Of a DNA stretch of 64,000 nt, positions 1-64,000 are shown piece by piece. The translations under genes were made by a program, and so were the position numbers. The DNA is from Corynebacterium sp. sy039 (lineage in GTDB: Bacteria; Actinomycetota; Actinomycetes; Mycobacteriales; Mycobacteriaceae), in assembly GCF_007904105.1 (NCBI RefSeq), contig NZ_CP042325.1, positions 558,001 to 622,000 of the forward strand, in the 5' to 3' direction. Below the pieces are notes generated by a model. That model saw nothing but the letters and a program-made list of their open reading frames with translations, had not been told where the DNA came from and made no database searches. The stretch's first letter is position 1. Each line of letters starts with the position of its first letter.

Positions 1-1164
1 ATTACAGTGGTGAAGAAGATTAACGACGATGATGCCAATGCGAAGCCTGGTGTGAAGGTTCAACCTGGTGAGGATATGAGCATCGTGTTTGAGGTATCGA
101 ATGATGGTGATGTGGCACTCGGTGACGTTGCATTGTCGGATAATGTGATCCCAGCAGACCAGATTACGTGTGAGGATAAGCCTGACACGTTGAATCCTGG
201 TGACAGTTTCACGTGTTCTGCGACACTTACAGCACCATTGTCTGGTGATCATGTGAATATCGCAACGGTGGAAGGTACCCCTGTGTACGCGGAGGGTGAG
301 TCTGGTCCGACTGATCCTGTTATGGATTCTGATGTTGCTCGTGCGTGGGTGGATGAGCCTGAGAAGGTGGTGAAGGTTCCTTCCATTACAGTGGTGAAGA
401 AGATTAATGGTGATGATGCCAATAGTAAGCCTGGTGTGAAAGTACAACCAGGTGAAGACATGAACATCGTGTTTGAGGTGACTAATACTGGTTCGGCAGT
501 ACTGGAAGACATTGATCTTGCGGATAATGTGATTCCATCGGATCAGATCACGTGTGAGGATAAACCAGAGTCACTCAAGCCTGGTGAGTCGTTCACCTGC
601 CATGCGACACTCAAGGCACCATCGTCTGGTGATCATGTGAATATCGCAACCGCCCAGGCAACTCCTGTGTATGGTGATGGTGAGACTGGTTCTGATCAGC
701 CTGTGTTGGATGTTGATGTGGCTCGTGCTGTGGTGGTGGAGCCTGACCAACCAGAACAACCAGAGCAGCCTGAGGAAGGCAAGCCTTCTAAACCTGCTAA
801 GCCTGCTAAGCCTTCCAAGCCTGAGGCGGACAAGCCTGCTGGGTCGTGTGGTGAGTCTGTGGGTGTTAAGCCTGCGTGTGGCACACCAAGCGAACCTGAG
901 TCCAGCAAACCTGGGTCTGAGCCTGGCCAGTCTGGTGGTGTGATTGCTGGTGAGGTTGTGAAGCATTGCCAGAAACCAACCAACCCTGGTGATAGTCCTG
1001 CCCAGTCTGGCACCAATCCTGCCGAGTCTGGCGAGCCTGTGAAGGCTGAGCCTGGTGCGGATAAGACCGCTAAGACGGTGAAGGCTGGTGCTAAGACTAA
1101 TACTGGTGGCAAGACTCAGAAGTCTGGTGTGCGGGTAACTACGGGTGGTCATCTAGCAGCGTAG
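1..1164 (+). CDS. Surface protein with tandem DUF11-like repeats, 5' end missing
   Basis: The reading frame is open from the first base, so the true start and any signal peptide lie outside the window. What remains is at least two tandem beta-rich repeats of about 125 residues. Each begins with a TVVKKIN motif, continues through VKVQPGEDM and an ITCEDKP segment, and ends near DHVNIAT; this resembles the DUF11 family of bacterial surface adhesin repeats. The last ~130 residues are low complexity, rich in Pro, Glu, Lys and Ser, with a few Cys. The protein ends VTTGGHLAA, almost the same tail as the two surface proteins near 53-56 kb. There is no LPXTG motif and no C-terminal membrane segment. 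It is probably secreted or cell-envelope associated; the ligand is unknown. Confidence 0.8.
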   Translation: MTVVKKINDDDANAKPGVKVQPGEDMSIVFEVSNDGDVALGDVALSDNVIPADQITCEDKPDTLNPGDSFTCSATLTAPLSGDHVNIATVEGTPVYAEGESGPTDPVMDSDVARAWVDEPEKVVKVPSITVVKKINGDDANSKPGVKVQPGEDMNIVFEVTNTGSAVLEDIDLADNVIPSDQITCEDKPESLKPGESFTCHATLKAPSSGDHVNIATAQATPVYGDGETGSDQPVLDVDVARAVVVEPDQPEQPEQPEEGKPSKPAKPAKPSKPEADKPAGSCGESVGVKPACGTPSEPESSKPGSEPGQSGGVIAGEVVKHCQKPTNPGDSPAQSGTNPAESGEPVKAEPGADKTAKTVKAGAKTNTGGKTQKSGVRVTTGGHLAA

Positions 1165-1231
1165 TTGGAGCCTGCTTCTTAGACGGGATGGTGTGTCCTG
1201 CACGCGTATAGCACGTATAGTGTGGGCGCAG

Positions 1232-1265
1232 ATGTGGGGTGGTGTGACAAAGCACCACCCCACAT
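1232..1265 (+). terminator. Inverted repeat after the surface protein gene
   Basis: A perfect 13-bp stem (ATGTGGGGTGGTG and its complement) encloses an 8-nt loop about 70 bp after the stop codon. The T-tract that follows is weak. It probably ends transcription of the surface protein gene before the peptide transporter gene. Confidence 0.65.
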
Positions 1266-1487
1266 TTCACATTCAATGCCATTTATAACTTCTTAGCCAC
1301 AACGTCGAAAAGCTGCGTAGCATGATCAAGCAGTGCAGCGCACTCTGCGATTGTTCAGGCATCGCACAGTCCTCACCTCAGCAATCCTATTCCGGTACTT
1401 CATCTGGACTCCTTCAATTGCCAACCCATATTTCTATTTTCCTATTGAATTTCCCATTCTTGCTGAGCACACCCTAAAATACTTATC

Positions 1488-2987
1488 ATGTCCGATTCTT
1501 TATCTGCGCATAGCGCTCAACAAAGCGAGGAACCACCTGCAGTGGCAGACCGCGAGCATGGTTTCTTTGGTCACCCGTGGGGGTTGGCAAATCTTTCCGC
1601 CATCGAGATGTGGGAGCGATTCAGCTTCTACGGTATGCAAACATTAGTCGCATACTACATCTATTATTCGGTGTCCCAGGGGGGGCTAGGGTATAGCGAA
1701 ACTGTCGCTACTTCTATCCTTGGTGCCTATGGTGGTTTGGTCTACCTTTTCGCTATTGCGGGTGCTTGGGTTTCTGACCGTGTGCTTGGTGCTGAGCGTA
1801 CTCTTACTATTGCAGCGGTGCTTATCATGTGTGGTCACCTCACTCTTTCTTTCCTCCACAGTTTGCTTGGCGTGGGTATTGGTTTGGTGTTGATCGCCAT
1901 TGGCTCTGGTGCGCTAAAGACTACTACCTCTGTGGTTATTGGTTCGCTTTATCGACGCAGTGATAGTCGTCGTGACGCTGCTTTCTCCTTCTACTATATG
2001 GGCATTAACATCGGTGCTTTGGTCGGACCAATTTTGACTGGTATTTTGTGGAAAACCAAGGGGTTCCACTGGGGTTTTGCGTTGGCGGCAATTGGTATGG
2101 CTCTCGGCTTGACCCAGTATCTGTTCTTCCGCAAGCGCACGCTCTCGACGACGTCCAAAGGCGCACCTAACCCTGCACCGAAGCAACAACTGCGTGTGGT
2201 TGCTATTTGCGTCGTGGTTGGTCTTATCGCGTTGATTGCAGTATGCGCTTTGGGTGTTGTGACTTTGGAGCGCTTGTCTAGCATTGTTACTGTCGTAACG
2301 TTGCTTGCTTCTTTGGTGCTCTTTACTGTGTTGATTCGTTCTCAGCAGTTGACTAAGGTGGAGCGTTCTCGCGTGTATGCGTTTATCCCTATGTTCTTTG
2401 CCTCAAGTGCTTTCTGGGCGTTGTTCCAGCAGCAGTTTACTTCTATTGCTGTTTTGGCTGATAAGCAACTTGATCGCCATATTTTTGGTATGGAGTTGCC
2501 GCCGTCGGTGGTGCAGTCGATTAACCCGATGTTTGTGATTATTTTCGCTGGTATTTTCTCAGTGGTGTGGTTGAAGTTGGGTGATCGTCAACCACCAGCA
2601 CCAATGAAATTTGCTTTCGCTAATATCATCATGGGTATTGCGTTCTTGGTATTTATCCCATTTACTAAGGGTCTTATCCCCATGTATGTGATTGTGGTTG
2701 TGTTCTTCCTCTTTACCATTGCGGAGTTGTTGCTTTCTCCATTGGGTATGTCGTTGGCTACTAAATTGGCGCCTCAAGCATTCAACTCGCAAATGGTTGC
2801 GTTGTTCTTCATGTCCATTTCGGTTGGTACTGCTGCTTCAGGTTGGTTGGCTGATTTCTACGTACCAGGTGATGCCGCGGCAACCAACAAGTATTTCCTC
2901 TTTGTCGGGGTTGCTTCTATTGTGTTGGGCATTATTTTGGCTGTGTTTACTAAACCAATCGTGAAACTCATGCAGGGTGTGCGCTAA
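1488..2987 (+). CDS. POT/PTR2 family proton-dependent di-/tripeptide transporter
   Basis: A 499-residue membrane protein with about 12-14 hydrophobic segments. The POT-family signature ExxERFxxYG is seen as E40-MWERFSFYG, and the second PTR2 motif [10 protein letters not shown] lies at about 168-177. The family imports di- and tripeptides with protons across the cytoplasmic membrane; length and motifs are typical of DtpT-like bacterial members. No clear ribosome binding site precedes the ATG, but this start gives the usual short soluble N-terminus before the first helix. Seven G in a row encode Gln-Gly-Gly near residue 64. The stop codon overlaps that of the convergent hisN-like gene by four bases. 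Confidence 0.9.
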
Positions 2988-3781
2988 GCCTCAGAGGATT
3001 CAGAGAGCAAAGAGCGTACCTGCTCATGTAAGTGCCCGTTAGTGGCCAGAGCATCACCACCATGAGGTCCTGGAATGCCGGCGAGAGAGCTAAAGCTCCC
3101 GCCGGCTTCTTCAACTAAAATTGCCAGTGCGGCAAGATCCCATAGCGATACTTCTGGTTCGGCAGCTATGTCGACGCTACCCTCAGCAACTAAACAATAA
3201 GACCAGAAGTCGCCAAAGCCGCGTAGCCGCCAGGTGTCATCGGAGAGTTTCTGAAAATTAGCTAATAGTTCGCGTTCTTTCCAACCGTCGAGTGAGGAAA
3301 AAGAAACCGAGGCATCACCAAGTTGGGTAACGCCAGAGACGTGAATGGGGTTTACTTTTCCATTGACACTGCGATATGCCCCGCTGCCTTGGGCTGCCCA
3401 CCAGCGTCGATTCAATGCTGGGGCAGAAACCACACCTACCACAGGGTGACCGTCGACAAGCAAGGCGATAAGGGTAGCCCACACAGGTACTCCGCGCACA
3501 TAGTTTTTTGTGCCGTCGATGGGGTCGATAACCCATTGCCGTCCGCTTAGCTGGGGCTGTCCGCCGAATTCCTCGCCCAGAATATGATCCTGCGGAAAAT
3601 GCTCAGTAATGAGTGAACGCAGCAGCTGCTCGCACGCAATATCCGCATCAGAAACTGGAGTCATATCCGGTTTAGCTTCCACGCGCAGGTCATTGGCATA
3701 GAACCGTTCATGAGTAAGCTCATCGGCACGTTGGGCAAGTTCTAATGCAAAAGCTAATTCAGCAGCATAAGGGGTATTCAT
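2984..3781 (-). CDS. hisN: Histidinol-phosphatase (inositol monophosphatase family), HisN
   Basis: A 265-residue member of the Mg2+-dependent inositol monophosphatase fold. Metal ligands are visible: GEE at 69-71, DPIDGT at 86-91 and the C-terminal WD at 214-215. In Corynebacterium glutamicum the homologue close to prfB is the histidinol-phosphatase that completes histidine synthesis, and the position here matches. A second family member follows the same orientation immediately upstream. Substrate assignment rests on synteny and the TKNYVRG context after the metal site; a general inositol phosphatase role cannot be excluded from sequence alone. Confidence 0.8.
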
Positions 3782-3820
3782 GCTTGTTTAGCCTAATTGC
3801 TTAGCTAGGGATGTGTCCAT

Positions 3821-4684
3821 CTACTGCTGTTTTGCTTGTTCTATGATGCGCAACATTTCTGCTACCACCTGCTTATTGCCCGCAAGCGACCATTCAATGC
3901 CATTTACCTCAACCTGTTCTGCAGCACCGCCAGCGCCTTGGATAAGCGCAGCACCAGGCAACCAATCCCAGGCAGGAACACTATGCTGTGCCCATGCGCC
4001 GAGATTTCCTTGGGCGACTTGAGCTAAATCCACTGAGCCTGCCCCTAACATTCGCAGAGCAGCAAAGGACTCAGCCAATGCCTGCCACGGTTGCGCAATC
4101 TCTGGTTGACTCAGGGCAGTAGGGTGGATGTAGGTCGCAAAAGAAATATCAGCACATGGTTGTTCACTAAGCGACGCTACCTCTTTGCCGTTAAAAGTAG
4201 TAGGAATATCTGGACCGCCAAACCAGGTATAGCCCAGATCAGGGCGATGGACTGCACCAAAATGTAGGGCAGTGGGATGTGTTGGTTCGCCGTCGATAAG
4301 CGCGAGGGCACTGCACCAATAGTCGGATGCAGCAGCAAAATTGTAGGTGCCGTCGACAGGGTCAATAACCCAAGTTCGCCCAGAGGTGCTGGCTTTGGCG
4401 GTTCCTTCTTCGCCGAGAATACCGTCGTTGGGGCGTAGTTGCTCTAACACAGAGGTAACAAATTGCTCGGCGGCACGATCGGCATTAGTTACAACATCGC
4501 TTATCGACGTTTTGTGTTCCACTGCCACTCCTTGTTCGCGCAGGCGCCACGCAAGACGAGCTGCATTAAACACTAATGCTTGGGCGAGGTGGGCGTCAGT
4601 ATCATCTTGGTGCGAAATAACAAAGGTTTTGGCAAGGGCTGCGACAAAAGTTTCTAAATCTGGATGCGTTGCGTCGTTCGTCAT
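3821..4684 (-). CDS. Inositol monophosphatase family protein
   Basis: A 287-residue paralogue of the downstream hisN product. The metal-binding motifs are GEE at 91-93, DPVDGTYNF from 108 and WDW at 239-241. An N-terminal extension of about 35 residues precedes the phosphatase fold. Family members hydrolyse myo-inositol phosphate or related sugar phosphates; in actinobacteria this could feed inositol-lipid synthesis. It is co-directional with hisN, 39 bp apart, and divergent from prfB. The exact substrate is not shown by the sequence. Confidence 0.85.
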   Translation of the reverse strand: MTNDATHPDLETFVAALAKTFVISHQDDTDAHLAQALVFNAARLAWRLREQGVAVEHKTSISDVVTNADRAAEQFVTSVLEQLRPNDGILGEEGTAKASTSGRTWVIDPVDGTYNFAAASDYWCSALALIDGEPTHPTALHFGAVHRPDLGYTWFGGPDIPTTFNGKEVASLSEQPCADISFATYIHPTALSQPEIAQPWQALAESFAALRMLGAGSVDLAQVAQGNLGAWAQHSVPAWDWLPGAALIQGAGGAAEQVEVNGIEWSLAGNKQVVAEMLRIIEQAKQQ

Positions 4685-4771
4685 ACTTTCTATTGTGCAA
4701 TATCGACAAAGATTCTGCTTTTCGTTAGGGCATATTTTGGCGAGCGGAAGTTCAAGGTAGAATGAACCACC

Positions 4772-5884
4772 ATGCGACCGGAAACATCAGCCCAGATAAC
4801 GAAACTCGACACAACCCTCGTCACTATTGAAAAAGTGCTTGATCCGCAACAGATGGCTGATCGGATTCGCGAGTTAGAAGCCCAAGCATCAGACCCATCA
4901 CTGTGGGATGACCCCGACCATGCGCAACAAGTCACCACAGAGCTTTCTGCTGTCCAATCTTCCCTGAAGAAAATACGTGATATTCGTCAGCGTCTCGACG
5001 ACCTTCCCATCATGTATGAATTAGCCGAAGAAGACACCTCAGACTCATCTGGGCTAGAACTGGCAGAGCAAGAATTAGCTGACCTTACCGCAGCAATTGA
5101 TGCTTTAGAAGTAAAAACCATGCTCTCTGGCCCTTATGATGCTCGTGAGGCAGTGATCAACATTCGCTCAGGAGCTGGTGGTTCCGAAGCTGCTGACTGG
5201 GCAGAAATGCTGATGAGAATGTACACTCGCTGGGCAGAAAAGAATGGTCATGCAGTAGAAATCTATGATATTTCCTATGCGGAAGAAGCGGGCATTAAAT
5301 CCGCCACTTTTGTGGTTCATGGCGAGTATATGTATGGCACGCTTTCTGTGGAACAAGGGGCACATCGGTTGGTACGCATCAGTCCCTTTGATAGCCAATC
5401 CCGACGCCATACTTCTTTTGCCGAGGTAGAAGTATTGCCGGTGGTGGAGCAAACAGATCACATTGATATTCCAGATTCTGATATTCGTGTTGATGTGTTC
5501 CGTTCTTCCGGACCAGGTGGACAGTCAGTAAATACCACAGACTCAGCAGTGCGCATCACGCACATTCCCACAAATATCGTGGTGACCTGTCAGAATGAGA
5601 AATCGCAAATCCAGAACCGGGCGTCGGCAATGCGCGTGCTCCAAGCAAAATTATTAGAGCGCAAGCGCCAAGAAGAAAAGAATGAATTAGAAGCTCTTGG
5701 CGCTGGCGGCAATGCCTCCTGGGGTAACCAAATGCGCTCTTATGTATTGCACCCATATCAGATGGTGAAGGATCTGCGCACAAACTATGAAGTCAATGAC
5801 CCCGGAAAAGTTCTCGACGGGGACATTGACAAGTTCCTTGAAGCTGGTATTAGGTGGCGCATTGCCCAAAACCAAGCTGATTAA
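4772..5884 (+). CDS. prfB: Peptide chain release factor 2
   Basis: RF2 recognises UGA and UAA stop codons and triggers peptide release on the ribosome. The 370-residue product has the UGA-specific SPF motif at 204-206 and the catalytic GGQ at 249-251 in GPGGQSVN. The frame is continuous from the ATG, so the programmed +1 frameshift found in many bacterial prfB genes is absent. It begins the conserved actinobacterial series prfB-ftsE-ftsX-smpB-tmRNA, here interrupted by an AbgT transporter gene on the opposite strand. Its end lies 7 bp from the end of that transporter gene. Confidence 0.97.
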
Positions 5885-5891
5885 TCGCTGA

Positions 5892-7532
5892 TCAAGCAGG
5901 GTAGGTGTATGGCGTACCAGGTCCAAGTGGTAATCCGAGGAAATACCACAGGATAAAGAATAAGAACCAGCTAATGAGCATGGACAGTGAGTAAGGCAGC
6001 GCTAGCGAAAATAGCGTACCGACACCAGCCTTTTTGTAATAGCGCTGTAGGAAAATGAGCGCCAACGCAAACGAAGGGCTCATCGGAGTAATGATGTTGG
6101 TGGTGGAATCACCGATACGGAAAATCATCTGAGATACCTCCGGGCTGACGCCAATATACATCATCATCGGTACCACAATAGGAGCCATAAGCGACCACTG
6201 AGCCGAGCCAGAGGTAATGAGCAGGTTGAGCAAGGCAACCATGAGAACCAACAAGGTAAAGGTGACAACAAGTGGCAAGTGCCATTTCTGCAACAATTCT
6301 GCGCCTTTAATTGCCAACCACACTCCAAGATTTGACCACTTAAACCAAGCAAGGAATTGAGATAACACCAAGAACAGACCAATCAGCGGCAGCAAAGGTG
6401 CTAGTCCTTTGGCAATAAAATTAGGGACATCGGCAGATTCAGTGATTGTCTTTGCCGCAAGACCATATACAGTACCCAGGATGAAAAATCCTGCAGTAAT
6501 AGGCACTGCAATGGCGCGGATCAATGGGCCTTCGAGTGGGCCTTCTGGGCTGTAGAGCGGGGAGAATGGCGCAAATAGTGCTGCGAAATAGCACGCAATG
6601 TAGATGGCGGCAGCTATGCCTGTTACTTTTAAGGCTTTTACTTCTTGTGGTTTAAGGCTGAGATCTTTTTCCGATACTGCACCGGAGTCAGCGCCAGTAC
6701 CAGTGCTGGTATCAGAGTCAGAAGGTGCGGCTGAATCTTCGGAGTTCGCAAAAGACAATTCCGAAAAATCAATAGCACTGTGGTCGATAATACTGTGTGC
6801 TTTGCGTTCCATATATAGCTCTGTCACTGCGGTAATAATCAAGGAGAGCAAAATAGTAGAAGCGATGACGAAGAAATAGTTTGCCAGTGGCGATACCTCG
6901 TAGGATTCATCAACAATATGTGCTGCTGAAGTTGAAATACCGCCCAGGAGCACATCGGTGATGTTGAGAATCAAACTTGCGTTGAATCCGGCAGAAGAAG
7001 CCGCAAAAGCAACGATTGCCCCCACGATGGGTGAGCGCCCCAGGGCACGGAAACTAATAGCGCCAATGGGAATGAGAATGACATAGATGGCGTCGGAAGC
7101 AATGGAGCCAGTGACGCCAGCAAGGGAGAGCATAAAGGTAATGGTGCGTGCCCCTACGCGAGCCACCATGACCCGAATAAGCGCAGAAATAAGCCCTGAA
7201 TGTTCTGCTACTGCGACGCCAAACATCACGGTAATAATCACGCCTAGTGGTGGAAAAGTCGTGAAGTTATTGATCGCCTCACTAAACATCTGCTGTATCC
7301 CTTGCTTGGTGAGCAGATTAGTGACGTAGATTGTTTCCCCAGTTTGTGGATCTTGTGCGTGGAGTCCCAAAGCGGAACCAATCCAGCTGCCTACTGCTAC
7401 CATCACGGCAAAGAACATAAAGAGCCATAATGGTGCAGGTAGTTTATTGCCTAGTCGTTCAAGTTTAGCTAGGAACCCGCCGCTGCGCGTAGCGTCGGGT
7501 GAGTGCTCTACAGGAGTGGCCTGAGCATTCAT
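5892..7532 (-). CDS. AbgT family transporter
   Basis: A 546-residue membrane protein of the AbgT family, whose members import p-aminobenzoyl-glutamate or export sulfonamide-type antimetabolites. About 12 hydrophobic segments are visible, with a long hydrophilic Ser/Asp/Glu-rich loop in the middle. The chosen start is the ATG before NAQATPVEH because GGAGG sits 8 nt upstream; an open frame extends 33 codons further but has no comparable site. The gene breaks the usual prfB-ftsE adjacency, which suggests insertion into this conserved block. Substrate is not determinable here. Confidence 0.9.
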   Translation of the reverse strand: MNAQATPVEHSPDATRSGGFLAKLERLGNKLPAPLWLFMFFAVMVAVGSWIGSALGLHAQDPQTGETIYVTNLLTKQGIQQMFSEAINNFTTFPPLGVIITVMFGVAVAEHSGLISALIRVMVARVGARTITFMLSLAGVTGSIASDAIYVILIPIGAISFRALGRSPIVGAIVAFAASSAGFNASLILNITDVLLGGISTSAAHIVDESYEVSPLANYFFVIASTILLSLIITAVTELYMERKAHSIIDHSAIDFSELSFANSEDSAAPSDSDTSTGTGADSGAVSEKDLSLKPQEVKALKVTGIAAAIYIACYFAALFAPFSPLYSPEGPLEGPLIRAIAVPITAGFFILGTVYGLAAKTITESADVPNFIAKGLAPLLPLIGLFLVLSQFLAWFKWSNLGVWLAIKGAELLQKWHLPLVVTFTLLVLMVALLNLLITSGSAQWSLMAPIVVPMMMYIGVSPEVSQMIFRIGDSTTNIITPMSPSFALALIFLQRYYKKAGVGTLFSLALPYSLSMLISWFLFFILWYFLGLPLGPGTPYTYPA

Positions 7533-7710
7533 AGGAGATTCCTCCGCGTTAAGGTCAATGAGATATGAATGTAGCAATGCCAGCATGATTGCACGCAAAA
7601 GCGTCGAATGCTGTTGGCATGACAATAGCACTAGAAATATCTATAGGTAAATAAATACTCATGATGCACTGGGCTGTATGGAATTTGCGGAGTTTGCTAA
7701 GGTGTAGTTC

Positions 7711-8400
7711 GTGATTACCTTTGACAACGTCACCAAGCTATATAAGACTTCTACGCGCCCAGCTCTCGACAACATCTCTCTTGAGATAGACAGCGGAGAG
7801 TTTGTTTTCTTGATCGGTCCTTCTGGTTCTGGAAAATCAACTTTCTTACAATTAATGATTAGAGAAACTAATCTCACCAGCGGTGACATTTATTTTTCTG
7901 ATACCCATGTGAATAAATTACGTGGTAACCAGATCAATAAGCTACGGCAAAACATTGGTTATGTGTTCCAGGACTTCCGTCTCCTACAGCAAAAAACAGT
8001 CTATGACAACGTAGCTTTTGCACTAGAAGTGATCGGCACCAAGAAAAAAGATATTGCGCAGCGCGTACCCGAGATGCTAGAGATGGTGGGTCTTGCGGCT
8101 AAGGCAAACCGTATGCCACAGGAGCTTTCTGGTGGTGAGCAGCAGCGAGTGGCAATTGCACGTGCTACGGTAAACCGCCCTATTCTTCTGCTTGCCGACG
8201 AACCAACAGGCAACCTTGACCCAGATACTTCAGACGACATTATGACCTTGCTAGCCAACATCAATAGCGCTGGTACAACAGTTATTATGTCGACGCATAA
8301 TGCTCGGGCGGTCAATGATATGCGTAGGCGAGTCATCGAGTTGAATCTCGGTAAACTGGTGCGCGACGACGCTCATGGCGTCTACGGCGAGGCACAATAA
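7711..8400 (+). CDS. ftsE: Cell division ATP-binding protein FtsE
   Basis: An ABC ATPase of 229 residues that pairs with FtsX to control peptidoglycan hydrolases at the septum. Walker A is GPSGSGKST at 36-44, the signature LSGGEQQ is at 139-145, and Walker B LLADEP at 160-165 precedes TGNLD. The start is GTG, giving [11 protein letters not shown] as in other actinobacterial FtsE. ftsX begins 22 bp after the stop, so the two genes are co-transcribed. Confidence 0.97.
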
Positions 8401-8422
8401 GGAACAAAGGGAGTAAAAAATA

Positions 8423-9325
8423 ATGAGTTTTTCTTATGTGACTCGTGAGGCTTTCCGTGGTCTAGGAAAAAATATCACCATGACCATTGCGCTTGTGATT
8501 ACCACAGCAATCTCGCTAGCGCTGCTGGCAACAGGAGTGTTGGTGACCAATATGACTGCAAAAACAAAAGATATCTACCTCGACAGGGTAGAGGTCATGG
8601 TGCAGTTCAATGAAGAAGTTTCTGCCCAGGATCCTGATTGTTCTTCCCCGCAGTGCCGAGAGGTAAAAGATAAGCTGGAACAAGAATCAGGAATTGAATC
8701 TATCGAGTATCGTTCTCGTGCTCAATCCTATGAGCGTTTCGTGCAGGTATTTGAGAATTCTGATCCTTTGCTTGTGCAAGAGACATCACCAGATGCACTA
8801 CCAGCTGCATTGCACGTACGCTTATCGGATCCTCTTGATACCACCCCGCTTGATGTTATTCGTCAGCTCCCACAGGTGAGTTCAGTTGTGGATCAGGTTG
8901 ATGATTTGCGTGGAGCTACTGAGAATCTTGATTCAATCCGTAACGCTACTTTCTTATGCGCGGGTATTCAGGCATTAGCCGCGATATTCCTCATTGCAAA
9001 TATGGTGCAGTTGGCTGCTTTTAATCGTCGGGAAGAAATCTCTATCATGCGCATGGTTGGTGCCTCGCGCTGGTACACCCAGGCTCCTTTTGTGCTCGAA
9101 GCAGTGATAGCGGCAATTTTTGGTTCAATTCTTGCTGGTGTATCTATTTTCGCTGGAAAAGTTTGGGTTATTGATAAAACATTGCATGGTCTTTACGAGG
9201 CTCAATTGCTTGCCCCAATAACTATGAATGACATCTGGCTAGTCCTGCCAATTGTAGCGGCGATCGGTATTGTCTTTGCTGCGATTACTGCGCAAGCTAC
9301 CTTGCGTTGGTACGTCCGCAAGTAG
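8423..9325 (+). CDS. ftsX: Permease-like cell division protein FtsX
   Basis: A 300-residue integral membrane protein with one N-terminal helix (about 20-45), a large extracellular domain (about 50-165) and three C-terminal helices, the FtsX/MacB arrangement. It anchors FtsE and transmits its ATPase cycle to extracellular RipC/NlpC-type hydrolases. The extracellular part has CSSPQC, a possible disulfide pair as in mycobacterial FtsX. It lies directly between ftsE and smpB. Confidence 0.95.
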   Translation: MSFSYVTREAFRGLGKNITMTIALVITTAISLALLATGVLVTNMTAKTKDIYLDRVEVMVQFNEEVSAQDPDCSSPQCREVKDKLEQESGIESIEYRSRAQSYERFVQVFENSDPLLVQETSPDALPAALHVRLSDPLDTTPLDVIRQLPQVSSVVDQVDDLRGATENLDSIRNATFLCAGIQALAAIFLIANMVQLAAFNRREEISIMRMVGASRWYTQAPFVLEAVIAAIFGSILAGVSIFAGKVWVIDKTLHGLYEAQLLAPITMNDIWLVLPIVAAIGIVFAAITAQATLRWYVRK

Positions 9326-9376
9326 GTTTTGTTGGTTTTTCTTTAGCCGCATAAAGAATTAGCATGGTAAAGCATT

Positions 9377-9871
9377 ATGGCTAAGAAAAAAGATAAGAAG
9401 AAAAATAATAACCCTGTGATTGCCACCAATCGCAGGGCACGGCATGATTACACAATTTTAGATACCTATGAGTGTGGTGTGGTTTTAGTCGGTACCGAGG
9501 TAAAGGCACTGCGTGAGGGCAAAGTGTCGATTGTGGATTCCTTTGCCAGCATTGACGAGGGGGAAGTGTGGTTACGCAATCTCAACATTCCGCTTTATTC
9601 GCGAGGGCATTGGACTAATCACAACCCTATGCGTACCCGAAAGCTCTTGTTACATCGTCGAGAGATTGATTCGCTTTTAGGAAAGGTTCGCGATGGTGGG
9701 AAAACCCTGGTGCCCCTGTCGCTGTATTTTAAGGATGGGCGCTTGAAAGTAGAATTAGCGCTTGCTCAGGGTAAGCAAGACTATGATAAGCGGCAAGCAA
9801 TCAAACGTCGCACTGAAGAACGCGAGATCGTACGTGACCTGGGGCGTCGCGTAAAAGGTATTGCAGGCTAA
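9377..9871 (+). CDS. smpB: SsrA-binding protein SmpB
   Basis: SmpB (164 residues) binds tmRNA and brings it to stalled ribosomes for trans-translation. The conserved NRRARHDY start, [15 protein letters not shown] and [13 protein letters not shown] segments are present, with a basic C-terminal tail DKRQAIKRR that inserts in the mRNA channel. The N-terminus has an extra lysine-rich run. Its partner RNA gene lies 0.8 kb downstream on the other strand. Confidence 0.97.
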
Positions 9872-9880
9872 AACATAGCA

Positions 9881-9917
9881 AGAGGCGTCGTAGAGCATTG
9901 TGCTTTACGACGCCTCT
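9881..9917. terminator. Hairpin between smpB and the convergent small membrane protein gene
   Basis: A 16-bp stem starting AGAGGCGTCGTA with a 5-nt loop, placed between two converging genes. No T-run follows, so it may act in both directions or with Rho. Confidence 0.6.
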
Positions 9918-9925
9918 GCCATACA

Positions 9926-10120
9926 TTACTGAGTGCTTTTGTTGGCACCATCCCACATGAAAAATGCAACAGGACCCATGAGTGGGGCAATGAGAATAAC
10001 GATAGCCCACAATGCAGTTTCTGAGGTCGTGAGTTGTTTACGCAAGAGTGAGAGAAGCGCAATGATGGGGATAACAATGAGAATAATGAACGATATGGCT
10101 GCGAGAATGAGATTCAACAT
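9926..10120 (-). CDS. Small membrane protein, phospholipase D nuclease N-terminal (PLDc_N) type
   Basis: A 64-residue protein made of two hydrophobic helices (about 4-25 and 36-56) with a short basic loop between them. The second helix region, WAIVILIAPLMGPVAFFMWD, matches the PLDc_N pattern found as stand-alone small actinobacterial membrane proteins. Function is unknown. No strong ribosome binding site is seen before the ATG. Convergent with smpB. Confidence 0.75.
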   Translation of the reverse strand: MLNLILAAISFIILIVIPIIALLSLLRKQLTTSETALWAIVILIAPLMGPVAFFMWDGANKSTQ

Positions 10121-10190
10121 AACTTCGAGTATATATTTCTGTTTTTTTTTTCAATTTTTAACTGTTTTTCAACACGTAAGTGTGAGGTAT

Positions 10191-10220
10191 TTGGTTCCCT
10201 GAGAGCACTATGGGTAGACT
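10191..10220 (+). promoter_or_regulatory. Probable promoter of the bS22 gene
   Basis: TTGGTT and TAGACT are spaced by 18 bp. Transcription would start at about 10227, just before a leader whose two ends can pair. Assigned by eye only. Confidence 0.45.
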
Positions 10221-10226
10221 ATTAAA

Positions 10227-10380
10227 GTTCGTGTCAGCTCATGTTCGGAATCTCATGCGTGGCTTTGTAACACATGGGGAGTGAGCATAAGGCTTGCCCT
10301 GGCGTAGAGGCGGCATGGTTGTGCTGACACTGAAAAAGGGAAGCACTGTACAACCTATTGATTGAAACGAGGAAGCCTGT
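10227..10380 (+). promoter_or_regulatory. Possible structured 5' leader of the bS22 gene
   Basis: The ~150-nt leader begins with GTGTCAGC (10231-10238), which can pair perfectly with GCTGACAC (10323-10330) to close a domain of about 100 nt. The segment CAGCTCATGT near its start recurs as the left arm of the terminator after the gene. A long leader before a 33-codon gene is out of proportion and suggests regulation, but no known RNA family was recognised. Confidence 0.35.
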
Positions 10381-10482
10381 ATGGGTTCTGTCATTAAGAA
10401 ACGCCGTAAGCGTATGTCTAAGAAGAAGCACCGTAAACTATTGCGTCGTACCCGTGTGCAACGACGTAAACTCGGTAAGTAA
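10381..10482 (+). CDS. Small ribosomal subunit protein bS22 (AURKAIP1/COX24-like)
   Basis: A 33-residue, extremely basic protein, [18 protein letters not shown] onward, ending RRKLGK. It is nearly identical to the tiny actinobacterial protein seen in mycobacterial ribosome structures as bS22, near the decoding region of the 30S subunit. GAGGA precedes the ATG at suitable distance. The gene is short enough to be missed by automatic calling. A terminator follows directly, so it is monocistronic. Confidence 0.92.
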
Positions 10483-10494
10483 GACGCGTTTGCC

Positions 10495-10535
10495 AGCTCA
10501 TGTAATACGTTTGTGTTGCATGAGCTTTTCTTTTT
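10495..10535 (+). terminator. Rho-independent terminator after bS22
   Basis: AGCTCATG and CATGAGCT form an 8-bp stem with a 16-nt loop, followed by a run of T broken by single C. Confidence 0.8.
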
Positions 10536-10615
10536 TCTTGAAGTGTGGTTGTGGTCGTGGCGGGAAAGATGTGGGCACCGAGTATCTTTTACCGAAATCT
10601 ATAGATATAAAAATC

Positions 10616-10642
10616 CCTCTCTAGCTGTGATAACTAGAGAGG
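10616..10642. terminator. Bidirectional terminator, 3' of tmRNA
   Basis: CCTCTCTAG and CTAGAGAGG form a 9-bp stem. Five T follow on each strand, so it can end tmRNA transcription (minus) and any read-through from bS22 (plus). Confidence 0.85.
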
Positions 10643-10648
10643 TTTTTG

Positions 10649-11027
10649 TGGAGCCGCCGGGGATTGAACCCGGGTCCTGCGCCACCTTGCCAGGGCTTCT
10701 CCGTGCGCAGTTCGCGCGGAATCTTTACTTGACTTTCTGGATGGGACGAACTCCTCCAGATGATAAGCCCAGTTATCAGTGTGCGTCCCACATAGCCCTA
10801 ATAACACAACTATGCGGCAAGTTCCTTAGTCGATGCCAGATTCTAGATCAGGAACGAAATCTAGGCTGACAGACACGCGTCGCTGAAATTAGGCAGCGAG
10901 GGCGTAGTCACGCTGAGAGTTTTTCTCTGCGTTTATTTTAGTTGCTACGACGCTTACGGTGGTCTCTAGCCTGCACCGGCACGCTTCCCCTGGCGCAATG
11001 TACACAGTCGAAACCAAAATCGACCCC
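10649..11027 (-). ncRNA. ssrA: Transfer-messenger RNA (tmRNA)
   Basis: tmRNA rescues stalled ribosomes together with SmpB. The acceptor stem GGGGUCG (5') pairs with CGGCUCC (3'), with two wobble pairs; the T-arm GGGTTCAATCCC is next to the 3' end. CCA is not encoded. The conserved GGTTTCGACTG follows the 5' stem. The mRNA-like part encodes the tag AEKNSQRDYALAA followed by TAA, matching the corynebacterial tag ending SQRDYALAA. The gene is about 380 nt and lies downstream of smpB on the opposite strand. Confidence 0.97.
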
Positions 11028-11361
11028 AAGATAACCACGAGGTTCGAGGTTATATGTACGAGCTATGTGGTTCCTAGGGAATAAGAAAACCAATAGCCTT
11101 AGTGAGATTACTCTCTGAAGATGTTTTTGTAAAGTATGCTCCAGCATTGCCGACAAGATTCAGTTGAGTAAGTTGAGAAAGCTGATCAGGCTGAGAAGAA
11201 TTAGTGCTGTGCATTTTGGGCAAGGGTATGCATTCCGCCGCATAGAGAGCGCACAGTGAATAGGTGAAAACATGGTTTGAGCATTGATTTTGTGTTATTG
11301 GAAAGTTCAAGTATAGTACAACACAGCGTAGACAGCTGGTTATAGTGTGTCTATGGTTCTA
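11028..11361. other. Intergenic region between tmRNA and the tRNA cluster
   Basis: No gene is recognised. It must hold the tmRNA promoter (minus) and the tRNA-Glu promoter (plus). TATAGT at 11312-11317 and again at 11341-11346 are candidate -10 elements for the tRNAs. A partial inverted repeat (ATAACC/GGTTAT) lies just upstream of the tmRNA 5' end. Confidence 0.4.
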
Positions 11362-11434
11362 GCTCCCATCGTCTAGAGGCCTAGGACTCCGCCCTTTCAC
11401 GGCGGCAACACGGGTTCGAATCCCGTTGGGAGTA
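11362..11434 (+). tRNA. tRNA-Glu (TTC)
   Basis: A 73-nt cloverleaf with acceptor GCTCCCA/TGGGAGT (one wobble pair), anticodon TTC in CCCTTTCAC, and T-loop GGTTCGAATCC. CCA is not encoded. It is the first of four tRNA genes on this strand. Confidence 0.96.
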
Positions 11435-11465
11435 CAACTACCACTTGGTAGCTATAACAAAATAA

Positions 11466-11539
11466 GGCCCTGTGGCGCAGTTGGTTAGCGCGCCGCCCTG
11501 TCACGGCGGAGGTCGCGGGTTCAAGCCCCGTCAGGGTCG
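11466..11539 (+). tRNA. tRNA-Asp (GTC), copy 1
   Basis: A 74-nt cloverleaf with acceptor GGCCCTG/CAGGGTC, anticodon GTC in CCTGTCACG and discriminator G. CCA is not encoded. It is identical to the copy about 350 bp downstream. Confidence 0.96.
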
Positions 11540-11551
11540 CTTGTGTGAAAG

Positions 11552-11592
11552 CCCTGTTATCCTGTGTAAGTTCAGGATAGCAGGGTGTTTTG
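11552..11592 (+). terminator. Terminator after tRNA-Glu/tRNA-Asp
   Basis: CCCTGTTATCCTG and CAGGATAGCAGGG form a 13-bp stem (one wobble pair) with an 8-nt loop, followed by GTTTT. It separates the first two tRNA genes from the second pair. Confidence 0.75.
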
Positions 11593-11887
11593 CTGTGTAG
11601 ACGTCGTTAAGCGGTTAAGGTTTCTAGAGTGTTTGTTTTATAGCTCGTCGTTAAAGACAAGGGACGGGAAACATGGGGGGGCATGGGGAGCAGGCAAGCC
11701 GGAGTGATGGTGTGTTATCGAAGCAAAAGCTGTTGGAGTCATCAGTAAGCAGAGATGCTAGAGTGCTTCTACCAGCAGACTTGCTAAATAAAAAGCATTC
11801 TGTGTAATGTATCAACTCGTGCAAAGATATGTTGTATTCAATGCTCTTTGTGCGTATGTGTAGTGATTCTTAAGAATTATTCGCATT
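11593..11887. other. Intergenic region between the two tRNA-Asp copies
   Basis: About 300 bp with no coding frame or RNA that could be recognised. A run of seven G occurs near 11674. It presumably carries a separate promoter for the second tRNA-Asp and tRNA-Phe. Confidence 0.4.
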
Positions 11888-11961
11888 GGCCCTGTGGCGC
11901 AGTTGGTTAGCGCGCCGCCCTGTCACGGCGGAGGTCGCGGGTTCAAGCCCCGTCAGGGTCG
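11888..11961 (+). tRNA. tRNA-Asp (GTC), copy 2
   Basis: Identical over its full 74 nt to the first tRNA-Asp, consistent with local duplication. It is followed 20 bp later by tRNA-Phe. Confidence 0.96.
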
Positions 11962-11981
11962 CTGGCTATTTTTTAGCCTGT

Positions 11982-12054
11982 GGCGCGGTAGCTCAGTCGG
12001 TAGAGCGTCCGCCTGAAAAGTGGAAGGTCACCGGTTCGATCCCGGTCCGTGCCA
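11982..12054 (+). tRNA. tRNA-Phe (GAA)
   Basis: A 73-nt cloverleaf with acceptor GGCGCGG/CCGTGCC, anticodon GAA in CCTGAAAAG, T-loop GGTTCGATCCC and discriminator A. CCA is not encoded. Confidence 0.96.
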
Positions 12055-12060
12055 CATAGA

Positions 12061-12097
12061 AAAAAACGGTACTTCTTAAGAAGTACCGTTTTTTTTC
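12061..12097 (+). terminator. Strong terminator after the tRNA cluster
   Basis: A perfect palindrome ACGGTACTTCTTAAGAAGT extended by A-tract and T-tract flanks. The run of eight T makes a classic intrinsic terminator. Confidence 0.92.
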
Positions 12098-12134
12098 TAA
12101 AAGAATCTTTGCCTAAAGCCTAAGATAAATATGT

Positions 12135-12425
12135 ATGAGTATCCATACTGCTGTGCATGAATCCAAATCTCGCTTTGAGATTTTCGTTGATGATACCTTA
12201 GCGGGCTATGTCACTTTTCTTGAAGACGAACAGCGTAAAACACGCAATTTTAATCACACTCTCGTCAAAGAAAAATATCAGGGGCAAGGTTTATCAAAAC
12301 CACTTATCCGTTTTGCACTAGACCACACCCGTGCCGATGGATATGGTGTCATCGCTACTTGTTCTGCCGTAGCAGCCTTTATACAGAAGAATCCTGAGTA
12401 TCAGGATTTACTGGTGCAGCACTAG
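12135..12425 (+). CDS. Small GNAT-type N-acetyltransferase (NATD1/YjdJ-like)
   Basis: A 96-residue protein of the short GNAT subfamily. The acetyl-CoA-binding stretch is VKEKYQGQGLSKPL (Q/RxxGxG/A-like) near residue 45-58, and the pattern of strands matches one-domain YjdJ/NATD1 proteins. The substrate is unknown. It follows the tRNA terminator with about 40 bp of spacer and converges on cysE. In related species an acetyltransferase gene also neighbours cysE. Confidence 0.85.
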   Translation: MSIHTAVHESKSRFEIFVDDTLAGYVTFLEDEQRKTRNFNHTLVKEKYQGQGLSKPLIRFALDHTRADGYGVIATCSAVAAFIQKNPEYQDLLVQH

Positions 12426-12462
12426 CACAAACTAGGTAGGCGTCGAAAAGCCTAGATACAAC

Positions 12463-13029
12463 CTAGATATAGTAGTCTGGGTCCACCAGCTTGATTTTTT
12501 CTTCCTTCTTGCGTGGTCGATAGCTTGCAGGAATACCTACGGCGATACTCTCCGCCGGAACGTCCTTTGTGACTACGGCATTGGCGCCGATGGCTGAGCC
12601 TTTTCCAATCCGAATAGGACCTAAAATTTTTGCGCCTGCCCCGATGGTGACATCATCTTCTATAGTGGGGTGGCGTTTTGTTTGGGTTAAGACCTGACCG
12701 CCCAGGGTGACACCGTGGTAGAGCATGACTCCGTCGCCGATTTCTGCGGTTTCGCCGATCACGATACCCATGCCATGATCAATAAAAAAGCGTCTGCCAA
12801 TAGTGGCACCAGGGTGGATTTCGACTCCGGTGAGAAACCGCGTGAATTGCGCTAGCAGGCGTGCAATGCCTTTGTGCCCACGTATCCAGAGCCAATGCGA
12901 GATTCTATGCGACCAAATCGCGTGCAGCCCAGAATAAACGATGGCATTTTCTATATCACTACGCGCGGCAGGGTCATGCTCGCGCGCATTTTTTAGATCT
13001 TCACGGATTCTGTCAATAATTTTGTTCAT
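12463..13029 (-). CDS. cysE: Serine O-acetyltransferase
   Basis: CysE transfers acetyl from acetyl-CoA to L-serine, making O-acetylserine for cysteine synthesis. The product is 188 residues from the chosen ATG ([12 protein letters not shown]), the usual length in corynebacteria. The frame extends 28 codons upstream but those overlap the cysK terminator. Left-handed beta-helix hexapeptide repeats run from about IHPGATIG to [12 protein letters not shown]. The C-terminal tail ends DPDYYI, resembling the CysK-binding tail with terminal Ile. cysK lies just upstream on the same strand. Confidence 0.95.
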
Positions 13030-13091
13030 AGGAAAAGACCCTAGCAGGTTTATGCGCTTGACGACGTTGTCTCTGGTTGTGTACTGGCATA

Positions 13092-13141
13092 TAAAAAGCG
13101 TGCGCCGTGACATGGTGTTTCATGCAGATCAGGCACACGCT
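13092..13141 (-). terminator. Terminator/attenuator between cysK and cysE
   Basis: AGCGTGTGCC and GGCGCACGCT (minus strand) form a 10-bp stem with one mismatch and a 25-nt loop, followed by five T. It lies between the two genes, so cysE expression may depend on read-through or its own promoter. Confidence 0.7.
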
Positions 13142-13160
13142 TTATGGAGAAAAAGAGAGT

Positions 13161-14096
13161 TTAACTGCGAATATCCTCGTAAAGGATGGTGGAGATGTAG
13201 CGCTCACCGAAGTCTGGAATAACGGTAACGATGGTCTTACCAGCAAACTCAGGGCGTGCTGCTAATTCAAGAGCCGCTTTCACATTGGCGCCAGCTGAGA
13301 TGCCGCCCAAGATGCCTTCCTTTACGCCTAGGCTGCGAGAGGTTGCTACTGCGTCTTCATTAGAAACAGTGAGCACTTCTTCGTAGATTTTCTGGTTGAG
13401 CACCTCTGGAATGAAGTTTGCACCTAAGCCTTGAATCTTGTGTGGTCCTGCTTTTCCAGTGTTGAGCAGTGGAGATGCCTCTGGTTCTACGGCAAAAACC
13501 TTGATGTCTGGGTTGTGCTTTTTGAGGGTTTCGCCGGTGCCAGTAATGGTGCCGCCGGTGCCGATTCCTGCAACGAATACGTCAATGTTGCCGTCGGTAT
13601 CTGCCCAGATTTCTTCGCCAGTTGTGTTGCGGTGTACTTCAGGGTTTGCTGGATGTGCGAATTGGCGAGCTAAAATTGCACCTTCGCGTTGGGCAACAAT
13701 TTCATGTGCCTTATCCACAGCGCCTTGCATACCGGCTGCGCCTGGAGTGAGGATAATTTCTGCGCCATAAGCACGTAAGATGACGCGACGTTCCACGGAC
13801 ATTGTTTCTGGCATGGTTAGCACTACGTTGTATCCGCGGGCTGCACCGACTAAGGCTAAGGCAATACCGGTATTTCCCGAGGTGGCTTCGACGATGGTGC
13901 CACCTGCTTTGAGTTCTCCAGCGGCTTCAGCGGCGTCGATAATCGCTTTTCCGATGCGATCTTTTACTGAGTTGGCTGGGTTAAAGAATTCAACTTTGGC
14001 AAGCACTGTTGCGCCAAGCCCCTCGGTTAGGTTGTTGAGACGCACAAGTGGGGTATTGCCAATAGTGTCTAGGATACTGTCATAAATTTTAGCCAT
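13161..14096 (-). CDS. cysK: Cysteine synthase A (O-acetylserine sulfhydrylase)
   Basis: A PLP enzyme of 311 residues that makes cysteine from O-acetylserine and sulfide. The Schiff-base Lys is K45 in PANSVKDRIG; the phosphate/substrate loops TSGNTG (72-77) and GTGGTITG are present. AAGGAG precedes the ATG. An McbR-type operator lies about 155 bp upstream and a large hairpin lies in the presumed 5' leader. The partner gene cysE follows. Confidence 0.97.
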   Translation of the reverse strand: MAKIYDSILDTIGNTPLVRLNNLTEGLGATVLAKVEFFNPANSVKDRIGKAIIDAAEAAGELKAGGTIVEATSGNTGIALALVGAARGYNVVLTMPETMSVERRVILRAYGAEIILTPGAAGMQGAVDKAHEIVAQREGAILARQFAHPANPEVHRNTTGEEIWADTDGNIDVFVAGIGTGGTITGTGETLKKHNPDIKVFAVEPEASPLLNTGKAGPHKIQGLGANFIPEVLNQKIYEEVLTVSNEDAVATSRSLGVKEGILGGISAGANVKAALELAARPEFAGKTIVTVIPDFGERYISTILYEDIRS

Positions 14097-14152
14097 TGGT
14101 TCTCCTTAGAGTTCTTAAAGTTGCTGAGAGAATTTATTGGGCGCATGATTAC

Positions 14153-14205
14153 TGATTTTTCTTTTATACTCGCTTCGCTTTTTGAGTGGGAAACTAGAAA
14201 AATCA
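14153..14205 (-). promoter_or_regulatory. Large inverted repeat in the cysK 5' leader
   Basis: TGATTTTTCT and AGAAAAATCA are perfect 10-bp complements, with a further ACTC/GAGT pair inside. The element lies between the McbR-like box and the cysK start, so it would be in the transcript. No T-run follows on the coding strand; a role in attenuation or mRNA stability is only a suggestion. Confidence 0.4.
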
Positions 14206-14248
14206 TCATGCTCTGTCTGTTATAGTACACAGCCTCAGTAAATAAATC

Positions 14249-14264
14249 TAGACAGAACTGTCTT
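14249..14264. promoter_or_regulatory. McbR-type operator upstream of cysK
   Basis: TAGAC-AGAACT-GTCTT matches 9 of 10 arm positions of the C. glutamicum McbR consensus TAGAC-N6-GTCTA. McbR represses methionine and cysteine genes, including cysK, in that species. A second half-site TGTCTAA occurs near 14280. The remaining ~440 bp up to 14720 shows no gene. Confidence 0.7.
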
Positions 14265-14732
14265 TACTTATGGAACGATCTGTCTAATTTTGGCAATGAG
14301 GGATAATCGGGGAGATGGGTTGTTAAGATTTTTTATAATTTATGCAGATAAAAAGATAAATAATGAATAGAAATAACTAGAAAAAGTTAGCACCGTGTGT
14401 CCCATAAATCTTTAATACTTCGAGGCTGTCATGTCCGTTTTGTGGCTTTTGTGGGGGTAGGTGTATTTGTAGGTGCAAAGGGGGGATGATAAGTCGTGGC
14501 ATATTTGTTTTCTGCGGGGAATTTTTGTCTATGCCTGAAATAAAAAACCCATATAGCAGGATATTTGTCTAGTTTGTTCTCCTATAAACTTGTATGGAAT
14601 ATGTTCGGATCAGTCTGAAACCTGTTATTTTGTGGTGAAAAATGGAGGGGGATAGGGTGTGAAAAATTGTCATTTTTTTGATCAGATCATGCATTGAATG
14701 TGGGATTAGTAATGCATAGCATGGTTTTGCAT

Positions 14733-14738
14733 ACCCCC
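14733..14738. promoter_or_regulatory. RamA-like box 1 upstream of ramA
   Basis: ACCCCC lies within GTTTTGCATACCCCC. The same 13-14 nt context GTTTTGCATACCCC recurs 42 bp downstream. RamA recognises runs of 4-6 G or C (A-C4/5 or G4/5-T) and is known to control its own gene in C. glutamicum. Confidence 0.5.
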
Positions 14739-14773
14739 GCGCTAAAGCTATACTTTCGACAGGATGTTTTGCA

Positions 14774-14789
14774 TACCCCAAAAGGGGTA
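14774..14789. promoter_or_regulatory. RamA-like palindromic box 2 upstream of ramA
   Basis: TACCCCAAAAGGGGTA is a perfect 16-bp palindrome 20 bp before the ramA start codon, between the probable promoter and the AGGAGG ribosome binding site. Two RamA half-motifs face each other. Its position inside the leader suits negative autoregulation. Confidence 0.6.
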
Positions 14790-14809
14790 CATTTTCAGGA
14801 GGAACATTA

Positions 14810-15652
14810 ATGGAAATGCAGCGGCTAAAAGAGGATGATGAAGCTATACGCTCTGCTTTGACTTCGCTCAAAACCTCTACAGGTATTCCAGTCACAATGT
14901 ATGCAGCGGTAATACCTGATAATCGCTTGCAAATAGGGCAGTGGGTTGGTTTGCGAACCCCAGCACTACAAAACCTCGTTATTGATAGCAATGTTGGTGT
15001 TGGTGGTCGTGCATTGAGCACTCGTCGCCCCATTGGAGTAAGTGACTATACTCGCGCAAACAGCATTTCTCATGAACTTGATTCGGTTATCCAGGATGAA
15101 GGCCTGCATTCAGTTGTTGCAGTACCTGTTATTGTTAATCGAGAAGTAAAAGGTATTCTCTACGTCGGCGTGCATTCCCCAGTGCGCCTTGGTGATAAGA
15201 TCATCGAAGAAGTCACTATGACGGCACGTGTTTTGGAACAAGAGTTTGCCATTAACGCTGCTGCTCGACGCAGTGATGGATTGCGTCCTGGCATGAATAA
15301 ACAAGGTCGCATCATGAATGGTGCTGAGTGGGAGCAAGTACGCTCTACTCACTCCAAGCTAAGAATGCTGGCAAATCGCATTGAACAAGAAGAATTGCGC
15401 GCAGAGCTAGAAGAGCTATGCGATCAAATGGTAGCGCCGGTACGAGTGAAGCAAACTACTAAACTTTCCGCTCGTGAACTTGATGTTCTCTCTTGCGTTG
15501 CGCTGGGACACACTAATGTCGAGGCAGCAGAAGAAATGGGCATTGGTGCAGAAACCGTAAAGAGCTACTTGCGCTCGGTTATGCGTAAACTTGGTGCACA
15601 CACTCGTTATGAAGCTGTGAACGCAGCTCGTCGGATTGGTGCTTTGCCTTGA
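14810..15652 (+). CDS. ramA: LuxR-type transcriptional regulator RamA
   Basis: A 280-residue regulator with an N-terminal GAF-like domain (about 20-150) and a C-terminal LuxR helix-turn-helix (about 215-275; LSARELDVLSCVALGHTN then GAETVKSYLRSVMRKLGAHTR). It lacks a receiver domain. Length, architecture and position beside cysK match C. glutamicum RamA, the regulator of acetate metabolism, which activates gltA, acetate genes and carboxylate uptake. AGGAGG precedes the ATG. Likely targets gltA and mctBC lie in this same window. Confidence 0.93.
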   Translation: MEMQRLKEDDEAIRSALTSLKTSTGIPVTMYAAVIPDNRLQIGQWVGLRTPALQNLVIDSNVGVGGRALSTRRPIGVSDYTRANSISHELDSVIQDEGLHSVVAVPVIVNREVKGILYVGVHSPVRLGDKIIEEVTMTARVLEQEFAINAAARRSDGLRPGMNKQGRIMNGAEWEQVRSTHSKLRMLANRIEQEELRAELEELCDQMVAPVRVKQTTKLSARELDVLSCVALGHTNVEAAEEMGIGAETVKSYLRSVMRKLGAHTRYEAVNAARRIGALP

Positions 15653-15663
15653 TATGTGAATAC

Positions 15664-15692
15664 GTGATGTCTTCTTATGAAGAAAACATCAC
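15664..15692 (+). terminator. Hairpin after ramA
   Basis: GTGATGTCTTCTT and AAGAAAACATCAC form a 13-bp stem with one mismatch and a 3-nt loop. No T-run follows. Confidence 0.5.
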
Positions 15693-15727
15693 AGTGATTA
15701 TGTAGCGATTATGTAGCACATGGGTAT

Positions 15728-16300
15728 CTAGCGATTACCGCCGGGTACCCATTTTACGTCTTTGCCTTCATTGGCTGTACGGCAGAGGATAAACAGGAGA
15801 TCGCTTAACCGATTAAGGTACTGGGCTACTAACTTATTTGTGGTCTTTGGATGTTCTATTATCGCAGCCCATGCGCTGCGTTCTGCTCTTCGGGCAATCG
15901 TACGTGCCAGATGTAGATATGCAGCTAGTTCAGTGCCGCCAGGCAGGATAAAAGAATCAAGTTTGCTTAAATGCTCATTAAATTCATCGCAGTCTTGTTC
16001 TAAGCGATCGATATAATCCTGAGTGATTCTTAGCGGTTCATAGCCCAAGTTCTCTTGTATGGGGGTGGATAAATCTGCCCCGGCGTCGAAAAGCTCATTC
16101 TGGATTCTCTTAAGCAATGCAGCTATCTTTTTTTCAGGATGACCTGCAGCTAATGCAATCCCAAGCGCTGCGTTCAATTCATCGCAATCAGCGTATGCCG
16201 CAAGCCGTACATCGTTTTTGCTAACTCTGGAGAAATCGGACAAGTTCGTGTGTCCATCATCGCCAGTGCGGGTATAGATTTTTGTTAAATGAATAGCCAT
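15728..16300 (-). CDS. PduO-type cob(I)yrinic acid a,c-diamide adenosyltransferase
   Basis: A 190-residue helical-bundle enzyme that adenosylates corrinoid with ATP to make coenzyme B12. The family N-terminus KIYTRTGDDG (ATP-binding) and the later ARTIARRAERSAW and YLNRLSDLLFILCR segments are all present. No other cobalamin genes are nearby, so it may serve salvage of imported corrinoid. It is divergent from murA with a gap of 58 bp, as in other corynebacteria. Confidence 0.92.
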   Translation of the reverse strand: MAIHLTKIYTRTGDDGHTNLSDFSRVSKNDVRLAAYADCDELNAALGIALAAGHPEKKIAALLKRIQNELFDAGADLSTPIQENLGYEPLRITQDYIDRLEQDCDEFNEHLSKLDSFILPGGTELAAYLHLARTIARRAERSAWAAIIEHPKTTNKLVAQYLNRLSDLLFILCRTANEGKDVKWVPGGNR

Positions 16301-16358
16301 GACCTCTACCGTAGTTGCTTATCGACGTTCAGGGTAGGACTTCGGTAGGCTAGGGGGA

Positions 16359-17615
16359 GTGAGTGATCGTTTTCTTGTAACAGGTGGAGCTCGGCTTCGA
16401 GGTTCTGTGCACGTCAGTGGTGCAAAAAATAGTGTGCTTAAGCTGATGGCTGCATCGCTATTGGCTGAGGGAACTACAACATTAACTAATTGTCCAGAAA
16501 TTCTTGATGTGCCGTATATGAAGCGCGTATTAGAAGGACTGGGTTGTAGCGTTGAATTAGAAGGCTCGACGGTGCGTATTACTACGCCCGCAGTGTTATC
16601 GCCCAATGCTGATTTTGATGCAGTGCGTCAATTTCGTGCATCCGTATGTGTGTTAGGTCCGTTGACTGCTCGTTGCGGGCAAGCTGTTGTGGCTTTACCA
16701 GGTGGTGATGCCATTGGATCCCGTCCGCTTGATATGCACCAGTCCGGATTAGAAAAACTCGGTGCAAAAACACGCATTAGTCATGGCGCAGTGGTTTCTG
16801 AAGCTCAAGAACTCGTCGGCGCAGAAATTAGCCTTGATTTCCCTAGTGTTGGTGCTACGGAGAATATCCTGACTGCTGCGGTATTGGCTAAAGGTCGAAC
16901 CGTTTTGGATAATGCAGCGCGTGAGCCAGAAATTGTTGATTTGTGCACCATGCTCAAAGAAATGGGGGCGCAAATTGAAGGTGAGGGCACTTCGACGATC
17001 ACTATTGATGGTGTCTCTGAGCTAACGCCTACTACCCATGAAGTAATCGGCGATAGAATTGTGGCAGGAACCTGGGCATATGCTGCAGCGATGACTCAAG
17101 GGGATATTACCGTTGGCGGTATTGCGCCACGCTATTTGCATCTGCCGTTAGAAAAGCTAAAAGTTGCTGGTGCTGAAGTTGAAACCTATGAATCTGGGTT
17201 TAGAGTCCGTATGAATTCCCGCCCAATGGCAGTGGATTATCAAACTCTTCCGTTCCCTGGCTACCCTACAGATTTACAGCCGATGGCCATTGGTATTTCT
17301 GCAATTGCCGAGGGAACCTCCGTGATCACAGAAAATATCTTTGAGGCTCGTTTCCGTTTCGTGGATGAAATGACCAGGCTAGGCGCTGATGCTACTGTCG
17401 ACGGACATCATGTGGTGTTGCGCGGTGTAGAAACATTGTCCTCGACACCTGTATGGAGTTCTGATATTCGTGCTGGAGTTGGTTTAGTGCTAGCTGGATT
17501 GTGTGCAGATGGCATTACTGAGGTTCATGATGTGTTCCACATTGACCGCGGTTATCCTAATTTTGTGGAAAATATGCAAAAACTCGGCGCAACAATTGAA
17601 AGAGTAAGCTCCTAA
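16359..17615 (+). CDS. murA: UDP-N-acetylglucosamine 1-carboxyvinyltransferase, Asp-type active site
   Basis: MurA performs the first committed step of peptidoglycan synthesis, adding enolpyruvyl from PEP to UDP-GlcNAc. The product has 418 residues. The UDP-GlcNAc/PEP site GAKNS (21-25) is present. In the mobile loop the usual Cys is replaced by Asp117 in [11 protein letters not shown]; in mycobacteria the same change gives natural fosfomycin resistance. The start is GTG directly after an AGGGGGA run, too close for a normal Shine-Dalgarno, so the start is uncertain by a few codons. The rRNA operon follows. Confidence 0.96.
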
Positions 17616-17980
17616 AAACCTGTTGTGTGCTGTGTGTTTGACAGTGGTGGGGTGTTGTTTGTATTGTTTATTTTCGCTGCTGTTGAGTGCTGGCTTCTTT
17701 GTTGGGGGTTGGTGTTTGGTGGTGGGTGTTGTTTGAGAACTCGATAGTGTACTGATAGTGATCATTTTTTGATGGTTGATTAACATTGTTTTTTGTGGGG
17801 AGTGTTTTTGTCTCGTCGATGGGATGCTCTTCATTTGTTTTTTTGGTGGATTGATTGATTGCGCTGCATGGCATGGTTGTGTGTTGTGTGGTGTGGTTGG
17901 TTGGTTTGCTGGTTTTTGTTTTTTGTTGGGTATTGGGCTTTTCACGGCCTGTGCTTGCTTACTTTTTTGTTTGTGAGTGT
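17616..17980 (+). promoter_or_regulatory. rrn leader region
   Basis: 365 bp without a gene, extremely rich in G and T on this strand. It must hold the rrn promoters. TTTGAGAACTCGATAGTGT at 17732-17750 is a typical actinobacterial rRNA leader element; a shorter version, GTGAGAACTGTATAGTGGA, recurs in the 16S-23S spacer. These probably serve antitermination or processing. Confidence 0.6.
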
Positions 17981-22897
<4,917 letters not shown>

Positions 22898-23054
22898 CAA
22901 TAATGGGAAAATATATGGTTGTTGGGATGCATTTGGGGTAGATGTGTGCTGCTGTGCTGTGTTGTGTGGTGGTGAAGAAAGAGTTGTGTTGTGTTTGCTG
23001 TGCAGTGTCTGGCATGGCATGGGGGGCATCCTTTTGTGGTGTTTCTTGTGGTTG
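22898..23054 (+). other. 23S-5S spacer
   Basis: About 157 bp, G/T-rich, without any gene or tRNA. Confidence 0.7.
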
Positions 23055-23172
23055 TGTTGGTGGTTGTTGTGTCAGGGGTACACCCGGTCCCATTTCGAAC
23101 CCGGTCGTTAAGTCTGATTGCGCTGATGGTACTGCATCTGGGAGGGTGTGGGAGAGTAGGTCGCTGCCAACA
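23055..23172 (+). rRNA. 5S ribosomal RNA
   Basis: It contains CCCGGTCCCATTTCGAACCC and GAGAGTAGGTCGCTGCC. The terminal helix TGTTGGTG/TGCCAACA pairs with wobble. Length about 118 nt. Confidence 0.95.
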
Positions 23173-23195
23173 TTGGTTTTTTAATATTGTGTTGT

Positions 23196-23234
23196 GGGGT
23201 GTGTGCCGTTGGTGGTGCACACCCCCTTTTTTTT
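23196..23234 (+). terminator. Terminator of the rrn operon
   Basis: GGGGTGTGTGCC and GGTGCACACCCC form a 12-bp stem (wobble pairs) with loop GTTGGT, followed by eight T. Confidence 0.85.
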
Positions 23235-23326
23235 GTGTGCTTGCTTGTGTGTGCACAAGGGGGGCACAGGGGGTGTGTGCTACCTGTGGGGTGCGGGTGC
23301 GCATCGTGTGTCGGTAGGGGTGCATC

Positions 23327-23430
23327 GTGCACGCTGTCCGGGGTGTGTGTGTGTGGGGGTTTGTTGTGGGGTGGTGTTGGTGCGTATTGTGTGGGGTGGG
23401 TGCTACAACACAAAAAGGACAAAAAGCATG
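23327..23430 (+). repeat. Direct repeat copy 1 (~100 bp)
   Basis: From GTGCACGCTGTCCG to the start codon region AAAAAGCATG. Nearly identical to the copy at 24319-24421 apart from 1-2 base indels. It includes the ribosome binding site AAGGA and runs into the start codon of the truncated pcp gene. Confidence 0.9.
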
Positions 23431-23691
23431 TCGTTAATTCTTGTTACTGGTTTCGAGCCTTTCGCTGGAAATCCTCGCAATACTTCTTGGGAAATGCTTG
23501 CGGAATTACCCGAGGAAATACTCGGGCATCGTATTCTTAGGGCACAATTGCCTGTGATGTATGATGGTGGTCTTGCAGAGCTTGAGCGTCTTATCGGGGA
23601 GCATAGTCCGATAGCGATTTGTTCTTTTGGTTTATCCGGTAAGACACCTGATATTCGAGATAGCAAGCCTCACGGAAAGCATAGGAAATAA
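23428..23691 (+). pseudogene. pcp: Truncated pyrrolidone-carboxylate peptidase (pyroglutamyl peptidase I)
   Basis: The first ~75 residues match Pcp, a cytosolic cysteine peptidase that removes N-terminal pyroglutamate. LVTGFEPFAGNPRNTSWEM and the QLPVMYDG segment are conserved family landmarks. After about GLSGKTPDI the frame becomes unrelated and stops at 87 codons, whereas the enzyme normally has about 210 residues. The catalytic Glu, Cys and His of the missing part are absent, so the product should be inactive. It starts right at the end of a 100-bp direct repeat that also precedes the MFS gene, suggesting it was broken by rearrangement. Confidence 0.85.
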
Positions 23692-23693
23692 CC

Positions 23694-23733
23694 CCACAAC
23701 TTCCTGGACGTGCTTTTATTCAGGAAGTTGTGG
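23694..23733. terminator. Long hairpin in the scar region
   Basis: CCACAACTTCCTG and CAGGAAGTTGTGG form a perfect 13-bp stem with a 14-nt loop just after the pcp fragment. It resembles a phage or plasmid terminator; there is no clear T-run. Confidence 0.55.
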
Positions 23734-23782
23734 CTCCCCTATTACCTTACCAGCAAATACTCAATAAACACCAAGGAAAACC

Positions 23783-23950
23783 ATGAAAATAATGCACTAT
23801 GTTACATACTTAATTGCCGCGATAGCGCTAGTTCTCATTCTTCTAACGAACCACAACCCGTGGCTTATTATGCTTGTTCTAATCCCCACCGCTTTTAATG
23901 CTGGATACCAAACACACAAGGCAATCGCAAACCATGCTTCTCATCACTGA
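23783..23950 (+). CDS. Small membrane protein, phage-like
   Basis: A 55-residue ORF starting MKIMHYVTYLIAAIALVLI. It holds two hydrophobic segments (about 6-21 and 27-39) and a polar C-terminus ending SHH. CAAGGAAAACC gives a plausible ribosome binding site. It overlaps the next small ORF by a few codons, an arrangement common in phage early regions. No function is recognised. Confidence 0.55.
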   Translation: MKIMHYVTYLIAAIALVLILLTNHNPWLIMLVLIPTAFNAGYQTHKAIANHASHH

Positions 23951-24140
23951 CACTAATACAGGACAGCAATACTTCACTACCAAGCAATGCGCACAACATC
24001 TAGGAATATCCCGAACAGCCTGGACATCCTATGTTAGCCGTGGATACGCGCCAAAACCAGCAGAACACTTTGACGCGCGCACCCCACTATGGAAAGTTCA
24101 GGATATAGAGAAGATAAGGGACGTGAAAAAGAAGTATTAG
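23934..24140 (+). CDS. Small helix-turn-helix protein, phage excisionase/regulator-like
   Basis: 68 residues from the internal ATG (MLLITDTNTGQQYF). TTKQCAQHLGISRTAWTSYV has the shape of a MerR/AlpA-like helix-turn-helix, and a PLWKVQDIEKI segment resembles the end of excisionase-type proteins. The frame extends 12 codons upstream; the internal start gives a more sensible N-terminus but lacks a strong ribosome binding site. With the preceding ORF it looks like a remnant of a phage or integrative element; no integrase is present. Confidence 0.55.
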   Translation: MLLITDTNTGQQYFTTKQCAQHLGISRTAWTSYVSRGYAPKPAEHFDARTPLWKVQDIEKIRDVKKKY

Positions 24141-24318
24141 TCTTTACTTTTTATTTAGAGTATTTGACCCAAAAACAAAACCAAGAACAGTAGTGCTAAT
24201 CAACTTAAATGCGTCCAATGCCGCAGGAATCACCTGATTTTGATGCGCCCACGGAAAATGCTTAGCAAGGCAAGAAGAAAATTAACACCACACATAGAAG
24301 CGCTAATTCCACGGGTGT
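24141..24318. other. Remainder of the scar region
   Basis: About 180 bp, A-rich on this strand and unlike the G/T-rich repeats around it. A short open stretch on the minus strand (VIPAALDAFKLISTTVLG) has no convincing start. No gene is called. Confidence 0.4.
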
Positions 24319-24421
24319 GTGCACGCTGTCCGGGTGTGTGTTGTGTGGGGGTTTGTTGTGGGGTGGTGTTGGTGCGTATTGTGTGGGGTGGGTGCTACAA
24401 CACAAAAAGGACAAAAGCATG
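24319..24421 (+). repeat. Direct repeat copy 2 (~100 bp)
   Basis: Second copy of the repeat at 23327-23430. A ~75-bp core ending ACACAAAAAGGACAAAA is identical. It supplies the upstream region, ribosome binding site and start codon of the MFS gene. Confidence 0.9.
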
Positions 24422-25594
24422 TGGACCAGTAAGAATTACCGATTGTTGATGGCTGGGCAGACTGTGAGTGTGATTGGTAATCAGGTTACTTCCTTTGCCT
24501 TGTTACTCGTGGTTTTTCATGTTACGGGTTCCTCTGCAGCAGCTGGTGTGATTTCTGGTCTTTGTGTTTTAAGCATGGTTGTGTTTGGCTTGCCGATCGG
24601 TCAAGTCGTTGATCGGTTTTCTCGGTTGTATATTTTGCGGTTATCTGCGGCTGTGGGGATTGTTGGGTCATTGTTATGTGTGTGGGCTACTGAAGTTGAT
24701 TTTTCGGTAGTTCTTTTTTGTTTTGCTGCTGTTTTATTGGGGGTGGTGTCGTCGGCTTTTGGTACAGCAGAGCGTGCTTTTCTGAAAGAGATTGTGGAGC
24801 CTTCTTTGTTGGCAAAGGCTATGGCGGTTAATCAAGGGCGTTATAGTGTTGGGGTTCTTGTTGGGCCGCTACTTGCTGGTATGTTGCTTTCTGTTTCTGA
24901 TCAGGCACCTTTTTGGGTTGATGCCGTGTCATTTGTGTGGGTTTTGTGTTGTGTGATGTTGATTCGTCCTATTGCAGTTCAACAAAAAACCGGTGTTGAA
25001 GGGGAAAGACCGCTGTTGAGAACTGCATGGGAGTGGTTAGTACGACAGCGGCAGCTGTGTGCTATTGGTTGGTACAGTCCGCTGATGAATTTTTCTTTTG
25101 CTGGGATCACGACAGTGTCATTGTTGAGTTTGCAATATGCTGCTTTTGATTCTTTACATCTTGGGCTATATCAGGCTGCGATAGGTTTGGCGGGGATTTG
25201 TGGTGCGTATGTTGCTGGCAAGCTGGTGAGTAAGGTTGCTGCTGGTGGCATGATCGTTGCTTCTGTGGTGTTTTTTGGTTTTTCCTTGGCGCTCACGCTT
25301 GGGGGAGTGTGGTGTGTTGTTGTGGGCATGGTGTTGTCTGGTTTTGTGCTGCCTATGTTTAATTCTCCGTGTAGTGGGTTTTTTATTAAGTCGGTGCCTC
25401 ATGTTTTGCAGGGGAGGTGTACTGCTCTTTTTTCTACTTCGGCTATGGTGATGATGCCGATTGCTCATATGTTGGCGGGAGTGTTGTTTGAGTCTGTGGG
25501 ACGGGTGCCTGCGGTGGGCTTTTTTGTTGTTATTTTTGTGCTCTCTAGTGTTTGCTTCGTAAAAATTGGGCAGATATCCACAATCCGCCTATAA
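24419..25594 (+). CDS. MFS transporter (MFS_3-type exporter)
   Basis: A 391-residue major facilitator protein with about 12 hydrophobic segments. The N-terminal MWTSKNYRLLMAGQTVSVIG and the GQVVDRFSRLYILR loop (motif A position) are typical of the MFS_3 group that includes enterobactin and macrolide exporters. AAGGA in the direct repeat precedes the ATG; the frame runs further upstream but into the repeat. Substrate is unknown. Codon use is T-rich. A remnant of a similar transporter lies near 56.7 kb next to siderophore genes. Confidence 0.85.
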   Translation: MWTSKNYRLLMAGQTVSVIGNQVTSFALLLVVFHVTGSSAAAGVISGLCVLSMVVFGLPIGQVVDRFSRLYILRLSAAVGIVGSLLCVWATEVDFSVVLFCFAAVLLGVVSSAFGTAERAFLKEIVEPSLLAKAMAVNQGRYSVGVLVGPLLAGMLLSVSDQAPFWVDAVSFVWVLCCVMLIRPIAVQQKTGVEGERPLLRTAWEWLVRQRQLCAIGWYSPLMNFSFAGITTVSLLSLQYAAFDSLHLGLYQAAIGLAGICGAYVAGKLVSKVAAGGMIVASVVFFGFSLALTLGGVWCVVVGMVLSGFVLPMFNSPCSGFFIKSVPHVLQGRCTALFSTSAMVMMPIAHMLAGVLFESVGRVPAVGFFVVIFVLSSVCFVKIGQISTIRL

Positions 25595-25661
25595 CAAAAA
25601 CTTTTATGCGAGAAGGGGGAAAAGTACGTAAAAGTGCTTTTAGTATATCTGGTCATCTTGG

Positions 25662-25667
25662 TATAAT
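25662..25667 (+). promoter_or_regulatory. -10 element of the bgl operon promoter
   Basis: A consensus TATAAT about 20 bp before the antiterminator target; the -35 region (TTTTAG) is weak. Transcription would begin near 25674. Confidence 0.6.
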
Positions 25668-25686
25668 GCCGATATCGACTTATCAG

Positions 25687-25716
25687 ACCTGTTACTCGTT
25701 TCGGAGGCAAGAATCT
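25687..25716 (+). promoter_or_regulatory. Ribonucleic antiterminator (RAT) for BglG
   Basis: TGTTACT and GGCAAGAAT occupy the positions of the conserved TGTTACT...GGCAAAACC in LicT/BglG-type RAT hairpins. The 3' part overlaps the left arm of the following terminator, so the two structures exclude each other. BglG, encoded at the end of the operon, is the expected ligand. Confidence 0.65.
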
Positions 25717-25751
25717 GAGAGCGAAACACCTGTGTATGCAGGTTCTTTTTC
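25710..25751 (+). terminator. Attenuator terminator of the bgl operon leader
   Basis: AGAATCTG and CAGGTTCT pair (one wobble pair), followed by five T. A smaller ACCTG/CAGGT hairpin is nested on the right side. It lies about 160 bp before bglF. Confidence 0.65.
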
Positions 25752-25784
25752 CGTTCTTAGTTCATGCATCTGAAACGTTTTTTA

Positions 25785-25798
25785 TTCTGATATCAGAA
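25785..25798. promoter_or_regulatory. 14-bp palindrome upstream of bglF
   Basis: TTCTGATATCAGAA is a perfect palindrome between the attenuator and bglF. It could be an operator for a second promoter; no regulator family is assigned. A GGTGAAT/ATTCACC hairpin follows near 25852. Confidence 0.35.
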
Positions 25799-25908
25799 AT
25801 AACGTGTTCAACTAGGCATATGGTTAAGAGGCTAAAGGGCTAGACAGCACAGGTGAATGGGGATATTCACCCCGTCGTATAGTTCACGTTATTTCTAAGG
25901 ATAAAGTT

Positions 25909-29228
<3,320 letters not shown>

Positions 29229-29244
29229 GTGCTAGATAATACGT

Positions 29245-30093
29245 ATGGATGTCATTCGAGTGCTGAATAATAATGCGGTGCTATGCCAAGGAAAAACAGG
29301 ACAAGCCATTTTGCTTGGTCGTGGTTTAGGCTTTGGGAAGCGCTTGGGTGATGTCATTGATACAGACGACGCAGAACAAGTTTTTGTGCCCAATGCTCTG
29401 CAACCTATGCCTACGCTGGTGCAGATGGTTGCAGATATACCACTAGACATGATTGAGTTGGGGGCACGTGTTGCTCGACTTGCTGGTTCCCAACCAAGCC
29501 AATCTTTTATTCTTGGTCTTGGCGATCACATTAGCTTTGCCGTCGAACGCGTAAAACAATCAATGAGCATTGATTTTCCGCTGCGTTGGGAAGTCCAACA
29601 ACTCTATCCGCATGAGGTGAGGCTTGGGCATAAAGCAATTGAGCTGATTCATGATGCCACCGGTGTGCGACTACCTGAGGAAGAAGCATTCATCATTGCG
29701 ATGCGTTTTGTTGATGCCAGCATTGTTGGTGGTGATGTGCATATTACTGAGCGTATTACTGCAAAGTTGTCGATGATTTTGGGTATCGTTGCTAAGCACG
29801 TGGGTGAGTTGGATCCGCATTCTACTGCTGTCGCTCGATTCATCACCCATTTGCGTTATCTTTTTGCACGTCTTGCCCGTGGGGAACAAGCCAGCACACC
29901 TTTTCGTGGATTTGCGGAGTCCATCGCTCATGCGTTGCCACGTGCCTATGCTATTGCTGAGGAGATTGCTTGTGCAGTGGCAGAACAAGGCGATGATTTT
30001 GGTGCAGATGAAATTGCTTATGTTGCCATGCATATTGGTCGATTAGAACACAGCACTCGCCAGAATAGCGATACCTCAAGCTCACGCTTTTAG
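29245..30093 (+). CDS. bglG: BglG/LicT-family transcriptional antiterminator
   Basis: A 282-residue protein with an N-terminal RNA-binding CAT domain (MDVIRVLNNNAVLC; about 1-55) and two PTS regulation domains (about 70-170 and 175-275). Conserved PRD histidines are visible, for example in LGLGDHISFA and AMHIGRLEH. It would bind the RAT upstream of bglF and allow read-through when beta-glucosides are imported. It closes the operon and shares four bases with the convergent gene. Confidence 0.94.
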   Translation: MDVIRVLNNNAVLCQGKTGQAILLGRGLGFGKRLGDVIDTDDAEQVFVPNALQPMPTLVQMVADIPLDMIELGARVARLAGSQPSQSFILGLGDHISFAVERVKQSMSIDFPLRWEVQQLYPHEVRLGHKAIELIHDATGVRLPEEEAFIIAMRFVDASIVGGDVHITERITAKLSMILGIVAKHVGELDPHSTAVARFITHLRYLFARLARGEQASTPFRGFAESIAHALPRAYAIAEEIACAVAEQGDDFGADEIAYVAMHIGRLEHSTRQNSDTSSSRF

Positions 30094-30734
30094 TCAATGC
30101 TAAGCAGATCAAACTTTGTTTCGCGTACTTGTGCTAGTTTCGGCAGATTTTTTTCTAATTTAGCCCACAGTTGTTGTGGTATCTCTTTTTTCGCACGCTG
30201 TATGACCTCTGCGTCTTTCGTTGCCCAGGCAATAGGCATGGGGGTGATGTGATCCCAGCTGTGTTCTGTTTTGAGAGAACGTCGTCCAGTTACTGCAACG
30301 GAGGGTACTTGTTCGCCAACTTTAAGGTTATGCCCTGGCAAAGCGGTGACAGTACGTGCAGCTAACGCCCAACGAGGAGAAATATCTGGGTCTACATTGG
30401 TATTTACCAAGGCCAAAAGCACCATGTCACGCGGATTTACTTGGGCAATGATTGCCGGAGCAAGCTCATACTTTTGGTAGAGCTGTTGTGGAGTACCTAC
30501 TTTTCTAGGAATGATAAAGATAAAAGCAAGAGTAAACACTGCCATAGCACCAAAAGCGCCGAGCACAAATAGCCCCATTATGTCTTTATTCAGATAAAAA
30601 TACAGAGCAATTCCAATTCCTAGCTGGATAAGCGCGAAGATAAAAGCAGATATTTGCAATCGACGAGTATCTTTGAGAATTTCATTGTTTTTCTTAGCGT
30701 GAGCTGTGTCAATATCAAAGTGAAAGGTAGACAT
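30090..30734 (-). CDS. DUF3239 family membrane protein
   Basis: A 214-residue protein with two adjacent hydrophobic helices (about 28-48 and 53-74) followed by a soluble domain of about 130 residues. The pattern matches the DUF3239 family, known mainly from Corynebacterium. Function is unknown. It lies directly downstream (7 bp) of the XPB helicase gene, which suggests co-transcription. Confidence 0.8.
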   Translation of the reverse strand: MSTFHFDIDTAHAKKNNEILKDTRRLQISAFIFALIQLGIGIALYFYLNKDIMGLFVLGAFGAMAVFTLAFIFIIPRKVGTPQQLYQKYELAPAIIAQVNPRDMVLLALVNTNVDPDISPRWALAARTVTALPGHNLKVGEQVPSVAVTGRRSLKTEHSWDHITPMPIAWATKDAEVIQRAKKEIPQQLWAKLEKNLPKLAQVRETKFDLLSID

Positions 30735-30741
30735 GGGTTCC

Positions 30742-32421
30742 TCATTGAATAGGGGGCAAAATCGTAGTTAGGTCGGTAGCATCAACGATGCGGTACGCAT
30801 AGCCTTGTTCAGCTAAAAAGCGTTGCCTGTGGATAGCGAAGTCTGCATCGACACTATCGCGACTGACAAGAGAATAAAAATATGCTTCCCGACGATCCGC
30901 CTTAGGCCGCAATAGTCTACCAAGGCGTTGTGCTTCTTCTTGGCGTGAACCAAAAGTACCAGAGACTTGAATAGCGACTGCGGCTTCAGGAAGATCGATA
31001 GAAAAGTTAGCAACTTTAGAAACAACCAATGTGGTAATTTCGCCTTTGCGAAAAGCGTCGAATAGCTGTTCTCGTTTTTTATTTGGTGTCCTGCCATCAA
31101 GCAAAGGTACGTCAAGAGCTGCCGCTATTTCTTCTAGCTGTTCCACAAAGCCACCAATGATGAGTGTTGGTTGCTCATGGTGATGAGCCACAATAGTGCG
31201 CAATGCAGCTAGTTTTGTATGCGCGCAGGCAGCAACCCGATACCGATCCTTAGCACTGGCAGTGGCATAGACCATGCGCTCGTCTTTATCCATAGTTGAG
31301 CGCACCTCAAAGCATTGCGCGGTGGCAATATAGCCTTGTTGCTCAAGATCTTTCCACGGCGCATCATAGCGTTTGGGGCCAATAAGTGAGAACACATCGC
31401 CTTCTCTGCCGTCTTCTCTGACTAAAGTAGCAGTAAGTCCGAGGCGGCGTCGGGATTGCAAATCTGAGGTGAGTCGAAAAATAGGGGCAGGGAGTAAATG
31501 AACCTCATCATAGATAATTAATCCCCAGTCTCTTGAATCAAATAACTCTAAATTACGGTATTCACCTTTGGTTTTTCGGGTAACTACTTGGTAGGTTGCA
31601 ATGGTGATGGGACGAATTTCTTTTTTCTCACCAGAAAACTCACCAATTTCTTCTGGGGTGAGCGTGGTACGTTTGAGCAACTCATCACGCCATTGGCGCC
31701 CGGAAACGGTGTTCGTAACCAGAATTAACGTGGTAGCCTGAGCTTTTGCCATCACACTGGCCCCAACCAAAGTTTTACCAGCACCACATGGCAAGACCAC
31801 GACTCCTGAGCCACCTTCCCAAAAGGAATCGGCAGCCATACGCTGATAATCGCGCAACTGCCACGGTTCAGCGTCAGTGCTCAAGGCAAGAGGGTGAGAT
31901 TCGCCATCGATATATCCTGCTAAGTCTTCAGCAGGCAACCCAATTTTGAGTAACTCCTGTTTGAGCCGACCGCGTTCCGAAGGATGAACAACTAGGGTTA
32001 GCTCATCAATAGTGGCTCCTAACATGGGGGCGATATTTTTATCTCTTTGCAATTGCACCACAATGTCGGCAGTATCAGACTCTAAAATCAGCCCATGCGC
32101 AGGATGACGCAATAGTCGCACTTTGCCGTAGCGCGCCATGGTTTCAGCCACATCAATGAGTAAAGATTGTGGCACTGGGAAACGAGAATAGCGTTCCAAC
32201 AGATCCACTACTTGTTCAGCATCATGACCGGCTGCACGGGCATTCCACAGTGCCAGGGGAGTAATACGGTAAGTATGGATATGTTCTGGTGCACGTTCGA
32301 GTTCCGCAAAAGGAGCTAACGCAAGACGTGCTTGCTCGGCTTGTGGGTGGTTGATTTCGAGCAGAACAGTTTTATCCGATTGGACAATTAAGGGTCCAGC
32401 ATCAAATGCACCAGATGGCAC
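30742..32421 (-). CDS. DNA repair helicase XPB
   Basis: A 559-residue SF2 helicase, the bacterial form of eukaryotic XPB/Ssl2. Walker A is LPCGAGKTLVGA and the Walker B is YDEVHLLPA (DEVH); motif VI is near QEEAQRLGRLLRPK. It also has the N-terminal DNA-damage recognition-like region. Mycobacterial homologues unwind DNA 3'-5' and are linked to repair. A gene for a helicase-associated protein is immediately upstream on the same strand. Confidence 0.94.
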   Translation of the reverse strand: MPSGAFDAGPLIVQSDKTVLLEINHPQAEQARLALAPFAELERAPEHIHTYRITPLALWNARAAGHDAEQVVDLLERYSRFPVPQSLLIDVAETMARYGKVRLLRHPAHGLILESDTADIVVQLQRDKNIAPMLGATIDELTLVVHPSERGRLKQELLKIGLPAEDLAGYIDGESHPLALSTDAEPWQLRDYQRMAADSFWEGGSGVVVLPCGAGKTLVGASVMAKAQATTLILVTNTVSGRQWRDELLKRTTLTPEEIGEFSGEKKEIRPITIATYQVVTRKTKGEYRNLELFDSRDWGLIIYDEVHLLPAPIFRLTSDLQSRRRLGLTATLVREDGREGDVFSLIGPKRYDAPWKDLEQQGYIATAQCFEVRSTMDKDERMVYATASAKDRYRVAACAHTKLAALRTIVAHHHEQPTLIIGGFVEQLEEIAAALDVPLLDGRTPNKKREQLFDAFRKGEITTLVVSKVANFSIDLPEAAVAIQVSGTFGSRQEEAQRLGRLLRPKADRREAYFYSLVSRDSVDADFAIHRQRFLAEQGYAYRIVDATDLTTILPPIQ

Positions 32422-32483
32422 GAAGAATCCTCTCAGCAGATATGAACGATATATAAAAACCTTGTTGCTAACATTTTCTTACA

Positions 32484-34916
32484 CTACAGAATCTCGGCGA
32501 CTTCAGTCACCGTCGGGAGCAAAAAATTCAGGGGCGCACCAGTATGCTTATCGACGGCTGATACCTGCTGGCCAGTAATAGCAATGGGGGTAATTTCCTT
32601 GTGCTGCGCTGTTCCTGTTCGATCTACAAAATGTACGAGGACACTGGTGCGTTGTTTGATAGCTGCTTTGATCATATCTGTGGCAGGCAATCCCACGGCG
32701 GTGTCCTTTCCTTGCTTTTGCGCACGACGCAATGTGTCTAATGCGCAATGGAGTAGCTCGTCAATCTCAGGTTCTGCTTTTTTCTTTTTCTCTTGATAAC
32801 TTACTCGCGCAGCAGGTGGACGAATATCAATAGTTAGTCCTTGTTCATTTTCTACACTGGGGTGAAACCCCATTTCTTTGATCTGCTCCAATAATAATCG
32901 GAGTGGTTGTGTAGAGATAGCCACAGTGGGGGCAAGTTGTCTTAGTGTATTTCCTTGACCTTTGACACTATTACACACCTGTGCAAGTAGTGTGTCGTCG
33001 GAGCAACGGATATAGGATAGTGCCGTTCCCATACGTATGTTTCCGTATTTTCTTCCGACATCATGAATAAGGTATGCCACTGCATCGGGAATGGGCATGG
33101 GAGTATGGTTGTCCAAGAAGTGTAGGATGTCATCTGCGTTACGACCAGCGGAAAAAGCTCGGGAAAGCGAGGTTTCGCTTATACGAAACACACTCGCTAA
33201 ACCGCTAGATTCCCGGTCAGCAAGTAAAGATATTTCTGAATAGAGCTTATGCGTGAGTGGTCCAGGTGCCAATATGGTCAAATCGGATTGAAAAATCACA
33301 TAGTCGATCGGTTGAGGAGTAAGTGCTTTGGCTGTGGCGTAGAGTTGTGTTTCTTGTTCCTGACTAGCGTGGTAGGTGAGTGCGCCAAGCATAGAAGTTG
33401 TTGCGTAGAACTGCGGCAAAGGCGTATCAGCCGCACCAGACTCGTCCACTGATGCAGAAACAGGATTGAGGATGCCAAGAAAAGCTGCTTCAGCTAAGAG
33501 TTGCTGATACGTATGCTCAGCAAGTTGCGCTGCCTGAATAGGGGAGCAAAACCCGACATGAGCGCGTAAAGTTGTTGTACTCACAGCACTGCCAGTGGAT
33601 TCTTGAGGTGAAGAAGTATCGGCAGAAGTATCGGTGGTGGAGAGCGCATGAAATTGCTTCAGTAAAAGGGTACGAATTTCTGGGAATTGCTCATGGAAAG
33701 TGTCTGGGTGCAATAACCGCATAGGTTTGTCTTTATGGTCTGTTTCACCCACTAACCAAGGCAACATGGTGGCATGGGTCCACCAATGCCATACGATCCA
33801 CGCCCATTGCTGACCAAGCTCAAGGTCAAGCCATTCATCATAGAGCTCAGTAGGGGCGCAATAATTATCCATCGGGGCGCCTTCGGGTAGTGCTTTGAGC
33901 ACACCAGTACTGATAAGCCCGCTGGCTATACCAAAAGAGATAAGTCTGGCAAGTACAAGTGGCTGACAATCCAATTGTTTGCACAAAACATGGACATGGC
34001 GCACTCCGATACAACCGTCTTTGAGTAAAGCTATGGGATCTTGCGCGAGAGTATCGAGCAGGTCACGCAAAAGACGGATCATCTCTAGACCAGTACCAGC
34101 ATCATGATGAGACTGTTGCTCAAGGTTAATCGGTATGTGGGTATTGGCCGGTGGAAATAGTGGCAGTGGCGCGCTGCTATACCCGCGCAGTGTATCTCGA
34201 ATGACACGAGGTAATCGCACTGTGGCTTCGTCGACAGCTATGAGAATACCTGCGCTAATCATTCGAGGAATGGGACGACTGGGATCTGCGTCTGCACGTG
34301 CGTCTTTAGTAATACCAACGCCGCCAGATTTATGGAGCGTTTCGACGATTTTCTTTTGCTCAGGTGTGAGTTGTGCGAGGAGCTGATGAGCCTGGGATTC
34401 AGTTAAGCCAGGGGAATCGGAGATGATTTTTGCCCACGTCGGCAGCGATTGTGCCACATGAGGAGCCAAAAATAAATGCTCATCGTGGCTAAAGACTAAG
34501 GCCAGATCGTATAGATGATCAAGCGCATCATGTATTGCTTTTGTCATATGCTCATGCTCTAGAGGCGGGTGCATATTCTGCGCTTCGGGCGTGGTTTCCA
34601 CCAGATGAATGAGCTGGGGGCAATCTATTGAGGCGATTTTACCCCCTATGCCTGCAGTGTGTTCATAATCATTGAGAAGTTCGATAATCGCTAGTTCAAC
34701 AGCGTTAAGCTGCCGCAGTGCTTTGGTGATGGATGTTTTTAGCTCTAATCGTACTGCCAGCGAACTTATACTTGGTGGCAGTGGATATAGCGTGTCTTTC
34801 CGATTAAAAAGTATCCTCGCTAAGTGGTCATCGCTTCGAGATTCTAGCCATCCTTGGAATAGTTTTCGGGTGTCTTCGACAGAAAAGGATGATGAATGTT
34901 GCAGGTTTTGAGGCAT
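32484..34916 (-). CDS. Helicase-associated protein (XPB/Ssl2-like N-terminal domain)
   Basis: An 810-residue protein without helicase motifs. Its middle-C-terminal part (about 500-760; TSMLGALTYHASQ and YVIFQSDLTILAPG) is of the Helicase_C_3 / XPB-Ssl2 N-terminal type, regularly encoded next to XPB in actinobacteria. The N-terminal half contains winged-helix-like segments. It probably works with XPB in repair or transcription-coupled processes; this is inferred from pairing only. Confidence 0.8.
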   Translation of the reverse strand: MPQNLQHSSSFSVEDTRKLFQGWLESRSDDHLARILFNRKDTLYPLPPSISSLAVRLELKTSITKALRQLNAVELAIIELLNDYEHTAGIGGKIASIDCPQLIHLVETTPEAQNMHPPLEHEHMTKAIHDALDHLYDLALVFSHDEHLFLAPHVAQSLPTWAKIISDSPGLTESQAHQLLAQLTPEQKKIVETLHKSGGVGITKDARADADPSRPIPRMISAGILIAVDEATVRLPRVIRDTLRGYSSAPLPLFPPANTHIPINLEQQSHHDAGTGLEMIRLLRDLLDTLAQDPIALLKDGCIGVRHVHVLCKQLDCQPLVLARLISFGIASGLISTGVLKALPEGAPMDNYCAPTELYDEWLDLELGQQWAWIVWHWWTHATMLPWLVGETDHKDKPMRLLHPDTFHEQFPEIRTLLLKQFHALSTTDTSADTSSPQESTGSAVSTTTLRAHVGFCSPIQAAQLAEHTYQQLLAEAAFLGILNPVSASVDESGAADTPLPQFYATTSMLGALTYHASQEQETQLYATAKALTPQPIDYVIFQSDLTILAPGPLTHKLYSEISLLADRESSGLASVFRISETSLSRAFSAGRNADDILHFLDNHTPMPIPDAVAYLIHDVGRKYGNIRMGTALSYIRCSDDTLLAQVCNSVKGQGNTLRQLAPTVAISTQPLRLLLEQIKEMGFHPSVENEQGLTIDIRPPAARVSYQEKKKKAEPEIDELLHCALDTLRRAQKQGKDTAVGLPATDMIKAAIKQRTSVLVHFVDRTGTAQHKEITPIAITGQQVSAVDKHTGAPLNFLLPTVTEVAEIL

Positions 34917-34979
34917 AATAAAGATAATTGTAGTTTTTCTATATGACTTTTGTGGTCAAGATTTGGGAGAATGAGAACT

Positions 34980-35168
34980 ATGTCAGGTATTGAGAAAAAA
35001 GGTTATGTCGATCCAGGTTGGCCAAAGAACATTCCTGGTGACGGACATGTAGTAACAGAAATCATCGCTAAGTTGCCAGGTGCAGATAGTCCTTATGGTG
35101 ATGTTGAATTGCCGCTTCCTGTGGAAGAACTTGGTTATGTTCATCCTTATACTCGCATTAACAAATAA
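34980..35168 (+). CDS. Conserved small protein of unknown function
   Basis: A 62-residue soluble protein, MSGIEKKGYVDPGWPKNI onward, ending HPYTRINK, rich in Pro, Gly and Tyr. GGGAGA lies 9 nt before the ATG. A strong terminator follows. It is divergent from the helicase-associated gene. No domain or targeting signal is recognised. Its clean gene structure argues that it is real. Confidence 0.75.
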   Translation: MSGIEKKGYVDPGWPKNIPGDGHVVTEIIAKLPGADSPYGDVELPLPVEELGYVHPYTRINK

Positions 35169-35177
35169 CCATAAATA

Positions 35178-35220
35178 AAAATAATGTGGCGCAAGAACGC
35201 TTGCGCCACATTATTTTTTA
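35178..35220. terminator. Strong terminator between the 62-residue protein gene and rpf1
   Basis: AAAATAATGTGGCGCAAG and its complement form an 18-bp stem with loop AACG, with T-runs. It sits between convergent genes and can work in both directions. Confidence 0.92.
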
Positions 35221-35275
35221 TCAGCCTAAGTTAAGGTATTTGCGGACAGGCTATACCTTGGGCAACCTTGGGAGC

Positions 35276-35827
35276 TTAGAAACGAATCAGGTTGTTGAAA
35301 CTATCCTGATAGTTCTGAACAAGTGAGTTAATCTCGTTAGGGATAAGGATGTTGTATTGCTCTAGCTGGGATTTTACTCCATTAACAACTGAGTTGAGGT
35401 CAACAGAGCCAACAGGAGCTGCTGGTGCAGGTGCTGCTGGTGCTACACCGCCCTCACGTGGGGTAGGAGCAGAGTTGAGGCCAAGTTGTGCAGAGCATGA
35501 TGGCCATGCGCCCCAACCTTGGCTGGCGAGTACGCGTTCTGCGATAATGATTTGCTCAGCGCGCCCAGTTTGGTGTGCGAAGGCAGCGAATTGCTGACCA
35601 CCGTGAGCATTCCATGTTGCAGAGCTGAACTGCAAACCACCGTAGTAGCCATTACCAGTGTTGCTTGCCCAGTTTCCACCGGATTCACATTGAGCTAGGC
35701 GATCCCAATCAGAGTCAGGAGCAGCAGAAGCGGTAGGTGCTAGTACAGCAGTAGCGCTTCCTAATGCAACGGTAGAAGCTGCCAACTTAGTAAAAGAAGA
35801 AGCAGTTTTACGTGCGTGACGTGCCAT
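35276..35827 (-). CDS. rpf1: Resuscitation-promoting factor Rpf1
   Basis: A secreted muralytic transglycosylase of 183 residues that cleaves peptidoglycan and promotes growth from dormancy. It has a signal peptide (cleavage near TASA-APDSD, about 35/36), then the Rpf domain [12 protein letters not shown] with catalytic Glu48 and paired Cys, then an Ala/Pro linker and a C-terminal segment. A long leader of several hundred bp precedes it. A short protein of this type next to cspB matches corynebacterial rpf1. Confidence 0.93.
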
Positions 35828-36451
35828 AATTATGAAAGTTTCCTCTCGGGTTGTGTCGCTAGTATTTTTGCACTGTTGATGCTGTGAGCATCATTCCCAA
35901 ATGGGCAATGCAAAACCTCTGTTTGCTTAGTGAGTCAGTACACTGGCTCATGGTATTTGCAGCTAACTGGATGTCAGCGCGAAAGACGAGCCATCAACGG
36001 TTAAGTCCTTCAAGCGCACTCTTACATAACGAGAATTAGTGATACTCAAACAGAGGATATGCGAAAGCATCAGCAATACATTCTCGTGGTGCTTAGGTAC
36101 CGACTTTATACTTTTGTAACGAATATGTCACGTCGCATAGCGGAATTTTCCTTCTTTTCTTAAAGGTTTATGCGGAAAAATGGCAGCTTAATGTGCATTT
36201 ATTGGCAATAAAAACATTTTTGTAATTTGTGACTAAAGTGTCAATAGTTAATTCAACTAAAATTAACCTTGTCGTTTTTTAACCTAATGCGTGTCGACTT
36301 TTGGCAAGAATGACGGGGATAGGCGTAAACTGTACTGCCTTAGTAACTTCATGATGAAAATGCCAATCGCACGAAAGCATGGCTGCTCCGTGTGAGTGCA
36401 CTGAAGATGATGAGAGTAAAAATATCAAAATAGATAGAGGTGAAATAAAAA
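35828..36451. promoter_or_regulatory. Intergenic region between divergent rpf1 and cspB
   Basis: 624 bp without a gene. At 35929-35944, AGTGAGTCAGTACACT fits the GTG-N8-CAC core of a GlxR/CRP site, but the outer bases are poor. The GTTAATT/AATTAAC repeat at 36247-36267 could be part of the cspB promoter region. The 35880-36110 part, on the rpf1 strand, has several short complementary arms and could be a structured leader; no riboswitch family was identified. Confidence 0.35.
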
Positions 36452-36838
36452 ATGCCTGTCGGTAAAGTGAAATGGTATGACGCAGAGCGCGGGTTTGGCT
36501 TTGTGAGCAATCCAGGCGAAGAAGACTGTTTCGTGAGCAAACAAGTTTTGCCACAGGGCGTAGAAGAATTACACGCTGGTCAGCGCATTGAATTTGATTT
36601 TGCTGCTGGCCGTAAAGGACCGCAAGCCTTGAGAGTGAAACTGCTTGATCCTATCAAACCGCCAAAAGCTCAGCATAGATATTCCACCGAAGAATTACAT
36701 GGCATGATTGCAGACTTAGCGACGTTACTTGAAACACGTGTGCAGCCAGCTTTGTTGAATGGGCGTTATCCAGAACGCAAAGAAGCACGACAAATTGCTA
36801 GCATTTTACGTGCAGTTGCAAAGGAACTTGATGCTTAG
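36452..36838 (+). CDS. cspB: Cold-shock domain protein CspB
   Basis: A 128-residue protein with an N-terminal cold-shock domain (about 1-66; GKVKWYDAERGFGFVSN with RNP1-like KWYDAERGFGF) and a charged helical extension (about 75-128). Such two-part Csps are typical of corynebacteria. It is likely an RNA chaperone. GAGGTGA precedes the start. It sits between rpf1 and the DUF2771 gene as in C. glutamicum. Confidence 0.93.
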   Translation: MPVGKVKWYDAERGFGFVSNPGEEDCFVSKQVLPQGVEELHAGQRIEFDFAAGRKGPQALRVKLLDPIKPPKAQHRYSTEELHGMIADLATLLETRVQPALLNGRYPERKEARQIASILRAVAKELDA

Positions 36839-36875
36839 CTGCAAAAATAATCAAACAAACTGCACCTAGAAGACG

Positions 36876-36911
36876 GCAGTGTGCATTCGCCATAACATGA
36901 ATGCACACTGC
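36876..36911. terminator. Terminator between cspB and the DUF2771 gene
   Basis: GCAGTGTGCATTC and its complement form a 13-bp stem with a 10-nt loop, between convergent genes. The stop of the minus-strand gene lies at its edge. Confidence 0.75.
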
Positions 36912-37504
36912 TACTTGTTTGTTTGCGCCGGTGCTGGAGTGGTTTCAGCAGTAAGTTTCTGGGCATTTTCTGTATTGATGGACCACGTTACCGTATAAGC
37001 GGTTTCTTCGCCCTGAGCATTTTTTGCAACAAAAACCGAGGACACCTCCGCGACGAGTAAATGAGAGCTAGCAGAAGTGTTGCCTGCTTTGGTTTTTCCT
37101 TCTTGCGGTTTAACTGATCCAGCTATGTCCACGCTACTTTGTTCATTAGCGCCATAATAGAATTGGTCGTTGGCCGTAGGATCATCATAAATTGTTAGAA
37201 GTGACCAGTCATGATCAGAAATGCTTTCGGGTACTTCAATACTAAGCGTGTCATTTTCTTGAACGTCGAGTGTGGTCACTGTTTTTTCTTCGCACTCGGC
37301 ATCTAATTCACAGATGGAGTAAGGCGTAACGTCGACAGTACGATTACCTACTTTTGCAGTAATCGTTATTTCTTTTGGATCTGGTCCAGGACGTGATTTC
37401 CACCAGTTTTGGAATACAATCGAGGCGCCCACGAGTACCACGACGGCGCAAATCAGGAGAGCGAATTGCTTGAAATTTTTGCGTTTTGTCTTACGACTGA
37501 CCAT
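36911..37504 (-). CDS. DUF2771 family membrane-anchored protein
   Basis: A 197-residue protein with a basic N-terminus, one hydrophobic segment (about 13-33, acting as signal anchor) and an extracytoplasmic beta-rich domain. Two Cys (SICELDAEC) may form a disulfide. The pattern matches the DUF2771 family of corynebacteria and mycobacteria. Function is unknown. It lies 16 bp after the glutaminyl cyclase gene on the same strand, so they are likely co-transcribed. Confidence 0.8.
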   Translation of the reverse strand: MVSRKTKRKNFKQFALLICAVVVLVGASIVFQNWWKSRPGPDPKEITITAKVGNRTVDVTPYSICELDAECEEKTVTTLDVQENDTLSIEVPESISDHDWSLLTIYDDPTANDQFYYGANEQSSVDIAGSVKPQEGKTKAGNTSASSHLLVAEVSSVFVAKNAQGEETAYTVTWSINTENAQKLTAETTPAPAQTNK

Positions 37505-37520
37505 ATGTTCATCCTAGTTG

Positions 37521-38327
37521 CTAGTTGTCGTTGGCGGTAAAACGAACTTCATAGAGAGTTTTCCACCGCTTTCCTGTGATATAGAAGTGATCAGTTCCAG
37601 GAATATGCGCAATCCCATTGAGAACGTGATTAGGGTCTGGCTCAGCGGTATTAGGCACAGTAGAAGCGTCGATTACTGCTGTTACTGTCCCAGTACGAGC
37701 ATCAATGCGCACAATGTCAGTGCTCGTGAAAATGTTTGCATAAATATCGCCTCCTTCTTTATCTCCTGTGGCGGTCGGAACGCACTCTAGCTCATTGAGC
37801 TGCGACACCGGCTCATTGTTTTTGCGCACAGTGATCCTATCTATTTCAGCAAAAGTGTGCGGATCAAGCACTCGTAAAATAGCGCTACCGTCAGAAAGAA
37901 TCAGTCGATCGGAAAAAGCACATAACCCCCAGCCTTGACCAGGTAATTCCACTCGAGAAATTTCAGCTAAGGTACTCGCGTCGCGTTGAATGGCAACATT
38001 ATTTTTCCAAGTCAGTTGCCATATGGTGTTCTCAAAACGAGTAACCCCCTCACCAAATAGTTCTGGTTCAAGAGCATGACTATCACGCTGGTTTCCAGAT
38101 AAATCGCTGCGATAGATTCTGCTTTCCCCATACCAACCTGTGCCCACTAATAACTCATCATCCATTACTTCCAGACCTTGAGTAAAAGAAGTCTCATCAA
38201 AAGGAAAAGTGTTGATAATTTCAACTCCAAGCTTGTCGACGCTTTCTCGTGCGCTGTGGGCAGCACAAGAGTTGAGCAGGAGCGTCGGTAAGCATAGGAA
38301 ACCGACAAGTATTTTTCTATTGCGCAT
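37521..38327 (-). CDS. Glutaminyl-peptide cyclotransferase, lipoprotein
   Basis: A 268-residue member of the bacterial/plant-type glutamine cyclotransferase family (five-bladed propeller), which converts N-terminal Gln to pyroglutamate. NTFPFDETSFTQGLEV, TGWYGES and LNGIAHIPGTDHFYITGK are conserved family segments. From the chosen ATG the protein starts with a lipoprotein signal (LLLNSC, Cys19-20 region), so it is lipid-anchored outside. An ATG four codons upstream is also possible; neither has a clear ribosome binding site. Confidence 0.87.
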   Translation of the reverse strand: MRNRKILVGFLCLPTLLLNSCAAHSARESVDKLGVEIINTFPFDETSFTQGLEVMDDELLVGTGWYGESRIYRSDLSGNQRDSHALEPELFGEGVTRFENTIWQLTWKNNVAIQRDASTLAEISRVELPGQGWGLCAFSDRLILSDGSAILRVLDPHTFAEIDRITVRKNNEPVSQLNELECVPTATGDKEGGDIYANIFTSTDIVRIDARTGTVTAVIDASTVPNTAEPDPNHVLNGIAHIPGTDHFYITGKRWKTLYEVRFTANDN

Positions 38328-38379
38328 ACTTATTATCATGCCATTAGAACTTCTGAGGTTAATGAGCAATAATGAATGA

Positions 38380-39141
38380 GTGTCAAGTAGACGAAAACAA
38401 AAGATAAGAAATACGGGGGTTCTTGTCGGCGCACGTGCAGTAAAGGTTGCTCGCAATGCTTTGGCGGAATTAGGTGAAGGAGAAGTAGGCGAGCACATTG
38501 GCATTGGGCATATTGGTCCGCATGAGGCAACACATCGGTTTCGTGCCCATGTCAGCGGTTACCGTGGGTGGGAATGGAATGCGGTTATTGCTTGTGCAGA
38601 AGGTAGCAACTATATTACGGTCAGTGAGGTTGCGCTAGTTCCAGGTAGAAGTGCCCTACAAGCACCTCGATGGATTCCTTATGAACAGCGAGTACGCCCA
38701 GGAGATTTAGGGCCAACAGACGTACTACCACCGCGCCCTGACGACGAACGGTTAACTGAAGAGGAATCGCAGAGTGTCTTAGACAGAGGAACACGCAAAA
38801 AACTTACGCCCGCTGGTTTGTCAGCAGCTAAAACTCGGTGGGTCAAAGGGAAATATGGTCCTGATTCCGATTTTGCTGAACACGCTAGTTTATATTGCAA
38901 GACCTGCGCTTTTTTCATTCCTATGCCTGAACCCATAGGTGCGCATTATGGCGTATGTACTAATGAGTTTTCTGCCGACGGGCACGTTATCCATCATTCC
39001 TATGGTTGTGGTGCACATTCTGATACCCCACCTGAACAACCGCTTGGACATAATGGTGCAGAAGCATTTGATGACGAACAACCATTAGATATTAACTTTG
39101 CGGATAGCACGGAAGTAGACGAAGAACAATCCATTTTTTAA
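38380..39141 (+). CDS. DUF3027 family protein
   Basis: A 253-residue soluble protein. The central part has HRFRAHVSGYRGWEWNAVIA and WIPYEQRVRPGDLGPTDVLP, typical of actinobacterial DUF3027. Four Cys (YCKTC, GVCTN, GCGAH) in the last third could bind a metal. The start is GTG, 52 bp from the divergent cyclase gene. Function is unknown; it keeps its neighbours in related genomes. Confidence 0.83.
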   Translation: MSSRRKQKIRNTGVLVGARAVKVARNALAELGEGEVGEHIGIGHIGPHEATHRFRAHVSGYRGWEWNAVIACAEGSNYITVSEVALVPGRSALQAPRWIPYEQRVRPGDLGPTDVLPPRPDDERLTEEESQSVLDRGTRKKLTPAGLSAAKTRWVKGKYGPDSDFAEHASLYCKTCAFFIPMPEPIGAHYGVCTNEFSADGHVIHHSYGCGAHSDTPPEQPLGHNGAEAFDDEQPLDINFADSTEVDEEQSIF

Positions 39142-39273
39142 GACTGGTTTCTACTTTTGTCGGCAGGTTCTTTAGAATAAGACACACAATTTATTTTGTT
39201 TCTCAGTGTCTTTATCGTTCTATTGTCCTATTCGTTTTGCCTTTCATATTTGTTCGTATTCTAGGGAGCACTT

Positions 39274-40749
39274 ATGTCTACACCAGTTAATTCTCGCACT
39301 GCACCTGCAGCGCAGCACAAAAATACTAGCGCACTGGATCGCTATTTCCGCATTAGCGAACGCGGTTCCACAATAGGAACAGAAATACGCTCCGGCATCG
39401 TCACATTCTTCGCAATGGCCTACATCATTATCCTCAATCCACTGATTTTAGGCACCAGCGCAGATATCAACGGCAAAACCTTAGGTGTTCCCCAAGTAGC
39501 AGTTGCCACTGCTCTTGCCGCAGGCATCATGACCATAGCTTTTGGGCTTATCGCACGCTATCCCTTTGGTATCGCCGCAGGATTGGGCATCAATACTTTA
39601 GTAGCGGTCACCATGGTGTCTACTGAAGGATTGACATGGCAAGAAGCAATGGGGCTTGTGGTACTAGATGGTATCGTCATTGTCATCATGGCTGCATCAG
39701 GATTTCGTACTGCAGTCTTTCGAGCTATCCCACAACCGATGATTGCGGCAATGAGCGTGGGTATTGGGCTATTTATCGCATTCATCGGTCTTGTTGACTC
39801 CGGTTTTGTTCGTCGCGTACCTGATGCTGCACATACCACAGTTCCGGTTGGACTAGGCGTCAATGGTTCTATTGCCTCCGTACCAACATTGGTGTTTGTT
39901 ATCGGCTTGTTGCTATGCGGCATTATGGTAGTGCGTAAAGTACGTGGTGGATTGTTTATTGGTATCGTTGCTACCACAGTTATTGCCATGATCCTTGAAG
40001 CACTTACCGGTGTGGGCTCCTCCGCAGATAACCCTACAGGTGGCTGGAACTTAGCAGTGCCCAAAATACCCGAGAGTTTAGGATCATTACCTGATCTCAG
40101 CATCGTTGGTGATGTCTCCCTCTTTGGTTCTTTTGCCAGAATAGGTGCACTATCTGCGACGTTGCTCCTTTTTACGTTGGTTCTTGCGAATTTCTTTGAC
40201 GCAATGGGAACCATGACAGCCCTAGGGAAGCAGGCTCAATTAACTACCGACGACGGCACTCTACCCGATCTTAAGAAAGCTCTTATCGTCGAAGGCTGCG
40301 GTGCAATAGTCGGCGGTAGTGCTTCTGCTTCTTCTAACACAGTATTTGTTGATTCTTCTGCGGGTATCGCTGATGGTGCTCGCACTGGACTAGCAAATGT
40401 GGTTACCGGAATTTTATTCCTTTTAGCAATGTTCCTAACCCCGCTGTACCAGGTTGTTCCTATTGAAGCAGCTGCTCCAGTGCTCGTTATCGTGGGAGCA
40501 CTGATGATTTCTCAAGTACGCGAAATTGATTTCACACAATTCCACATTGCACTGCCTGCCTTTTTGACGATCGTCGTGATGCCTTTTACTTATTCCATCG
40601 CCAATGGAGTGGGTGTTGGTTTTATTACTTTCAGCATTATGGCAGTAGCTGCTGGAAAAGCAAAAGAAGTGCATTGGATTATGTGGTTAATTTCTGCACT
40701 GTTTGTGGTATTTTTTGCCGTTGATCCGATTATGAACCTTGTGAACTAA
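39274..40749 (+). CDS. NCS2/AzgA-type purine permease
   Basis: A 491-residue transporter with about 13 hydrophobic segments. It starts with LDRYFRISERGSTIGTEIRSG and has the family motif VEGCGAIVGGSASASSNTVF, marks of hypoxanthine/guanine (AzgA-like) proton symporters. A GGGAGC site precedes the ATG. The TrmH-type gene starts 15 bp later, so the two form an operon. Confidence 0.92.
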   Translation: MSTPVNSRTAPAAQHKNTSALDRYFRISERGSTIGTEIRSGIVTFFAMAYIIILNPLILGTSADINGKTLGVPQVAVATALAAGIMTIAFGLIARYPFGIAAGLGINTLVAVTMVSTEGLTWQEAMGLVVLDGIVIVIMAASGFRTAVFRAIPQPMIAAMSVGIGLFIAFIGLVDSGFVRRVPDAAHTTVPVGLGVNGSIASVPTLVFVIGLLLCGIMVVRKVRGGLFIGIVATTVIAMILEALTGVGSSADNPTGGWNLAVPKIPESLGSLPDLSIVGDVSLFGSFARIGALSATLLLFTLVLANFFDAMGTMTALGKQAQLTTDDGTLPDLKKALIVEGCGAIVGGSASASSNTVFVDSSAGIADGARTGLANVVTGILFLLAMFLTPLYQVVPIEAAAPVLVIVGALMISQVREIDFTQFHIALPAFLTIVVMPFTYSIANGVGVGFITFSIMAVAAGKAKEVHWIMWLISALFVVFFAVDPIMNLVN

Positions 40750-40764
40750 AGGAAACTGATACCT

Positions 40765-41631
40765 GTGCTACCTAGCGTGCAAATGAGCCATGTGAGTGAT
40801 CCTGAGGATTCGCGCCTAGATGATTTTCGGAATCTCAATCACTCCGATAATCGACCAGATCTTCCCGACGGGAAAGGACTCATCATTGCTGAAGGACCAC
40901 TGGTGGTGGAGCGGCTGCTCTTTTCCCGTTTCCCAGTACGCGCCCTCATTGGTTTTCCCAGCAAGCTCGATTCTTTTCTAGAACACGCACATATTCGAGA
41001 ATATCTTAGTCAGCACAACATCGCTGTGCATAGTCTGGAACGGCACACATTGGCACAGGTTGCTGGGTTTGATATGCACCGAGGGTTACTAGCAAGTGCG
41101 CAACGTGTACCCGAATTAGCACCGGAAAACATTATCTCCCAAGCACGCACCGTGGTTGTGTTAGAAGGTGTGGGGGATCATGAAAATATCGGGGCCATTT
41201 TCCGCAATGCAGCAGGCATGGATATTGACGCGGTACTCTTTGGCAATGGTTGCGCAGATCCGCTTTATCGACGCGTGGTGCGGGTATCAATGGGACACGT
41301 ACTGCGCACTCCCTTTAGCAGCTTTCCTGGAAAGCGTTTTGGTTGGCAAACTCACTTAGCGCAACTTCGCGACGCAGGTTTTCACTTGGTGGCACTCACA
41401 CCTGATCATCAAGCAGTACACATAGCTGATGCCATTGTAGATGCACAGGGTAAACCATATGACAAAGTGGCATTTATTGTTGGTGCAGAAGGACCTGGTT
41501 TAACCGGGAAAACTATGCGTGCGGCAGATGTTAAGGCGTGTATTCCTATGGCAGGTGGTACTGATTCGCTTAACGTAGCTACCGCTGCTGCCATTGCTTT
41601 TTATGAGCGTCAGCGTAGTTTACGCACCTAA
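40765..41631 (+). CDS. TrmH/SpoU family RNA 2'-O-methyltransferase
   Basis: A 288-residue methyltransferase with an N-terminal substrate-binding part and a C-terminal SPOUT knot. Motifs: GVGDHENIGAIFRNA (motif 1), VGAEGPGL (motif 2) and IPMAGGTDSLNVATAAAIA (motif 3). It methylates a ribose in tRNA or rRNA; the target is unknown. The GTG start follows AAAGGA at the end of the permease gene; internal ATG codons could also serve. Its end overlaps the convergent gene by CTAA. Confidence 0.9.
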   Translation: MLPSVQMSHVSDPEDSRLDDFRNLNHSDNRPDLPDGKGLIIAEGPLVVERLLFSRFPVRALIGFPSKLDSFLEHAHIREYLSQHNIAVHSLERHTLAQVAGFDMHRGLLASAQRVPELAPENIISQARTVVVLEGVGDHENIGAIFRNAAGMDIDAVLFGNGCADPLYRRVVRVSMGHVLRTPFSSFPGKRFGWQTHLAQLRDAGFHLVALTPDHQAVHIADAIVDAQGKPYDKVAFIVGAEGPGLTGKTMRAADVKACIPMAGGTDSLNVATAAAIAFYERQRSLRT

Positions 41632-42584
41632 GAGCTAGGGGTTGTGGTATCGCCTTCATCGGGGGTTAGCTCTGGTGCGGAGTTATGATCCGAACTGCTC
41701 CGGTCAAGGTGTTTGAGTTTATTCTTAAGCCTTCCTACTAATTGTTTTGCTTTGCCGGCATAATGTTTGGCGTTACGCCCTACGCGTTGTGCAGCAGCTA
41801 AAGACGCGACTGCTAATTGAGTAAATTCATCACCAGTAGAACTAGAAGTATCGTCGGATGGGGTATAGTCCTGAGCTGACTCTTGGTCTGTGTCTGCTTC
41901 GGCGCGTAGATGCGTTGGAGTGGTATGTGGCGGAGTGGTGTGCGCAATTTTTGGTTCTGGGCGACCGTCTACGGCATAAGCAACGATATTGATATCGTCG
42001 CCTGAGTGCGGATCAAAACCTAACCACTGTTGTTCAGCTTCATGCACTAAATCAATTGGTACAAAGGGCAGTGCAATTCCGCCTTGCTGTTCGGCTCGTT
42101 CACCTGCCCAGAAAGGAGTCTCAAAGGATTCAGGAACACCGAGATCCTCATGAACTCTATCGCGTCGGGCACAGAAACTGCGTCGAAGTTGTCCACCTGA
42201 CCAATGGGCAAAGCCACCTAATCCGGTGTCTGTATCCATGGAAAAGGCATAGACATCTGCGGCAGGCAGTGAGGTCAATAGGGCAGGGTCTAATTTTGAT
42301 AGTTGCTCGTGATTCTCAATGACGGTTTGCACGATGGAAATGCCGGGGAAACCAGCGATGTAGAATTCACCTGCTGAGGCAGTGGCTGAACGATTTAGTG
42401 CAAATTGCCCAATGAAAGTGATCGGAAATTGTGGGTTGAGCTGTGCTAAGTATTTGCGCCCAAAACCTCGATCAGCCTTAGGGCACGTGGCAATGACTTT
42501 TTTCGGATCAGCAGTTGTAACAAACCACAAGGTCACCACACCTTGTGGTTTGTATTCTTCGTGATTACCTGAAAAATCAGTCAT
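41628..42584 (-). CDS. Conserved actinobacterial protein, probably DUF6928
   Basis: A 318-residue protein. The first ~215 residues form a globular domain (VVTLWFVTTADPKKVIATCPKADRGFGRKYL at the start, PFWAGERAEQQGG later) like the DUF6928 family. The last ~90 are disordered and acidic with a basic stretch (VGRNAKHYAGKAKQLVGRLKNK). Function is unknown. It lies 18 bp downstream of sepH and is probably co-transcribed with it. Confidence 0.65.
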   Translation of the reverse strand: MTDFSGNHEEYKPQGVVTLWFVTTADPKKVIATCPKADRGFGRKYLAQLNPQFPITFIGQFALNRSATASAGEFYIAGFPGISIVQTVIENHEQLSKLDPALLTSLPAADVYAFSMDTDTGLGGFAHWSGGQLRRSFCARRDRVHEDLGVPESFETPFWAGERAEQQGGIALPFVPIDLVHEAEQQWLGFDPHSGDDINIVAYAVDGRPEPKIAHTTPPHTTPTHLRAEADTDQESAQDYTPSDDTSSSTGDEFTQLAVASLAAAQRVGRNAKHYAGKAKQLVGRLKNKLKHLDRSSSDHNSAPELTPDEGDTTTPSS

Positions 42585-42602
42585 TAGTTTGCTTCCTAGT
42601 AA

Positions 42603-43754
42603 TTATTTTCGGGGGCGTTTGGTGTTTGCTCGAACTCCGAGTAATACGTCTTCCCAATGTGGAGTTACTGCTTTCCGACGACGTTTCGTTGCAGGCTTAG
42701 TATCAGGGTGCTGCAAAAACTCACCGCTTTGCATTTCCACTGTGTCTGCAGTGCTAGCGGAGGCTTTGTCTTGGTTTTTTGGGTTGCTATCGCTAGAAGA
42801 AACCACAGGAATATCGTCACGAGTGCGTTGTGTGGCAGGCACATCATTTTCTGCTGCGGAATCTTCGTCGGTAGTAGAAGAGATGGGAAGCGGGCTTAGG
42901 GTACGTACTGGTCGGGCAAGATCAGGGTCGGTAAGATCAGCTGCCATTCTGTTGCGTGCCACAGCGGTAGCGCTGCTCATGCCGTGGCGCAAATAGGACC
43001 ATTCAGCACTATTTTCACTCAATCCTGCTTTCCAACTTACCTTTACAACCCATTGGCCAGCACTGTCGCGGTAGGCATCCCAGGTGCAGGTGCTTAAATC
43101 AACATCTCGAGCGGCAAAAGCGGTAGCGAGTATTTCCCAAAGAGTTAAGGTAGCTGGACCATCGTCGCGTACAGGATGAGCTTGTTTTGCCATCTCTGCA
43201 ATGCGCGCGCGTTCTAAGAGCACAGGATGTGCATAGGGTTCAATGCGAGAAACGGTGACATCATTTTCTTCAGCAACTTGCTCAATAGTTGCACCCTGGC
43301 GAATGCGATCTTGAATTTCCCGTGGACGCATTTTTAATGGAGTGGAAAGGCGTGGATCTACCTCGCGTTGTGGTCGGGTATTTGAGCCTGTTGATGATTG
43401 AGTGGGGGTGGCAGCAGTAGAGTCAGACTGTGTGGATACTGTGGCTGCCTCAGATGTTGCAGACGTTGTAGATGATGTGGATACTGCCGTGGCATATCCT
43501 TGTGGAACATTGTGTTCAGCCTCGGTTGCTGCTCCCGCATCGGTAGCAGCAGCGGGAGTTTCATGTGATTCGACGGGGGTGTTTTTCTCTGGAATACGTG
43601 CAGTATCAGTGGTGGCTGTGTCACTGAGGAGAATATCGCGGAGGGAATCATCGACTGCGAAGAAGAACTGCTCTGTGGTGTCTGTGGCGTTTTTTATGCC
43701 AAAGACCAGAGAAGATCTTGTTGATTCCTCACTAATGAGGACGAGTTCTCGCAT
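42603..43754 (-). CDS. sepH: Septation protein SepH
   Basis: A 383-residue homologue of SepH (DUF3071), which binds FtsZ and helps Z-ring assembly in actinobacteria. The conserved N-terminal domain starts MRELVLISEESTRSSLVFG. The helix-turn-helix-like part (LKMRPREIQDRIRQGATI... about 140-170) and WEILATAF...TWDAYRDSAGQWVVKVSW follow after a Ser/Thr/Ala-rich linker. AAGGAG precedes the ATG. The C-terminus is low complexity and basic. Confidence 0.92.
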   Translation of the reverse strand: MRELVLISEESTRSSLVFGIKNATDTTEQFFFAVDDSLRDILLSDTATTDTARIPEKNTPVESHETPAAATDAGAATEAEHNVPQGYATAVSTSSTTSATSEAATVSTQSDSTAATPTQSSTGSNTRPQREVDPRLSTPLKMRPREIQDRIRQGATIEQVAEENDVTVSRIEPYAHPVLLERARIAEMAKQAHPVRDDGPATLTLWEILATAFAARDVDLSTCTWDAYRDSAGQWVVKVSWKAGLSENSAEWSYLRHGMSSATAVARNRMAADLTDPDLARPVRTLSPLPISSTTDEDSAAENDVPATQRTRDDIPVVSSSDSNPKNQDKASASTADTVEMQSGEFLQHPDTKPATKRRRKAVTPHWEDVLLGVRANTKRPRK

Positions 43755-43773
43755 ATATTCTCCTTAGGAAATA

Positions 43774-43829
43774 CAAAAAGTGCTTGCTATCACTCTAACG
43801 TAAAGGTAGAGCTGGTGCAGCAAGCACTG
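43774..43829 (-). terminator. Terminator after serC
   Basis: AGTGCTTGCT and AGCAAGCACT form a perfect 10-bp stem; five T follow on the minus strand. It separates serC from sepH. Confidence 0.85.
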
Positions 43830-43854
43830 TGTTTATTGGCTTAAAAAATCTTAT

Positions 43855-44985
43855 TTATTTTTTGGCGTATTCTCCATCGAGTACAAAATCAAGGGCTTGA
43901 GTGAGCTTTTCGACGTCCACGGTATCAATTGCTGGGAACATACCAATACGCAACTGATTGCGTCCGAGCTTGCGATAAGGCTCAATATCGACAATGCCAT
44001 TTGCGCGTAGTATTTTTGCAAGCAATGCAGCATCAATTGTTTCATCAAAATCAATAGTTCCCACTACTAAGGAACGCTTTGCTGGATCACTGACAAAAGG
44101 TGTTGCTTCAGCTCGTTGCTCGGCCCAAGAATAAAGTGCCTGAGCATTAGCGCGAGTGCGCTCAACCATTCCAGATAGACCACCATGTTCGTTCATCCAT
44201 GCGATCTGATTATCTAGCATGAGTAAAGAAGCCACAGCAGGGGTATTGTATGTTTGATCCTTACGTGAATTTTCTACAGCGGTTTGTAGATTAAGGAATG
44301 CGGGAATGAACCGATCGGATCTATTGATTTTTTCAATACGCTCGAGTGCTGCCGGGCTAAAGGCCGCCAACCATAGTCCTCCGTCGGAGGCGAAGCATTT
44401 TTGCGGCGAGAAATAATAGGCATCTGCGTCGCTCATGGTTACTGGAAGACCACCAGCACCTGAAGTGGCATCAATAACGATAAGGGCACCTTCTGACCCT
44501 GTTGGTCGAGTAACTTCCACCATAGCGCCGGTAGAGGTTTCATTATGTGCCCATGCGAGGACATCGCACCCTGCTAGTGCAGTTGGTTCTGGAGCGTCCC
44601 CGGGAGCTGCTTGGATGATGGTTGGGTCATCGAGCCAAGGGGCGTTTTGTGCGGCTTTGGCAAATTTTGCTGAGAACTCACCAAAACTTAGGTGACCTGA
44701 TTTTTTCTCTATCAGTCCGAAAGTGGCAGCGTCCCAAAAAGCGGTAGCGCCACCGAGGGAAAGGACAATTTCATATCCCTCAGGTAGCTGAAAAAAGTCG
44801 TTGAGTCCTTCTCTAATACTGCGTACGACATTTTTTACTGCTGGTTGGCGATGTGAGGTGCCCATAATATGAGTGGAACCCTCGACGATTGCCTGAATCT
44901 GTGCGGAGCGCACTTTAGAAGGACCGCAGCCAAAGCGTGGATCTGCGGGAAGTAGCTGGCTGGGCAAGGTGGGGTAGGTGCTCAT
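43855..44985 (-). CDS. serC: Phosphoserine aminotransferase
   Basis: Converts 3-phosphohydroxypyruvate to phosphoserine in serine synthesis. The 376-residue PLP enzyme of the actinobacterial type has the RFGCGPSKVR start and the PLP-Lys in FSPQKCFASDGG. The ATG chosen (MSTYPTLPSQLLPAD) follows a GGAAAG site and gives the standard length; the frame extends 11 codons upstream. It diverges from gltA as in C. glutamicum. Confidence 0.95.
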   Translation of the reverse strand: MSTYPTLPSQLLPADPRFGCGPSKVRSAQIQAIVEGSTHIMGTSHRQPAVKNVVRSIREGLNDFFQLPEGYEIVLSLGGATAFWDAATFGLIEKKSGHLSFGEFSAKFAKAAQNAPWLDDPTIIQAAPGDAPEPTALAGCDVLAWAHNETSTGAMVEVTRPTGSEGALIVIDATSGAGGLPVTMSDADAYYFSPQKCFASDGGLWLAAFSPAALERIEKINRSDRFIPAFLNLQTAVENSRKDQTYNTPAVASLLMLDNQIAWMNEHGGLSGMVERTRANAQALYSWAEQRAEATPFVSDPAKRSLVVGTIDFDETIDAALLAKILRANGIVDIEPYRKLGRNQLRIGMFPAIDTVDVEKLTQALDFVLDGEYAKK

Positions 44986-45549
44986 AGTGTTCTGCTTTCC
45001 TGTCTGGAGGGGGTTCAATTTTCCTTTTTTGATGATGTGTTAAGTCTAGAACTAGAGATAGTCGATAGCGAAAAGTATGGGATAGTTATGCATAAATACT
45101 GAACCGTTGTGACCATATCGGGGGTATTGCTTGGGGTAGTAAGGCTGTCAGAGAAGACCGGGATAAAGCCACGGGAACTCTTGTAGTTTGTGTCACATTT
45201 TCTGCTACACTGTGCGATAAGTCTGTGACTATTTGTTCGCGATATTTCTCATAATTAAAGGTCAAGGCTTTGGATCTGGTTCCAAGTAAGACCAGAAGAA
45301 AATATGCTCCGTCGGCAAGCGGTCATGGATATAACTTCATATTTTTCTTCGCACCGCACTGTGTGCACCATGTGTGCAGTGCCAGAAAGGGGTGAGTATC
45401 TCTTATGAACTAGCCCTAATTTTAATCTGGTGAGAAAATAGGAAAAGTGCCTCAATATGTAAATGCGTGAATACGTATGTATTGCATACATTGTGTGTTG
45501 TTGAGGTGGATAACTTCGTTAGTTAAAAAACTGAACTGAAAGGGAAGTC
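44986..45549 (+). promoter_or_regulatory. serC-gltA intergenic region with RamA-like boxes
   Basis: 564 bp without a gene. GGGGGT (45120-45125) and TGGGGT (45132-45137) are two tandem RamA-type motifs 12 bp apart. TACACT at 45206-45211 is a candidate -10 about 70 bp later. This fits RamA activation of gltA known from C. glutamicum. The rest would be a long gltA leader. Confidence 0.5.
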
Positions 45550-46842
45550 ATGGCTACAGAGAACCAAGACAAAGCTGTTCTTCACTATCCTGGTGGCGAG
45601 TATGAGATGCCAATCATCAAATCCACAGAAGGTTATGATGGAGTAGCTCTTGGCAATATGCTTGCAGAAACCGGTCTTGTTACATTCGACCCAGGCTATG
45701 TAAGCACTGGTTCAGCAGAATCAAAGATTACTTTCATCGACGGTGATGCTGGTATTTTGCGCCACCGTGGCTATGACATCGCTGACCTTGCTAAGAACGC
45801 AACCTTTAATGAGGTTTCTTACCTACTTATCAAGGGTCATCTACCTACCACTGATGAGCTCCGCGCGTTCAATGAGGAAATTCGCCACCACACCTTGCTC
45901 GATGAAGATTTTAAGGCGCAATTTAGCATTTTCCCACGTAATGCTCACCCAATGAGTGTATTGGCGTCGTCAGTCAATATCCTTTCCACCTACTACCAAG
46001 ATCAACTTAACCCACTAGACGAAGAGCAGCTTGACAAAGCAACAGTACGTCTCTTGGCGAAGGTGCCAATGTTGGCAGCTTATGCATACCGCGCTTCTAA
46101 GGGTGCGCCGTTCATGTACCCAGACAATGCACTCAATGCACGTGAGAACTTCTTGCGCATGATGTTCGGTTACCCAACCGAGGACTATGAAGTAGATCCA
46201 GTTGTGTCCAAGGCACTCGATAAGCTATTGATCTTGCACGCTGACCACGAGCAGAACTGTTCTACTTCCACTGTTCGTATGATTGGTTCTGCACAGGCAA
46301 ATATGTTTGTTGCTATTGCCGGTGGTATCAATGCGTTGTCTGGTCCGCTTCACGGTGGTGCAAACCAGGCAGTGCTAGAGATGCTTGAAGAAATCAAGGC
46401 TAATGGTGGCGATGCTACTGACTTCATGACTCGCGTGAAGAATAAAGAAAAGGGTGTTCGCCTCATGGGATTCGGACACCGTGTGTACAAGAACTACGAT
46501 CCACGTGCAGCAATCGTCAAAGAAACCGCACATGAGATTCTTGAGCACCTCGGTGGCGATGAGTTGCTTGATCTTGCACTCAACCTAGAGGAAATTGCGC
46601 TTAACGACGACTACTTCGTTTCTCGTAAGCTCTATCCAAATGTGGACTTCTACACTGGTTTGATTTACCGCGCTATGGGCTTCCCAACCGATTTCTTCAC
46701 TGTATTGTTTGCAATTGGACGTCTACCAGGTTGGATTGCTCAGTACCGTGAGCAGCTTACTATGACCACAAAGATTAACCGTCCGCGCCAGATTTACACC
46801 GGCGAGGCATTGCGACCTGTTACCCCTCGTGAACAGCGCTAA
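45550..46842 (+). CDS. gltA: Citrate synthase
   Basis: Entry enzyme of the TCA cycle: acetyl-CoA + oxaloacetate to citrate. 430 residues, type II (hexameric) citrate synthase. Active-site segments are HADHEQNCSTSTVR, GPLHGGANQAVLEM (His) and FGHRVYKNYDPRA (His, then Asp region). AAAGGGAAG precedes the ATG. RamA-like boxes upstream and the strong terminator downstream suggest a monocistronic, regulated gene. Confidence 0.98.
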   Translation: MATENQDKAVLHYPGGEYEMPIIKSTEGYDGVALGNMLAETGLVTFDPGYVSTGSAESKITFIDGDAGILRHRGYDIADLAKNATFNEVSYLLIKGHLPTTDELRAFNEEIRHHTLLDEDFKAQFSIFPRNAHPMSVLASSVNILSTYYQDQLNPLDEEQLDKATVRLLAKVPMLAAYAYRASKGAPFMYPDNALNARENFLRMMFGYPTEDYEVDPVVSKALDKLLILHADHEQNCSTSTVRMIGSAQANMFVAIAGGINALSGPLHGGANQAVLEMLEEIKANGGDATDFMTRVKNKEKGVRLMGFGHRVYKNYDPRAAIVKETAHEILEHLGGDELLDLALNLEEIALNDDYFVSRKLYPNVDFYTGLIYRAMGFPTDFFTVLFAIGRLPGWIAQYREQLTMTTKINRPRQIYTGEALRPVTPREQR

Positions 46843-46903
46843 TACGGTATCACTGATTAGTTGATTTGTGTCATTAATCTCTAATTTTTAGGGTTGCCTT
46901 GGT

Positions 46904-46960
46904 AGTCCGAGCATATCTTTTCCCTCTAAAATGGTAAAGGTACGCTCGGACTTTTGTTTT
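46904..46960 (+). terminator. Terminator after gltA
   Basis: AGTCCGAGC and GCTCGGACT form a 9-bp stem with a long loop, followed by TTTTGTTTTTT. Confidence 0.85.
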
Positions 46961-47031
46961 TTATACCTCAAAATGATCAAATAATCGTCCGAATTTTCGT
47001 GAAAAACATACAGCAAGGAGTTGTGTGACGT

Positions 47032-47394
47032 ATGGAAAAGCCGCATATTGATAAACCTGAAGGTCCAGCACCAGAAGATATCGTTATCTACGATATCGTT
47101 GAAGGAGATGGTCCAGAGGCTCAACCTGGTGGCTTGGTAGAAGTGCACTATGTTGGTGTGGACTATGAAACCGGTGAAGAATTTGATTCTTCATGGGATC
47201 GTGGTCAAAGTATTGAATTTCCTTTAGCAGGTCTTATCGCTGGTTGGCAAGAGGGCATCCCTGGTATGAAGGTTGGCGGACGTCGCCAGCTTATCATTCC
47301 ACCAGAGGCGGCATACGGTCCAGCAGGTGGCGGTCATCGTTTATCTGGTCGTACGCTCATTTTCGTCATTGATCTTCTAGGTGTTGGCGCATAG
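47032..47394 (+). CDS. fkbA: FKBP-type peptidyl-prolyl isomerase
   Basis: A 120-residue single-domain FKBP that isomerises Xaa-Pro bonds. Conserved parts: VEVHYVGV, FDSSWDRG, IPGMKVGGRRQLIIPPEAAYG and LIFVIDLLGV. No signal peptide is seen, so it is cytosolic. AAGGAG precedes the start. It lies between gltA and accD3 as in C. glutamicum. Confidence 0.95.
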   Translation: MEKPHIDKPEGPAPEDIVIYDIVEGDGPEAQPGGLVEVHYVGVDYETGEEFDSSWDRGQSIEFPLAGLIAGWQEGIPGMKVGGRRQLIIPPEAAYGPAGGGHRLSGRTLIFVIDLLGVGA

Positions 47395-47423
47395 CAGGGC
47401 GTCGGTCGTTAAAGTAACCCATG

Positions 47424-47452
47424 AAAGGTGCAGCTACATTGGCTGCACCTTT
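47424..47452. terminator. Terminator between fkbA and accD3
   Basis: AAAGGTGCAGC and GCTGCACCTTT form an 11-bp stem with a 7-nt loop, between convergent genes. Confidence 0.85.
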
Positions 47453-47459
47453 AGCCTCT

Positions 47460-48998
47460 TTAGCGAGTAGCTAAAATATCCTCAACGAGTTTCTCGTAGC
47501 GGGCAAAACGCGCGCTGCGACCAACGCGTTGAGGATTTTCTTTAAGCATTTGGAGACAATCACGTAGGTGCTGCAGAACCATTTGTGCAAAAGTATGTAT
47601 CTCATCTGAACCATAATGTTCGCAATCCGGTTCCGGAATAATCTCGTCAACGATACCATGCTTATAGAGCGCCTGTGCCACAACGTGCTGCTCATCCATC
47701 ATCTCAGGAGCATGGGTGCTATCGCGGTACACAATAGCCGATGCACCCTCAGGCGGGAGCGGACTAAGCCAGCCATTGCTCATGCTCAGCGTACGATCGG
47801 CAGGTAATAGTGCAAGTGCACCACCGCCACAGCCCTGACCGAGAATAAGTGAAATAGTAGGCACATCTGCACTGACAAGATCGCCAAGGGTGGCAGCAAT
47901 GCAGCGCGCAATTCCAGATTCTTCGGCACTAGCAGATAGCTCAGCACCTGGAGTATCTACAACAGTAATAATCGGTAGATTGAGCTGCTTGGCTAAAGCA
48001 ATGCCGCGCCTGGCGCATTGCAGAGCTGCTGAATCTAATTCAGTGTGTGCGTGAGGGGGCTGAGCATGACGATCTTGAGCAATGATAACGACGCATTGAT
48101 CATCAATTCTGCTCAGCAGTACGCGGATAGCAGGAGAGGTGAGTCCGCTTTCGGTTCCGGAAAGAGCAATGATATTGTCGTCGCCAAGTGCTGCGAGTAT
48201 CTGGCTGATTCCTGGTCTGTCGATACGTCGAGTAGCACTGATTGCTGCCCAGGCATCTTTTGGTGGTGTGCTCTGCATCGGTGTGTAATGATGCGGTGCG
48301 GAAGAATGCGTTGTGGTGTTTTCTTGAGAGCCAAGAACAATCGTGGCAATTTTTTTAATCGAAAAGCGCAGTTCAGAAGGGGAAATAACACCGTCGATAA
48401 TGCCTTTATTTGCTAGATTCTCTGCTGTTTGCACTCCTTCTGGCAAGGACTTGCCAGTAACTGCTTCGACAGCACGCGGTCCTAAGAAACCGAGTAGCGC
48501 GCCAGGCTGGGCAAAAGTGAAATGCCCTGCAGCTCCCCACGATGCCATAACACCACCTGTGGTGGGGTGGCGTAGATAGACTAAATAAGGCAAATGAGCA
48601 TCCTTGTGCTTATAGATTGCTGCCGTAATGGATACCATGAGCACAAAGGCAGGGGTTCCTTCTTGCATACGAGTACCACCAGAGCTAGGCGAGATCAGCA
48701 GCGGCAGTTTTTCTGCAGTGGCACGGTGAATAGCGTCAATAATGCGTTGCGCGGTGGCAGCCCCGACGGATCCGCCCAGGAAATCAAACTCACTTAGCAC
48801 TAGAGCGACGCGTTGTCCAAACACTGTGCCTTCGCCTGTGATAACTGCTTCGTCATAACCGGTTTTTTCCTGAGCTTTTTCTAAAGAGCGAGCATAGCTT
48901 TCTGATATGCGACCATGCCGTACTGGCGTGGACCAGGAAATAAAGGAGTTTGGGTCTAGTACATCATTTATTAAGTCTTGGGCACGTGTGTGGTTCAT
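47460..48998 (-). CDS. accD3: Acyl-CoA carboxylase carboxyltransferase subunit AccD3-like
   Basis: A 512-residue protein with fused beta- and alpha-like carboxyltransferase halves (crotonase folds). Oxyanion motifs are SSGGTRMQEG in the first half and GQGCGGGALALLP in the second. It transfers CO2 from biotin of an AccBC subunit to an acyl-CoA, for fatty or mycolic acid precursor synthesis. Position next to fkbA and echA matches C. glutamicum accD3. An ATG seven codons upstream is an equally possible start; neither has a good ribosome binding site. Confidence 0.88.
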   Translation of the reverse strand: MNHTRAQDLINDVLDPNSFISWSTPVRHGRISESYARSLEKAQEKTGYDEAVITGEGTVFGQRVALVLSEFDFLGGSVGAATAQRIIDAIHRATAEKLPLLISPSSGGTRMQEGTPAFVLMVSITAAIYKHKDAHLPYLVYLRHPTTGGVMASWGAAGHFTFAQPGALLGFLGPRAVEAVTGKSLPEGVQTAENLANKGIIDGVISPSELRFSIKKIATIVLGSQENTTTHSSAPHHYTPMQSTPPKDAWAAISATRRIDRPGISQILAALGDDNIIALSGTESGLTSPAIRVLLSRIDDQCVVIIAQDRHAQPPHAHTELDSAALQCARRGIALAKQLNLPIITVVDTPGAELSASAEESGIARCIAATLGDLVSADVPTISLILGQGCGGGALALLPADRTLSMSNGWLSPLPPEGASAIVYRDSTHAPEMMDEQHVVAQALYKHGIVDEIIPEPDCEHYGSDEIHTFAQMVLQHLRDCLQMLKENPQRVGRSARFARYEKLVEDILATR

Positions 48999-49078
48999 AG
49001 TAATGACTGTAATGCCCATGAACGGAAAAGTTTTCGTTTTTGGCAGCGATTTTCCTGATAACAGTGTTCAATGGAAAT

Positions 49079-49906
49079 ATGACTGAAACGCTACCGCACA
49101 CTTTTGCTCATGACCAATATGCTGACCAATATGTTCGAGTTGAACAAAAAGGAAAAATTTTGCTCATCACTCTTGATCGTGATGAACAACGTAATGCCTT
49201 GAATGCACAGATGTGTCAGTGCATTGCTAACACTATTGAACGCGCCGGGGTGCGCGCACAGGAAGATGACTCCATAAGGCTTGTGGTGATTCGTGGCGCC
49301 GGGAAAGCATTTTGTGCTGGGGCAGATTTGGGATCGACCAAAGAGCAAGCCGCGACGAACAGCGGTGGTGTATATGGTGGAGGATTCCATGATGCTTTGT
49401 GGGCTATGTTGCGTGCTTGTGTCAATGCGCCGATTCCTGTTGTGGCAGATATTCATGGTCCCGCTGTTGGGGCTGGCAGTCAGCTGGCACTTGCTTGTGA
49501 TGTGCGTATCGTGGGGCAGCGGGCATGGTTTAAGGTTCCTGCTGCTGAACTGGGTTTTGCTTTAGATGCTTGGACGATTAATCGTGCGCGCGAGTTACTT
49601 GGTGGGGCTGTGGCTCGTAATATGTTGCTCGCTGCTACCACAATAAGTGCGCAGCAAGCAGTGGAAAGTGGTTTTGCTCTTGCTCAAGCCAGTGAGGAAG
49701 AAGCATGGGGGATCGTCGAAAAGCTCAGTGAACTTGCTCCGTTGGCGGTGGCGCAGCTTAAAGGAGTGCTGAATGCGGGCGATAGTTCTTATGCTTTCGA
49801 CGCCAACCAACAGGAAAAATACCAGCAATGTTGGGATAGCGCTGATGCTGCTGAGGCGAAGGCTGCGCGTAAAGAAAAACGAGCACCAGTTTTTGAGCGA
49901 CGCTAA
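49079..49906 (+). CDS. echA: Enoyl-CoA hydratase/isomerase family protein
   Basis: A 275-residue crotonase-fold enzyme. GAGKAFCAGADLGS and HGPAVGAGSQLALACDVRI supply the oxyanion-hole parts. It likely hydrates enoyl-CoA in fatty acid turnover. The ATG at MTETLPHTF is preferred; a frame runs 13 codons upstream but would nearly meet the divergent accD3. The substrate is not resolved, and the catalytic Glu pair cannot be assigned with certainty. Confidence 0.87.
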   Translation: MTETLPHTFAHDQYADQYVRVEQKGKILLITLDRDEQRNALNAQMCQCIANTIERAGVRAQEDDSIRLVVIRGAGKAFCAGADLGSTKEQAATNSGGVYGGGFHDALWAMLRACVNAPIPVVADIHGPAVGAGSQLALACDVRIVGQRAWFKVPAAELGFALDAWTINRARELLGGAVARNMLLAATTISAQQAVESGFALAQASEEEAWGIVEKLSELAPLAVAQLKGVLNAGDSSYAFDANQQEKYQQCWDSADAAEAKAARKEKRAPVFERR

Positions 49907-49916
49907 GTGCCCACGA

Positions 49917-49990
49917 AGGGGACAGGGGGCTAGGGGGTGGATTTGGTGCGAAGTTTGTGCAGCTAAAGTGGGTGAATGGGGGTAGGGGGC
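49917..49990 (+). promoter_or_regulatory. Cluster of RamA-like G-runs upstream of mctBC
   Basis: Within about 75 bp there are AGGGGAC, AGGGGGC, TAGGGGGTGG, then TGGGGGTAGGGGGC. RamA recognises such runs, and mctC is RamA-activated in C. glutamicum. The cluster ends about 170 bp before mctB. Confidence 0.55.
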
Positions 49991-50161
49991 ATTATTTTAA
50001 GTGGACATAACGCATTACGTCTTTGTAAAAATTTGTGAGGCAGGTAACTTTCTATAAGGTGAACGTGCTGTATGACATTTTTGAGCAAAAGTTCATCACG
50101 TCAAAGTGCATAGTGTGCACGCCTAGTCTTTCCATTATGTCCGCAAAAGAGAGGATCTGAT

Positions 50162-50506
50162 ATGAGTGCTGCTGCGCCAGACCCTACGCAACGTCATCAG
50201 CCCACGGCGCAAGAGTTCCGTGAGATGCAGACAAGTAAAGAGTTTGTTGATCTTAAGAAAACATTTCGAGCATTTGCGTTCCCTATGGCAATCGCATCTT
50301 TCCTTTGGTATGTGTGCTATGTGCTGACCGCAACCTTTGCATCGGATTTTATGGCGACACCAGTGTTTGGAACGGTAAATATCGGTTTCATCTTTGGTTG
50401 GGCACAATTCCTTACCACATTCATCATTACGTGGATCTACATCAAGTTTGCTAATAAGAATCTCGAACCGCGTGCTGCGATAATTCGTCAGAAGATGGAA
50501 GGCTAA
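50162..50506 (+). CDS. mctB: DUF485 membrane protein, MctB
   Basis: A 114-residue protein with two hydrophobic helices (about 39-60 and 72-97), as in DUF485 proteins that accompany ActP/MctC-type symporters. Its exact role is unknown, possibly stabilising the transporter. It begins with a Thr/Gln/Pro-rich cytoplasmic part. AGAGGATC precedes the ATG. mctC starts 3 bp after the stop. Confidence 0.9.
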   Translation: MSAAAPDPTQRHQPTAQEFREMQTSKEFVDLKKTFRAFAFPMAIASFLWYVCYVLTATFASDFMATPVFGTVNIGFIFGWAQFLTTFIITWIYIKFANKNLEPRAAIIRQKMEG

Positions 50507-50509
50507 GAC

Positions 50510-52153
50510 ATGATGACTACCTATCTTGCCGCAGGATCCTCTGCAAGTAACCCCATTCTTAACATTTGTGTATTTTTGGCATTCATCGTGGTCACGATGA
50601 CAGTTGTGCTTCGGGTCGGAAAGAGCACAAAAGAAGCCTCTGATTTCTATACCGGTGGTGGAAGTTTCTCCGGTCGTCAAAACGGTTTGGCTATCGCAGG
50701 TGATTACCTTTCTGCTGCCTCTTTCCTTGGTATCGTTGGCGCAATTGCGATCAATGGTTACGACGGCTTCTTGTACCTCATTGGCTTCTTCGTGGCATGG
50801 ATTGCCGCATTGCTTTTGGTGGCTGAACCATTGCGCAATGTGGGCCGGTTTACTATGGCTGATGTGCTTTCGTTCCGCCTAAAGCAAAAACCAGTGCGTG
50901 TTGCTGCAGCTTTTGGTACTTTGTTCGTTTCTTTGTTCTATCTCATTGCCCAAATGGCTGGTGCCGGTGCATTGGTTGCGGTGCTCCTTGACCTCCACGG
51001 ACGTCTTGCGCAATCCATTGTTGTTGCTGTGGTCGGTATTATCATGATTCTCTATGTGCTCATCGGTGGTATGAAGGGAACCACATATGTGCAGATGATT
51101 AAGGCGGTCTTGCTTGTTGGCGGTGCTTTAATCATGACTGTTCTTGTGTTTGTCATGGTAAAAGGTGGCTTCTCTTCACTATTAGATAAGGCTGTTATGA
51201 CGCATAGTGCTTCGGAATACCTTGCGCATAAAGGCTATGAGGCGTCTCAGATTCTTGAACCTGGTCTGAAGTACGGTAAGACTCTCACCACCAAGATTGA
51301 CTTTATCTCTTTGGGTATTTCCTTGGTGCTTGGTACTGCTGGTTTGCCACACGTGCTCATGCGGTTTTACACCGTGCCTACTGCTAAAGAGGCGCGTCGT
51401 TCAGTAACGTGGGCAATCGGAATCATCGGTGCGTTCTACCTTATGACTTTGGTTCTTGGTTATGGTGCGGCTGCTTTGGTTGGTCCAGATCGCATTTTGG
51501 CAGCACCTGGTGGGGCAAATTCTGCGGCACCATTGCTTGCTCTTGAGCTTGCTGGTCCAATTTTCATGGCGGCGATCTCGGCAGTAGCTTTTGCGACGGT
51601 ACTGGCCGTGGTTGCAGGTCTGGCGATTACTGCTTCTGCTTCAGTTGCGCATGATATTTATGACGCAGTGATTCGCGATGGTAAGTCTAGCGAGGAAGAG
51701 CAGGTTCGCGTTTCTCGGATCACAGTTATTGTGGTCGGTATCGCCTCGATTATTCTTGGCATTTTGGCGATGGAACAAAATGTTGCATTCCTAGTATCGC
51801 TGGCGTTTGCGATTGCTGCTTCCGCAAACTTGCCGACGATCCTTTACTCCCTTTACTGGAAGCGCTTTAATACCTTGGGAGCGGTAAGTTCTATCTATGC
51901 TGGTTTAGGGTCTGCGCTTGTTCTTATTTTCTTCTCGCCAGCAGTGTCGGGTGCGGAAACATCCATGTTCCCTCATGTTGATTTTGCGTGGTTCCCACTC
52001 ACTAGCCCTGGTTTAGTGTCTATCCCATTAGCATTCATCGCGGGTTATATCGGTACTCTCGTTGGAAAACCAGATAACCTCGACGATCTACAAGCTGAGA
52101 TGGAAGTACGGTCACTCACCGGTGTCGGTGTGGAGGCACCAGTAGATCACTAA
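50510..52153 (+). CDS. mctC: Monocarboxylate (acetate/pyruvate/propionate) symporter MctC
   Basis: A 547-residue sodium:solute symporter family protein with about 13 helices. SFSGRQNGLAIAGDYLSAAS and GTAGLPHVLMRFYTVP are typical of the ActP/MctC branch. MctC imports pyruvate, acetate and propionate. It follows mctB in an operon under RamA-like boxes. It fits functionally with RamA and gltA in this window. Confidence 0.93.
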   Translation: MMTTYLAAGSSASNPILNICVFLAFIVVTMTVVLRVGKSTKEASDFYTGGGSFSGRQNGLAIAGDYLSAASFLGIVGAIAINGYDGFLYLIGFFVAWIAALLLVAEPLRNVGRFTMADVLSFRLKQKPVRVAAAFGTLFVSLFYLIAQMAGAGALVAVLLDLHGRLAQSIVVAVVGIIMILYVLIGGMKGTTYVQMIKAVLLVGGALIMTVLVFVMVKGGFSSLLDKAVMTHSASEYLAHKGYEASQILEPGLKYGKTLTTKIDFISLGISLVLGTAGLPHVLMRFYTVPTAKEARRSVTWAIGIIGAFYLMTLVLGYGAAALVGPDRILAAPGGANSAAPLLALELAGPIFMAAISAVAFATVLAVVAGLAITASASVAHDIYDAVIRDGKSSEEEQVRVSRITVIVVGIASIILGILAMEQNVAFLVSLAFAIAASANLPTILYSLYWKRFNTLGAVSSIYAGLGSALVLIFFSPAVSGAETSMFPHVDFAWFPLTSPGLVSIPLAFIAGYIGTLVGKPDNLDDLQAEMEVRSLTGVGVEAPVDH

Positions 52154-52169
52154 GCTGTAGATATCGCTA

Positions 52170-52200
52170 AAACCCCAGTTCCTGTGTTGAACTGGGGTTT
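52170..52200. terminator. Terminator after mctC
   Basis: AAACCCCAGTT and AACTGGGGTTT form a perfect 11-bp stem with a 9-nt loop, between convergent genes. Confidence 0.88.
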
Positions 52201-52225
52201 GTTGATGCTAGGGGCGGATTGGGAG

Positions 52226-52972
52226 TTAAACCGGTAACCACTGACCCCAATCTTTGGCATAGACATTGTTGACATCTACAATAACGCCACCAACATTGCG
52301 CTGATAGTCAGCTACTTGATGGATGGTGACTCGAGGGTGAATAAGCCCACGAGAACCCCAATCATGTTGCCAGAAGAAACTGCCAAGACCATCGCGAATA
52401 GCCCAATCGATAGTGTTGTAATTTCCGTAGATCCCCAGTTGATAATTTGATTGTGCCAATAGCACATTAAATTGCTGCAAATAAGGACGGATGAGTGTGG
52501 TGTATTGTTCTCTGCTCGGGTTGTCGTCGATAGCGACGTAGATGGGGCGGTGCAGTGGACCACCTGCTTTGTGGTGAAAATCGATTGCTTGTGGAGCGTG
52601 TATAAGTGCGCCGGCTGCACCTGATTTCCAGTCTGCAGTCGCCTCTTTGCCGAATTGGTAAACCGAAGCGGTGGCTAGACCGAGGGCTGCATTGTTTTTG
52701 GTTTCGGTTAGGGTAACGGGTTTGCCGAGCATCCATGATTCAGTGCCGGGACGACGACCAGAAACATAACGAACCGTACCACTATGGCCAGCCGCTTTGA
52801 TGGCTTGTGCGTCTGGTACTCCAGCCGCAAAGTCAATGACAGTGCCCAGGATTTTATCTGGTGCTTGTGCCTGTGCATGAACGCGGGGCGACGTTGCGGC
52901 TAATGCTGCGCTGCTGCCAAGAGTAAAAGCCGATGCTTTGAGGAAACCTCGGCGATTAAGGTGCGGGGACAT
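52226..52972 (-). CDS. Tat-exported DUF1906 protein (Rv2525c-like, glycoside hydrolase-like fold)
   Basis: A 248-residue protein with a twin-arginine signal peptide (NRRGFLKASAFTLG..., cleavage probably near VHAQA). The mature domain has TVIDFAAGVPDAQAIKAAG and PIYVAIDDNPSREQ, matching DUF1906, a TIM-barrel related to glycoside hydrolase 25-like enzymes and to M. tuberculosis Rv2525c. AGGAG precedes the ATG chosen; the frame extends upstream without a good site. It may act on cell-wall glycans; activity is unproven. Confidence 0.87.
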   Translation of the reverse strand: MSPHLNRRGFLKASAFTLGSSAALAATSPRVHAQAQAPDKILGTVIDFAAGVPDAQAIKAAGHSGTVRYVSGRRPGTESWMLGKPVTLTETKNNAALGLATASVYQFGKEATADWKSGAAGALIHAPQAIDFHHKAGGPLHRPIYVAIDDNPSREQYTTLIRPYLQQFNVLLAQSNYQLGIYGNYNTIDWAIRDGLGSFFWQHDWGSRGLIHPRVTIHQVADYQRNVGGVIVDVNNVYAKDWGQWLPV

Positions 52973-53132
52973 AAAGACTCCTATGCTTCGATAATCTGGT
53001 GGTGGGCGATTACTTGAATGCCACAGAACATCAACAGTCACGTTAGTCTCATTGGTTATGTATTGCCACTTTGGTTGTTTTGGAGGTGGGGATGGCGAAG
53101 ATGTGTTCTGGCATATCTGGCGATTATATGGT

Positions 53133-53138
53133 TATGAT
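53133..53138 (+). promoter_or_regulatory. Candidate -10 of surface protein gene 1
   Basis: TATGAT in GGTTATGATG; the same element with similar flanks occurs before the second copy (54877-54882). The following ~90 bp, up to the start codons, are alike in both genes. No -35 is clear. Confidence 0.4.
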
Positions 53139-53224
53139 GAGAAAGGCTTTTAGGTTTTTCTCAGCTTTGTGTGGTTGAGGGGAATTGGGAAAGTGTTTTT
53201 GTTCTTTTTCCTAGGAGAGAAATA

Positions 53225-54808
53225 ATGTTGTTGAATCGTTTTGCTAAGCGTGCTGCGGCGGTTGCTGCCGTAAGTATGCTTGGTGCGGGTTTTCTATCCC
53301 CCCCCCCCTCGGTATTAGCAGGTAACGGTGGTACGGAAGAGTATCCAGTCCATAATAATACCTTTGGTTTTTGGGGTGGTGCGAACTGTGACACTGGTTC
53401 TACCTGTGTGAAACAAGTGGGGGATGAAACACAGGTCACGTGGCAAGTGCAATTGTCACCACTGGTTTTTTCTCAGAATCACGTCCAAACTACTCGTGGT
53501 GCGCAGATTATGATCCCATCTACTGTGAAAGATGTGTCGATCAAGCTCACGCATATGCCTGATATTTACATGCGACCAGTTGATGATGGCACAGGGGATC
53601 TTGAGGGAACTCAGTGGGAAGATGCGGATGGTAATCCATTACCTGAAGAAAATATCATTACCGATAAGAATGATAGTTATGTTCCTGCCAAGGCGGTGGA
53701 CTATCAGGTTCCGATCGTTGATTCGATAGCAGAGCTTACTGATAATGACACGTATAAAGTGTCGTCGTTTGTGAAGAATCCTGATGGTTCTTTGAGCAAT
53801 GCACCTGTATCAGAGGAGTCGGGAGAGAATTCATACGGGGTTCAGCCTTCGTCTTTTGCTGAGCAGCCTGATTGGGATTTCTACCAAATCGGCTTGAACA
53901 CAGTGGGTGTTTATACCTTTGAGGTCACTGGTACTGTGGAAGCGGTTGGTGATGATACGTATGTGCCGATTCGTGCTGAGAATATGCTGTGGAAATGCTC
54001 TGCTGAGGGTGGTGGACCTGGTAGTTATGAGGGAGGTTGCGCGAGTCTGAAAGATTATGAGTGGGGTCTTACTGGTGAGTTGCCTCCTGTCACTACCAAA
54101 GAGCAGTCTGAGGAAACGCGTAACAAGATCGTCGAACTATATAAGAAGCAGGGAAAAATTGATGGTTTGACTGGTGTTGGTGCGTGTGCTGTGACAGCAG
54201 ATATTGATCGTTTCGATACGATTGGTAGTGATATAGAGCCGACTGTTGATGGCAAGCATGGTGCTTACGCACAGGAGTTTCATCTTCGCTTGAATCCTGC
54301 GGTGAGGTATTATGGTCCGCTTAATGGTGCTGAGGATAACTGTGATCAGGGTTTCCAGCATATTACTCTTTGTCCTGATGAGGAGACTGAGGTTCCACCT
54401 AGCAAGGAGCCTGTAGAGTCTGAAGAGCCACAGGAATCTGAAGAGCCTACTCCTTCTGAAGAAGAGGAGGTTGGTCCTGCTAAGCCTTCTAAAGAATCTG
54501 AGGAGCCTACTGCTAGCGAGGAATCTGGGGAGTCTGGGGAGCCTACATCGTCTAAGAAAATGCAGGAGCCTGGAGAACCTATTTCTAGTGAAGAACCTGT
54601 TTCTTCTGAGAGTAAGTTTGTACCATCTGCTCAATCTGAGCAGGGTAAACCTGCTGAGTCTATGCCAGAATCTAAGCCAGAATCTAAGCTTGAGTCTAAG
54701 ACTGTTATCGCTGAAAGTGTGAAGGATAACGTCGCTAAGCAGGCTAAGACTGTAGCGAAGAAAGACCGTCCTAAAGTAACTACGGGTGGTCATCTGCGCG
54801 TAGCGTAA
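53225..54808 (+). CDS. Secreted surface protein, paralogue 1, in frame (phase ON)
   Basis: A 527-residue protein with a signal peptide (basic MLLNRFAKR, hydrophobic core, SPPPSVLA before the likely cut). The globular part (about 40-390) shares most residues with the downstream paralogue and has Cys pairs (NCDTGSTC, WKCSAEGG...GGC). The C-terminal ~140 residues are rich in Glu, Pro, Ser and Lys, ending PKVTTGGHLRVA. No LPXTG or C-terminal membrane helix. An 11-C run (53298-53308) encodes the Pro residues of the signal peptide and keeps the frame open. AGGAG precedes the ATG. No known domain is recognised. Confidence 0.88.
   Translation: MLLNRFAKRAAAVAAVSMLGAGFLSPPPSVLAGNGGTEEYPVHNNTFGFWGGANCDTGSTCVKQVGDETQVTWQVQLSPLVFSQNHVQTTRGAQIMIPSTVKDVSIKLTHMPDIYMRPVDDGTGDLEGTQWEDADGNPLPEENIITDKNDSYVPAKAVDYQVPIVDSIAELTDNDTYKVSSFVKNPDGSLSNAPVSEESGENSYGVQPSSFAEQPDWDFYQIGLNTVGVYTFEVTGTVEAVGDDTYVPIRAENMLWKCSAEGGGPGSYEGGCASLKDYEWGLTGELPPVTTKEQSEETRNKIVELYKKQGKIDGLTGVGACAVTADIDRFDTIGSDIEPTVDGKHGAYAQEFHLRLNPAVRYYGPLNGAEDNCDQGFQHITLCPDEETEVPPSKEPVESEEPQESEEPTPSEEEEVGPAKPSKESEEPTASEESGESGEPTSSKKMQEPGEPISSEEPVSSESKFVPSAQSEQGKPAESMPESKPESKLESKTVIAESVKDNVAKQAKTVAKKDRPKVTTGGHLRVA
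53298..53308 (+). repeat. Poly-C tract (11 C) in signal-peptide codons, paralogue 1
   Basis: Eleven C after CTAT, at codons 25-28. The frame is open only when the count is 8, 11, 14 and so on; 11 is the ON state. Such tracts mutate readily by slipped-strand pairing. Confidence 0.9.
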
Positions 54809-54832
54809 TTTTTGTTTCTTAAGTTTTTTAAG

Positions 54833-54864
54833 AGTCCTGGCACCATTGGTGCTAGGACTTTCTT
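54833..54864 (+). terminator. Terminator after surface protein gene 1
   Basis: AGTCCTGGCACC and GGTGCTAGGACT pair over 12 bp (one wobble pair) with a 3-nt loop, followed by TTCTTT. The second gene then has its own promoter copy. Confidence 0.82.
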
Positions 54865-54977
54865 TATGTCTTGGGTTATGATGGGAAACGCTTTTAGGTT
54901 TTTCTCAGCTTTGTGTGGTTGAGGATGGCTTGGAAAGTGTTTTTGTTCTTTTTCCTAGGAAGAAAATAAGAGGAAAT

Positions 54978-56541
54978 ATGTTTTTACAACGTTTTGCTAA
55001 GCGTGCTGCGGCTGTTGCTGCCGTAAGTATGCTTGGTTCGGGTTTTCTAGCCCCCCCCCTCAGTATTAGCCGCTGGTCCTGTCGGTTCTGATGATAGTGG
55101 CTCCCAGGGCAGCGATGCTCATAATGTTCTTGGTTCGTGGGGTGGTGCGAACTGTGACACTGGTTCTACCTGTGTGAAACAAGTAGGCGATGAAACACAG
55201 GTCACCTGGCAAGTACAACTATCACCTTTGGTGATGGATGAAGATCACATCCAAACCTCTCGTGGTGCGCAAATCATGATCCCATCCACAGTCAAAGATG
55301 TGTCGATTAAGCTGACACATATGCCTAATGTGCAATGGCATAGAGGTGATGCCGCTCAGGGGGAAGACCCTGAGAAAACTTATTGGGAAGATTTGGATGG
55401 TAATCCGCTACCTGAAGAAAAAATCATTGGGTGGCGTAATGATACTTATGTTCCTACCAAAGAAGTAGAGTACCAGGTTCCGATCGTTGATTCGACGGCG
55501 GAACTAACAGATAACGACACGTATAAAGTGTCGTCGTTTGTGAAGAATCCTCATGGTTCTTTAGCTGATGATGAAAAGGGAAGGTATGGTGTTCAGCCTT
55601 CGTCTTTTGCTGAGCAGCCTGAGTGGGATTTCTACCAAATCGGCTTGAACGCGCTGGGTGTTTATACCTTCGAGGTCACCGGTACTGTGGAAGCAGTCGG
55701 TGAGGATACCTATATTCCGATTCGCGCGGATAATATGTTGTGGAAGTGTTCTGCTGAGGGTGGTGGACCTGGTAGTGTTGAGGAAGGTTGCGAGGGGCTA
55801 AAAAATTACGAGTGGGGTCGTACTGGTGAGTTGCCTCCTGTTACTACCAAAGAGCAGTCTGAGGAAACTCGTAACAAGATCGTCGAACTATATAAGAAGC
55901 AGGCGAAAGTTGATGGCTTGACTGGTGTTGGTGCGTGTGCTGTGACAGCAGATATTGGTCGTTTTGACACTATTGGTGCTGATATAGAGCCGGCTGTTGA
56001 TGGCAAGCATGGTGCTTACGCACAGGAGTTTCATTTTCGCTTGAATCCTGCGGTGAATTATTATGGTTCGCTTAATGGTGATGAAGATAATTGTGACCAG
56101 GGTTTCCAGCATATTACTCTTTGTCCTGATGAGGAGTCTGAGGTGCCGCCTAGTGAAGAGCCTGTAGAATCTGAAGAACCAAAGCCTTCTGAAGAAGAGG
56201 AAGTTGGTCCTGCTAAGCCTTCTAAGGAAACTGAGGAACCAACTGCTAGCGAGGAACCTGGGGAGTCTGAGGAACCTACATCTTCTAAGAAATCACAGGA
56301 GCCTGGAGAATCTACTTCTAGTGAAGAACCTGTTTCTTCTGAGAGTAAGTTTGTACCATCTGCTCAATCTGAGCAGGGTAACCCCGCTGAGTCTAAGCCA
56401 GAATCTAAGCCTGAGTCTAAGCCCGCAGCTAAGACCGTTATCTCTGAAAGTGTAAAGGATAACGTCGCTAAGCAGGCTAAGAGCGTTGCGAAGAAAGACC
56501 GTCCTAAAGTAACTACTGGTGGTCACCTGCGCGCTGCGTAG
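54978..56541 (+). CDS. Secreted surface protein, paralogue 2, frameshifted in a poly-C tract (phase OFF)
   Basis: The ATG at 54978 follows AGAGGA and starts MFLQRFAKRAAAVAAVSMLG, a signal peptide like that of paralogue 1. In the 9-C run (55051-55059) the frame is lost and a TGA is met at 55089, after 37 codons. Removing one C or adding two would join the signal peptide to a frame of about 480 codons ending PKVTTGGHLRAA, giving about 520 residues. The body is intact and highly similar to paralogue 1. The middle also differs in places (HMPNVQWHRGDAAQG, AGPVGSDDSG). So the gene is best read as switched off rather than decayed. Confidence 0.85.
55051..55059 (+). repeat. Poly-C tract (9 C) in signal-peptide codons, paralogue 2
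   Basis: Nine C after CTAG, at the same place as the 11-C run in paralogue 1. Nine is out of frame; 8 or 11 would restore it. Confidence 0.9.
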
Positions 56542-56559
56542 TCGCAAAGATATTCCGTG

Positions 56560-56590
56560 AAAGCTCCTACGCTTGTAGGGGCTTTTCGTT
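56560..56590 (+). terminator. Terminator after surface protein gene 2
   Basis: AAAGCTCCTAC and GTAGGGGCTTT pair (one wobble pair) with a 4-nt loop, followed by TCGTTTTC. Confidence 0.8.
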
Positions 56591-56622
56591 TTCTCGTGAT
56601 TTTCTTTGCCAAAAATGAGCTA

Positions 56623-56935
56623 TTAACTATTTTTGCCCATCCTCATCCTCGTGGCAAGGATGAATCCGCTAACCAATATGGGGAAAGAAAGCAAGAAAAG
56701 CATATTTTCCATCCCAATCGTCTCGAGCGTTACCCCTGCTAATGCCGACCCCAAGGGAACAAGGGCGAGAGAAGCAAACCAATCTATGCTGATGACTCTG
56801 GCTAGTAAAGTGTGAGGAACATTCTTCTGCAGAAAAGTTGCCCAATATATATTTCCTATGGTCAGAAATATGCTTGATAGTAGAAACGACAAGATAAACG
56901 CAATGGTGCTCTTAAAGAGCAGTTCTACCAGGATA
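56623..56935 (-). pseudogene. C-terminal remnant of an MFS transporter
   Basis: About 100 codons encoding the last three or so helices of an MFS_3-type exporter (WATFLQKNVPHTLLARVISI, then ALAGVTLETIGMENML). The open stretch has no proper start and runs upstream into the end of the flavin reductase gene, so the front ~300 codons are lost. The intact MFS gene at 24.4 kb has a comparable ending. It may be a relict siderophore exporter, since iron-uptake genes follow. Confidence 0.75.
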
Positions 56936-56947
56936 TTTTGACTTCTA

Positions 56948-57517
56948 TTAGTGTAACAATTGCTCTATTGCTCGATCTATTCGGGCAATAATTGTTTCGC
57001 TGGTGAGTATTGGCATAGTTTCTGTTTCGGTGAAGTCTGTCGTGTTGGTGGCTACGGCAACATTGATGACTTGTGCGTGAAGATTAACACCGACAGCTCG
57101 AAGGTGATCTATGGCTGAACCACTGAACCGACCGCCTCCGTGAGCCATCACTGCTACAGGTTTATTTTCCATTAAAGAGATATTGACATGATCAATTATT
57201 TTCTTTAATCCTGAGGAATATGAACCATGATAGATGGGAGTGATCCATACAAAGGAGTCTGCTTGTCGTACTCGGTGGCAAAAATCACGCACACGCGGAT
57301 CTGCTGAACCCTCTGGGTTGCGGTGATCGATTGGATTATGCATCGGAAGATCCAAAGTGGATACCTCGATCAGATCTACTTCTTGCCCTCGGTCAGTGAG
57401 CCGCTTGCCGACGACGTGTGCTAGGGCAGAAGAATAAGAACCGATACGGTGACTGCCTGCCACAATCATTGTGCGCTGGCTGTGATGCTTAGCATTGTGA
57501 GTTGAGTTTTCCTGCAT
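56948..57517 (-). CDS. NADPH-dependent FMN reductase family protein
   Basis: A 189-residue flavodoxin-like protein. TMIVAGSHRIGSYSSALA forms the FMN phosphate loop, and WITPIYHGSYSSGLKKIIDHV is the second family motif. It reduces free flavin or another acceptor with NAD(P)H. It diverges from the siderophore-binding lipoprotein gene across a region with a DtxR-like box, so a role in iron release from siderophores is possible but unproven. Confidence 0.87.
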   Translation of the reverse strand: MQENSTHNAKHHSQRTMIVAGSHRIGSYSSALAHVVGKRLTDRGQEVDLIEVSTLDLPMHNPIDHRNPEGSADPRVRDFCHRVRQADSFVWITPIYHGSYSSGLKKIIDHVNISLMENKPVAVMAHGGGRFSGSAIDHLRAVGVNLHAQVINVAVATNTTDFTETETMPILTSETIIARIDRAIEQLLH

Positions 57518-57550
57518 GATTTCTCCGGTGCATGATCTGTGAGTTTCGTA

Positions 57551-57564
57551 CTTAAAATTTTAAG
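57551..57564. promoter_or_regulatory. 14-bp palindrome upstream of the flavin reductase gene
   Basis: CTTAAAATTTTAAG is perfectly palindromic and lies 34 bp before the ATG of the reductase gene. It could be an operator; A/T palindromes also arise by chance. Confidence 0.3.
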
Positions 57565-57616
57565 CTAGCACTTTCTGCTTTTTTTGCCATTTTAGCCTCT
57601 TCATTACTGAAAAAAA

Positions 57617-57635
57617 TTAAGGTAGGATTAACTAA
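57617..57635. promoter_or_regulatory. DtxR-like iron box, divergent
   Basis: TTAAGGTAGGATTAACTAA matches 13 of 19 positions of the DtxR consensus TTAGGTTAGCCTAACCTAA. It lies between the flavin reductase gene and the siderophore-binding lipoprotein gene, so it may repress both in high iron. Confidence 0.6.
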
Positions 57636-57697
57636 GTTTCTCGCAGATTGCGAGGTGTGCACCAAGGGTGCGATAAGAACAAGGAGACTGCATAGCG

Positions 57698-58693
57698 ATG
57701 AAGAAACCAAGTACATGGTATGCACAACGAGGCTCTAAGCGTGCGCTTATTGCTGCTTTATCTAGTTGCGCATTATTACTAGGTGCGTGTTCTACCAACA
57801 CCGCAGAAAACTCATCCAAACAACAAGAGTCCACCGCGGCAGAAGCGGGAGAAAATGTGGCGAGCTTGGGTTTGGGTGACGTCGATACGCTATTAGCGTT
57901 AGGAATTACCCCTAGTGTGTTCGCTGCATGGGTTGAGGATAGTGATAGCCCGAATGGGCTTGGTCCTTGGGCAGCAGATGATCTGCCGAAAGATAAAAAA
58001 CCTGAGGTGCTCTATGGTACCGGTACTGGTTTTACCTCGGAGCATTTGCAAAAAATTGCGGCAGCTGAACCCAATACTATTGTTGCGGTGAATGCACAGG
58101 TAGATGAGGACACCAAAGCAAAATTAGAAGCCATTGCTCCTGTTACTTACCATGACAAGCAATATAAAGATTGGCAGGTTCCGTGGCGTTCACAGGTAGA
58201 GAGCGTGGCGCAGGCGGTCGATAAGAAAGCAGAAGGCAAGGAACTTATTGCGAAAACTGAGCAGTCGCTTAAGGGATTCCGAGACAAACACCCTGAACTT
58301 GCTGGGAAGAAAGTTGCCATTGGGCTACCATATAACGGTCAGCTCAGTCTCTACACTGATGCTGATGGGCGTGGAGCTTTGCTTGAAGAATTAGGGTTTG
58401 AGGTTCCTGAGGAGTTCAATGAGCGCGCTCAGGATAATTTCTACTTTGAGCTTTCTCCGGAAAACTACGACGTACTGGAGTCGCTGGATTATCTATTTAT
58501 TTTGTCCTATGACAATAATGAAGATGAGCTAAAAAAGAACCCGGTATATGCAAATCTGAAGTTAGTGCAGGAAAACCGGGTGTTCTTTATTGAAAAACAG
58601 CTCGGTAATGCCATGAGCACTCCGAACCCACTGAGTATTCCTTGGTCGGTGGAAAAACTTGATGCGTTGCTTGCACAGAATACAACGTCTTAA
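57698..58693 (+). CDS. Iron-siderophore ABC transporter substrate-binding lipoprotein
   Basis: A 331-residue FecB/FhuD-type binding protein. The lipoprotein signal LLLGAC puts lipid on Cys31. Two lobes joined by a long helix are implied by GDVDTLLALGITPSVFAAW (lobe 1) and YLFILSYDNNEDELKKN (lobe 2). It captures a ferric siderophore outside the membrane and hands it to the permeases encoded on the other strand. A DtxR-like box lies about 60 bp upstream. Confidence 0.92.
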   Translation: MKKPSTWYAQRGSKRALIAALSSCALLLGACSTNTAENSSKQQESTAAEAGENVASLGLGDVDTLLALGITPSVFAAWVEDSDSPNGLGPWAADDLPKDKKPEVLYGTGTGFTSEHLQKIAAAEPNTIVAVNAQVDEDTKAKLEAIAPVTYHDKQYKDWQVPWRSQVESVAQAVDKKAEGKELIAKTEQSLKGFRDKHPELAGKKVAIGLPYNGQLSLYTDADGRGALLEELGFEVPEEFNERAQDNFYFELSPENYDVLESLDYLFILSYDNNEDELKKNPVYANLKLVQENRVFFIEKQLGNAMSTPNPLSIPWSVEKLDALLAQNTTS

Positions 58694-58716
58694 GCTCTCA
58701 TGATTGTTAGCTCCTA

Positions 58717-58751
58717 AGGTCATAACCGCTACAGGTTATGACCCTATTTTT
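58717..58751. terminator. Terminator between the binding protein and ATPase genes
   Basis: GGTCATAACC and GGTTATGACC form a perfect 10-bp stem with a 6-nt loop, followed by CTATTTTT. The genes are convergent. Confidence 0.85.
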
Positions 58752-59601
58752 CCGCTCCTACTGCGTGTGATTCTAATTCGGATTGGGTCTGCTCTGGTTG
58801 CGTTGGTACCACAAGCGGACCTCCTGTAACAGGGTCTGCGACGACGATAGCTGAAAGCCCAAAAACTTCTTTCAATAAACCACTCGTGATCACGTGCGCA
58901 GGCGTTCCTGTGGTGATGATCTGCCCATCTTTCATCACAATCAGGTGATCGGAATAGCGAATCGCCAAGTTCAGGTCATGAAGAACCATCACTATTGTTT
59001 TTTGTTCCTGGGAACGCAGCCGTCCTACTAATTCCAGGATCTCAATGGAGTGGGCGAGGTCTAAGTAGGTGGTGGGTTCGTCGAGGAAAACAAGGTCTGT
59101 ATTTTGGGCTAGGACAAGAGAGATCCATACTCGCTGCCGTTGTCCTCCTGAGAGGGAATCTACTGTGCGCTCGGCTAGGTGATCTGTGTTGGTGAGTCTG
59201 AGTGCTTCAGTTACTGCTTGTTGGTCTTCTTTATTCCACTGGCGATACCAGGATTGATGCGGGTGGCGTCCTCGGGAAACAAGATCAGAGACTAGTAACC
59301 CTTCAGGAGCAAGAGGGGATTGCGGTAATACACTGAGAGTTTTAGCGATTTCTTTGCGGCTTAGGGTGCTTATATCCGTGCCGTCGAGCGCAATAGTTCC
59401 TGAGGTTGTAGGCAAAAGCCGTGACAGGGTGCGCAGTAGCGTTGATTTACCGCATCCATTAGGGCCAATGACTGTGGTGACAGCTCCGCGTGGAATATCA
59501 ACATCGAGTGTGTTAATGATTTTTTCTTTGCCGTAGCCAGAAGAAATACCGCGGGCACTGATGCGGGCAGCGGAGGTAGCAGGAGAGAACGGAATACTCA
59601 T
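58744..59601 (-). CDS. Iron-siderophore ABC transporter ATP-binding protein
   Basis: A 285-residue FepC-type ATPase. Walker A GPNGCGKST (46-54), signature LSGGQRQR and Walker B LVFLDEPTTYLDL are intact. It powers the two FecCD permeases encoded upstream; its ATG overlaps the end of the second permease gene by four bases, so translation is coupled. Confidence 0.95.
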   Translation of the reverse strand: MSIPFSPATSAARISARGISSGYGKEKIINTLDVDIPRGAVTTVIGPNGCGKSTLLRTLSRLLPTTSGTIALDGTDISTLSRKEIAKTLSVLPQSPLAPEGLLVSDLVSRGRHPHQSWYRQWNKEDQQAVTEALRLTNTDHLAERTVDSLSGGQRQRVWISLVLAQNTDLVFLDEPTTYLDLAHSIEILELVGRLRSQEQKTIVMVLHDLNLAIRYSDHLIVMKDGQIITTGTPAHVITSGLLKEVFGLSAIVVADPVTGGPLVVPTQPEQTQSELESHAVGAEK

Positions 59602-60686
59602 GATGCGTTGACCTTTCGGTTAGAGCGAATGAGAAGATAAATAAGGAACACTCCGCCAATCGCAGAGGTAAGAATACCCACCGGGAGTTCTTTGGGAAAC
59701 ACTGTTTGAGCACATAGATCAGCAAAAATAAGCAAGAAAGCGCCACTGATCATGGAGCCGAATAGTGGGGGAGTAGCCAGTCCGCTGAGAGTGCGGCTGA
59801 TATGGGGGGCGACGAAAGCCACAAAACCAATCGGCCCACTGGCTGCCACTGCCAAAGCTGCCAACAGAACAGAGAGAACCAGCAGGCAGAACTGCGAAGC
59901 AGTAACGTTATTGCCTAATCCGCGGGCAAGATCATCACCCAGCACTAAGATACGTAGCTGGTGCGCAATCCACGTTAGTAGCAGAATCACTACGGGCAGT
60001 ACCCATAACAACCAACTGATACGGCTCCATGAAGCAGAGTTGAGTGAACCATTAAGCCAGAAGGTTGCGGCGGTGGCGTCGTTAATATCAGCGCGGGTCA
60101 TAATCCACGTGATATACGCCTGCAACAGGGCGCTGACAATAATACCGGTGAGGATCAATCGGAAAGTATCAATTTTGCGCTGAAAGCTCATAATCCAGAT
60201 CACCGTGGCAGTGAGCATGGCACCCAAAAACGCAGCAATGGGAATGCCCACCCCGGTAAGCCACGCAATGAGAGCACTGGTGGTGCCAGAACCCAGCACG
60301 ATGATAGTCACCGCTGCTGCGGAAGCACCCACTGTGATACCCAGAATGTCTGGAGTTGCTAAGCCATTGCGGGTGAGTGACTGTGTTAAGGCGCCAGATA
60401 ATCCCAGGGCAGCGCCAATAATGATAGCTGCAACACTGCGTGGGGCGCGCCATTCCAGCACCACCATGCGCTCAATGCGGGTACCACCGCCGAAAAACAC
60501 ATCCAGCACCCCATGGGGAGTAATAGGGTAATCACCGATCGTGATAGAAACAACCAGCAGAATGAAAATACCCACCGCAAGTACAGCGTTGATCAGCACA
60601 AGCCGTGGGCGCAGTAGCCCAGAAAAAACTCCAAGAGTGACGGGGTGCTGCCGTTTCGTTGAAAACATGCGTAGAGGAGTGTGCAT
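59598..60686 (-). CDS. Iron-siderophore ABC transporter permease (FecCD family), second
   Basis: A 362-residue membrane protein with about 9-10 helices. GALTQSLTRNGLATPDILGITVGAS and ASGPIGFVAFVAPHISR are family motifs that contact the ATPase and line the channel. Its ATG shares one base with the stop of the preceding permease gene (TGATG). Confidence 0.95.
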   Translation of the reverse strand: MHTPLRMFSTKRQHPVTLGVFSGLLRPRLVLINAVLAVGIFILLVVSITIGDYPITPHGVLDVFFGGGTRIERMVVLEWRAPRSVAAIIIGAALGLSGALTQSLTRNGLATPDILGITVGASAAAVTIIVLGSGTTSALIAWLTGVGIPIAAFLGAMLTATVIWIMSFQRKIDTFRLILTGIIVSALLQAYITWIMTRADINDATAATFWLNGSLNSASWSRISWLLWVLPVVILLLTWIAHQLRILVLGDDLARGLGNNVTASQFCLLVLSVLLAALAVAASGPIGFVAFVAPHISRTLSGLATPPLFGSMISGAFLLIFADLCAQTVFPKELPVGILTSAIGGVFLIYLLIRSNRKVNAS

Positions 60687-61744
60687 CAGAGTTTCACCAC
60701 CTTACGTCGATACAGCAAAAAGAGGAACACAGGTGCTCCCACAAAAGCAAGCACAATACCTACTTGTAGCTCCCCAGGCCGTGCGACGACGCGCCCCACA
60801 ACATCAGCAGCTAACAACAACACTGAACCTGTCAGTGCTGAATACGGAAGAATCCACCGGTAATCAGGGCCAGTGATCGCACGAACAATATGGGGAACCA
60901 CTAAACCAACAAAACCAATAGGGCCAGCTGCCGCAGTAGCTGCCGCTGCCAGCAGAGCAATGAGTGCCATGCCAATGAAACGTTGACGTCCCACATTAAC
61001 CCCCAAGGACTGGGCAGTATCTTCCCCTAGGTTAAGAAGATTAAGGGAGGATGCAGTGCTAAAAGCGGCAATCACACCAAGCACAATAAAAGGAGCAATC
61101 CCCCAGGCCACAGATAGTTCCCGCCCTGAGAGAGCGCCCGCTGTCCAAAAACGCAGGTGATCCAGACTGGATTGATTACTCAGAATGAGAGAAGAAGTAA
61201 TAGAAGAAAGGACAGCTGCTAAGGCAGCGCCACCGAGAATCAGCGTTAAAGGGTTCATGGATCCTTTGCCCACAGAGGCAAGACCAAAAACCAGCATGGT
61301 GGCAGCAATGGAACCAAGGAAAGCAACCACGACTGTTGCCTGCATTGAACTAATACCAAAGAAGGTGAATCCAAGGACAACAGCCAGAGAAGCTCCAGAG
61401 GAGATACCTAAAATACCGGGGTCAGCCAAAGGATTGCGGGTATGCCCTTGCACTAAGGCGCCGGCAACACCCAAGGCTGCGCCCACAAATATGCCCAGCA
61501 CGGTGCGAGGGTAGCGCAGGTGAGAGATGACGGTGGCGTTATTATCAGTGCTTTCTACCTGCCCAGATTTAATTTGTTGCCATGCGTCGGGCAAAGCGTG
61601 TATGAGCGTATCCCATGTCATATATCGTGCGCCAAAGAGAAAGCTCAAGATAATCATGAGGACTAGCAGTAGCACAAGGATGAAAAAACCAATGACTCGA
61701 CGTCGATAAAGCGAAAGTGTCGTCGTATGCTTTTTATGGGGCAT
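60686..61744 (-). CDS. Iron-siderophore ABC transporter permease (FecCD family), first
   Basis: A 352-residue membrane protein with about 9-10 helices, opening the minus-strand operon. GALVQGHTRNPLADPGILGISSGAS and AAGPIGFVGLVVPHIVR are conserved. Together with the next permease it forms the translocation heterodimer. A DtxR-like box lies about 30 bp upstream of the ATG. Confidence 0.95.
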   Translation of the reverse strand: MPHKKHTTTLSLYRRRVIGFFILVLLLVLMIILSFLFGARYMTWDTLIHALPDAWQQIKSGQVESTDNNATVISHLRYPRTVLGIFVGAALGVAGALVQGHTRNPLADPGILGISSGASLAVVLGFTFFGISSMQATVVVAFLGSIAATMLVFGLASVGKGSMNPLTLILGGAALAAVLSSITSSLILSNQSSLDHLRFWTAGALSGRELSVAWGIAPFIVLGVIAAFSTASSLNLLNLGEDTAQSLGVNVGRQRFIGMALIALLAAAATAAAGPIGFVGLVVPHIVRAITGPDYRWILPYSALTGSVLLLAADVVGRVVARPGELQVGIVLAFVGAPVFLFLLYRRKVVKL

Positions 61745-61772
61745 TAGGTAGGTTTCCTTGAATAAAAATTAA

Positions 61773-61791
61773 TTATCTTAACCTAACCTAT
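61773..61791. promoter_or_regulatory. DtxR-like iron box of the permease operon
   Basis: On the minus strand ATAGGTTAGGTTAAGATAA matches 14 of 19 positions of the DtxR consensus. With the box near 57.6 kb it would give iron-dependent repression of the whole uptake system. Confidence 0.65.
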
Positions 61792-61793
61792 TA

Positions 61794-61825
61794 AAGCACC
61801 TATGCTGGAAAAAACATAGGTGCTT
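61794..61825. terminator. Terminator after the SDR gene
   Basis: AAGCACCTATG and CATAGGTGCTT form an 11-bp stem with a 10-nt loop; the minus-strand continuation CTTTAATA is T-rich only in part. Confidence 0.75.
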
Positions 61826-61842
61826 ACCTGAAAGTGTGTATT

Positions 61843-62577
61843 CTAACGTGGTGGCATACGCAATGCTCCATCTAAGCGGATTGTTTCGCCATTAAGATAT
61901 GGATTTTCGACGATACTGAGCACTAGATGCGCATATTCTTCTGGCTTAGCTAAACGCGGCGGAAAAGGAACCAGAGCTTCAAGTTGCGTGCGAAACTCAG
62001 GTGTTATTGCAGCCATCATTGGCGTATCGACGATACCCGGAGCAATCGAATTAACTCGTATCCCAGAAGAAGCAAGATCACGCGCCACTGAGATGGTCAG
62101 CGAATGTACACCACCCTTACTTGCTGCATATGCTGCTTGCCCCACTTGCCCCTCAAAGGCAGCGACACTTGAGGTGTTAATAATTACACCGCGTTGCCCA
62201 TTCTCATCTGGTTCATTTTCCCGCATTGCAATAGCAGCTTGACTGAGAACATTAAAAGTGCCAATCAGATTAACATTGATGGTTTTAGTAAAAAGCTCAA
62301 GTGAATGAACACCATTCTTGCCCACAACACGTGCAGAAGGGCAGATACCAGCGCAATTGACAGCAAGCGCCAAGGGTGCAATGGCTTTTGCTTGCTCAAT
62401 AGCGGATGCGACTTGTGCAACATTTGTGACATCGCATTCGACGTACGTGATATTGGAATTATCCCCTTGGGTGAGGTCGAGAGCAATAACGTGGTAACCG
62501 GACTCAAAGAGTGCTTGGGCAGTGGCGGCACCGAGTCCAGAAGCGCCACCAGTGACAAGAGCACAGGAGTTCTGCAT
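61843..62577 (-). CDS. Short-chain dehydrogenase, 3-hydroxyacyl-CoA dehydrogenase type 2-like
   Basis: A 244-residue SDR. The NAD-binding TGGASGLG is at 9-16, the NCAG motif (VNCAGICPS) follows, and YAASKGG provides the catalytic Tyr and Lys. PFPPRLAKPEEYAHLV resembles HADH2/17-beta-HSD10-type enzymes. Adjacent acyl-CoA dehydrogenase and thiolase genes point to beta-oxidation or branched-chain acyl-CoA breakdown. Confidence 0.88.
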   Translation of the reverse strand: MQNSCALVTGGASGLGAATAQALFESGYHVIALDLTQGDNSNITYVECDVTNVAQVASAIEQAKAIAPLALAVNCAGICPSARVVGKNGVHSLELFTKTINVNLIGTFNVLSQAAIAMRENEPDENGQRGVIINTSSVAAFEGQVGQAAYAASKGGVHSLTISVARDLASSGIRVNSIAPGIVDTPMMAAITPEFRTQLEALVPFPPRLAKPEEYAHLVLSIVENPYLNGETIRLDGALRMPPR

Positions 62578-62600
62578 GATATGTCCTTTGCTGAGAAAAT

Positions 62601-63770
62601 TTACTTAAAAGCGGATAAGCCTGTGATAGCGCGACCAACAATAAGGGAGTTGATCTCGTAGGTTCCTTCATAGGTATAGAGGATTTCTACATCATTGAGC
62701 AGCTTGGATAGTTCATATTGGGTCAGAATGCCATTACCACCTGCTAGTGCCCTGCCGGCTGCAGCGGATTCTCGTGCTAAGCGAGTTGTGGTTGCTTTGG
62801 CAAGAGCTGCATGAACCATATCAAAACCACCATTATCTTGTAGCCAGGCGATTTGGGCGAGCATACCGTAACTTGCCATTGCATTGCCGAGAATGCGCGA
62901 TAACGGTTCTTGAACAAGCTGATATTTTGCCAGTGGCTTGCCGAACTGCTCTCTGTCAAGAACATAGTTGCGTGCACTATCAAAAATGGCTAGCTGTACT
63001 CCTGCGCCTTGCCATCCGACCCAAGCCCGAGAGTTGCGCAATAGGATGTTTGTTTGGGCAAAACTTGCAGTACCTGGGATGAGATTCTCTCGAGGGATAA
63101 GAACATTCTCAAAATGGAGATCGGCATTTTGCATAATGCGTAATCCCATTTTGCGATCAATTTTTTGCGCTGAGAAACCATCACGCTCTTTTTCTACGAT
63201 AAAGCCCTTAATTTCATTATCGGTGGTGTCGCGAGCAAAGACGATGGCAAAATCGCAGATAGTTCCAGCGCCGATCCAGCGTTTTTGACCGTTAATAATC
63301 CAACCATCATCGGTTGGGGTGGCGGTGGTGGCTAGACCGCCGGCGATGTCTGAGCCATGATCTGGTTCGGTTAAAGCGAAACAGCCGATATTGCGGAATT
63401 GGCGCAGTCCTGGGAGCCATGTGTCTTTTTGCTCCGTGGATCCAAACTCGTTTATCAGATCGACAATGAGTTCATTGTGAATGCCAACTAGTGCGGATAG
63501 GGAGACATCGGCACGGGTAACTTCTGCGTAAATCATTCCTTTGAGCAGGCGGGAATAACCGCTAAACTCTAGTTCGCCTAGCCCGACTTCAGCCAGAGGA
63601 TCAAGAAGCTCAAAGGGGAATTCTTCTTTATCCCAATAGGTGCCTACTGCTGGGCGAATTTTCTCCTGCAAGGTTTTTTGTACCTTAGCAAAATAGGCTT
63701 GTTCGTCTTTGTTGAGTAGGCGCGTGAATTGGAATAGGTCAGGATCGGGAAAGGGAATGTTGTGCGACAT
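62601..63770 (-). CDS. Acyl-CoA dehydrogenase
   Basis: A 389-residue FAD enzyme of the acyl-CoA dehydrogenase family. FALTEPDHGSDIAGGL contacts FAD and substrate, and YTYEGTYEINSLIVGRAITG near the C-terminus resembles the glutaryl-CoA/short-branched group, with Glu in YEGTYE as probable base. It is followed after 23 bp by the SDR gene, probably in one transcript. Confidence 0.92.
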   Translation of the reverse strand: MSHNIPFPDPDLFQFTRLLNKDEQAYFAKVQKTLQEKIRPAVGTYWDKEEFPFELLDPLAEVGLGELEFSGYSRLLKGMIYAEVTRADVSLSALVGIHNELIVDLINEFGSTEQKDTWLPGLRQFRNIGCFALTEPDHGSDIAGGLATTATPTDDGWIINGQKRWIGAGTICDFAIVFARDTTDNEIKGFIVEKERDGFSAQKIDRKMGLRIMQNADLHFENVLIPRENLIPGTASFAQTNILLRNSRAWVGWQGAGVQLAIFDSARNYVLDREQFGKPLAKYQLVQEPLSRILGNAMASYGMLAQIAWLQDNGGFDMVHAALAKATTTRLARESAAAGRALAGGNGILTQYELSKLLNDVEILYTYEGTYEINSLIVGRAITGLSAFK

Positions 63771-63886
63771 GAATCAACCTTTCATCTATATTGAGATTTG
63801 GTTCACATATTGATGGAAGTTGATTCTAGCGTACATTATTTGCTCTAGTGTGTGGTTTTGAGTATTTCTCTTCGTGTTATAGAGTT

Positions 63887-64000
63887 CTACTGGTTGTCGG
63901 CATAAATAAGCAGTGCTTCTCCTTGACCGCCACCACCACATAATGCAACAGCAGCTTTTGTTGCTTTATGCTGGGCAATCTGATGGCTTGCATGGACAAG
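63887..64000 (-). CDS. Thiolase (acetyl-CoA acyltransferase), C-terminal end only
   Basis: 37 codons before the stop; the rest is beyond the window. The sequence ends ALCGGGGQGEALLIYADNQ, the conserved thiolase C-terminal motif with the active-site Cys and GGGQG. It completes a beta-oxidation set with the acyl-CoA dehydrogenase and SDR genes downstream on the same strand. Confidence 0.85.
   Translation of the reverse strand, partial: LVHASHQIAQHKATKAAVALCGGGGQGEALLIYADNQ

What the first reader, a model, noticed from the sequence alone, without database searches (positions are those of the whole stretch)
53225..56541. Phase-variable pair of surface-protein genes switched by poly-C tracts in the signal peptide
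Seen directly: two tandem paralogues each carry a C run at the same place in the signal-peptide codons. Copy 1 has 11 C and is in frame; copy 2 has 9 C and stops at TGA 55089 after 37 codons, while its ~480-codon body remains intact. In both, the frame is open when the C count is 2 modulo 3. Homopolymeric tracts in exported antigens are a known cause of slipped-strand phase variation in pathogens such as Neisseria, but I know of no such description for these genes. Tandem copies with opposite states suggest antigen switching.
Basis: partly seen in the sequence, partly recalled or inferred. Interest (0 to 1): 0.85.

Follow-up and report, generated by a model that had tools for sequence, protein, structure and literature searches.

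The report
Many surface genes with poly-C switches
The two genes in the window belong to a set of about twenty related, probably surface-protein genes scattered around one bacterial chromosome, nearly all carrying a run of C's that leaves most of them out of frame and a few in frame, so the bacterium may shuffle its outer coat at random.

Summary
Observation confirmed, and larger than described. The window's tandem genes have C11 (in frame) and C9 (out of frame) at the same point of the signal-peptide codons; no other C run on that strand exceeds 5. They are 2 of 21 paralogues at 10 loci of one chromosome, inferred to be a Corynebacterium (48% GC). Twenty carry C9-C11 there: 5 in frame, 15 not. 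All 15 out-of-frame bodies stay open to the conserved C-terminal end (7837 codons in all), with pairwise dN/dS about 0.31, so they do not look dead. Leaders only 2 differences apart differ in tract length. NucS was found and MutS was not; a mycobacterial NucS does not repair 1-2 bp indels. Seven further surface-type genes carry G11-G13 between promoter-like hexamers and share the C-terminal motif VTTGGHLRxA or a close variant. Best explanation: Opa-like phase variation by tract slippage. No reads or second isolate were available, so switching itself is inferred; homopolymer miscalls and slow drift are not excluded. Closest precedent in print: poly-C and poly-G adhesin genes of Cutibacterium acnes. 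A new variant of a known kind.

The parts
53225..54808 (+). copy 1 of family A: probably exported protein, 527 aa, in frame (C11)
53298..53308 (+). C11 tract, within codons 25-28 of copy 1, between signal-peptide core and likely cleavage site (VLA|G, by eye)
53133..53176 (+). leader block shared by the family (TATGAT 53133-53138 by eye, inverted repeat TGAGAAA...TTTCTCA 53138-53163); the consensus promoter scan reported no site here
54978..55091 (+). copy 2 of family A: 37-codon reading frame from the ATG, ends at TGA 55089
55051..55059 (+). C9 tract of copy 2
55060..56541 (+). copy 2 body, open for 493 codons in another frame than the ATG; 82% identical to copy 1
54831..54861 (+). terminator-like hairpin between the two copies (14 pairs, T-rich tail); similar hairpins in all 11 tandem junctions
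54877..54927 (+). leader block of copy 2 (TATGAT 54877-54882 by eye)
54758..54805 (+). conserved C-terminal tail of copy 1, KKDRPKVTTGGHLRVA; VTTGGHLR-type end shared with class B proteins
7..1164 (+). 3' part of a 1954-codon class B surface-type gene (DUF7507 repeats, end RVTTGGHLAA) that starts about 45 bp after a G12 run at genome 553244

Best explanation
A multigene family of exported proteins in which each gene is an independent translational ON/OFF switch. DNA polymerase slippage changes the length of the C run in the signal-peptide codons; in-frame lengths give the full exported protein, others stop after about 30-40 codons. Because 20 genes carry separate tracts and leader blocks, cells of one clone should show different subsets of the proteins, and exchange between copies varies the bodies. 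A second set of surface-type genes seems to be tuned in another way, by a G run between promoter-like hexamers. Shown here: tracts, frames, open bodies, dN/dS below 1, recombination signal, shared leader blocks and C-terminal motif. Inferred: that lengths change in growing cells, that the proteins are on the surface, and that this serves adhesion or antigenic variation.
For: 20 of 21 paralogues carry C9 (2), C10 (14) or C11 (4) at the same place; 5 of these 20 are in frame, 15 not. In all 15 the body stays open up to the conserved tail (7837 codons; bodies were cut at their first stop, so the zero internal stops there is by construction, and the test is where that stop falls). dN/dS median 0.31, range 0.18-0.48, 105 of 105 pairs, median dS 0.66. 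Of 190 leader pairs the two closest differ in tract length (2 differences of 168, C10/C11; 5 of 173, C9/C10); of three pairs tied at 9 differences two differ and one does not; overall 92 of 190 differ. CCC is 16 of 897 Pro codons in the bodies and the longest C run there is 5. Genome: 37 C or G runs of 9 or more (counted) against about 6.8 expected from first-order chains of the window. NucS found (control 7 of 14 genomes), MutS_V not found (control 11 of 14); M. smegmatis NucS does not repair 1-2 bp indels (PMC11551767, passages). Recombination signal: 0 of 500 shuffles as low. Precedents: C. acnes PPA2127 and PPA1880 (PMC3224659, passages); Neisseria opa (PMC3960869, passages).
Against: No reads, no second isolate and no expression data; length change is inferred from paralogues, and exchange between copies can blur that comparison. 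Homopolymer miscalls could fake some states; the read type of this assembly is unknown. 14 of 20 tracts are C10, rather uniform for fast random switching. dN/dS records past selection and cannot date the frame changes. In other genes of the window CCC is 60 of 387 Pro codons, much commoner than in the bodies. Long poly-C is not unique to this genome: 4th of 242 by 9-mer positions. The consensus scan found no promoter in the shared leader block. In C. acnes, tract variation followed clades, read by its authors as slow accumulation (PMC4746626, abstract). The model of copy 1 was useless (mean pLDDT 33.7), and Pfam, NCBIfam, PHROGs and PDB sequences gave no match for the protein.
Confidence: 0.75

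Rival explanations
1. Homopolymer sequencing or assembly error: the genes really all have one in-frame tract length and the consensus has miscalled it.
For: The tracts are 9-11 bases of C, where miscalls are common (general knowledge); the read type of G000 is not known.
Against: One paralogue is in frame at C10 and four at C11, so one uniform undercall cannot put all in frame. G runs of 11-13 were called elsewhere. A G7 run inside the window's 1488-2987 reading frame leaves it open. An error would not explain why long C runs sit at this place in 20 paralogues.
Confidence: 0.1
2. Slow silencing: tract length drifts over evolutionary time and marks lineages, as described for C. acnes, rather than acting as a fast reversible switch.
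For: C. acnes tract variation followed phylogenetic clades (PMC4746626, abstract); 14 of 20 tracts here are C10.
Against: All 15 out-of-frame bodies are open to the conserved end with dN/dS below 0.5, which suggests each gene is read often enough; the two closest leader pairs differ in tract length.
Confidence: 0.3
3. Out-of-frame copies are a silent archive used only as donors for recombination into a few expressed copies.
For: Signal of exchange between copies; more out-of-frame than in-frame copies (15 to 5).
Against: Every copy keeps its own start codon and leader block and tandem copies keep hairpins between them, which donor cassettes would not need; five copies are in frame at once at separate places.
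Confidence: 0.1
4. The tract works on the RNA: transcriptional slippage or ribosomal frameshifting on poly-C gives each copy a low, constant output.
For: Slippage can occur on homopolymers; the bodies are open.
Against: A survey of transcriptional slippage in bacteria dealt with A and T runs (PMC1088944, listing and start of abstract only); tract lengths here are not uniform.
Confidence: 0.08

Closest known systems
Cutibacterium (Propionibacterium) acnes homopolymer-tract adhesin genes: DsA1/PPA2127 (C tract in the 5' coding end), PPA1880 (G tract in the promoter spacer)
   Same: Actinobacteria; C tract near the 5' end that shifts the frame of a surface protein; G tract that alters promoter spacing; 54 variable tracts in the species (PMC3224659, PMC6560440, passages; PMC4746626, abstract and passages)
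   Different: In those papers the named cases are a few genes; here one family of 21 with the tract in the signal peptide, plus a second promoter-tract set sharing its C-terminal motif. No sequence relationship was tested.
Neisseria opa gene family
   Same: Up to 11 scattered paralogues in gonococci, repeat in the leader-peptide codons, frame shifts by slippage, diversity mostly by recombination (PMC3960869, passages)
   Different: Pentamer CTCTT repeats and outer-membrane beta-barrels; here poly-C and Glu/Pro/Ser-rich tails in a probable Corynebacterium
Homopolymer phase variation in mycobacteria with NucS mismatch repair
   Same: NucS background; homopolymer indels said to control genes (PMC11551767, passages; the M. 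tuberculosis paper it cites is not held)
   Different: Here an amplified surface-type family; the M. tuberculosis loci were not examined
Family A homologues in other genomes of the genus (G265, G260, G148, G032, G157 and weak ones in G096, G014)
   Same: Related bodies; G265, G260, G148, G157 and G032 copies begin with signal-peptide-like sequence (by eye)
   Different: No run of 7 or more C or G in the stretches of G260, G148, G157 and G096 read; G265 has one C10, starting 199 bp upstream of its first copy and not in the signal peptide; G032 has no such run in 4000-6000 and ends in an LANTG-type sortase signal with membrane segment

Membership tests
Homopolymer-tract phase-variable gene | Long homopolymer where a length change alters frame or promoter | tested here: met
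   C9-C11 in 20 of 21 paralogues; 5 in frame, 15 not
Homopolymer-tract phase-variable gene | Coding sequence intact in the OFF state | tested here: met
   15 of 15 out-of-frame bodies open to the conserved C-terminal end; dN/dS median 0.31
Homopolymer-tract phase-variable gene | Tract length varies between cells or isolates, reversibly | not testable with these tools
   one genome per species, no reads; only paralogue comparison
Opa-like switched multigene family (works like) | Many scattered paralogues, each with its own repeat in the signal peptide and its own transcription start region | tested here: met
   21 copies at 10 loci, 20 with the tract, shared leader block, hairpins in 11 of 11 tandem junctions; transcription itself not tested, promoter scan negative
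Opa-like switched multigene family (works like) | Mosaic diversity by recombination between copies | tested here: met
   PHI-like test, 0 of 500 shuffles as low, 231 sites, 20 sequences
Neisseria Opa (member of) | Homology to the Opa outer-membrane beta-barrel | tested here: not met
   no Pfam or NCBIfam match, no PDB sequence match; Opa itself was not compared
LPXTG sortase-anchored surface protein | LPXTG-like motif, membrane segment and charged tail at the C terminus | tested here: not met
   20 of 20 long copies end in KVTTGGHLR plus two residues with no membrane segment (by eye); the relative in G032 has LANTG plus a segment
C. acnes DsA adhesins (member of) | Sequence homology to PPA2127/PPA2210 | not tested
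   no C. acnes protein was fetched for comparison

The most novel reading that the evidence does not exclude
A whole-genome surface phasome in a Corynebacterium: 20 signal-peptide poly-C genes and 7 promoter poly-G surface-type genes (633 to about 1970 codons, one interrupted), switched by two mechanisms yet carrying the same short C-terminal motif (VTTGGHLRxA), which would be a sortase-independent signal for display on the mycomembrane or wall; further tracts in a type I hsdM, a putative anti-sigma gene and before ABC-transporter genes would let regulation and DNA methylation switch too.
Probability: 0.45. Interest if true: 0.85.

Novelty: new variant of a known kind. Interest (0 to 1): 0.72.

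Why it matters
If the tracts switch, this is an Opa-scale antigen or adhesin repertoire in a Corynebacterium, for which the held library showed no described case in the searches that ran. It would link NucS-type repair, which in M. smegmatis ignores small indels, to an expanded switchable coat, and it offers a compact motif to test for a new route of surface display.

Tried and rejected
Rejected: pseudogene decay (15 of 15 out-of-frame bodies open to the conserved end, dN/dS about 0.31). Rejected: chance run or codon habit. Rejected: a simple two-gene switch (21 copies). Not supported: a family carried by plasmids in the collection (no match). Structure: a two-row AlphaFold2 run gave pLDDT 33.7, so no fold search was made. 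C. kutscheri DSM 20755 (46.46% GC, 2,354,065 bp, SpaGHI pili; PMC4447922, whole text) differs in size, and G000 gave one sortase match. Poly-C load is not unique in the genus: by 9-mer positions G000 (88) is 4th of 242, after G076 (388), G067 (267) and G028 (95); in G067 and G110 some runs lie at or near contig starts. In one search, 105 of 105 OFF-OFF, 9 of 10 ON-ON and 70 of 75 ON-OFF pairs gave a value; the rest had no usable dS; the truncated copy at 1977191 was left out there and's recombination test. In one search at most 6 candidates per genome were scored. In one search I first put the genome expectation at 2.6, using C statistics for both strands; one search corrects this to about 6.8 (1.3 C and 5.5 G). 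One search was a mis-framed translation. A plain search for Corynebacterium with phase variation timed out and was answered only in the narrower form.
Full report
What was checked. The window lies in G000, a single-contig genome of 2,236,339 bases (window = 558001-622000). The G000 loci read have 48.2% GC. The species was not identified. Copy 1 (53225-54808) has C11 and 527 codons in frame. Copy 2 (ATG 54978) has C9 and ends after 37 codons at 55089, while another frame is open for 493 codons after the tract.

A family, not a pair. A search of the whole genome found 21 paralogues at 10 loci of one to four copies. Twenty have a C run at the same place: C11 in 4, C10 in 14, C9 in 2. Five of the 20 are in frame: the four C11 copies and one divergent copy (ATG 1918286) at C10. 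Fifteen are out of frame and give 30-39 codon products. The twenty-first (ATG 1977191) has no tract, is in frame and ends early.

Why the out-of-frame copies do not look dead. In 15 of 15 the body stays open up to the conserved tail, 7837 codons in all. Bodies were cut at their first stop, so the count of zero internal stops is by construction; what matters is that the first stop comes after the tail. All 105 pairs have dN/dS between 0.18 and 0.48 at a median dS of 0.66. Random substitution of three bodies left 18-23% open after 40 changes. All 20 long copies keep the C-terminal VTTGGHLR, and all 21 upstream regions share a leader block and start, with the copies at 1918286 and 1977191 the most divergent. 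A hairpin of one type lies in each of the 11 junctions between tandem copies (counted), so each copy is probably its own transcription unit. Against this, the consensus promoter scan found no site in the block (3 sites in the region, 4.5 expected).

Why the tract looks selected or unstable rather than accidental. CCC makes 16 of 897 Pro codons in the 21 bodies, and the longest C run there is 5; in 17 other reading frames of the window CCC is 60 of 387. Near-identical leaders differ in tract length: of 190 leader pairs, the two closest (2 of 168 and 5 of 173 positions) differ there, and of three pairs with 9 differences two do and one does not; overall 92 of 190 differ. In the genome 37 runs of 9 or more C or G were counted, against about 6.8 expected from first-order chains of the window; 20 are family A and 17 lie elsewhere. 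This load is high but not unique in the genus (4th of 242 by 9-mer positions).

Repair background. NucS (PF01939) was found and MutS_V (PF00488) was not; the same searches rang in 7 and 11 of 14 control genomes. A 2024 study of M. smegmatis reports that NucS does not repair 1-2 bp indels and links this to homopolymer phase variation in mycobacteria (PMC11551767, passages). That this holds for the NucS here is inference.

A second set of genes (class B). Seven loci have a G run (one G11, five G12, one G13) between a TGGACA-like and a TAYTCT hexamer (by eye), 43-51 bp before the first start codon of a long reading frame. DUF7507 repeats were found in 5 of 6 of their proteins or protein parts tested; the 633-aa one had no match. 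Their ends read RVTTGGHLAA, RVTTGGHLRAA or RVTTGGILRNMS. One copy (start 2111722) is interrupted. The window's first gene (7-1164) is the end of such a gene, 1954 codons long, that starts behind the G12 run at 553244. One more gene (end at 169366) has VaFE repeats and the same kind of end; its upstream region was not examined for tracts beyond the genome lists. The codon pattern for VTTGGHL has 28 hits in G000, one in G149 and none in the other 240 genus genomes searched; the reversed control had none in G000 and two in all. The pattern is strict, so variants such as VATGG in other genomes would be missed.

Other tracts, by position in G000: C9 inside a type I hsdM (959553), where the frame changes after the tract; G10 near the start of a gene behind what looks by eye like the end of a sigma-factor gene (445854; anti-sigma is my guess); G10 just before an MFS gene nearest to the Bcr/CflA subfamily, under its cut-off (918314); G10 upstream of three ABC ATPase genes (944294, 1051760, 2040138) and of a membrane-protein gene (977539). 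Runs of 8 and the rest of the 17 were looked at only in passing.

Relatives. A search with copy 1 matched 3 of 61 genomes; a profile of the family matched 8 of 242 genus genomes, G000 included. The nearest, G265 (two tandem copies), has no poly-C in its signal peptides but a C10 that starts 199 bp upstream of the first copy; its proteins end in VSTGGRIVAA and VATGGSVVAA. G148 ends in VVTGGSV. G032 has an LANTG-type sortase end. So the family is probably older than the coding tract, and a short VxTGG end recurs in some relatives. G000 gave one match to the sortase family.

What is known. In C. acnes, PPA2127 has a C tract in its 5' end that shifts frame, and PPA1880 has a G tract that changes promoter spacing (PMC3224659, passages). 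Fifty-four variable tracts, nearly all G/C, were counted there, but their variation followed clades (PMC4746626, abstract and passages). Neisseria opa genes show a similar layout with pentamers: repeats in the leader codons, up to 11 loci, recombination (PMC3960869, passages). Searches for Corynebacterium with contingency loci (9 of 9 listed), with phase variable or poly-C (20 of 105 listed), with slipped-strand mispairing (8 of 8) and with phase variation plus homopolymeric (12 of 12) listed no title on a Corynebacterium switch; most of these papers were seen as listings only. The C. diphtheriae genome paper is not held, and subscription papers are missing, so priority is not claimed.

Verdict. 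The likely mechanism is random translational switching of about 20 exported proteins, with a parallel promoter-tract set. What remains open is the rate, or whether lengths change in growing cells at all.

Noticed in passing
window 7-1164: 3' end of a 1954-codon DUF7507-repeat surface-type gene whose start lies behind a promoter-like G12 run at genome 553244.
   Followed up: partly
L053 about 3208-5654 (genome 959553): Type I restriction-modification hsdM with a C9 run after which the reading frame changes; a possible methylation switch.
   Followed up: partly
L047 3818-4762 (genome 445854): G10 run close to the start of a gene that follows what looks by eye like a sigma-factor gene; could make an anti-sigma factor switchable (guess, no family match over cut-off).
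   Followed up: partly
L052, L055, L060, L054 (genome 944294, 1051760, 2040138, 977539): G10 runs upstream of three ABC-transporter ATPase genes and of a membrane-protein gene with a weak, below-cut-off match to a bacteriocin-associated family.
   Followed up: partly
L065 about 6634-12667 (genome 2111722-2105633): One class B gene is interrupted: the first open frame ends at 1122 codons and the conserved C-terminal end lies further on.
   Followed up: no
window 53138-53163: Inverted repeat TGAGAAA...TTTCTCA inside the leader block shared by the family; may be an operator or RNA leader stem.
   Followed up: no
G076, G067, G028: Three other genomes of the genus have even more poly-C 9-mer positions; in G067 some lie near a contig start, in G028 they are spread over the genome.
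   Followed up: partly
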